This document shows, piece by piece, positions 1 through 40,090 of a DNA stretch of 40,090 nt. How positions within the stretch are numbered: position 1 is the stretch's first letter; each line of letters starts with the position of its first letter. The DNA comes from Acidobacteriota bacterium. Its GTDB lineage: Bacteria > Acidobacteriota > Vicinamibacteria > Vicinamibacterales > UBA8438. The notes beneath the pieces are model-generated. The model worked only from the letters and a program-made list of their open reading frames with translations, was not told the DNA's origin and searched no databases. The DNA lies in assembly GCA_022562495.1 (NCBI GenBank), contig JADFPE010000008.1, forward strand, positions 1 to 40,090, given 5' to 3'. Made by a program: the position numbers and the translations under genes.

Positions 1-1026
1 TCTGCCGACGTCGAGTACTGACCCGTCGACACTATGCGTCATCATGACACGGCTCGCATCGCACGAGATACGCCGAGACGTTCCCGCGGGAACGCGTCTG
101 ACACCCTCGAGCATGGAATCGCCCTCTTCCGACAACTCTAAGAGCGCCTCGGCGTCCACGTGCACGACCACCTGGAAACGGTCGGCCCGGCCGGTGGTAG
201 CGGCCCGGCCGACGGTAGCCGGCTCATGGGTCACCGCTTTCCGGACGCCGGCTTCTTCGCTGGTGGCTTCCCCCAGCCCACTCTGCAGCGCCCGCTCGGC
301 CAGAAGTCCGATAGCATCGGCACGCATCTGCTCGCGGGTGAGCTCCGGATCCTCGGGAGACACCACAGGATTGAACGGTCCGAACCCAGGGTAGAGGGCG
401 TCATTCGCGGCCTCGATCGCCCGCCTTAACAGGGCGCCCACCTCGGGATCCAGTCTGGCCCGGAGCACGTACATGCCGTCCTCGTCCGGAAATATGGAGA
501 GCGAGCGGGTGCTATGACGTGCTCGCTCTTGTGACTCCTCCTCCAACCGGTCCACCCGCCGCCACGCACGTACGAGCCTTTCGACATGTGAGGCCGTGCC
601 AGCACGGGCGAAGTCCATGAGCTCCTCTTCGTTCTCCGGCGTGGCCACTCGCGTGAGCGCACGTGCTTTCGAGTACGACAGCTCTGCACTCTGCATCATC
701 CGGCTCAGTAGCGGCAGGTGCTCGAGCGCACGGGCCACGCGCACCTTCTCGCGTGCCGCGCCCATCGCGAGGCCGGTGCGCCAGTTCAACCAGTGGGCGC
801 AGGACGTGACGCCCTGGCCCCAGCCTCCACACTCATCGAACTGGTGGATCATCACCAGCAGTTCGTAGGTCGCCGCCTGAATGCGCGCCGCCAGCTCGGC
901 GATGGCATCGCCAAGGTCGGCGGTCTCGGCCTGGCGTTCGAGGCCGACAGCCTTGTCGGGAAAGTCCGTCGGGGTCTGTAGCCATTCGTCATGATCACCA
1001 TGATCGCCAAGTTCACGTTGAGCCAT
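1..1026 (-). CDS. DUF222 / 13E12-repeat family protein (HNH endonuclease-associated), C-terminus beyond window edge
   Basis: Manual translation from ATG at 1026 (MAQRELGDHGDHDEWLQTPTDFPDKAVGLERQAETADLGDAIAELAARIQAATYELL...CGGWGQGVTSCAHWLNWRTGLAMGAAREKVRVARAL...SRRISCDASRVMMTHSVDGSVLDVGR) stays open to position 1. DUF222-like motifs present. Absent from ORF track because no stop lies in the window. Confidence 0.85.
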   Translation of the reverse strand, partial: MAQRELGDHGDHDEWLQTPTDFPDKAVGLERQAETADLGDAIAELAARIQAATYELLVMIHQFDECGGWGQGVTSCAHWLNWRTGLAMGAAREKVRVARALEHLPLLSRMMQSAELSYSKARALTRVATPENEEELMDFARAGTASHVERLVRAWRRVDRLEEESQERARHSTRSLSIFPDEDGMYVLRARLDPEVGALLRRAIEAANDALYPGFGPFNPVVSPEDPELTREQMRADAIGLLAERALQSGLGEATSEEAGVRKAVTHEPATVGRAATTGRADRFQVVVHVDAEALLELSEEGDSMLEGVRRVPAGTSRRISCDASRVMMTHSVDGSVLDVGR

Positions 1027-1235
1027 GCACCCATGATAACCCCTTGTTTTTCAGCCTCTTGAGGCCTCGCGTGGCCGCCGAACACGGCTTCGCCCTCGGT
1101 CGGCGTCTCGGTCGGATGAGCACGCGCAGCGTGGCGCTCCTCAGACCGTCACCGCGGTGGTTGTGACGGCGTCACGGACATTTCGCGAGGACCTGCTGAA
1201 AACGTGTCAAGCATGAAATGCGCTGGAGCGCTTGC

Positions 1236-1697
1236 TCAAGAGCCTGGGTTCAGGAACGGGCGCCCTGACCAGTTGGAGGTCTTGAGCTCGATGGCATGGC
1301 CGTCGGGGTCGCGAAAGTAGAGGCTGCACCCGCCCTCGGGCCAGTCGATGCGGCTCTCGACGTCGACACCGGCGTCCGACAGCCGTCGCTCCCAGGCATC
1401 GATGTCTGACGGAGTGACGCCAAACGCCACGTGTAGACGGCCGGCGCCATCGGTCGGCGGGATCGTGCCGAACGGCAGAACCGTCGCCTCCCGCGACGCC
1501 CCCTTCTTGAACAGCAGCAGCACCTGGTCGTCGGTGATGTTCAGCACGACCATCCGGTCGATCGGCGCCATCGCGACGGTGAAGCCGAGCAGGTCCTGAT
1601 AGAACGCCTGCGACCGGGCAAGGTCGTCCACGTAGAGTGCCGTCTCGATCACGCCGCCGATGCGTGGGGTCGACGCCCTCTCACTCTGGGTCATCAC
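1236..1697 (-). CDS. VOC family (glyoxalase/bleomycin resistance-like) protein
   Basis: ETALYVDDLARSQAFYQDLLGF...SLYFRDPDGHAIEL motifs. Confidence 0.9.
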   Translation of the reverse strand: MMTQSERASTPRIGGVIETALYVDDLARSQAFYQDLLGFTVAMAPIDRMVVLNITDDQVLLLFKKGASREATVLPFGTIPPTDGAGRLHVAFGVTPSDIDAWERRLSDAGVDVESRIDWPEGGCSLYFRDPDGHAIELKTSNWSGRPFLNPGS

Positions 1698-1741
1698 GCT
1701 CCTCTTTCCGCACCGTCGTCATCCCATCCCTCTCCCTTCGT

Positions 1742-1826
1742 GGTAGCAAGGCCCTTCAGGGCCGCTTCTCGATCCACCACGACACCCGGGCCGGATCTCT
1801 CAGCGGGCCTGAAGGCCCATGCTACC
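1742..1826. repeat. REPIN-like element: two inverted GTAG-headed hairpins
   Basis: GGTAGCAAGGCCCTTCAGGGCCGC (1742-1765) and GCGGGCCTGAAGGCCCATGCTACC (1803-1826); each arm is itself a GGCCC/GGGCC-TTCA hairpin. Confidence 0.75.
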
Positions 1827-1861
1827 AATCATGACACCGCCCGAAACGAGCGTCGAGCGGC

Positions 1862-2266
1862 TCACTCGCAGAAGACCCGAACCTTGTCGCCGTCCGGCGA
1901 GTCGACGTCGATCTTCAGATCTCGAAGCTCCTCGATCAGCTCGTCGCCCGACAGGCTCGACAGGTGCGACAGATCGATGCCACTGGCCTTGAGCCGCTCA
2001 CCCGCCATAATCGGGACCATCGTGGAGAGCTTGATGCCGGTGCGCAAGAGGCCCAGCGGCACGCGGATGTTGACCTTGTTGCCATCTCTGCTGTCAACGA
2101 CGACACGCAGGTATTTCAGCCGGCTGGAGCCGACCGCGTCGGCAGGCTTCACCCTCGGCTCACCCTCTGCCGATCCAGCCAGCTTGCTCAGGAGACGCTC
2201 GGCGTCCGCGACCTCGACCTGGCCTTCGGCGAGCATGCCCAAGACCTTCTTGCGTTCCTCACTTAT
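1862..2266 (-). CDS. SHOCT-like / DUF2089-type small protein; possible AUA start at 2264-2266 (TTG at 2242 in ORF track)
   Basis: ISEERKKVLGMLAEGQVEVADAERLLSKL...; AGGAGG 7 nt upstream of ATA; in-frame TGA at 2279-2281. Confidence 0.7.
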   Translation of the reverse strand: MSEERKKVLGMLAEGQVEVADAERLLSKLAGSAEGEPRVKPADAVGSSRLKYLRVVVDSRDGNKVNIRVPLGLLRTGIKLSTMVPIMAGERLKASGIDLSHLSSLSGDELIEELRDLKIDVDSPDGDKVRVFCE

Positions 2267-2294
2267 GTCGTTTCCTCCTCAACAACAGACCTAG

Positions 2295-3447
2295 TATAGT
2301 CCGCCTGAATTGATGAAACATAACAGCCAGTGAGCGCGTCTCATCTGAGATGCGACGTGCCATTGAAATGCAGCTGGACAATGCGATGCGACGACAGCTT
2401 GAATTCGTGAGTCGGAGCCCAAGTGCATCCGTCCGCCTGGTAGAACGAGCCCAGATCGTTCTGCTAGCGGCCGCGGGGAAGGACAACATTGAAATCGCCG
2501 GGCGCCTCGGCATCACTCGACAGAAGGCTGGACGATGGAGAGACCGGTTTGCCCAGGGTGGTGTAGTGGGGATTGAAAAGGATGCTCCACGATCTGGTCG
2601 CATTCCGTCAATTTCCACACCGAAGCGGGCAGGCATCGTCAAGAAAACCACAACCGAGACACCTCCCAACGCGACGCACTGGAGCCGCGCATCTATGGCT
2701 GCGGCCTCCGGGGTCAGCGAGTCCACCATTGGCCGGATATGGCGCAGTTACGGACTCACACCTCATCTCACCCGAACCTTTAAGATTTCCAATGATCCAC
2801 GCTTCGCTGACAAGCTCGAAGATGTCGTTGGGTTGTATCTCAACCCGCCCGAACACGCCGTAGTGTTGTCCTGCGATGAGAAGAGTCAGATGCAGGCCTT
2901 GGATCGGACCCAGCCCGGCTTACCACTCAAGAAGGGTCGTAGCGGTACCATGATGCACGACTATAAGCGCAATGGCACAACGTCCCTTTTTGCGGCGCTC
3001 AATGTGATGGATGGTTCAGTCATTGGCACGTGTATGAACAAACACCGGCATCAGGAATGGGTCAAGTTTCTGAACCTCATCAAGCGACGCGTCCCAGAAG
3101 ACAAGGAGATTCACTTTATCTGCGACAACTACTCAACCCACAAACACCACACGGTAAAAGCGTGGTTTGAGCGACATCCACGAGTCCATTGCCACGACAC
3201 GCCAACCAGCGCTTCCTGGTTGAACATGGTGGAGCGCTTCTTTCGGGATCTATCGGAACGGCGCCTGACACGCGGCGTGTTCGAATCGGTCGAAGCCTTA
3301 CAGCGGGCGGTTGAGGGACATATCGCTCACAATAATCAGAATCCGAGCCCTTTTATTTGGACGGCCAAGGCCTCGGATATTCTGGCAAAAGTCGCACGTG
3401 CCCGCCGTAAACTTGACAAGTTACAGTCTGCTTGACGGGGACCACTA
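2295..3447 (+). mobile_element. IS630-family insertion sequence (approximate ends)
   Basis: IS630-type transposase ORF flanked by TA dinucleotides (CTAGTATAGTCC... / ...GGACCACTAG); imperfect terminal similarity. Confidence 0.7.
2350..3435 (+). CDS. IS630 family transposase
   Basis: HTH N-terminus, DDE core: LSCDEKSQMQALDRTQP, HFICDNYSTHKHHTVKAW, TPTSASWLNMVERFF. Confidence 0.95.
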   Translation: MRRAIEMQLDNAMRRQLEFVSRSPSASVRLVERAQIVLLAAAGKDNIEIAGRLGITRQKAGRWRDRFAQGGVVGIEKDAPRSGRIPSISTPKRAGIVKKTTTETPPNATHWSRASMAAASGVSESTIGRIWRSYGLTPHLTRTFKISNDPRFADKLEDVVGLYLNPPEHAVVLSCDEKSQMQALDRTQPGLPLKKGRSGTMMHDYKRNGTTSLFAALNVMDGSVIGTCMNKHRHQEWVKFLNLIKRRVPEDKEIHFICDNYSTHKHHTVKAWFERHPRVHCHDTPTSASWLNMVERFFRDLSERRLTRGVFESVEALQRAVEGHIAHNNQNPSPFIWTAKASDILAKVARARRKLDKLQSA

Positions 3448-3723
3448 GCGCCGCCTCTGACGCCGACGCGCCCAGCGCCTGGCGTGGTTCGCCAGAGCCA
3501 TGGCATCCCTATCCGTCATGCTGGAGTCTCGCCGTTGCTGAAGGAATTCGACAGCGTGGCGGCGCGCGATCCCCCGCATCTGCTCGCGTCGCTCGATCGA
3601 CACCAGCGCAGCCAGCGTCTTGCCTTTGCGTTCGATGACGAACTCATCGTGGCGAAGCGCCACTCGATTCAGCATATCTCCGAGACGCTGGCGAACATCG
3701 AGTGTCGAAACCCGTTCTGTCAT
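3445..3723 (-). CDS. Phd/YefM-like type II antitoxin, C-terminus ends at IS630 boundary
   Basis: MTERVSTLDVRQRLGDMLNRVALRHDEFVIERKGKTLAALVSIERREQ; AAGG upstream of ATG at 3723; stop TAG coincides with IS end. Confidence 0.6.
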   Translation of the reverse strand: MTERVSTLDVRQRLGDMLNRVALRHDEFVIERKGKTLAALVSIERREQMRGIARRHAVEFLQQRRDSSMTDRDAMALANHARRWARRRQRRR

Positions 3724-3956
3724 AAGCACCTTCAAGAAGTATAAGAGTTGCATGTCTCAAGTGACCAGCTGACTCGTTGGCGGTGCCTGGCCGTCACCCC
3801 AACGGCTGATACCTGTGCCGTGCGCGTCAGTGGCACGGGCCAACCCCACGCAGAGCACAGCATCACGGACTGGCCGGCCCTGCCTGTCCGCCGAAGCCTC
3901 GGCGAAGGCGGGAAGGGCCCCGCTGCGGAGAGAGACCAGCACGGCGGCCAGGCGCG

Positions 3957-4040
3957 CGACAATGCGCGCCCCGCGGGCGCGGAGTGGGGCCTTGGGGGTC
4001 CCCGCGCAGCGCCCGCGTGGGGTTCGGGGCGCAGCCCCGT
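3957..4040. repeat. GC-rich hairpin-forming intergenic repeat, partial second copy at window end
   Basis: GGGCGCGGAGTGGGGCCTTGGGGGTCCCCGCGCAGCGCCCGCGTGGGGTTCGGGGCGCAGCCCCG; compare 40070-40090 GGTGCGGAGTGGGGCGTGGGG. Confidence 0.5.
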
Positions 4041-4044
4041 CTCA

Positions 4045-5132
4045 TCAATAGAAAACCATGGCGGCGACGAAGACGAGGATGGCGAGCATGACGACCCACT
4101 GCCAGATTTCCTGCTTGTCTTCGGCGGGGATCAGCTGGAAGGAGATGCTGCGGTGGGAGTCGACGACGTTGCGGAGGAAGCTATCCGAGGAGATTTGCGG
4201 GCTGTCGACGATGAACGAGCGCCCCCCGGTGCGCTGCTCGAGCATGGCGATACCGTCGAGCCCGAGCCGGGTGCGCTGCCCCTCGAGGTCCGCCTCGAGC
4301 GTCTCGTCGTAGTCGACGCCACGGACGTAGTCGGTCAGCACCGAGTCGATATTGACCCCGGTGCGGCTGCCGATGGCGACCGGATAGATCGCCAGGCCGC
4401 GCCGGCGGAACTCGCCGAGCGCCACGTCCAGCCGGCTCATCTGCTCGGCGTCGATCAGGAAGTCACCGTCGGTGAACAGCAGCACGAGCCGGTCACTGCG
4501 CTCCTCCGGCGCCCAATTGCCCTCCCCTTCCTCAAACCGATCCTGGTTGTCCAGCGACAGGTAGATCGATTCGATCGCGGTCGCGATGTCGCTGTCCCAC
4601 GGAAAGGCGTCGCCCGACAGGGTCGTCGGCGGCCCGATCCGGCCCACCTCCTCGATGAACCGCTCCGCGTTCGCCGACATGTGCACCCGGCGCAGCGCCG
4701 TCGTGCCCCAGACGAAGACCGCCGTTCGGTCGCCCGGCGTCAGGATGTCCTGGGTGTAGAGGCTCAGCGCCTCGCGGACGGCGAGGTCCAGCCGTGACGG
4801 GCCCAGGTCCTTGACCCACATCGACGCCGACGCGTCGATGGCGACCACCACGTCCACGTCGCCCCGCTTGAAGCTCGACCCGCCGTAGACCCAGAACGGG
4901 CGCGCCGCCGCGACAGCCACCAGCGCCAGTGCCGCGATCGCCAGGAACCAGAACTTGATGTGGCCGAAGAGGGGGTAGCTCGAGCCTGCGGTGCGGACAG
5001 GTCGCAACAGCAGCCGGACCGCGAAGATGAGCAGCCCGAACACCAGGAGCACGCCGGCGACCGGAACGATTGCCAGGTACTCCGGGTTGGCGAACTCGAC
5101 GCTGTCCCGGACCAGAGTGGTGAGGAAATCCA
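4045..5132 (-). CDS. vWA domain membrane protein, MxaL/BatB-like
   Basis: MDFLTTLVRDSVEFANPEYLAIVPVAGVLLVFGLL...VVVAIDASASMWVKDLGPSRLDLA (MIDAS DxSxS) with N- and C-terminal TM segments; last gene of operon. Confidence 0.8.
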
Positions 5133-5293
5133 TAGAAGATTCCGCCCGGCGGCCCTGCCCGCCTTCGCCACGGCTACGGCGAGGTCCCGCCGAAGGTCGC
5201 TGTCGCGAGAAACAGCGCACGGAGGCGGACAGGCCGTGCTACCGTGGACCTTCGTGCTCTGGTGGAACAGCAGCTGGCGAAGCCGTCCGGCTT

Positions 5294-5316
5294 TCTCCTG
5301 ACTCCTGACTCCTCGA
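5294..5316. repeat. Period-7 tandem repeat (TCCTGAC)n
   Basis: TCTCCTGACTCCTGACTCCTCGA. Confidence 0.6.
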
Positions 5317-5327
5317 GCATCACGTCT

Positions 5328-5993
5328 CTAGCCGCGGCGGCGGCGGACCGGCGTGCCCTCACCCTTCATCTGCTCCAGCTCGGGAGGCTCGATCTCACGT
5401 GGCGCCTCGAGCGCGCGGCGGATCGCCTCGGGATTGCTGGTCAAATCGTAGTTCCACTTGTACTCGAAGCGGTCGTCGGTGTCGCCACGCAGGGCGCGCT
5501 CGTAGTCGGCGTTCACCGTCTCCATCACCTCGAGGATGATCGCTTCCTTCTGCACCTGCGCATCCGCGCTTTCGGGGTCGATCGCGCGGTAGCGCTCGCG
5601 GGCCAGCATGAACTTCGCGCTCGCCAGCAGGTGCGACGCCCGCGGGTCGTCGATCTCGTCGGACAGGTCTCCGACCACGGTGTCGTAGTCGCCCGTCAGG
5701 TAGCTGTAGGACGCCTGCTGCAGGAACGCGTCCTGGAACAGATACGAATCGGCGAACCACTGCATACCCCAGACCCGGCTGCCTTCGTAGAAGGCAGCCA
5801 CCTCGGCCAGCTGTGCCTCGGCCCGTTCGAAGTCGCTGCGCCGGACACTCTCGCTCAGCCCGTCCAGGTTCGTGAAGAATGCCGACAGACTCCTCGACGG
5901 CACCCACACGCCGGCAAAGAACAGCAGCGCCAGGACGAACCCGACGAGGTAGCGGAAGGCATGTTCCTTATCGAGCAGGTCTGTAAATCGCAT
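5328..5993 (-). CDS. MxaK-like protein (N-terminal TM, periplasmic domain)
   Basis: DKEHAFRYLVGFVLALLFFAGVWV...DDRFEYKWNYDLTSNPEAIRRALE; position between two vWA genes. Confidence 0.65.
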   Translation of the reverse strand: MRFTDLLDKEHAFRYLVGFVLALLFFAGVWVPSRSLSAFFTNLDGLSESVRRSDFERAEAQLAEVAAFYEGSRVWGMQWFADSYLFQDAFLQQASYSYLTGDYDTVVGDLSDEIDDPRASHLLASAKFMLARERYRAIDPESADAQVQKEAIILEVMETVNADYERALRGDTDDRFEYKWNYDLTSNPEAIRRALEAPREIEPPELEQMKGEGTPVRRRRG

Positions 5994-6017
5994 CTGTGTC
6001 CCTCTTGAGAACCCTCG

Positions 6018-6062
6018 GCCCTCACCCCAACCCTCTCCGACAGGGAGAGGGAGACAACCGGA
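6018..6062. repeat. CCCTCACCCC palindromic intergenic repeat, copy 1
   Basis: GGCCCTCACCCCAACCCTCTCCGACAGGGAGAGGGAGACAACCGGAA. Confidence 0.65.
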
Positions 6063-6086
6063 ACGCCCACAACAGGGCGGCTCGCT

Positions 6087-7217
6087 TTATGGGCTCGTCC
6101 CCCAGAGCAGCTCGGACACGAACCCCATCGGGATGCCGACGACCAGCAGCCCCATCGCCACCAGGAGGAACCGCGAATAGATCGGCACCTTCAGCGCCCG
6201 ATGCCTCAGCTCCACCCGCACTGCCTCACGCTCGTCGATCGCCCGATAGGCCTGCGCCAGGCTGTCCTCGTCGGTGACATCGAAATAGTCGCCGCCATAC
6301 TCCTGAATCTGCGACACCAGCTGCGGCACCGTCGGGTGCAGGAAGCTCGCCGTGCGCGCGTCGCTGGTGTTGATGTAGATGATGTAGGGCACGATGTTCC
6401 GCTTGTTCAGCTCTGCGAACTCGGCGTCCGGGAATTCGTCGACCGCGGCGTCGGTGATGATCAACACCGCCCGGTTCTGGTTCGAGGCCAGGCCGACCGC
6501 CGCCTCGTCCCGGTCGAAATGCTTCACGATGTCCTGGAGCGGCCGGACGATGTTGGTGTCCCCTTCGGCCGGGATGATCCGCACCTTGTCGCGCGGCACC
6601 ACCATCGCCTTGTCGAGCCGCTGGGTCATCACATACGGCGCGTCCCAGACCTGGAAGTAGTACAGCTCGTCATCCATGACGAAGTCGTCCACCATGTAGG
6701 GGTAGGTGGAGAACAGCCAGAGCGAGACGCGGTCATTCTTGTCGCGCCGCATGTCGAGGAACTCGAGATGTGCGTCACGCGCCACTTCGGCCTTCGACTT
6801 GTTGGTGTCCGGAAACTCCCACGCCATAGAGCCAGACGTGTCGACCAGGTCGATCCGGACCCGCGACTCGACATAGCCGCTCACCTCCTCTGTGGCCGTC
6901 AGGAACGGGTCGGCGACCGACACGACCAGCAGCACCAGGGCGGCAGCGAGCAACAGCTTCGGCGCGCTGTGTGCCAGCCGGATCCAGAGCCGCTTCCGAT
7001 GGTTGACGGCGATGACGTGGCCGGAGTGCTGGCGGACATGCCGTTTCCGCGCCGCGGCCAGCCGCACCAGGGTCAGCGCCAGCGCCACGCCGACACCGAT
7101 CGCGAGCCAGGTCGCCATGCCGACGTCGCCATACCGGATCTGCGCCACGTCGGTCTCAATCAGCTCGCGGAATCCGCTGTCGATGAACGCGGCGAGCTCC
7201 GACCAGGGCATGAACAT
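6087..7217 (-). CDS. vWA domain membrane protein, MxaC-like
   Basis: RVRIDLVDTSGSMAWEFPDTNKSKAEVARDAHLEFLDM (MIDAS) plus flanking TM helices. Confidence 0.8.
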   Translation of the reverse strand: MFMPWSELAAFIDSGFRELIETDVAQIRYGDVGMATWLAIGVGVALALTLVRLAAARKRHVRQHSGHVIAVNHRKRLWIRLAHSAPKLLLAAALVLLVVSVADPFLTATEEVSGYVESRVRIDLVDTSGSMAWEFPDTNKSKAEVARDAHLEFLDMRRDKNDRVSLWLFSTYPYMVDDFVMDDELYYFQVWDAPYVMTQRLDKAMVVPRDKVRIIPAEGDTNIVRPLQDIVKHFDRDEAAVGLASNQNRAVLIITDAAVDEFPDAEFAELNKRNIVPYIIYINTSDARTASFLHPTVPQLVSQIQEYGGDYFDVTDEDSLAQAYRAIDEREAVRVELRHRALKVPIYSRFLLVAMGLLVVGIPMGFVSELLWGTSP

Positions 7218-7222
7218 GACTG

Positions 7223-8335
7223 CTACCGTCCCACCAGCGCCATCATGCTGTTGAGCAACCGCCTGTGTGGACGCAACCGCGAGAGCGCCTCGTGCAGCGA
7301 CCGCGCCTCGTCCCCCGGGCTCTCGATCGGCGCCGGGTCACCGTACTCGAGCCCTCGCTGGTACGCGACCATCCGTGACGTCAGCGTGTGGAGCGCGTCC
7401 TTGCGCGACCCGTCGGCAAGCCCCTCCACGTAGTGCTGGATGTCGAGCGCGGTGTCACCCGTGTGCAGATCCGGCAGCTCGGCCTGCAGGTAGTCGCGGA
7501 ACGAGATCACCAAGGCCCGCTCGACCTCCGCCAGCGCCTCCCCATTGGCGCTCGGTGGCATGTCGTGCAGTGTCTTCAACTGACGGCGCACGCTGCGTCT
7601 GGCCTCCCAGATCGAGGGCGGAATCGGGATCTGCGCTTCGATGCGCGCCAGCTCCTCCGCCTCCTCGGCCTTCTCGATCGAGATCGCCTTCGGCGTGCGT
7701 GCCAACCGAAGCAGCATGACCAGCCAGACGACCATCGGCAGCGGCGCCACCGTCCAGGCCAGCGTCCGGAAGAACGCCGACCGACCGGCAAAGCTGCCAA
7801 GCTCGATGGTGTCCCGGATGGCGAGACTCGGCTCGTCGGTAATCGTCGTGACGTACCGGACCAGCCCCTGCCCGCCGTCCACCTGCTGCACCTCCGCGTC
7901 CTCGATGGTCTCGCCCAGGTCGCGAACCAGGTAGTAGAAGCTGAAGTTGGGCAGCAGGTAGGTCATCTTGCTCGGGTCGACCAGCCGGAACCCGTACGTG
8001 AAGACCCAGATGTGCTCGTCGTCGACACGGCTCTTGTCGATCGAGAGCGAGACGCCCTCGAACGGATGGACCGGCAGCGTCTCTGGCGCCATCCGGTCCT
8101 CGAGCATGATGATCTCCTGTCCCTCGTCGATCAGGTCCGGAAACCGGACCCGGTAGCGCTGGATGATCAGATCCCCGGTCTTGACGACGGTCGGCTCCAA
8201 CTCCAGGGTCTCGACCCGCACCGGACCGATCGCGGCTTCGTCCATATTGGACGGCTGCGCGGCGGGGGTCACGGGAGCCAACAGCAGGAGAACGGCCAGA
8301 ACGGTCACGTGTGTGTGCGTCATATCCACGATCAC
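7223..8335 (-). CDS. MxaA-like secreted/membrane protein
   Basis: Signal peptide (MTHTHVTVLAVLLLLAPVTPAAQ), central TM (WTVAPLPMVVWLVMLLRLA); GTGA overlap with DUF58 gene. Confidence 0.65.
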   Translation of the reverse strand: MIVDMTHTHVTVLAVLLLLAPVTPAAQPSNMDEAAIGPVRVETLELEPTVVKTGDLIIQRYRVRFPDLIDEGQEIIMLEDRMAPETLPVHPFEGVSLSIDKSRVDDEHIWVFTYGFRLVDPSKMTYLLPNFSFYYLVRDLGETIEDAEVQQVDGGQGLVRYVTTITDEPSLAIRDTIELGSFAGRSAFFRTLAWTVAPLPMVVWLVMLLRLARTPKAISIEKAEEAEELARIEAQIPIPPSIWEARRSVRRQLKTLHDMPPSANGEALAEVERALVISFRDYLQAELPDLHTGDTALDIQHYVEGLADGSRKDALHTLTSRMVAYQRGLEYGDPAPIESPGDEARSLHEALSRLRPHRRLLNSMMALVGR

Positions 8336-9252
8336 TGGCGGGCGGTGCGCGAGATCAGGAACTTGGGCAGCGCCTCGAGGTGGTTCTCCGGGGTCAGCAC
8401 GACCGAGTCGATGCCGGCCTGATGCTTCAGCTGGTATTGCAGCGCCGCGCGCGACTCCTCGATGCGACGCCGGATCGCGCCCGCCTTTCGGGCCGAGATC
8501 ACGGTCTGTTTCCCGGTTTCCATGTCCGAGATCCGGATATACCCCAGGCGGCTCTTGACGCGGAACTCGTCCGGGTCGTCCAGAATAAGCATCATCATAT
8601 CGTGCTTCGACCCCAGGGTTCGCAGGAGCTTGAAATCGACCGCGTCGGGGTCGTTGACCAGGTCGACGAGGTCGGTCAAGACGATGACCGAGTGCCGCAT
8701 CTTGAGGCGCGCGAGCATGAAGTCGAGCGCGACCTTCAGGTGCGCGGGCCGCCGGGTCGGGAACTCGCGCTCGAGCTGCAGCTTCTCGAAGATCTGTTGC
8801 GCCAGATAGAAGACCTGCGAGGTCCCGAGCTTCGGGCGCAGATACATCTCGATGCGGTCAGAATATCCGAGCAGCCCGACCGGGTCGCGCAGTTTGGCGC
8901 GGGTCAGCCCGATGTTGCCGAGCAGATCCAGCATCAACAGCGCCTTGTTCGACTCCTGGGAAATCTGGAACAGCGTCGAGTACGACAGATCGCACACGAT
9001 GAGCGTCCGGAGCTCTTTGGGCTCCATCCGCTCAATCTTGTAGAGCTTCTCGGGATAGGTGCGAAGACTGAGGGCCCATGCGACATCCTTCAGGGGCTGA
9101 CCCGGTCTCCACTGCTCGACCCCAACGATGTCGTAGCCGGCCCCCTTGAACCCACTCTTGTGCTCGCCGAAGTGGATGCTGGTGGACCGTTTCCTCGCCC
9201 GGATGCCGTGCTTGATGTCGCGGAACCGGGCAAAGAGCTCCTCTACTTCCAC
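8332..9252 (-). CDS. DUF58 domain protein, MxaS-like
   Basis: GYDIVGVEQWRPGQPLKDVAWALSLRTYPEKLYKIERMEPKELRTLIVCDLSYSTLF. Confidence 0.85.
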   Translation of the reverse strand: MEVEELFARFRDIKHGIRARKRSTSIHFGEHKSGFKGAGYDIVGVEQWRPGQPLKDVAWALSLRTYPEKLYKIERMEPKELRTLIVCDLSYSTLFQISQESNKALLMLDLLGNIGLTRAKLRDPVGLLGYSDRIEMYLRPKLGTSQVFYLAQQIFEKLQLEREFPTRRPAHLKVALDFMLARLKMRHSVIVLTDLVDLVNDPDAVDFKLLRTLGSKHDMMMLILDDPDEFRVKSRLGYIRISDMETGKQTVISARKAGAIRRRIEESRAALQYQLKHQAGIDSVVLTPENHLEALPKFLISRTARQ

Positions 9253-10418
9253 GGCGGAACCTCCATGTCCCGCACGATCTGCTGGAGCAGCTCCTCCTTG
9301 TCGACCGAGAACTCCATGCCCTCGCGCAGGACGAGCCGGTGCGCGAGCACCGGGCCGGCGACCGCCTTGATGTGGTCCGGCGTAATCATCGTGTCGCCAT
9401 GGAAGAACGCGAAGGTCCGAGCCACCGCTTCGATGTGAAAATGGACGCGTGGCGAGATGCCGACCCGGATGTACTCCTTGACGATGCGGGCAGCGCGCCC
9501 GATGACGCGGTGCGGCCGTGTGTTGCGGATGAGCCGCACCTTGTATTGCTGGCCGTAGTCGGACATCTGGACGTTGTCGAAGATATACCGCGCGATGTCG
9601 AGCACCTCATACAGGTCGGTGAGCTTCTCGACCTTGCGCCCGACGACATTGCTTGCGGTGATCTGCAACTCGTCCGCCTCGTCCTCGGGGTCGAGCATGT
9701 TGATCGAGAGGGTGGTGCGGTCGAGCTGCGCCACCGGGTTGGCAAAGGTGCCCTCTTCCTCGCCGAAGATGTTCTCGGTGCAGATCACCATGAAGAACCG
9801 CGGGCCCTCGATGTCGTTGAAGTCACACGACAGCGGGAACAACGGCAGCACCTTGCCTTCGGCCAGGTTGCTGTAGTCCGAGGCCAGCGTCGCCGAGCTC
9901 TCCTCCATCCCCTCGAGCACCGCCGCCTTGGTCTTGCCCGACAACCGGTTGTCCTCGTCGATGAGCACGATGTGCGCCATCAGCTTGCCCGGCTTGAACT
10001 GCAGCTTCCGGGTACCGTCGAGCCCTTCGACGATCGTCTCATACCCGAGGATGTCCTCCGGCATGTAGGTAGGCATGCCCTGGATCCGCTCGAACTTCGC
10101 GTCGATGGCCATCGCGCAGGCGCTGACGAGGTCCGTCTTGCCTGTACCGGTCGGCCCCCGAAACATGATGTGAGGCTGACGCAGCCGCTTGCTCTGGCTC
10201 AACTTGTCGGTGTATGGCAGCAGCGTGAAGAAGGCCCAGGAGAGGATGCGAGCGGCATCGTCGAGACCATAGAGCCACTTGGTGGACTCTTTCTGGAACC
10301 GCTGGACCACCTCGTTGGCCCGGTCGAAGTCGACGGTGCGCGTGGGTTGGACGACCATGAACTGTCTCGTGCTCCCTTCCGTGGTGTGGCGCTCAACGGC
10401 CGAAGACGCGTCAGCCAC
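9243..10418 (-). CDS. MoxR-family AAA+ ATPase (MxaR-like); start may be internal at MVVQPTRT
   Basis: Walker A GPTGTGKT, Walker B IVLIDEDNR, KTKAAVLEGMEE. Confidence 0.9.
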   Translation of the reverse strand: MADASSAVERHTTEGSTRQFMVVQPTRTVDFDRANEVVQRFQKESTKWLYGLDDAARILSWAFFTLLPYTDKLSQSKRLRQPHIMFRGPTGTGKTDLVSACAMAIDAKFERIQGMPTYMPEDILGYETIVEGLDGTRKLQFKPGKLMAHIVLIDEDNRLSGKTKAAVLEGMEESSATLASDYSNLAEGKVLPLFPLSCDFNDIEGPRFFMVICTENIFGEEEGTFANPVAQLDRTTLSINMLDPEDEADELQITASNVVGRKVEKLTDLYEVLDIARYIFDNVQMSDYGQQYKVRLIRNTRPHRVIGRAARIVKEYIRVGISPRVHFHIEAVARTFAFFHGDTMITPDHIKAVAGPVLAHRLVLREGMEFSVDKEELLQQIVRDMEVPPWK

Positions 10419-10581
10419 ACGCCGCGGAGGCCCCGGCGGACCCTCCTCATCGCGTCGACGAAGCGTACAGTGTCGCCGCGCGGTTCCGCGACGTCAAGGC
10501 TGACGTCTCCCCTCACTCGCGTGACACGCTTCCTGGTTCGCTGGCACGTCGGCGACGGCCCGTCCACCGCACGCACAAAGA

Positions 10582-10611
10582 GCCTTCGCGGGATCCCTCC
10601 CCCGCGAAGGC
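10582..10611. terminator. Strong hairpin (11-bp stem), possible terminator/attenuator
   Basis: GCCTTCGCGGG-ATCCCTCC-CCCGCGAAGGC. Confidence 0.45.
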
Positions 10612-10643
10612 CCTCGGGTCACATCACGGGCGACCCACGGACT

Positions 10644-10711
10644 GCTAGACATCCTCCGAGGGCGACGTCGGAGCGCGCGAAAGTTCTCGTCGCCCAACAG
10701 GATGTCTAGCC
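10644..10711. repeat. CTAG-bounded inverted repeat (MITE/hairpin-like)
   Basis: GCTAGACATCCT...GGGCGACG / CGTCGCCC...AGGATGTCTAGC. Confidence 0.65.
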
Positions 10712-10783
10712 CCCGCGTAGCGGGGCTGTGAAAAACGCCAACGAGCGATGCGGCGCCGATGTCGTCCGGACGACGCCGCGTCG

Positions 10784-12964
10784 CTAGTTGGCCAGCGGGT
10801 CCGGGCGCACCTGGAACTTCACGATGCCAGGCCTCACGCCCTTGCCACCTTCGATGTGCCAGGTCGCCGCCGCGCCGTAGGTCGCCCACACGCCGCGACC
10901 CTTCCAGCCGGCATCTGGGTCGTCGATACGACCATCGAGCCCCCGCGCGAAGAAGCCTTGCGGGTAAGGTACCCGCAGCACGGTCCAGTCGCCCGTCTCC
11001 GGATTCAGAGCCAGCAGCGAGTCCGAGTTCGACCCGTTGGCGATCGGGACGTTCTCGCCCAACCCGAGCGTGTTCCACTGGTCGACCCAGCTGTAGTAGT
11101 GGTAGTCGGCGCGCATCGGCGGGTCGGTGCCCCGGATCACCGGGCCCGGCGTCGGGTAGAGCGTCCACCCGTCGACGCAGTGCCGCCCGTCGACCACGGT
11201 GGGACCGTTGGTCACGGTGCACTTGGCGCGGTCGAAGCTGGCGAAGTGGCTACTGCCCGACAACGCGGTCCAGACGACACCGTGCCGGTCGATGTCGATG
11301 CCGCGCGAGCCGAAGCCGGTCTTCTCCCTCGGCACGTTCGGGTCGAGGACCGACGGCACCTCGTACACCTCGGTGACGCAGGTCTCGGGCGGGTTGTCGC
11401 CTACGTGCAGCCGCGCCAGCCGGCCCGGGAACTGCGTCGAGGCGATCCAGACCGCCTTGTCGTCGGTGGGGTCGCCCACGATCCCGTAGCTGCCCACCAC
11501 GACGCGGGTGTCGAGGCTGATGTCCATGTTCTCGAAGTTGCCGCGACGATCCGGCTCGTTCCACGGTTTGGTGATGACACCGTCACCGTTGGTGTCGAGC
11601 ACCGTCGGGCACCACCCCTGCGAGATCTGCTCGTCACCAGTTTCGTCATACAGCTTCGTATTGATCCAGCCAATGACCTGGCCACCGCCGCTGAAGTAGA
11701 GCGTGTCGTTCTCGTCCTCGGCGAACTGCAGGTGGTGCGTGCCGTAGCAGGTGTCGATCAGCACAAACGTCTGCGTCTCCGGCTCGTAGAACACGGCGGA
11801 TCGGCCGCTGTTCTCGAGCGGGAAGTATTGCGCATAGGGGTTGTCCGACCCGTCTTTGCACCACTCCGGATTGGCTCGGCCCCGAATCATCGACGTCATC
11901 CACACCCGTCCCAGCTGGTCCATCATCGGGTTGTGCGGGTTCGCCGGGTCGTTCCAGAGCAGCTCCTCACCCCAGAACCGGGACGGCACCGGCATCGACC
12001 GCGCAATCATCCCTGGCACGGTCTCCGGGTCCACCCGCAGCGGAATCTTCAGGTTAGTCGCCAGATGCGTCACCGGGTCGAGCATCGCCAACTCGTCGTT
12101 CGAGATGTTCACGCCGTAGATCGGCCCGTTCGCGTTCACGCGGGGGTTCCGCTTGTCGGTCGCAATCTCGTCGTGGATGTAGTCCATCTCGGTACCCCAT
12201 TCCCACAACGAGATGACGACGTTGCGCTCGACACCCTGCGGACGCGGCGGCGCCGGCGGCACGGCGCCGGCGGCGACCCGGTCGCTCCAGTCGGCAAACA
12301 TCTGCAGGCCACGCTCGCGGCCGAAGCGGCTCATGACGTTGCTCATCTGTGACCCGCGCTGCCCCATCTGCACCCGGTGGTCCCAGGCGGCCAGCGTCGA
12401 GTCGAACTGCTCGAGGTTGTCGATCTGGCGGATGATGCGGTTGCCCAGCTGGTGACAGAGCATGCAGCCCTGCTTCTGGATATCGACCCACTGCCCCTGG
12501 TGCTGCAGGTTCGCGGCGATACCGTTGCCGTCCGGCCCGGTGCCGGGAAACTCGCTGGGCGCCGGCGGCTCAATCAATGAGTACCAGTAGTTGGCTGGAT
12601 AAACCCTGGCCGCCTCGGCCGGGGTGGGCGCCACAGTGGCCCGGACGTCAACGGTTGCACCCGGCTCGGCAGTGACTCCCTCCGAATCGAGCAGGCCGTA
12701 GCCGCGGACCCAGATCTTGTAGCTGGCCTCGGGAAGATCGGGAATCAGGTAGCGGCCGCCGTCACCGGTGACGACAGTCTTGATGAACTTGGTACCCAAG
12801 TCGGTCGTTTCGGCGATGACCCACACGCCCGCTTCCGGTCCGTTCGAGCTCGTGATGGTGCCGCTGATGTCTCCCACGGCGGCCCGACCGGGCAGCGTGA
12901 ACCAGACCAGCGACCCAGCCACGAGCACGGCGAGTGTCAAGACACCGGCGAGGCGATTCCTCAT
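10784..12964 (-). CDS. Large secreted protein: carboxypeptidase-regulatory-like N-terminus, single CxxCH haem motif, Vgb/NHL propeller-like C-terminus
   Basis: Signal peptide; DISGTITSSNGPEAGVWVIAETTDLGTKFIKTVVTGDGGRYLIPDLPEASYKIWVRGYG; QGCMLCHQLGN; repeated propeller-type segments. Confidence 0.75.
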   Translation of the reverse strand: MRNRLAGVLTLAVLVAGSLVWFTLPGRAAVGDISGTITSSNGPEAGVWVIAETTDLGTKFIKTVVTGDGGRYLIPDLPEASYKIWVRGYGLLDSEGVTAEPGATVDVRATVAPTPAEAARVYPANYWYSLIEPPAPSEFPGTGPDGNGIAANLQHQGQWVDIQKQGCMLCHQLGNRIIRQIDNLEQFDSTLAAWDHRVQMGQRGSQMSNVMSRFGRERGLQMFADWSDRVAAGAVPPAPPRPQGVERNVVISLWEWGTEMDYIHDEIATDKRNPRVNANGPIYGVNISNDELAMLDPVTHLATNLKIPLRVDPETVPGMIARSMPVPSRFWGEELLWNDPANPHNPMMDQLGRVWMTSMIRGRANPEWCKDGSDNPYAQYFPLENSGRSAVFYEPETQTFVLIDTCYGTHHLQFAEDENDTLYFSGGGQVIGWINTKLYDETGDEQISQGWCPTVLDTNGDGVITKPWNEPDRRGNFENMDISLDTRVVVGSYGIVGDPTDDKAVWIASTQFPGRLARLHVGDNPPETCVTEVYEVPSVLDPNVPREKTGFGSRGIDIDRHGVVWTALSGSSHFASFDRAKCTVTNGPTVVDGRHCVDGWTLYPTPGPVIRGTDPPMRADYHYYSWVDQWNTLGLGENVPIANGSNSDSLLALNPETGDWTVLRVPYPQGFFARGLDGRIDDPDAGWKGRGVWATYGAAATWHIEGGKGVRPGIVKFQVRPDPLAN

Positions 12965-13117
12965 AGCGTTCTACCCCTTTGTTGCTCTCGTGACTCGTCA
13001 ACGACCCGGCGCCGCCGCCGTTCGCGCCTCACCCGCATGGCCGAACTCGGCGCGGCGTCTGCGGGCCTCGAGGCTCTTGTGACAACGGGTGGGCGCCAAG
13101 CCGATCCGATGCCGGCG

Positions 13118-13480
13118 CTACTGTCGTGACGCGGTCCAGTCGCCGGTCCCGTACCAGACGAACGTGCCCTCCGCCCCCTTGATCGTGTCACCGGCCAGCT
13201 CCCCCTCGAAGCTGATCGGTTGGTCGCCGTCCAGGTCCGGCACGACGATGACGAACGTGAGCATGGTGCCGTCGATGGTACCTTCGAGCGACAGCACCTC
13301 GTTGTCGCCGAGGTCGATCTCGCCGCCGAGGCGGTCACCGTCCTGCTCGAATCGGACCTGCCACGTCGTGATGCCGGTCTGTGTGCTCAGCGTCATCTCC
13401 CAGTCGCCCGTCACCCCACCTTGAGCGGAGACGAGCGCTGTGAGAACGACCGCCATGGCAGTGCCTAGACGCTTGCCCAT
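13118..13480 (-). CDS. Small secreted protein of unknown function
   Basis: Signal peptide MGKRLGTAMAVVLTALVSAQ, GDWEMTLSTQTG... Confidence 0.65.
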   Translation of the reverse strand: MGKRLGTAMAVVLTALVSAQGGVTGDWEMTLSTQTGITTWQVRFEQDGDRLGGEIDLGDNEVLSLEGTIDGTMLTFVIVVPDLDGDQPISFEGELAGDTIKGAEGTFVWYGTGDWTASRQ

Positions 13481-13565
13481 ACGTTAGTGCCCCGTGTCCT
13501 CCATGACCTTACGTGTACCACGTGACGCCGACGTCGATGAACGGCTCGATGTCCACCGAGAGTTC

Positions 13566-13776
13566 CTAATGCACGCGACAGGCGGCCGGCGACACACAGC
13601 AGCTGCGGCCCGTGATCAGGCACTGTGAGTCGTTGTAATGCATCGGCTCGGGTGTCTCCCAGCACTGGCGATAGTACCCGCCCGGATCACCGTCGACCGG
13701 GCCCGGCTTGGGTCGCGGCGCCTCACCCGTCGCCACCGACAGGCTGGACCAGCAGCACCAGAACCGCTTGCTTCAT
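13566..13776 (-). pseudogene. Small Cys-rich secreted protein, apparently frameshifted in signal peptide region
   Basis: ATG at 13776: MKQAVLVLLV..., then +1 frame: SSLSVATGEAPRPKPGPVDGDPGGYYRQCWETPEPMHYNDSQCLITGRSCCVSPAACRVH*. Confidence 0.45.
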
Positions 13777-14008
13777 GCTACTCGGTGTCGGCGAGTTTGG
13801 CATCGACGACCACGACGGTCACAAGGTCCAGCGCATGGGGCGGCGCCTGAACTATGGACGGCGCGTTACGGCTCAACGTCACCTCGTTCCAACACCTCTA
13901 CCCGACCTGCGAGCCGTAGCGCAGCGTAGCACACCTTTGCTTCACGCTTGACGCCTGGCTGAAATCCGAACGATCCTAAGGGTCCGCGCAAGAATAAGTT
14001 TCCCCGTT

Positions 14009-14139
14009 GTGAGGCGTCGAGGCGCCTGGCTGGCAAGGCGCGAGGAGGGAGCCTACGGGCAGTAATCGACCGACGAGCAACGCCGCCAGACGGGATGCAT
14101 CGGCGGCCGAACATGGGAAGTTCTTCTTGCGTGGGCCCT
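14009..14139 (+). repeat. Dispersed intergenic repeat family 1, copy A
   Basis: GGCGTCGAGGCGCC...GGAGGGAGCCTACGGGCAGTAATCGACCGACGAGCAACGCCGCCAGACGGGATGCATCGGCGGCCGAACATGGGAAGTTCTTCTTGCGTGGGCCC. Confidence 0.65.
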
Positions 14140-14168
14140 CACAGCCGCTTTCGACCGGACACGGTGGC

Positions 14169-15677
14169 ATGACGACACAGACGACGGTCTCGACCGTTCC
14201 CTTCTGGATCGACGGGCAGCACACGACCTCACGCGGATCGCGACACGGGTCGGTGACCAACGCGGCGACGGGCGCCGTGGTCCGAACGGTGCCGTTCGCC
14301 AACGACGCCGATGTCGACCTGGCGGTCGCGAGCGCCCACGCCGCGTTCCCGGCCTGGCGCGCCACGACACCGTTGCGACGCGCCCGTATTCTGATGCGGT
14401 TCCGGGACCTGCTCGAGCGGCACACGGGCGAGATCGCCGCCGCCATCACCGAAGAGCACGGCAAGACGCTGCCCGACGCCGCGGGCTCGGTGCAACGCGG
14501 GCTCGAGGTGGTCGAGTTCGCCACCGGCATCCCGCACCTGCTGAAGGGCGAGCATGCCGAGGACGTGGGCACTGGGGTCGATTCGCACACGGTGAGGCAG
14601 CCGCTCGGCGTGTGCGCCGGTATCACCCCGTTCAACTTCCCGATCATGTGCCCGATGTGGATGATCCCGGTGGCGCTGGCCTGCGGCAACACGTTTGTGC
14701 TGAAACCGTCGGAGAAAGACCCCTCGGCCAGCATGCTCGCGGCGCGTCTGCTGAAGGAGGCCGGGTTACCGGATGGCGTCCTCAACGTCGTGCACGGCGA
14801 CAGCCAGGCGGTCGACGCCCTGCTGACCCACCCCGACATCGCGGCGGTCTCCTTTGTCGGCTCGACCTCCATCGCCAGATACGTCTATGAGACGGCGAGC
14901 GCGCGCGGCAAGCGGGTGCAGGCGCTCGGCGGTGCGAAGAACCATGCGGTCGTGCTCCCGGACGCCGATCTCGACAGCGCGGCCGACGCCCTGATCGGGG
15001 CGGCCTATGGCTCGGCCGGGGAACGATGCATGGCGATTTCCGCCGTTGTCGCCGTCGGGGAGGCAGGCGACGCGATCGTCTCGCGTCTGAAGGAGCGCGC
15101 AACTGCGCTGCGGGTCGGCCCGGGCGACCGCGCAGGCGTCGACATGGGCCCGCTCGTCACGCAGGCCCATCTCGACCGCGTCCGGGGCTATGTAGACGCC
15201 GGCGAGCGCGAGGGCGCCGAGCTGGTGGTCGACGGCCGCGGGCTGACCGTCTCTGGCTACGAGGGCGGTCACTTCCTGGGCCCGACGCTCTTCGACCGTG
15301 TCACGCGCGACATGTCGATCTATCGAGACGAAATCTTCGGGCCGGTGCTGGTCGTCGTGCGGGCCCAGAGTGACGGAGAGGCGATCGACATCGTCAACCA
15401 GAGCCCGTACGGCAACGGCACGGCGGTCTTCACGCAGTCGGGCGCCGCGGCGCGCCGGTTCGCGAACGAGATCCAAGTCGGCATGGTCGGCGTCAACGTG
15501 CCGATTCCGGTGCCGATGGCGTTCTTCTCGTTCGGCGGCTGGAAGAGCTCGCTGTTCGGCGACCTCCACATGCACGGTCCGGACGGCGTCAGGTTCTACA
15601 CCCGCACGAAGGTGATCACCACGCGTTGGCCGGCACACCGCGACGCGGTGAGCCTCAGTATGCCGACACTGAAGTAG
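14169..15677 (+). CDS. mmsA: CoA-acylating methylmalonate-semialdehyde dehydrogenase
   Basis: VPFWIDGQ..., [48 protein letters not shown] active site. Confidence 0.93.
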
Positions 15678-15746
15678 TACGCACCCCGTGACTCACTGTT
15701 CCGGGGACGCCTGTCCGCCCCGGAACCTGTATCTGGCTCCTTCAAT

Positions 15747-17177
15747 ATGTCAGCTCTGATTCGCGCCGTCGGCAACCTCGGGGAGGGCCTCTCACGTTTC
15801 ACACAGCGGTGGATCCCCGACTCGTGGGTCGTCTGCATGACCCTGACCGTGCTGGCGATGCTGCTGGCCATATTCGGCGCCGGCGCCAGGCTCGAAGAGA
15901 CGGTGCTCGCCTGGGGCGGCGGGATGTGGGCGCTGCTCGAGCTGGCGATGCAGTTCACCATCGCCATGATCGCCGCGCACGCGTGCGTCTCGTCGCGGCC
16001 CGTCTTCCGCTTCCTCGACTGGCTGGCCGGGCGTCCGGACGAGGACCGGCCGGTCCAGGCGGTGGTCCTGCTGGGCGCGTTCTCGATCGTCGTCGCCTAT
16101 TTCAACTGGGCGGCGAGCGTGGTCGCCTCGGCGCTGTTCGTCCCGTTCATCGCACGGCGGAACCCGAAGGCGGACATCCGGCTGCTGGTCGTCGCCGGCT
16201 ATCTCGGTCTGGGCACCGTCTGGCATGGTGGGATCTCCGGCTCGGCACCGCTCATCATGGCCACTGCCGGCAATCCGATCACGACGCCGCCGCCCGGGAC
16301 CGAGCCGCTCGTCGAGCGCCTGCTACCGATTACCGAGACGCTGTTCAACGTGTTCAACCTGACCTACCTGCTGATCGTGTCGCTGGTCGCGCTCGGGATG
16401 GTGGCCCTGCTGCACCCGCGCCAGAACCCACGCACGCTGAGCGAGGACCAGTTGCAGCGGATCATGCCGGTGATGCCGGAGGAGGTGGAGCCAACGACGC
16501 CGGCCGCCCGTATCGAAGCGTTTCGCGGATGGATCTTCCTGGCGGTGATCCTGATCGGCTATCCGCTCGGCCGCTCGTTCACAACCGAGGTCCTGTCGGG
16601 AGCGCAGCCGTTCTTCACGTCGTTCGAGACGTGGTTCGGCGCCAACTGGACCATCAACGCCTACAACGCCGTGTTTCTGATCGGCGCCCTGCTGCTGCAG
16701 GGCCGGCCCGCGAACCTGGTCCGCGCCTTCCGCAACGGTGCCCCCACCGCGTCCGGGGTCATTCTGCAGTTCCCCTTCTACGCCGGGATCTTCGGGATCA
16801 TCCAGAGCACGGGGCTCGGTGACTGGCTCGGCGAGCTGTTCGTGCAAGTGGCCACCAGGGAGACCTATCCGTTGATCGTCTACATCTACTCGGGTGTCGT
16901 GAACATCTTCGTGCCGTCCGGCGGGTCGAAGTGGCTGATCGAGGCACCCTACCTGCTACCGGCCGCCATGGAACTGGCGGTGTCGCCTACCACGACCTTG
17001 CTCGCCTATTGCTACGGGGACTCGACGAGCAACCTGATCCAGCCGTTCTGGGCCATCCCGATTCTGACCGTCACGCGGTTGAAGTTCGGGGACATCCTCG
17101 GCTACAGCGGCCTGATCGCGGTGGTGCTCTTCCTCGTCACCACCGTCGCGATGCTCATCATTCCAGCGATGCTGTAG
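15747..17177 (+). CDS. Short-chain fatty acid transporter, AtoE family
   Basis: LTVLAMLLAIF..., FNWAASVVASALF, LGLGTVWHGGISGSAPLIMAT, FVPSGGSKWLIEAPYLLPAA. Confidence 0.9.
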   Translation: MSALIRAVGNLGEGLSRFTQRWIPDSWVVCMTLTVLAMLLAIFGAGARLEETVLAWGGGMWALLELAMQFTIAMIAAHACVSSRPVFRFLDWLAGRPDEDRPVQAVVLLGAFSIVVAYFNWAASVVASALFVPFIARRNPKADIRLLVVAGYLGLGTVWHGGISGSAPLIMATAGNPITTPPPGTEPLVERLLPITETLFNVFNLTYLLIVSLVALGMVALLHPRQNPRTLSEDQLQRIMPVMPEEVEPTTPAARIEAFRGWIFLAVILIGYPLGRSFTTEVLSGAQPFFTSFETWFGANWTINAYNAVFLIGALLLQGRPANLVRAFRNGAPTASGVILQFPFYAGIFGIIQSTGLGDWLGELFVQVATRETYPLIVYIYSGVVNIFVPSGGSKWLIEAPYLLPAAMELAVSPTTTLLAYCYGDSTSNLIQPFWAIPILTVTRLKFGDILGYSGLIAVVLFLVTTVAMLIIPAML

Positions 17178-17247
17178 GGCCGAAGGCCCCTGGAGTGCCT
17201 ACAGCCCAAAGCCCATAGCCCCAAGCCGTTGGGCGTGCGACGAGCAC

Positions 17248-17622
17248 TCACTCGCACGCCGGCGCGAGGTGGGTAATCGACACGAGATTGAGGAGATCCA
17301 CCGGCTCACCAGGGTTGAGCAACCCTTTCGCCCAGACCGTGTGCCCTTCGTGCTTGGCGACACCGAACTCGTCGAGCGTGCCGACCATCCTGATGGTCCG
17401 CATGCCGAGCGGCGCGTCGGCTGGCGGTTGTACGGGCAGCCGATCCGCGATCGCCTCCGGGTCGGTCGCACGGGTCAGGGTGACCCCGCCGCGACCGTCG
17501 CTCTCGACACACCCGACGGTCATCATAATCGGCATCGGCTGCGCCGTCGCGACCCCGGTCAGCCCGGCCAGGAGCAGGCAGACGCGATACATCGTCCACG
17601 TGCGGCACATCGTCCACGTCAT
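17248..17622 (-). CDS. Small secreted protein (start at 17622 or 17592)
   Basis: MYRVCLLLAGLTGVATAQPMPIMMTVGCVESDGRGGVTLTRATDPE... Confidence 0.65.
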   Translation of the reverse strand: MTWTMCRTWTMYRVCLLLAGLTGVATAQPMPIMMTVGCVESDGRGGVTLTRATDPEAIADRLPVQPPADAPLGMRTIRMVGTLDEFGVAKHEGHTVWAKGLLNPGEPVDLLNLVSITHLAPACE

Positions 17623-17639
17623 GTCATGAGGCGCGTGGC

Positions 17640-18281
17640 CTACTGCGGTGTCGTCACGCCCGGCAGGTGCTTCGTCCACCAGGCGTTGCCGACATTCGTG
17701 AACGGCCCGCCGTCGATCGAGATGCGCGCCTCCACCCTGTCGTGCACCGGCGAGACCAGGCGGGTGGTCATCCGGAGCTGCACCTGCTGCCCGTGCACCT
17801 CGAACGGCGGCGTCTCGTAGTGGATCGTATAGAACCCGCCAAGGTCGCCGCCCACGCGGCCCACCCTGAAGACGTCGAACCCGCGGCTGTCGGTGTCGTA
17901 CCGGACGAACACCTTCTGGTCGGCCAGATACACGATCCGGGACTCCGTCGTGAACGGCCCGTCTGGACCCCGGGCGTCGATCCTGCTGGTGTCGTAGCGA
18001 CCGTCCGCGCTGTCCGAATAGACCTCGGTCCCCTCGATCAAGCCGCCCGATCCGAGCGGGCTCTCCGGTACCCGCCACTCGAACTCCCAGATGCCTGGGA
18101 CATACGCGTCGTAGTCGAAGATCGGGGTCTCGTCGCTGCTCTCGGTCGGGCGTCCACGGTCCGGAATCTGCCCCTGCGGGCGCTGTGGCTGCAGCTGGGC
18201 CAGGGCCGCCGCCGGTGCGAGGAGCCCAACCGCCGTCATCACCAGGCCAAGCGACACGCGACGCACCGGCCGTCTCTGCAT
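17640..18281 (-). CDS. Secreted protein of unknown function (DUF1579-like)
   Basis: MQRRPVRRVSLGLVMTAVGLLAPAAALAQ signal; WEFEWRVPESPLGSGGLIEGTEVY. Confidence 0.65.
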   Translation of the reverse strand: MQRRPVRRVSLGLVMTAVGLLAPAAALAQLQPQRPQGQIPDRGRPTESSDETPIFDYDAYVPGIWEFEWRVPESPLGSGGLIEGTEVYSDSADGRYDTSRIDARGPDGPFTTESRIVYLADQKVFVRYDTDSRGFDVFRVGRVGGDLGGFYTIHYETPPFEVHGQQVQLRMTTRLVSPVHDRVEARISIDGGPFTNVGNAWWTKHLPGVTTPQ

Positions 18282-18427
18282 GACACCACCCCGTGCTTCG
18301 CCCCGAGCCGCCACACCCGCCCCACCACGACCGCATGCACACAGGCAGCCCAGAATGACACGACCGGAGCTGAGCGGCAGCGCTCGGCTCCGGTCGTCGC
18401 GTGCACGCCGTTGGGACGAAGCCGGGG

Positions 18428-19539
18428 CTATTCGTCGTTGGTACTCGGCTGCGGCTTCGTCAGGTCCTGGCTCTCGACGGTGTACTCGGTAAACGCCTGA
18501 TACATCTCGTCCCAGCTCTGCTGTCCCCAGTAGACTGCGAGGTGCGGACCGGGGTTCCACCGGTTGCCGAGCGAGTTGTCATAGACCCCGATACCGGTAA
18601 TCTTGCTGCCCGCTGGCAGAAACAGCGGCTCCTCGAGCTCGACATGAATCTGCCCGTTGAAGTCGAACTCCGGGACGTCGAGCAGCGTCTCCTCACGGCC
18701 GTCGGGATAGGTCACGATCCACCGCAGGCTCTTGCCCCGCAGGTGCATGTGCGGCGACACCCCGTAGAGCGTGATCGGCTCGTTGATCGGTAGGACAGCA
18801 GCTTGCTCGAGCCCGGCAGGTTGACCTCGTTGAACACGCGCTGGGCCACCCGGCCGGCCGACGCCTGCTCGCCCTCCTCGTCCGGCTCGGAGACGGGACG
18901 GCGAGGTAGCCGCGCCCGCAGCAGCGCGTTGCCGTCGAGGTCGTGCAGCACGCCGTCGATCACCTGCGTGCCCCAGGGGAGGTCGACCGTATACGCACCC
19001 GAGTGGTGCACCAGCCGGAAGTCGCTCGGGCGCAGCTCGAGCACCTCCGCGAACCGATCCTCCTCCCAGGGAATCTCAGAATAGAAATTGATGTAGTCCT
19101 CTTCCCTCTCGGCCGCGACCGTATACTCGATGGGCAGCTCGAAGACGTAGTCGGGCTCGCCGCCCTCGTAGGTCCAGCCTTCCGGGAAATCCGGTTTCGG
19201 TGGCAGGTCGGCATCGTTGCCCTTCGGCGCACCGGCGTCCACCCGGGCCGCGATGGTGTCGATCCCGTGCTGCTCGAGATAGCGCTCGTTCCGGAACGTC
19301 ACGCTGTTGTTCGGGTCGGCCGGCCAGGGCGGCATCACTCGCGCCACGACCAGATCCTTGATCGACCGGGCCCACGGACGCGCATCCGTGTACTCGAGCA
19401 ACGCCATCGGCGCGATGTTGTCGGGCCGATGACAGGTGACGCAGTTCTCGTAGAGGATCGGCGCGATGTCCTTGGTGAACGTCGGACCCTCAGCGACCTG
19501 CCCCGCGCGTGCTGTCGCACCCGACAGCACGAGCGCCAA
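18428..19539 (-). pseudogene. Cytochrome c / PHM-like (copper type II ascorbate-dependent monooxygenase-like) protein, frameshifted and possibly 5'-truncated
   Basis: ORF 18712..19539 (APILYENCVTCHRPDNIAPM) and ORF 18428..18760 (SPHMHLRGKSLRWIVTYPDGREETLLDVPEFDFN) join if one base is added near 18790-18800, giving LPINEPITLYGVSPHMHLRGKSLRW. Confidence 0.75.
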
Positions 19540-19574
19540 CGCTGCCAGCGGGGCGGACAGGTCTGCCTGCGTAG

Positions 19575-19690
19575 TGGTCTAGCAGCCCGTGGTGAAAGCC
19601 CCGCTGTATTCGAACGGCGCTGCATCCCGGCTGCCGGCGTTGCTTCTCGGTCGCATACAGGCCGGTCTTCTCCCTCGGGGCGCCGTCTAT
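19575..19690 (-). repeat. Dispersed intergenic repeat family 1, copy C, ending in CTAGCAGCCCGTGGTGAAA
   Basis: Reverse complement contains GAGGGAG...CGACCGAGAAGCAACGCCGGCAGCCGGGATGCAGCGCCG, similar to copy A. Confidence 0.55.
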
Positions 19691-19786
19691 CGAAGGCTCG
19701 GCCACCTATGCGCTCACCGCGCGGTGGTCGATCTACGGGTTCCTGGGGGTCATGAAGGGAGGCGACGTCGTCCGCCACCGAGCGGG

Positions 19787-20350
19787 TCACCCGACGTGCA
19801 GCTTCCGTGTCAGGTCGCCGACCCGAATGCGGCCCGGCTCCACGACCTTGGCGTTCACACCACGGAGCCGGAGACGTCGGCCCAGCTCGGAGTTGACGAG
19901 TGTCATCGCGTCCACGCCGAAGCGCTCGACGAACTTGCCACACCCCGTGTGCGGTTGATTGGTCACCTCGATCACGGCGGTGCCGATCGCCAGCCGGGTC
20001 CCCGGCGGCACGTGGTCGGCGCTCAGATCCAGGTCGACGAACAGTTGATCGCCGGCCAGCGGCCATCGGCGCTTGGTCTGCGCCAGGAGCGCGATCACGC
20101 GAGCGTTCATGAGGTTCAGCTGCATGTCCGGGTGCGGTGACCCGTCAGACGTGCGCGCGCTGCGACGCGACCGCCAACCGTCCCCGACGAGGCCGTCACG
20201 CAGGCTGAGCTCGCCGTCCTCGAGCACCTCACGATCACCCGGTCTGGGCCGCGCCACGATCAGCTCCAACACCCCCGCATCTCGCGGTGATCGGCGCACC
20301 TCGGCTAATCCTGCCTCGAGCTCACCAGTGGTCAGATGTCTCACAGGCAC
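19787..20350 (-). CDS. MOSC domain-containing protein
   Basis: LRDGLVGDGWRSRR, LNLMNARVIALLA, QPHTGCGKFVERFGVDAM. Confidence 0.85.
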   Translation of the reverse strand: MPVRHLTTGELEAGLAEVRRSPRDAGVLELIVARPRPGDREVLEDGELSLRDGLVGDGWRSRRSARTSDGSPHPDMQLNLMNARVIALLAQTKRRWPLAGDQLFVDLDLSADHVPPGTRLAIGTAVIEVTNQPHTGCGKFVERFGVDAMTLVNSELGRRLRLRGVNAKVVEPGRIRVGDLTRKLHVG

Positions 20351-20443
20351 GGTCTGTCCAGGTGTCCGTGTGGCGGCAGATCTGCTCCGGTCGTGGTCCA
20401 GTGGAGGACGAACCGTGGCCGAGGTGTCGTTGCGCGTGTCCGC

Positions 20444-22342
20444 TCAGTGTCCCTGCCGGTCCAGGATCGCTTCGATCTGGTCCATGACACGGTCCATCCG
20501 GGCGATCAACGCGTCGTATGGCGCGTCGGTGGCCAGGTCGATCCCGTACTCCCGCAGCAGCTCGTAGGCGTAGCGTGACCCGCCGGCGGAGAGCACCGCG
20601 AGATAGTCGTCTCGCGCTTGCGCATCGCCGTTCAGGAACCGCTCGGCGAACCTCGTCCCCCCGGCAATGGAGGTGGCGTACTGAAACACGTAGAAGTTGC
20701 GGTAAAAGTGCGGGATGAACGCCCACTCGACCGCATAGGCAGGGTCGATCGTCATCACGCCCGCGTCAGCCCCATGATACTGGCGGAGCAGTGCCTCGTA
20801 GACCGCGGTCATCTTCTCGCCAGACAGCGCCTCGCCCGCCTCGACTATCTCGTGAATCTTGAGCTCGAACTCGGCGAACATCACCTGCCGGAAGAAGGTG
20901 CCGCGCGCCGCCTCGAGCGCGGTCCCGAGATAGAACAGCCGCTCCTGGTCCGAGATGTCCTGGCCGAGCATGTGCTCCTGCAGGAGGACCTCGTTGGTCG
21001 TCGAGGCGATCTCCGCGGTGAAGGTGGCGTAGCCGGCAGTCTCGTACGGGTTGTGCTCCTTGGCCAGCATCGTGTGGATCGCGTGGCCCCACTCGTGGGT
21101 GAACGTGGACACGTCGTGGAACTGACCATTGTGGTTCAGCAGCAGAAACGGATGCACGTCGAAGATGTCGCCATACATGTAGGCGCCCGGCGCCTTGCCC
21201 TGTTGCGGGTAGACGTGCATCCAGGTTCCGCTGAATCCCTCCTCGAGCAGCTCCAGGTAGTGGTCGCCGAGCGGCGCCGCCGAGGCGAGCGTGAGCGCCT
21301 TTGCCTCGTCGATGTCGAACGTACGGTCCGATGCGACCAGCGGTGGGTAGATGTCGTAGTAGTGCAGGTCGTCGAGCCCCAGTATCCGCTGCCGCAGCCG
21401 GAAGTAGCGGTGCAGAGACGGCAGGTGGCGGTGTGTCGCCTCGATCAATTTCTGATAGACCGAGGTCGGGATGTTCGGCCCCGAGAGCGCCGCGTCGAGC
21501 GCGCTGTCATACCGCCGGGCCTTCGCCTGGAACACGTGCGTCTTGACGTGGGTGTCGAGCGTCTGACCCAGCGTGGTCTCATAGGCCTTCCATGCGCCCC
21601 AGAACCGGTCGAACACCAACTTGCGATCGTCTCGGTTCCGCGACGCCCGGTGCAGCGAGTAGGCCGCCTGGTCCAACCGGACCTCCGCTCCAGTCGACAG
21701 GGTGACGGTCGGGAACGGCATGTCCGAGCTGGTGAGCATCGCATAGATGCGCTCGGGCCCCTGCACGATCGGTCCGGTCGCTGCGATCACCTGTTCCGCC
21801 TCGTCCGACAACGTGTGCGGCTCCTGCCGCAGCGTGTTGCGAATGTTGAAGGCATGCTTGGCGAGACCCGGCTCCTCGGCAAGATACGCCTGGACCGTCT
21901 CGGAGCCGACCCGCAGCAGCTCGGGCGACACGAAAGCCACTGTCTCGTTGAACTCGGACTGCAGGGCGGCCGCCAGACCGCGGCGTTCCTGCGCCTCGGG
22001 CACGCGGCGGTCCTCGTCTGCCTTCAGAAACGCGAACACATAGAGCCGCGAGAGCTCCTTCTCCGTTCCGGAGATCGCGTCGAACGCCTCCCGCAGCGTT
22101 GCCGCACTCTCGCCCAGACGGCCGCGGTAGCCGGCGAGCGCCGCGACCCGCTCCTCGAGCTGCGTCTTCGCGGTGTTCCAGGCCTCGTAGTTCGGGTAGA
22201 TCTCGCCGAGGTCCCACTCGATCTGCTCCGGCTGGGACCGGTCGGCGTCCTGGGCAGCGGTCACGGCTATCGTCATCATCATCGAGACAATCACACCGGC
22301 CGCGACGGCGGCCGGCGGACACCGGGTCTGACGCGACGTCAT
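20444..22342 (-). CDS. pepF: M3 family oligoendopeptidase F, secreted
   Basis: HEWGH zinc motif, GYATFTAEIASTTNEVLL, signal peptide after M at 22342. Confidence 0.92.
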   Translation of the reverse strand: MTSRQTRCPPAAVAAGVIVSMMMTIAVTAAQDADRSQPEQIEWDLGEIYPNYEAWNTAKTQLEERVAALAGYRGRLGESAATLREAFDAISGTEKELSRLYVFAFLKADEDRRVPEAQERRGLAAALQSEFNETVAFVSPELLRVGSETVQAYLAEEPGLAKHAFNIRNTLRQEPHTLSDEAEQVIAATGPIVQGPERIYAMLTSSDMPFPTVTLSTGAEVRLDQAAYSLHRASRNRDDRKLVFDRFWGAWKAYETTLGQTLDTHVKTHVFQAKARRYDSALDAALSGPNIPTSVYQKLIEATHRHLPSLHRYFRLRQRILGLDDLHYYDIYPPLVASDRTFDIDEAKALTLASAAPLGDHYLELLEEGFSGTWMHVYPQQGKAPGAYMYGDIFDVHPFLLLNHNGQFHDVSTFTHEWGHAIHTMLAKEHNPYETAGYATFTAEIASTTNEVLLQEHMLGQDISDQERLFYLGTALEAARGTFFRQVMFAEFELKIHEIVEAGEALSGEKMTAVYEALLRQYHGADAGVMTIDPAYAVEWAFIPHFYRNFYVFQYATSIAGGTRFAERFLNGDAQARDDYLAVLSAGGSRYAYELLREYGIDLATDAPYDALIARMDRVMDQIEAILDRQGH

Positions 22343-22409
22343 CGGGTCGCTCCCCTCACGAACGTCCGCGCTCCTCGGACCGAACAGCGGCACGCGACTC
22401 ACGACCGTA

Positions 22410-25142
22410 TCACGGCATCCCTGACGCGTCTGCTTCCGCCTCAGCAGGTTGCGCGAGCTGGCGCAGCACGTACGGCAGGATGCCACCGTGGCGGTAGTAG
22501 CGCAGCTCCTCCGGGGTGTCGATCCGCACGGTCGCCGTGAACTCATGCGCGGCGCCGTCCGGCGCCACGGCGCGCACCGTCGCCTCGCCGCGCGGCGCGA
22601 GCCCGTCGGTGATACCGGTGATGTCGAACGTCTCGCGACCGGTCAGTCCGAGCGCCGCAACGCTGTCCCCGTCCTTGAACTGCAGCGGCAACACCCCCAT
22701 GAACACCAGATTGCTCCGATGAATCCGCTCGAAGCTCTCGGCGATGACGGCGTGGACGCCCAGCAACATGGTGCCCTTGGCGGCCCAGTCGCGGGAAGAA
22801 CCCGACCCGTACTCCGTGCCGGCCAGGACGAGCAGCGGCACCCCGGCCTCGGCGTATCGCATCGCGGCATCGTAGATGCTCAGCTCCTCGCCGTCCGGCT
22901 GATACCGCGTCCAGCCGCCCTCGGTCCCGGGCGCCAGCTGATTGCGGAGCCGGATGTTCGCGAAGGTGCCCCGCATCATCACCTCGTGGTTGCCGCGCCG
23001 GCTCCCAAACGAGTTGAAGTCCTGTGGGTCCACTCCACGCGAAATCAGATACCTCCCGGCCGGCCCGTCTACAGGGATGGCGCCCGCCGGGGAGATGTGG
23101 TCGGTCGTCACGCTGTCGCCCAACAGCGCCAGGACTCGCGCGCCCAGGACGTCCACCCGGGCCGCCGGCGTCGGCGCCAGGTTCTCGAAGAACGGCGGGT
23201 TGCGCACGTAGGTGGAGTCGTCGTCCCACGAGAAGCGCTGGCCGGTCGGCGCCGGCAGCCCGCGCCACCGTTCGTCGCCGTCGAACACCCCGCGATACTT
23301 CGACGTGAACTGCTCGGTGCGCACCGCGGCGGTCATCGCCGTCTGGATCTCGGCGGCCGACGGCCAGATGTCGCGCAGGAACACATCCCTCCCGTCTCGA
23401 TCCCGCCCGAGCGGCTCGGTGGTGAGGTCGACGGTCATCCACCCCGCCAGGGCATACGCGACCACGAGCGGCGGCGACGCCAAGTAGTTGGCGCGCACCT
23501 GCGACTGCACGCGACCCTCGAAGTTCCGGTTGCCGCTGAGGACCGACACGACCACCAGGTCGCGCGTCTTCACCTCGGCCGAGACATCCTCGGGCAGCGG
23601 CCCGCTGTTGCCGATGCAGGTGGTGCACCCGTAGCCGACCAACCGGAACCCGAGCTGGGCGAGCGGCGTCATCAACCCGGCCGCCTCGAGATACTCGGTG
23701 ACCACCAGCGACCCGGGCGCGAGACTGGTCTTCACCCAGGGCTTCGGCATCAACCCACTCGCGGCCGCCTTCTGCGCCAGCAGCCCAGCGGCGATCATCA
23801 CGCTCGGATTCGACGTGTTGGTGCAGCTCGTGATGGCGGCGATGACCACCGCACCGTGGTCGAGCCCGGCGCCGTTGCCGTTCGCCGACGCGACCGGTCG
23901 CGCGTCGCGACCCGCCAGCAGCTCCTGCAACGCGCCCGCGAACGCGGTCTTGGCCTGCGTGAGCGGCACCCGATCCTGCGGACGCTTCGGACCGGCAAGG
24001 CTCGGCTCGACCTCGCCGAGGTCGAACTCGACGACGCTCGTGTAGAGGGGATCGGCAGCGGCGACGCCGAACATCCCCTGCGCCCGGGCATACGCGTCGA
24101 CCAGGGCGACCTGCCGGACGTCCCGGCCGGTCAACGTCAGATAGTCGAGGGTCATCTGGTCGATCGGGCAGATGGCGACCGTGGACCCGTACTCGGGCGA
24201 CATGTTGCCCAGAGTGGCACGATCCTCCAGCGTCAGCGACGCGAGCCCCGGGCCGAAGAACTCCACGAACTTCCCGACGACCCCGTACCCGCGAAGCCGT
24301 TCGGTGATGGTCAGCACCAGGTCAGTCGTGGTCGTGCCCTGCGGTAGCCGCCCAATCAGCTTGAACCCGAGCACCTCGGGGATGAGCATCGAGATCGGCT
24401 GCCCGAGCATCGCCGCCTCCGCCTCGATGCCACCGACGCCCCAGCCCAGGACCCCCAGCCCGTTGACCATCGTCGTGTGCGAGTCGGTGCCGACGAGTGT
24501 GTCCGGGTACGCCATGGCGCCATCGCCGGTGCCGTCGGTGCAGACAACCCGCGCCAGATACTCGAGGTTCACCTGGTGCACAATGCCGGTGTCGGGCGGC
24601 ACGACCCGGAAGTTGTCGAACGCCTGCTGTCCCCACTTCAGAAACGCATAGCGCTCCTTGTTGCGCGAGAATTCGAGCTGTGCGTTCAGATCGAAGGCGT
24701 TCGCCTGGCGAAAGTGATCCACCTGCACCGAGTGGTCGATGACCAGCTCTGCCGGCTGCAGCGGGTTGATGCGTTCCGGGTCTCCCCCGAGCCGGACGAC
24801 GCCGTCGCGCATGGCCGCCAGGTCGACCACGACCGGCACGCCGGTGAAGTCCTGCAGCAGGACCCGCGACGGCATGAAAGGGATTTCCTTGGTCGCACGC
24901 GCCTGCGGGTCCCAGCCGGCGAGCGCCTGGATGTCGTCCGGCGTGACGCTGTGCCCATCTTCGCGTCGCAGCAGGTTCTCGAGCAGGATCTTCAACGAGT
25001 ACGGCAGCCGCGCCACATTCGGAAAGCCGGCGCGCTCGAGCGCCGGCAGACTGTGAAACGACACGGTGATGTCGCCGACGGACAACGCGGTGCGGGTCCC
25101 AAACGTGTTGTGGGTGCTCATCTGCATGTTCCGTGGTGTCAT
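22410..25142 (-). CDS. acnA: Aconitate hydratase AcnA
   Basis: [53 protein letters not shown]. Confidence 0.97.
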
Positions 25143-25324
25143 GACGAACCTGACAACGGACCGCTGAAACTTTGATTGTCCTTCACCGTTCCGCGCTCGC
25201 GCAAGTCGGCCGGGGACGCCACTCGGTGTACGCTTATCAACCGCTGACAGGCCGGTTGGCCACCCGCCGCCCTGGCTCGGTGTTGCCGCGGCGGAGACGG
25301 CAGCCCGTGTTGCGCAGTGTACCC

Positions 25325-26218
25325 ATGCCCAGACTCGGAGCGCACATGTCGATCGCCGGCGGGTTGCCGCGCGCGGTGGAACGTGCGCGGGCAGCCCACT
25401 GCGACACCCTGCAGGTCTTCACCAAGTCGTCCGGCCAGTGGCGGGCGCGACCGCTGCCAGACGCCGAGATCGCCGAGTTCAGACGGCTCAGCAAAGAGCT
25501 CGATGTCCACCCGGTCATCGCCCACGCCAGCTATCTGATCAACCTGGCGGCGCCGGACGACGCCCTGCGCCGCCGATCTGGCGCCGCGCTCGGTGAGGAG
25601 CTCGACCGGGCCGAGGCGCTCGGGTTGCTCGGGGTGGTGCTCCATCCCGGGTCCTACACGACGACCACCGAGGCAGAGGGTCTTGCCCGGATCGCCGACG
25701 GCATTGCCGGGGTGCTCGCCGACCGCGGGGACCAGCGGACGATGCTGCTACTCGAGCACACCGCCGGGCAGGGCACCAACCTGGGCCATACGTTCGAGCA
25801 GCTCGGGACCATCATCACCGAGGTCGAGCGAGCCGGGACGGCGACACGAATCGGCGTGTGTCTCGACACGTGCCACCTACTGGCCGCCGGGTACGACCTT
25901 GGTTCCGACACCGGCTACGCCGACACGATGCGCCAACTCGATACATGTGTGGGGCTCGACCGTCTCCGGGCGCTCCACCTCAACGATTCGAAGACACCGC
26001 TCGGCAGCCGTGTGGACCGGCACACCCACATCGGCAGCGGTCACGTCGGGCTCAGCGCGTTCCGGCGTCTGCTCACAGACCCGCGACTGGACGACCTGCC
26101 GATGGTGCTCGAGACCCCGAAGGCGCACTCGAGCACGACCGGAGATATCGAGCCCGACCCGATGGACCTGGAAAATCTACGGACGCTCAGGACACTGATG
26201 GTGGGGGACGCACCCTGA
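25325..26218 (+). CDS. nfo: Deoxyribonuclease IV (AP endonuclease)
   Basis: [61 protein letters not shown]. Confidence 0.95.
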
Positions 26219-26240
26219 CCCGTGGCTTCGGGCGTGCCAG

Positions 26241-26774
26241 TCACTCGCCGAATACGTCGGCCTCGAACGTGAACAACCTGACGCCGGTCCGCCATGCGTC
26301 GGGCGCTAGACCGGCCTTCACGCAGGTCTCTGAGATGAAGGTGTCCCGGTCCCACCCCCATTCGGTCGGCACCTGGGGCAGCAGCAGACCCCGGTGCGTC
26401 CCCTGCTCGACGACGAGCCCGTGTCGCCCCACCTCGATGTTGGCGGGATCCGCGACCGGCTCGATCGGGCCGAGCACGGAGATCTCCAGGACGACCTCGG
26501 GCAGGTCATCCAGCGGCAACGGCGGGAATCGCGGGTCCCGGGTTGCGGCGTCGCCGGCGCATTGGGCCACGATGTCGACCAGTGGAGCGTCACCGTCGAC
26601 CGACCCGAGGCAGCCCCGGAGCCGGTTGTTGTGCCGGATGGTGACGAAGGCGCCGGTCCGTCGGGCCAGCCCGCCAACCGCCGCCGGCGTCTCAACCGGT
26701 CGACCCTCGAGTCTGGCGGCGATCGCCCGACGCGCGAGTTGCAACAACGCCTGTCGTTCGTGCGGTTCCAGCAT
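26241..26774 (-). CDS. amrA: AMMECR1 domain protein (AmmeMemoRadiSam system protein A)
   Basis: GAFVTIRHNNRLRGCLGSVDGDAPLVDIVAQCAGDAATRDPRFPPL; start at MLEPHERQ favoured since the longer ORF runs through a repeat. Confidence 0.9.
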   Translation of the reverse strand: MLEPHERQALLQLARRAIAARLEGRPVETPAAVGGLARRTGAFVTIRHNNRLRGCLGSVDGDAPLVDIVAQCAGDAATRDPRFPPLPLDDLPEVVLEISVLGPIEPVADPANIEVGRHGLVVEQGTHRGLLLPQVPTEWGWDRDTFISETCVKAGLAPDAWRTGVRLFTFEADVFGE

Positions 26775-26801
26775 CCCCAGCACTCCCAGCAGCCCGCTCC
26801 A

Positions 26802-26841
26802 GGCCCTCACCCCGACCTCGAGGGAGAGGGAGACACCGGAA
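26802..26841. repeat. CCCTCACCCC palindromic intergenic repeat, copy 2
   Basis: GGCCCTCACCCCGACCTCGAGGGAGAGGGAGACACCGGAA. Confidence 0.6.
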
Positions 26842-26899
26842 TCTCTCACCCGCTCCTCACACCCCCGCGGGCTCACAGCATCCGAGGGCGGCGACACCC

Positions 26900-27805
26900 T
26901 CAGGCGTGTCCCGTCTCCTGTCGCCTGTCTCCTGTCTCCTCGGGAGGTCGGTCAAAGCAACCCAGGACGGCGGCGAGATAGCCGACGACGGCGGTCTTGT
27001 CGCCCGAGACATCTCCCGAGTCTGCGTAGCACAACGCTCGGGCGTCCCGCGCCCCGAGCGCGGCGGCCGCCATCATGACCGCGACGGCGGCGCCGCCGCC
27101 GCAGGCGACACACCGGCCTCGCTCGTGCGTCGGATAGCGCTCGTACTCCGCCAGCAACCCGTCCGGATCGAAACGAGTGACATAGTCGATGACCACGCCG
27201 TCGAGCGAGGCCGCACGGTCGGCGTCGAAGTAGTGCGAGAGATCGGTACTGGCCACGAGCAGCGGTCTCAGCCCGGCGAGTGTCCCGGCCAGCGCCTCGG
27301 CCAACGCCACGATCGTCCCGCGTTCCTGATAGCCGATGACCAACGGCACGATCGGGGTCTCAGGCAGGACATGACGCAAGAACGGCAGCTGCATCTCGAG
27401 CGAGTGCTCGCGCACGTGCGCGGTCGGGTGGGTCCTGATACACGGTGCGCGCATCAGCTGGTCAGCGACCCCTGAGGCCACAGGCACCGGGCCGAGGGGG
27501 GTGTCGAACGCCCCGCTCGGGTAGATCGCCACCCCGTCGAACCCCACATGGTGCGACGGCCCGACCAGCACCGCGACGTCATAGGCGCGGCCCGCCACTG
27601 CCTGATAGGCGTGGGCAGCGACCGGACCCGAGTAGACGAGACCGGCATGCGGCACGATGATGGCAACGATGTCGCCCGACGGGGTGTCCTCGACGGCCGC
27701 GAGATGGGAGGTCACCGCCGCGCGCAATGGCGCCTCGGCGGCCGGATACCAGCTACCGGCCACCGCCGGCGGCCTTACGAGCTCATCACGCTCAGCGTGT
27801 GCCAT
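26900..27805 (-). CDS. amrB: MEMO1 family protein (AmmeMemoRadiSam system protein B)
   Basis: PPAVAGSWYPA, IVPHAGLVYSGPVAAHAY, LVGPSHHVGFDGVA, HSLEMQLPFL, STDLSHYF. Confidence 0.93.
   Translation of the reverse strand: MAHAERDELVRPPAVAGSWYPAAEAPLRAAVTSHLAAVEDTPSGDIVAIIVPHAGLVYSGPVAAHAYQAVAGRAYDVAVLVGPSHHVGFDGVAIYPSGAFDTPLGPVPVASGVADQLMRAPCIRTHPTAHVREHSLEMQLPFLRHVLPETPIVPLVIGYQERGTIVALAEALAGTLAGLRPLLVASTDLSHYFDADRAASLDGVVIDYVTRFDPDGLLAEYERYPTHERGRCVACGGGAAVAVMMAAAALGARDARALCYADSGDVSGDKTAVVGYLAAVLGCFDRPPEETGDRRQETGHA
26913..26943. repeat. Period-7 tandem repeat (TCCTGTC)n overlapping amrB 3' end
   Basis: GTCTCCTGTCGCCTGTCTCCTGTCTCCTCGG, read as EETGDRRQETGHA. Confidence 0.6.
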
Positions 27806-27849
27806 CTCGAACCCGCGCATCCATCGTGGTCCGTTGCATACAGGTCGGC

Positions 27850-27970
27850 GCGGCGCCGAGGCGCCCGCCCCAGCAGTCGCACGGAGGGAGACTTCCGGCA
27901 GTAGTCGACCCCGTTGAGCGGACAGCCCAGCGCCGGTCCTGGCGGGATGCACCGGCGGACCAATGCCGGC
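27850..27970 (+). repeat. Dispersed intergenic repeat family 1, copy B
   Basis: GGCGCCGAGGCGCCC...GGAGGGAGACTTCCGGCAGTAGTCGACC...GGCGGGATGCACCGGCGGACC. Confidence 0.6.
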
Positions 27971-28055
27971 GTACTCATGAAACGGGCCATTTGGTCGCAC
28001 ATACGAGATCCGGTGTCGAAGGACGCCCTCCGCCGCCCAACGTGCCTGCGGTCTG

Positions 28056-28247
28056 TCACTCGTCAGTACGCCGCCGGATTGCGATACGGACCCCAATATA
28101 GACCACGAGCGTCAGGATGGCCGGACTCCCCATGACCAACCAGAACGGGTCGACGGTCAGCCCGACGACAAGCGACAGCACGCCGAGGATCAGCATGATC
28201 CCCACCATCCACGGCGGATGCTGGAACAGCGGGCGCTCGTCGGACAT
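28056..28247 (-). CDS. Small two-TM membrane protein
   Basis: MSDERPLFQHPPWMVGIMLILGVLSLVVGLTVDPFWLVMGSPAILTLVVYIGVRIAIRRRTDE. Confidence 0.6.
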   Translation of the reverse strand: MSDERPLFQHPPWMVGIMLILGVLSLVVGLTVDPFWLVMGSPAILTLVVYIGVRIAIRRRTDE

Positions 28248-28338
28248 ACCTCTGATGGGATTGTTGCACACCGCATGGCAACGCGGGTCGGCCAGCCGGG
28301 ATGCCGTTGACCCGGGAGACCGACTGTGGTTGGAGACG

Positions 28339-28425
28339 CTAGTCGTTCGTGGTCCAAGTCCGGCGTCGCACCGAGACCCGTTCTGCGAGACGCCACGTCT
28401 GGCCAGTGCACGGCGCGACGCAGGA
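28339..28425. repeat. CTAG-associated repeat family 2, copy 1
   Basis: CTAGTCGTTCGTGGTCCAAGTCCGGCGTCGCACCGAGACCCGTTCTGCGAGACGCCACGTC. Confidence 0.55.
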
Positions 28426-28537
28426 ACACACTGGCAGTCTGTGACCCCCTGATCTCGAAGCCCAGCGCAGGCCTCGCGAGATTCAGCGCCGCTCGAATGC
28501 AGCCAAACGTGCTCCACGGACTGCGAGAGATGATGCC

Positions 28538-29262
28538 ATGCACACGCGGATGCGACGGATCCTATCGGTCGCGTTCCTGTGCGGGATCGGGATGGCGGCC
28601 GTACACGCCGTCGCTGATGACGACTACACGGACGAGATCGAGGCGTGGCGGGTCGAGCACGAGGCGCAGCTCGAGGCCGACGACGGCTGGTTGACTGTGT
28701 CCGCGCTGTTCTTCCTGCGTGAGGGCGAGAACAACTTCGGGTCGAGCCCGCGCAACGACCTCACCCTACCGGACGGCGTCCCGGCCGAGGCGGGCGTCTT
28801 CGAGGTGCGCCACGGCACAGTGACGCTCCACGCGCCGACCGGGCGCACCCTCCCGGTCACCGGCGAGCCGGTCACACACGCGCAGCTCTACCCATCCGAG
28901 CGCCGCGCGACGCTCACTAGATGAACATCCTGGGCGACATCGAGACCGACACGAGCACGGGGTATGTGACGTTGACGGTGGCGGGGAAGGAGGTACGGAT
29001 GCTGCCGGTCGACTCCGGCCGGCGGCTGTGGTTCATCATGCGCGACCTGACCAGTAGCGACGACACGTACCCGGCGGCGCGGTTCCTCTACGCCGACGCG
29101 CCGGATGCCGATGGGTGGACGACCGTGGACTTCAACATGGCGTACAACCCACCGTGCGCGTTCAACCCGTACACGACCTGTCCGCTGCCGCCGCCCGACA
29201 ATCGCCTGGATGTGCGCATCGAGGCAGGCGAGAAGAACTACAAGGGACCGGGAGCACACTGA
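28538..29262 (+). pseudogene. DUF1684 protein split into two ORFs (28538..28924, 28921..29262), middle apparently deleted
   Basis: N half: WRVEHEAQLEADDGWLTVSALFFLREGENNFGSSPRNDLTLP; C half: NILGDIETDTSTGYVTL...PAARFLYADAPDADGWTTVDFNMAYNPPCAFNPYTTCPLPPPDNRLDVRIEAGEKNY; ATGA overlap. Confidence 0.75.
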
Positions 29263-29291
29263 GGGTCCCACACGCACGCGTCTCTGCGGGC

Positions 29292-29546
29292 CTACGCAAA
29301 ACCGATCAACTCGGCGGCAATGATCGTGTTGCACTGCGGGCACGAGATGATGTGACCCCGACGCGGCAGGGTCGACGTGAAGTTGACCCGTGTACGGAGC
29401 AGCCGCGCCACGTTCACGACCTCGATCTCCTCCCGACAATGCGGACACCGGGCCGCGTACTCCAGTGTGTACTCCGCCTCGGCCTCGCGGCCGGACTCGC
29501 CGCGCTCGACGTGCGTACTCGTGGCCACCATGTTGCTCCTTGGCAC
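29292..29546 (-). CDS. Small zinc-ribbon protein
   Basis: Two CxxC pairs: CPHC...CPQC. Confidence 0.6.
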   Translation of the reverse strand: MPRSNMVATSTHVERGESGREAEAEYTLEYAARCPHCREEIEVVNVARLLRTRVNFTSTLPRRGHIISCPQCNTIIAAELIGFA

Positions 29547-29867
29547 CTGGTGCCTATGCGGACGGACATCTGATAGCGGAACGGCTCTCGGACGCGACCA
29601 TCCGTCACGTGTGCCGCGCGCCAGCCCCCCTGCCGCCTCCCACGACAGACATCCAGATTATCGGTCGACACCCCGCAGAAATTCACACTTTGGCGGTCGA
29701 CTTCTGAGGTCTGAAGACGTTGAGCGGAACGCTCGGCCGCCACCGCGCCCGAGCGTAGAGGTCCGGCAGGCTGGTGGTGCGGTCGGTCTCGAGTCGGGTG
29801 CGATAGACCCGGTCAGAGTGGCGGCGCCTGTGGATCTACAGCCGCGCAGGAACACTGACCGCGCTCT

Positions 29868-29932
29868 CCCTTGCGGGATGTCCCACCCGCACATCGGGAA
29901 TTCTGTTGCGCACCCCTGGAGCGGAACACTAG
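29868..29932 (+). repeat. Family 1 fragment (copy E) ending GCGGAACACTAG just upstream of gatC
   Basis: CTTGCGGGATGTCCCACCCGCACATCGGGAATTCTGTTGCGCACCCCTGGAGCGGAACACTAG. Confidence 0.5.
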
Positions 29933-29940
29933 CATCAGGT

Positions 29941-30234
29941 GTGACCACCCTGAGCCGATCAGACGTCGAGCGGATTGCGGCCCTGGCACATCTCGAGCTG
30001 ACCGAGTCCGAGACGGATCGGTTTACTCGGCAGCTCGGCGAGATCCTGTCCTATTTCGACCGGCTCCAGCAGATCGATACAACAGGCGTACCGGCCACGA
30101 CCCACCCCGTCACCTCGGCCCCGGTCATGCGAGCCGACAACCGGCGTCCCTCGATGCCGCGTGACGAGGCGCTGGCCAACGCCCCGGACTCCTGCGGTGA
30201 CGGGCTGTTCAGGGTCCCGAGGGTCATCGGGTGA
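29941..30234 (+). CDS. gatC: Asp-tRNA(Asn)/Glu-tRNA(Gln) amidotransferase subunit C (GTG start)
   Basis: VTTLSRSDVERIAALAHLELTESETDRFTRQLGEILSYFDRLQQIDTTGVPATTHP. Confidence 0.93.
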   Translation: MTTLSRSDVERIAALAHLELTESETDRFTRQLGEILSYFDRLQQIDTTGVPATTHPVTSAPVMRADNRRPSMPRDEALANAPDSCGDGLFRVPRVIG

Positions 30235-31715
30235 TGACAGCCTCCTCCATCCAGACCATTGCCGACATCCGCACCGCGATGGCGGAGGGCCTGACGGCGG
30301 TCGACATCTGCGCACAGTATCTGGAGCGCATCGCTGCGCACGACGGCCCTATCCACGCGTTCACGCATGTCGCCAAGGAACAGGCGCTCGAGCGCGCCGA
30401 GTCGATCGACCGACGGGGCGCAGAGGACCCTGACCTGCCGCTCGCCGGTGTGCCGGTGGCGGTCAAGGACAACATCTGCACGCGGGGACTGCCGACCACC
30501 GCGTCGTCGCGCATCCTCGAGGGGTTCGTGGCGCCGTACGACGCCACGGTGATCGATCGGCTGACCAAAGCGGGGGCGGTGGTCATCGGAAAGACCAACT
30601 GTGATGAGTTCGCGATGGGCTCGACCACCGAGCACTCCGTCTCGGGGCCGACACACAACCCCTGGGATCTCGAACGGGTGCCGGGTGGCTCGAGTGGCGG
30701 GTCGGCCGCCGCGGTGGCAGCGCGACTCTCGCCGATCGCGGTGGGGTCGGACACCGGCGGCTCGATCCGGCAGCCAGCTGCCTTCTGCGGGATCGTCGGT
30801 CTGAAACCGACCTATGGACGGGTCTCGCGCTACGGGCTGCTCGCGTTCGCGTCATCGCTCGACCAGATCGGCCCATTCGCGCTGACTGTGTCCGACGCGG
30901 CCACGCTGCTCCAGGCGATCGCCGGTCAGGACTCCTGCGACGCCACCTCGGCCGTCGAGGCAGTGCCTGCGTTCGACGCGGCGCTGAGGGAACCGGTGCC
31001 GAACCCGACGATCGGGGTCCCGTGGCAGATTCTGGAAGACGGTGTCGATCCGGATGTCCACACCGCGTTCTCAGCGGCGATCGATGTACTGCGCGGACAG
31101 GGGGCGAAGATCGTCGACGTTCCGCTCCCGCACGCCGGCTACGCGGTCCCGACCTATTACGTGGTAGCGCCGGCCGAAGCCAGCTCCAACCTCGCGCGCT
31201 ACGACGGGGTGCGGTACGCGTATCGGGCGCCGGTCGACGCCGCCGGTGCCGATCTGACCTCGATGTACGACCGCACGCGTGACACCGGGTTCGGTGACGA
31301 AGTCAAGCGTCGCATCATGCTCGGCACCTACACCCTCAGCGCCGGCTACTACGACGCCTACTATCTCAAGGCCCAGCAGGTCCGAACCCTGATCCGACGC
31401 GACTACGACACCGCGTTCGAGCGGGTCGACGCGATCGCGATGCCGACCACGCCCACGCCGGCGTTCGGACTCGGCGAACGGTCCGACGACCCGCTACAGC
31501 TGTACATGGGGGACGTCTTCACGGCGAGCGCCAATCTGACCGGGCTGCCCGCAATCAGTCTGCCCTGCGGATATGGCGCGTCCGGGTTGCCGGTTGGACT
31601 TCAGCTCACCGGACGGGCGTTCGACGAAGAGACGCTGTTGCGACTCGGTGCGGGCTACGAGCGGGACGCCCCTTGGTGGCGCGACACGCCACCGGCAGCG
31701 GCCATCAGGGGCTAG
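30234..31715 (+). CDS. gatA: Asp-tRNA(Asn)/Glu-tRNA(Gln) amidotransferase subunit A
   Basis: Amidase signature VPGGSSGGSAAAVAA, SDTGGSIRQPAAFCGIVGLKPTYGRVSRYGL; overlaps gatC stop. Confidence 0.97.
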   Translation: MTASSIQTIADIRTAMAEGLTAVDICAQYLERIAAHDGPIHAFTHVAKEQALERAESIDRRGAEDPDLPLAGVPVAVKDNICTRGLPTTASSRILEGFVAPYDATVIDRLTKAGAVVIGKTNCDEFAMGSTTEHSVSGPTHNPWDLERVPGGSSGGSAAAVAARLSPIAVGSDTGGSIRQPAAFCGIVGLKPTYGRVSRYGLLAFASSLDQIGPFALTVSDAATLLQAIAGQDSCDATSAVEAVPAFDAALREPVPNPTIGVPWQILEDGVDPDVHTAFSAAIDVLRGQGAKIVDVPLPHAGYAVPTYYVVAPAEASSNLARYDGVRYAYRAPVDAAGADLTSMYDRTRDTGFGDEVKRRIMLGTYTLSAGYYDAYYLKAQQVRTLIRRDYDTAFERVDAIAMPTTPTPAFGLGERSDDPLQLYMGDVFTASANLTGLPAISLPCGYGASGLPVGLQLTGRAFDEETLLRLGAGYERDAPWWRDTPPAAAIRG

Positions 31716-31814
31716 GCGTCGCGCCTGTGTCTCGCGACCCTGCGTCTGACATCGATACGCGACGACGGCGCAGCCTCGCTCGCAGACGCTGGCGTACACC
31801 CCCACACCGCGGCG

Positions 31815-31885
31815 GCTAGCAGTCGGTGGGGACAGTCCGGCGTCGCACCGAGCACGGTCAGGCGCACGTCTGACAAGGCGCCATC
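31815..31885. repeat. CTAG-associated repeat family 2, copy 3 (partial)
   Basis: GCTAGCAGTCGGTGGGGACAGTCCGGCGTCGCACCGAG. Confidence 0.5.
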
Positions 31886-31899
31886 CAGCGCGCCGCTAT

Positions 31900-32175
31900 C
31901 TATGAGCCCTGACGACCTGACTGTTCCAACAGTTCCGGGGTCTTGAGCTGGTCGGCGGGACCGCGGGGCACATCCGGCGACAGGTAGCGGGTACCGGACC
32001 CGAGACGATCGTCGAGGCTGCGCACCATGTGGCTGACCTTGCTGATCTTGCGGTGGGTCTTGGTGAAGCCCACGAGTACGCAGAACCCGACGAAGACGGC
32101 GATCAGGAAGACGGTGGACACTCCGAGACCCGTGAGCACGCCGACCACGAGCGACTGGATCTCCGACGCTGTCAC
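31900..32175 (-). CDS. Small single-TM protein, overlaps rpoZ-like stop
   Basis: LVVGVLTGLGVSTVFLIAVFVGFCVLVGF; ATGA overlap at 32172-32175. Confidence 0.6.
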   Translation of the reverse strand: MTASEIQSLVVGVLTGLGVSTVFLIAVFVGFCVLVGFTKTHRKISKVSHMVRSLDDRLGSGTRYLSPDVPRGPADQLKTPELLEQSGRQGS

Positions 32176-32504
32176 GACGTGGTCTCCTCCGGGCTCGTGT
32201 CCTCGTGTTCGTAGACGATCAATCCCTGCTCGACCTCCTCCATCGCGACACGCTCCAGCCGGGACGTGACCTCCGGTCGGTGGCCGGTTTCCGGGTCCGG
32301 CCGCAACGCCTCGAGCCGCGGCAAGGCGCCCCGGCGCAGCTGCTTGGCCCGCCGGGACGACACTTCGACGAAGAGAAAGCGGCTGGTAATGGGCTTCATC
32401 CGCTGCTCGGGAATCCGCGGCATCGCGACCGGCCGCGTGGGTGCTATCGGTTCGGTGTCGCCGTCATTGACGGAATCGTGAGTGTCATTGTGCGTGTCAT
32501 TCAT
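32172..32504 (-). CDS. rpoZ: DNA-directed RNA polymerase subunit omega-like
   Basis: ITSRFLFVEVSSRRAKQLRRGALPRL...LERVAMEEVEQGLI. Confidence 0.75.
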   Translation of the reverse strand: MNDTHNDTHDSVNDGDTEPIAPTRPVAMPRIPEQRMKPITSRFLFVEVSSRRAKQLRRGALPRLEALRPDPETGHRPEVTSRLERVAMEEVEQGLIVYEHEDTSPEETTS

Positions 32505-32570
32505 AACCTTTTATCATAGCCAAGAACCGGTGCGCAGTCGACCGGATTCGTTGCGCGCGAGCACCACCCC

Positions 32571-32695
32571 TAGCTATCCATGGTGAACGTCCCGTGTCGC
32601 ACCGAGACCCCGTCGTGAGAGACGCCGCGCCCGGTTGGCACGGCATGAGTACGACGTCAGCACTGAGGCAACGGACTCCTGACACGGAACACTAG
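32571..32695. repeat. CTAG-bounded repeat family 2, copy 2 (MITE-like)
   Basis: CTAGCTATCCATGGTGAACGTCCCGTGTCGCACCGAGACCCCGTCGTGAGAGACGCCGCG...GACACGGAACACTAG. Confidence 0.6.
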
Positions 32696-32922
32696 TCAGT
32701 GCGGGTGATCGGTTGGTGCGATGCCGCATCGGACAGCGCGGCGCCGCCTGGACCGGCCGGCTCCGGGATCGCCTGATACCACTCGCCGGCCCACAGGTAG
32801 TGCGTGGGACGACCCTGGTAGTAGATCGTCACGCCGCCGTGTGCGTCCTGCACCGGCACGATGATCCGCGCGTCGACGGCGCCCATCAGCTTGAGGTCAC
32901 GAATGCTCGGGGGTGACGTCAT
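32692..32922 (-). CDS. Small protein of unknown function; stop TAG lies in the repeat end
   Basis: MTSPPSIRDLKLMGAVDARIIVPVQDAHGGVTIYYQGRPTHYLWAGEWYQAIPEPA. Confidence 0.55.
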   Translation of the reverse strand: MTSPPSIRDLKLMGAVDARIIVPVQDAHGGVTIYYQGRPTHYLWAGEWYQAIPEPAGPGGAALSDAASHQPITRTD

Positions 32923-33013
32923 GCTTCCCCTCTCCTGTGGGGATCGGTATCCTCGGCGGATGCCGGGGAGCGCGAGATGACTCAGCGCCATCTCGCACTC
33001 CGTCGATGACCAC

Positions 33014-33457
33014 CTAGGCCGCGTTGACGGTGATGCGGTGCGGCTTGGCCTCCTCCTTCAACGGCAGCCGCACCCGCAACGTCCCATTTTTGTGTTCCGC
33101 GGTGACCGCTCCGACATCCACGGTGCGTGGCAGCGTGAACGACCGGCGGAACGTGCCGTAGGCGCGCTCGGATCGGTACCACCGCTCCCGGTCGACCTCG
33201 GTGTCGACCTTGCGCTCGCCCGTAATGGTGAGCACACCGTTCTCGAGCGCGACGCTCACGTCCTTGCTCTCGATACCGGGCAGCTCGGCGCTGACCACCA
33301 GCGCGTGGTCGTCTGTCTCGTAGACGTCGACCGCCGGCACCCAGCTCCACTCGCGGGGGACCTCGTCGGTCACGGGGATGACATGACAGAACACCCGGTT
33401 GTACGGGGTGTCGAACGCGGACAGCTCTCGAAACGGATTCCAGTGCACGAGTGACAT
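33014..33457 (-). CDS. Hsp20/alpha-crystallin family small heat shock protein
   Basis: WVPAVDVYETDDHALVVSAELPGIESKDVSVALENGVLTITGERK...GTFRRSFTLPRTVD...NGTLRVRLPLKEEAKP; AGGAGGT SD. Confidence 0.95.
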   Translation of the reverse strand: MSLVHWNPFRELSAFDTPYNRVFCHVIPVTDEVPREWSWVPAVDVYETDDHALVVSAELPGIESKDVSVALENGVLTITGERKVDTEVDRERWYRSERAYGTFRRSFTLPRTVDVGAVTAEHKNGTLRVRLPLKEEAKPHRITVNAA

Positions 33458-33601
33458 GTGATTACCTCCTGAATGTGAAACAGCCTGTTCAGTGCATGAC
33501 GGCATTCGTGCCGCCAACGATGGCCGGCCCCGCGGTGCCGATCCCTGGTTGGGCCCCGCCCTGACCGTGTGCCCAACCTTCACGTTCCCGCATCCAGAAC
33601 T

Positions 33602-33653
33602 AGAATAGAAAATAGATGAGTGTTTGTCAATAAGTAAATCTTAGTGTAACTAA
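33602..33653 (-). promoter_or_regulatory. Sigma70-like promoter for hsp20 plus adjacent palindrome
   Basis: Minus strand TTGACA-17 nt-TATTCT (33630 to 33602); TTAGT-GTA-ACTAA palindrome at 33641-33653; AT-rich island in GC-rich sequence. Confidence 0.6.
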
Positions 33654-33715
33654 CTCATATATTATCATGGGTAAACCGGTCGAGTGATGGGGCATTCGAC
33701 GAGCCTGAAGAGAGG

Positions 33716-34612
33716 CTACCCTAATGATGATTGCCCTAGCAGTCCGGCGAGGCGTGCGAACGCCGACGGCCGATGAGCCTCATGACAGCGCTTCCGCACC
33801 AGAGCGGCATCCAGCACGCCACGGTCCGAGAGGACCGCGCGGACCAAGGTGAGCGGCACCCGTTCGAAGTAGGGGTTCCGAACCTTGACGCCGTGAGGGG
33901 GACGCCCCCAGACCTCCGCCACGGGCCCGTGGCGCAGCCGCAGCACGGCAGCGACGCCGGGCGGGACGAACTTGTCGCAGGTGGCCACGACGTAGACAGG
34001 CACATCCAGCTCCGCGGCCAACGCGGCCAGTTGCGCCGACCCCGTCTTGTTGATCACCCAGTCGCCGCTCACCGTGTCGGCGCCGAGCAGCAGCGCGTCA
34101 CTTGCGCCAAGCGCGGCACCCACCCCCGCGTCGGTGTACACCTCGACCGCGAGCCCAGCCGCAGCCAGACCGGCCGCCATCGCGCGACCTTCGTAGACGG
34201 GTCGCCCCTCTGCGCACGCGACACACAGTGCACGTCGTGCCCCGACCGCCACCAAGACCCTGGCCACCGTGCCGGAGTGCGAGCAGGTCGCGAGCCGCGA
34301 TGGCCCGTCACCCCTGGACAGCAGCGTGGCGGCCACTCGTGTGACCGCCTGCTCCGCCCGGTCCGTCTCGCGCTCGAACCGGTCAAGGGCCCTCACCGGG
34401 TCATCCGCGCCGAGGGCCGTGCAGACCGCGTTCCAGAGCGCCCCCATCGAGGGCTGCGCGCGGCAGACCAGAGGCGCTATCCGCTCGAGGGCCGCCGGAC
34501 CTGCCGCGGAGGCCCGGCGCAACACCGCAAGCGAACGTCGCAACAGCGCGCTCGCACCGGACCGATGGTCGTTCGCGATCGCCGCTACCTCACGCACCAA
34601 CCTGTCGTCCAT
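33716..34612 (-). CDS. eIF-2B/MtnA-like sugar-phosphate isomerase family protein
   Basis: LATCSHSGTVARVLVA, EGRPVYEGRAMAAGLAAAG, LGADTVSGDWVINKTGSAQLAALA. Confidence 0.85.
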   Translation of the reverse strand: MDDRLVREVAAIANDHRSGASALLRRSLAVLRRASAAGPAALERIAPLVCRAQPSMGALWNAVCTALGADDPVRALDRFERETDRAEQAVTRVAATLLSRGDGPSRLATCSHSGTVARVLVAVGARRALCVACAEGRPVYEGRAMAAGLAAAGLAVEVYTDAGVGAALGASDALLLGADTVSGDWVINKTGSAQLAALAAELDVPVYVVATCDKFVPPGVAAVLRLRHGPVAEVWGRPPHGVKVRNPYFERVPLTLVRAVLSDRGVLDAALVRKRCHEAHRPSAFARLAGLLGQSSLG

Positions 34613-34675
34613 GGCTTCCCTTTATGCAATTATGAGGGTCTCGCAGTTCACCTGCGAACGTGACGGATCACGGAC

Positions 34676-35497
34676 GTGAAGATTCTGTTCATCGGTGACA
34701 TCGTCGGCAAACCGGGGCGCGGTCTGACGCGCCATGGGGTCGCCTCTCTGGTCGACCGACACGGGCTCGACCTGGTGGTGGCCAACGTGGAGAACGCCGC
34801 CGGTGGCAACGGCATCACCCGGGAGATCGGTGACGCCATTCGTGACCACGGTGTCGACGTGATGACCACTGGCAACCACGTCTGGGACAAGCGGGAGGCG
34901 CTCGATTACATCCAGCTCGAGCCGCGGCTGATCAGACCGGCGAACTTCCCCGCTGGCGTACCCGGTGCGGGCCATGTCGTCGTCAACACCCGGTCGGGCG
35001 AGCCGGTCGCGGTCATCAACGTGATGGGCCGAGTCTTCATGGCGCCGCTCGACAACCCATTCAGGGTCGTCCAGGAGGAAATCGCTGCGGTGCGGGACGA
35101 GGCACGCGTCATTCTCGTCGACTTCCATGCCGAGGCGACCTCGGAGAAGATCGCAATGGGCTGGCATCTCGACGGCCAGGTCACTGCGGTCATCGGCACC
35201 CACACCCACGTCCAGTCGGCGGACGCACGAATCCTGCTCGGCGGCACCGCATACATCACTGACGTCGGCATGACTGGGCCGCACGATTCGGTCATCGGCG
35301 TCGACAAACGCGTGGTCCTGCGCCGGTTCCTCACCGGGATGCCGGGCAGGTTCGACACCGCCAGCGGCGACCCGCGCCTGCACGCCGTGATCGTGACAGC
35401 CGATACCGCCACCGGCCGGGCAACCGCGATCGAGTGTCTCAGCCTGACCCCGGCCGACATCGAGGCGCCCGCGACCCCCACGGTGACAGCCCCGTGA
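34676..35497 (+). CDS. ymdB: YmdB family metallophosphoesterase (TIGR00282)
   Basis: MKILFIGDIVGKPGR, ENAAGGNGITREIGDAI, TTGNHVWDKRE, IGTHTHVQSADARIL. Confidence 0.95.
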   Translation: MKILFIGDIVGKPGRGLTRHGVASLVDRHGLDLVVANVENAAGGNGITREIGDAIRDHGVDVMTTGNHVWDKREALDYIQLEPRLIRPANFPAGVPGAGHVVVNTRSGEPVAVINVMGRVFMAPLDNPFRVVQEEIAAVRDEARVILVDFHAEATSEKIAMGWHLDGQVTAVIGTHTHVQSADARILLGGTAYITDVGMTGPHDSVIGVDKRVVLRRFLTGMPGRFDTASGDPRLHAVIVTADTATGRATAIECLSLTPADIEAPATPTVTAP

Positions 35498-36876
35498 ACG
35501 GCCCGCCGTCCCTCCCGTTCGGCGAGCCGGCGCACACCCCCGCGCCCGCCCGCGAAGTCGTCAGCGTCAGCGAGCTGACCAACCGCATCCGCGCAGTGCT
35601 GGAATCGACCCATGGCGAGGTGTGGGTCGAAGGCGAGATTGCGAACTGCCGGCTCTGGAAGACCGGGCACCTCTACTTCACACTGCGGGACGAGCACGCC
35701 CAGCTCAAGGCCGTGATGTTTCGCTCGGCGGTCCGGGCGCTGCGGTTCACACCGGAAGACGGGCTCCGGGTCATCGCGCGGGGACGAGTGACCGTCTACG
35801 AACCCAAGGGCGAGTATCAGATCGTGTGCGAGCAGCTGCAGCCACAGGGCGTGGGTGCGCTGCAGGTGGCGTTCGACCAGTTGAAACGTACACTCAAAGC
35901 CGACGGACTGTTCGAGGCGAGCCGGAAACGCCCCCTGCCGCTGCTCCCCCGCCAGATCGGGGTTGTCACCTCGCTGAACGGCGCGGCGCTACGGGACATT
36001 CTCAAGGTGCTGGCCCGGCGGCATCCCACGGCCCACGTCGTTATCTGCCCCGTACGCGTGCAGGGAGACGGCGCCGCCGACCAGATCGCACGCGGCATCG
36101 ACCAGCTCTCGCGACAGGAAGAGGTCGACGTCATCATCGTCGGGCGGGGCGGCGGGTCACTCGAGGACCTGTGGGCCTTCAACGAAGAACCGGTCGCTCG
36201 GGCGATCGCGACGGCGGCGGTCCCGGTGATCTCCGCGGTGGGCCACGAGATCGACGTGACCATCAGCGACATGGTAGCCGACGTCCGCGCCGCAACCCCC
36301 TCGGCCGCGGCCGAGATCGTGGTCGCGGGTAGGGACGAGCTCGTCGGCCGGGTGGACCGGTTCGAAGACCGGCTGCGTGCAACGGTCCGCGACACGATTC
36401 GCCGTCTACTCACCCGCGTTCTCGAGCTCGACCGCCGGCCCGGGCTGGCCGGCTGGCCCGCCCGAGTCGCGGTCCGCGGCCGGCACACGGCCGAGTTGAC
36501 ACACAGCTTGACCCGAACCGCGTTGTCGCGGCTCGCCGCGCTCGAACGCCGGCTGCGCACCGCGCAGTTCGGGCTGGAGGCCCACGAGCCGGGGCGCCGG
36601 CTCGAAGTAAGCCGCACCCGTCTGGTGGTCGCCGGCGAACGGCTGGGCGCGGCGATCGTCCAGCGGCGCCAGCGGCTAGAGGGCCGTCTGGGTGACCTGA
36701 CCGGCCGTCTCGAGGCCCTGAGCCCGCTGGGCGTCCTCGCACGAGGCTACGCCGTCTGCTGGAACGCGAACCGCACCGCGATCGTTCGGGACGCGTCCGC
36801 GGTGTCGGTGGGAGACGATGTCGCGATCACCCTGCGTCAGGGACAGCTCACGTGCACGGTGACCGCCAAGGAGTAG
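35494..36876 (+). CDS. xseA: Exodeoxyribonuclease VII large subunit (GTG start)
   Basis: SVSELTNRIRAVLESTHGEVWVEGEIANCRLWKTGHLYFTLRDEHAQLKAVMF; VDVIIVGRGGGSLEDLWAFNEE. Confidence 0.96.
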   Translation: MNGPPSLPFGEPAHTPAPAREVVSVSELTNRIRAVLESTHGEVWVEGEIANCRLWKTGHLYFTLRDEHAQLKAVMFRSAVRALRFTPEDGLRVIARGRVTVYEPKGEYQIVCEQLQPQGVGALQVAFDQLKRTLKADGLFEASRKRPLPLLPRQIGVVTSLNGAALRDILKVLARRHPTAHVVICPVRVQGDGAADQIARGIDQLSRQEEVDVIIVGRGGGSLEDLWAFNEEPVARAIATAAVPVISAVGHEIDVTISDMVADVRAATPSAAAEIVVAGRDELVGRVDRFEDRLRATVRDTIRRLLTRVLELDRRPGLAGWPARVAVRGRHTAELTHSLTRTALSRLAALERRLRTAQFGLEAHEPGRRLEVSRTRLVVAGERLGAAIVQRRQRLEGRLGDLTGRLEALSPLGVLARGYAVCWNANRTAIVRDASAVSVGDDVAITLRQGQLTCTVTAKE

Positions 36877-36901
36877 AGGCCCGGTTCGGGTGAATCCGTG
36901 G

Positions 36902-36942
36902 TGATCGGCGGCCAGACCTGTGAAGTTATTATTGCGTGGGCC
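36902..36942 (+). repeat. Dispersed intergenic repeat family 1, fragment D
   Basis: ATCGGCGGCCAGACCTGTGAAGTTATTATTGCGTGGGCCC matches copy A at about 34 of 42 positions. Confidence 0.7.
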
Positions 36943-36995
36943 CTAGGCGCGGCGAGCGGTACTGATACACCGTAGACAGGCCACAACAGCGGACC

Positions 36996-37247
36996 ATGGA
37001 GAACAAAATCAAGGATTTCGAATCGGCCATCGGTGAGCTGGAAACCATCGTGAAGACCCTCGAGGCGGGCGACCTCTCGCTGGAGCAGTCGCTCCAGCTG
37101 TTCGAGCGCGGTGTCGAGCTCTCGCGGTTCTGCCACACCCGGCTCGAGGACGCGGAACGTCGGATCGAGATCCTCAGCCAGAGCGGTGAACGCGAAGCAG
37201 CGCCCGAGACGCTGACCCTCTCCCCGGAGGACGGCGGCGAGGCGTGA
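36996..37247 (+). CDS. xseB: Exodeoxyribonuclease VII small subunit
   Basis: DFESAIGELETIVKTLEAGDLSLEQSLQLFERGVELSRFCHTRLEDAERRI. Confidence 0.95.
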   Translation: MENKIKDFESAIGELETIVKTLEAGDLSLEQSLQLFERGVELSRFCHTRLEDAERRIEILSQSGEREAAPETLTLSPEDGGEA

Positions 37248-38212
37248 CCAGCACGCGCGATTTCGACCGCTATCTCCGGACCCGGCACGCCGAGATTGAC
37301 GTCGCGCTCGAGGCGGCGCTCCCCATTCCACCTGACTGCCCTCCGCTCATCGCCGAGGCGATGCGATACAGCCTGTTCGCGGGTGGCAAGCGCCTGCGCC
37401 CGATCCTGACCCTGGCCGCGGCCGAGGCGGTGGTGGAGAGCGGACACACCGGCGCGCGCTCCCGCGACGCCGGGATGGCGCTCGCGATGACGGGCGCCTG
37501 TGCGGTGGAGCTGATCCACACCTATTCCCTGGTGCACGACGACCTGCCGGCCATGGACGATGACGACCTGCGGCGAGGGCGGCCCACTGCGCACGTCGTC
37601 TATGGTGAAGGCGTGGCGATCCTTGCCGGGGACGCGATGCTGACGCACGCGTTCGTCGTCCTGGCCCGGCCTCAATCGGACGAGCCACCCGGGTTCGACC
37701 AGCGCCGTCTCCGCGCCATTACCTGTGTCGCCGAGGCGGCTGGCGCCGGGGGCATGGTCGGAGGACAGGTGCTCGACCTGGCAGCGACCGGCACCCTCCC
37801 CGCTGGCGACGATCCCCACCGGCGTGCAGGGTGCGAGGACGCCGCGCTCCGCGAGAGGCACGAGCGCAAGACCGGTGCCCTGATCGGCGCCGCGGCAGTC
37901 GCCGGGGCGATCCTGGCCGGCGGCCACGACACCGCCGTCGCGGCCGTGGACCGGTATGCGACGCACCTCGGTCTGGCGTTCCAGATCGTCGACGACATCC
38001 TCGACGTGGAGGGAACCGCCGGAGACCTGGGCAAGACCACCGGCAAGGACGTCGGCGCCTGCAAGCCGACCTATCCCTCCGTGCACGGCCTCGACCGGTC
38101 ACGGGCGCTGGCAGCCGAGGCGGTTGCGGCAGCACACGAGGTGCTGGCGATCGCGGGTCTCGGCGGTCGACTGGCCGAGATCGCCGACTGGGTCGTCTCG
38201 CGGACGAGCTAG
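37244..38212 (+). CDS. ispA: Polyprenyl (farnesyl/geranyl) diphosphate synthase
   Basis: FAGGKRLRPIL, LVHDDLPAMDDDDLRRGRPT, FQIVDDILDVEG. Confidence 0.95.
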   Translation: MTSTRDFDRYLRTRHAEIDVALEAALPIPPDCPPLIAEAMRYSLFAGGKRLRPILTLAAAEAVVESGHTGARSRDAGMALAMTGACAVELIHTYSLVHDDLPAMDDDDLRRGRPTAHVVYGEGVAILAGDAMLTHAFVVLARPQSDEPPGFDQRRLRAITCVAEAAGAGGMVGGQVLDLAATGTLPAGDDPHRRAGCEDAALRERHERKTGALIGAAAVAGAILAGGHDTAVAAVDRYATHLGLAFQIVDDILDVEGTAGDLGKTTGKDVGACKPTYPSVHGLDRSRALAAEAVAAAHEVLAIAGLGGRLAEIADWVVSRTS

Positions 38213-38280
38213 CGCTCGCAGGTCGCGGAAACAACGCGGCCTTCCGGGATGAAGCGGAAGCCGGCGCAACCCTCCAGCTG

Positions 38281-38305
38281 CTCCTGACTTCTGCCTTCTG
38301 ACGCC
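38281..38305. repeat. Degenerate period-7 tandem repeat
   Basis: CTCCTGACTTCTGCCTTCTGACGCC. Confidence 0.4.
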
Positions 38306-38319
38306 TTGAGGACACTCCA

Positions 38320-39072
38320 ATGCCCCGGGTCCGACTCGACACGCTACTCCACGATCGTGGCCTGGTCGACTCGCGGACGCGCGGACGCGCGTTGATCCTG
38401 GCCGGGCAGGTGCGCGTAGATGGCCAGACCACGACGAAGGCCGGAACGCTTGTTCCCAGCGACGCCGACGTCACGCTCGACCGTCCCGACCACCCGTATG
38501 TCGGCCGTGGCGGCGTCAAGCTGGCCCACGCGCTCGACGAGCTCGGCATCGACCCGACCGGCGCGGTCGCGCTCGATGTCGGCGCGTCAACCGGCGGGTT
38601 CACCGACGTCTTGCTGCGACGAGGCGCGCGCACGGTCGTGGCCCTCGATGTCGGACACGGCCAGCTCGATTGGCGCCTGCGCCGTGACCCGCGGGTGGTG
38701 GTGCTCGAGCGCGTGCACATCGCCACCGTGACCCCCGACACGTTGCCACCGGATCAGTGCCAGTTCGACATCATCACGGTGGACGTGTCGTTCATCTCGA
38801 TCCGGTATTTCATCGCCCGGCTCCCGATGCTCCTCCAACCCGACGGGGACCTCGTCGCCCTCGTGAAGCCGCAATTCGAGGCCGGACGCACCGAGGTCGG
38901 GCGCGGCGGGCTGGTGAGGGACCCGGCGGTCCACACCCGCGTCGTGGCAGATGTGGCGGCCGCGGGCGCTGAGGTAGGATTGACACGCGTCGCGATGACG
39001 CCCTCGCCGATTACCGGCGTCGGAGGCAACCGGGAATTCTTCCTCCACCTGCGACACACCGCCGACATCTGA
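38320..39072 (+). CDS. tlyA: TlyA family RNA methyltransferase / hemolysin-like
   Basis: RLDTLLHDRGLVDSRTRGRALILAGQVRVDG (S4), GGVKLAHAL, ALDVGASTGGFTDVLL, KPQFEAGR. Confidence 0.95.
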   Translation: MPRVRLDTLLHDRGLVDSRTRGRALILAGQVRVDGQTTTKAGTLVPSDADVTLDRPDHPYVGRGGVKLAHALDELGIDPTGAVALDVGASTGGFTDVLLRRGARTVVALDVGHGQLDWRLRRDPRVVVLERVHIATVTPDTLPPDQCQFDIITVDVSFISIRYFIARLPMLLQPDGDLVALVKPQFEAGRTEVGRGGLVRDPAVHTRVVADVAAAGAEVGLTRVAMTPSPITGVGGNREFFLHLRHTADI

Positions 39073-39986
39073 TGTGTGCCGACGCCCCCATGCTCGAGCC
39101 CACGCTCCGCCCGATCGCTTCGGTCGGTATCGTCGCAAAGACCCATCTGCAGGCAGCGGCGCCGGTCGTGCGCGACGTGGTGGCCTGGCTGGCTGAACGG
39201 AAGCTGCGCCCGGTGGTAGCAGAGGACACGGCGGAGCTGGCCGGGCTGACCTCGGTTCAGACCACCACGCCCGCCGCCCTCCCCGACGCGTCGGACCTGA
39301 TCCTGGTCCTCGGCGGCGACGGCACCCTGCTGGGCATGGCCCGACAGATTGCGGTGGCCAAGATGGACCCGCCGATCCTCGCCGTCAACTTCGGGAGCCT
39401 CGGGTTCCTCACCGAGATCATCCTCCCGGAGCTCTTCGAGGCGCTCGCGTCGGCGGTGGACGGCAGCGCGCGCATCGACGAGCGGAAGATGCTGCGCTCG
39501 CGCACCGTCCGAGGTGACATCCTGCTGGCGGAACGGCTCGTGCTGAACGACGTGGTGATCACAAAAAGCGCGTTGTCCGGCATCCTCGAGTTGTCAGTGT
39601 CGGTCGGGGAGCAGTTCGTGGCCCGATTCCGGGCCGACGGGCTGATCATCGCGACACCCACCGGGTCGACCGCCTACAATCTGTCGGCCGGTGGACCGAT
39701 TGTGCATCCGCTCGTGAATGCGGTCGTGCTGACGCCGATCGCGCCGCACACGCTGACGAACCGTCCGATCGTCCTACCCGAGACGTCGGCGATCCGCATA
39801 CAACCGGAGCTCGGCGACCGCCACGCCGAAGCGTTCGCCAGCTTCGACGGCCAAACCGGAGTCAAGCTCGAGCGCGGCGACGCCGTGATCGTGGACACCG
39901 CCAGCCGACCGCTGCGCATGATTCGCGCCGCGTCGCGTCCCTACTTCGCCGTGCTGCGCGAGAAGCTCCGGTGGGCGGAACGTTAG
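39072..39986 (+). CDS. nadK: NAD kinase
   Basis: LILVLGGDGTLLGMAR, VNFGSLGFLTEI, DGLIIATPTGSTAYNLSAGGPIVHP. Confidence 0.97.
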   Translation: MCADAPMLEPTLRPIASVGIVAKTHLQAAAPVVRDVVAWLAERKLRPVVAEDTAELAGLTSVQTTTPAALPDASDLILVLGGDGTLLGMARQIAVAKMDPPILAVNFGSLGFLTEIILPELFEALASAVDGSARIDERKMLRSRTVRGDILLAERLVLNDVVITKSALSGILELSVSVGEQFVARFRADGLIIATPTGSTAYNLSAGGPIVHPLVNAVVLTPIAPHTLTNRPIVLPETSAIRIQPELGDRHAEAFASFDGQTGVKLERGDAVIVDTASRPLRMIRAASRPYFAVLREKLRWAER

Positions 39987-40090
39987 ACCGGTATGCCGGC
40001 CGAAACCGGAATGCTGTCCTCGTTCGGGGCCGGCGGTGACAGCCACGCCGCGCACGTGCGCGGCTCGCGGGTGCGGAGTGGGGCGTGGGG

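Follow-up and report, generated by a model that had tools for sequence, protein, structure and literature searches.

A heterotypic inverted doublet of a RAYT-linked GTAG REP family in Vicinamibacterales

The window, by which we mean the whole 40,090-nt stretch of acidobacterial DNA that was analysed, carries at positions 1742-1826 two inverted arms, and the question that this locus raises is whether they form a REPIN-like element mobilised by a RAYT, as the original prediction proposed. Direct reading found both arms, with their TTCA-loop hairpins, exactly where they had been predicted, and the locus and its immediate context are composed as follows.

1742-1763, plus strand: left REP arm, C-type, GGTAGCAAGGCCCTTCAGGGCC (read directly, with an exact family match); GTAG head 1743-1746, stem GGCCC 1750-1754 / GGGCC 1759-1763, loop TTCA 1755-1758
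1764-1804, no strand: spacer of 41 nt, partly self-complementary (GCTTCTCGATCC ... GGATCTCTCAGC)
1805-1826, minus strand: right REP arm, G-type, GGTAGCATGGGCCTTCAGGCCC (read directly, with an exact family match); GTAG head 1825-1822, stem GGGCC 1818-1814 / GGCCC 1809-1805, loop TTCA
1236-1697, minus strand: flanking VOC-superfamily/glyoxalase gene (Pfam PF00903, 52.6 bits), context only
1862-2242, minus strand: flanking open reading frame of 126 aa, context only

The two close REPs lie inverted and heads-out, the arrangement expected of a REPIN, between the VOC gene and the 126-aa frame, both on the minus strand, the latter matching no Pfam or NCBIfam family. The arms differ by a swapped stem pair, which is C-G at 1752/1761 in the left arm and G-C at 1816/1807 in the right one, and they are the only arm matches in the 40-kb window at <=3 mismatches, against 0.02 expected. 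An IS630-family transposase gene (2350-3435, plus strand; NF033545, 256 bits) lies about 0.5 kb from the doublet, and elsewhere the window holds ordinary chromosomal content, such as genes for a short-chain fatty acid transporter (15747-17177, plus strand) and an aconitase (22410-25142, minus strand).

The arm is far from unique in its own genome (G000; 4.74 Mb in 339 contigs, 89.7% complete), where the pattern GGTAGCANGGSCCTTCAGGSCC had 16 exact matches and 64 at <=2 mismatches on both strands, compared with 0 for the reversed-pattern control. The context of these copies yielded the family consensus GTAGCA[A/C]GGSCC-TTCA-GGSCC-GY, that is, a GTAG head 5' of a short palindrome dispersed in many copies per genome, as defines GTAG (GTRG) REPs. 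The GGTAGCA start originally given for the two arms does not hold for the family, as the first G of GGTAG varies among copies and does not belong to the consensus. High copy numbers also occur in G002, of the same genus (61 copies), and in G027, which represents a second genus of that taxonomic family (67 copies); the REP is sparser in G001, G017 and G025, with few or no copies in other genera of Vicinamibacterales.

Since pairing must not be selected for by the search itself, copies for the analysis of the stem were gathered with a pattern that left all stem letters free, which returned 26, 43 and 57 copies in three genomes (126 in total). Stem cells were paired in 98.1% of cases, against a mean of 84.9% and a maximum of 88.3% in 2000 shuffles, which overstate independence because the copies of one genome share ancestry. 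Pairing was kept chiefly by exchanges between C·G and G·C at stem pair 3 (C-G 66, G-C 57, A-T 1, unpaired 2), both states occurring in all three genomes and the pair being broken in only 2 of the 126 copies, while stem pair 2 was G-C in 110 copies and C-G in 11. The covariation is therefore real, the stem being maintained by compensatory change, and it extends far beyond the single swap that was first seen between the two arms.

That swap had been read as support for two independent hairpins, and the folding predictions qualify this part of the claim. At minimum energy the 89 nt are predicted to form a single long hairpin, both as RNA (-53.6 kcal/mol, z -7.4) and as DNA (-30.4, z -7.3), and this fold is preferred despite the arm-to-arm mismatches that the swap creates; the separate arm hairpins are less stable as RNA (-11.4 and -12.7). 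The spacer lengthens this predicted hairpin, although its length is not conserved among doublets, and within a REP the two bases that follow GTA (G-C) are able to pair with its tail (G-Y), giving a 2-nt bulge. As the doublet is predicted to fold as a single long hairpin, the covariation speaks for a constraint on the single REP hairpin and not for separate arms. Stable folding also brings in the alternative that these hairpins act between genes as control elements at the RNA level, terminating transcripts or stabilising mRNA, and that selection, with no transposase involved, has multiplied them. The copies seen do adjoin genes and fold well as RNA, and some G-T pairs and the G-Y tail would suit RNA pairing; against this, the terminator scan revealed no T-run terminator at the doublet, an Rfam search gave no match, and the GTAG head is conserved although it lies outside the main stem. 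Together with the two RAYT genes flanked on both sides by the identical REP, described next, these observations make a purely RNA-level origin very improbable.

These genes, at G017:C21:35227-35703 and G027:C194:2074-2568, belong to relatives in a sister genus within Vicinamibacterales and encode proteins that are 65% identical to each other. Both exceed the 80-bit cut-off of the NCBIfam REP-associated tyrosine transposase model NF047646 (99.4 bits for G017:C21 and 113.9 bits for G027:C194) and carry the HUH motif PDHVH and the tyrosine motif YILxNP that place them in the Y1_Tnp/RAYT family, with E. coli TnpAREP (4er8) as their best solved relative. Inverted heads-out copies of GTAGCAAGGCCC-TTCA-GGGCC lie on both sides of each gene within a few hundred bases, and further REP copies are close by; in G017, 4 of the about ten copies of the genome fall within 0.7 kb at the RAYT gene. 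The expected association of this REP with a flanked RAYT gene was thus found in the relatives but not in the genome of the window. No cognate-type RAYT gene was detected in G000 or in its three genus mates G001, G002 and G003, assemblies that are all 74-89.7% complete, and in G000 the gene may be hidden by the incomplete assembly, or it may have been lost, leaving no active RAYT. A search for the cognate RAYT region among plasmids gave no match.

G000 has four Y1_Tnp matches, of which three are IS200-type genes or fragments and one is a RAYT. The IS200-type Y1 genes (C81, C121, C278) were discarded as drivers, since no REP copies adjoin them, with the exception of one diverged copy about 1.7 kb from the gene on C121. 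The remaining match (C130, about 27760-28614) represents a second RAYT type. Being the sole RAYT found in G000, this resident protein could have moved the window doublet in trans, an explanation that we consider improbable: it is only about 40-42% identical to the cognate type, and it is embedded in another REP family, GTGGCGCAGGCC-TTCA-GGCCTGCG, with about 70 copies in G000 (<=2 mismatches), alongside a relative, GTGGCGCACGGC-TTCA-GCCGTGCG. Of 30 related RAYTs in Vicinamibacterales, about 20 have hairpins with GTAG or GTGG heads at their flanks, by a count made by hand, and these hairpins vary from gene to gene, which fits the expected pattern of one RAYT with one REP. Their stems include GTCCGGC, GGCGGGTCC, GCTTGGC, GGCAACCC and GCAGCCC, and the hairpin arrays are often regular tandem repeats on one side of the gene and inverted on the other.

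REPs of this family are strongly clustered, with 11, 10 and 12 neighbour pairs within 150 bp in three genomes against about 0.1 expected. When stem types were scored in flanks retrieved from three genomes, 17 of 18 heads-out doublets combined unlike types (binomial P = 7e-5 under random pairing), as did 25 of the 29 inverted pairs overall, whereas 22 of 23 tandem neighbours were of like type (Fisher P 2e-9). Local duplication readily explains the like type of tandem neighbours, but not the unlike type of inverted partners. Both the excess of close pairs and their unlike stems weigh against the view that the inverted pair is no REPIN but two unrelated singlets that happened to insert near each other. 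In favour of that view, heads-out spacers are anywhere between 12 and 61 nt long and for the most part bear no relation to one another, lacking the uniform length of REPIN spacers, and singlets dominate over heads-out members in each of the three genomes (38, 30 and 24 against 16, 15 and 19, respectively); on balance, we find it possible but doubtful.

Doublet members were also not less diverged than singlets, in a comparison whose search threshold was biased against doublets, so that doublets neither predominate nor appear more conserved, as would be anticipated for a REPIN replicating as a unit. Given the singlet majority, the absence of lower divergence and the unconserved spacers, amplification of the doublet is unsupported, and the term REPIN describes the anatomy here (inverted heads-out arms of a RAYT-linked REP) and does not denote a proven mobile unit. 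A compact repeated doublet of another genus, represented by G010 and G022, has the form GTAGCAAGGGCC-TTTA-GGCCC-GCTGAACGATCAGC-GCCCC-TGAA-GGGGC-TTGCTAC with a constant 14-nt spacer; it is heterotypic too, and may be a real mobile unit.

The presence of the REP also varies at an orthologous site. Between a tRNA-Leu gene and the next gene it is present in G000, G002 and G027 (twice in the last) and absent from G001, G010, G017 and G022, which reflects gain or loss of the element; the flanks of this site have diverged so far that no empty site can be aligned to the exact base. No orthologous empty site was found for the window doublet itself, G001-G003 having no syntenic DNA. Taken together, we interpret the feature as a heads-out inverted pair from a Vicinamibacterales family of GTAG-headed REPs, a family most likely spread by a cognate RAYT (HUH/Y1) acting on single-stranded DNA, to which we assign a probability of roughly 90%. 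In this model an enzyme of the G017/G027 type would recognise each arm by its GTAG head and small TTCA hairpin on a single-stranded GTAGCAAGGSCC-TTCA-GGSCC substrate, would presumably cut beside the hairpin and could then reinsert the element at another place; that the window doublet moved as a unit, and that a protein of this type was its mover, is likewise conjectured from sequence.

We also considered, as a speculative and rather doubtful extension, that the two stem types reflect a functional rule by which heads-out doublets must pair a C-type with a G-type arm. Each arm would then fold perfectly alone while the arms mispair with each other, so that a RAYT dimer would have access to both hairpins, at the left and at the right end, and a perfect long palindrome prone to deletion would be avoided. 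If true, this rule would make the family a simple one-base-pair system for asking why REP heterodimers exist.

Neither circumstance that would have overturned the original prediction, an arm unique in its genome or a lack of RAYTs in this strain and its relatives, was encountered, and the prediction is supported with the qualifications given above. These results indicate that the RAYT-linked GTAG REP family is real and, within the literature searched, new to this lineage, the window feature being a heterotypic inverted doublet of it. Acidobacteriota, represented in the literature searched by transposases or atypical structures only, thereby gain a canonical GTAG-REP/RAYT pair, and Vicinamibacterales prove to hold many RAYTs that each have a hairpin family of their own; the gene-specific GTRG arrays of these RAYTs are good material for the study of RAYT-REP co-evolution.

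Among known systems, the nearest plan in the sections consulted of the description of the GTAG REP super-family (Di Nocera et al. 2013, PMC3733652) is that of GTAG-1/GTAG-2. The families described there share with ours the GTAG head, unpaired bases before the stem, a short stem (reported as 5 bp for Thauera GTAG-1), a small loop and a short tail on the far side, as well as complementary stem subtypes, homo- and heterodimers and association with RAYTs. The GGSCC-TTCA-GGSCC stem and loop probably sets our family apart, as judged from the descriptions in those sections of a work that gives 24 consensus sequences. GTAG repeats are listed there for Proteobacteria, Cyanobacteria, Chloroflexi and PVC but not for Acidobacteria, which the same sections mention for transposases only. 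They also describe REP heterodimers in other families, proposed to escape SbcCD; the phenomenon is therefore not new, but the rule is followed with unusual strictness here, and the near-absolute pairing of opposite types when inverted and of the same type in tandem offers a clean test of that proposal, in which heterodimers persist by escaping palindrome clearance.

The REPINs of Pseudomonas fluorescens SBW25 (Bertels and Rainey 2011, PMC3116915) likewise consist of close inverted REPs with a spacer and a long predicted hairpin. In SBW25, 61% of REPs occur in doublets, which are more conserved than singlets, whereas here singlets dominate, doublet members are no more conserved and spacer length varies. 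The BIMEs of E. coli, with their Y/Z REPs and TnpAREP (4er8; PMC8266576), resemble our family in combining heterotypic REPs in one element, in the GTAG head, in the unpaired AA in or beside the stem and in having a Y1/HUH relative in TnpAREP. The AA bulge of the E. coli REPs, however, lies mid-stem, and their types differ in length, unlike the arm types described here, which differ by one compensated stem pair. Finally, Class 3 TnpAY1 of Acidobacteria, for instance of Solibacter usitatus (PMC6006769), are also acidobacterial Y1 transposases with multicopy secondary structures, but those structures are 'atypical' and the tyrosine motif is another one, whereas the RAYTs reported here carry YILxNP and are accompanied by canonical GTRG hairpins.
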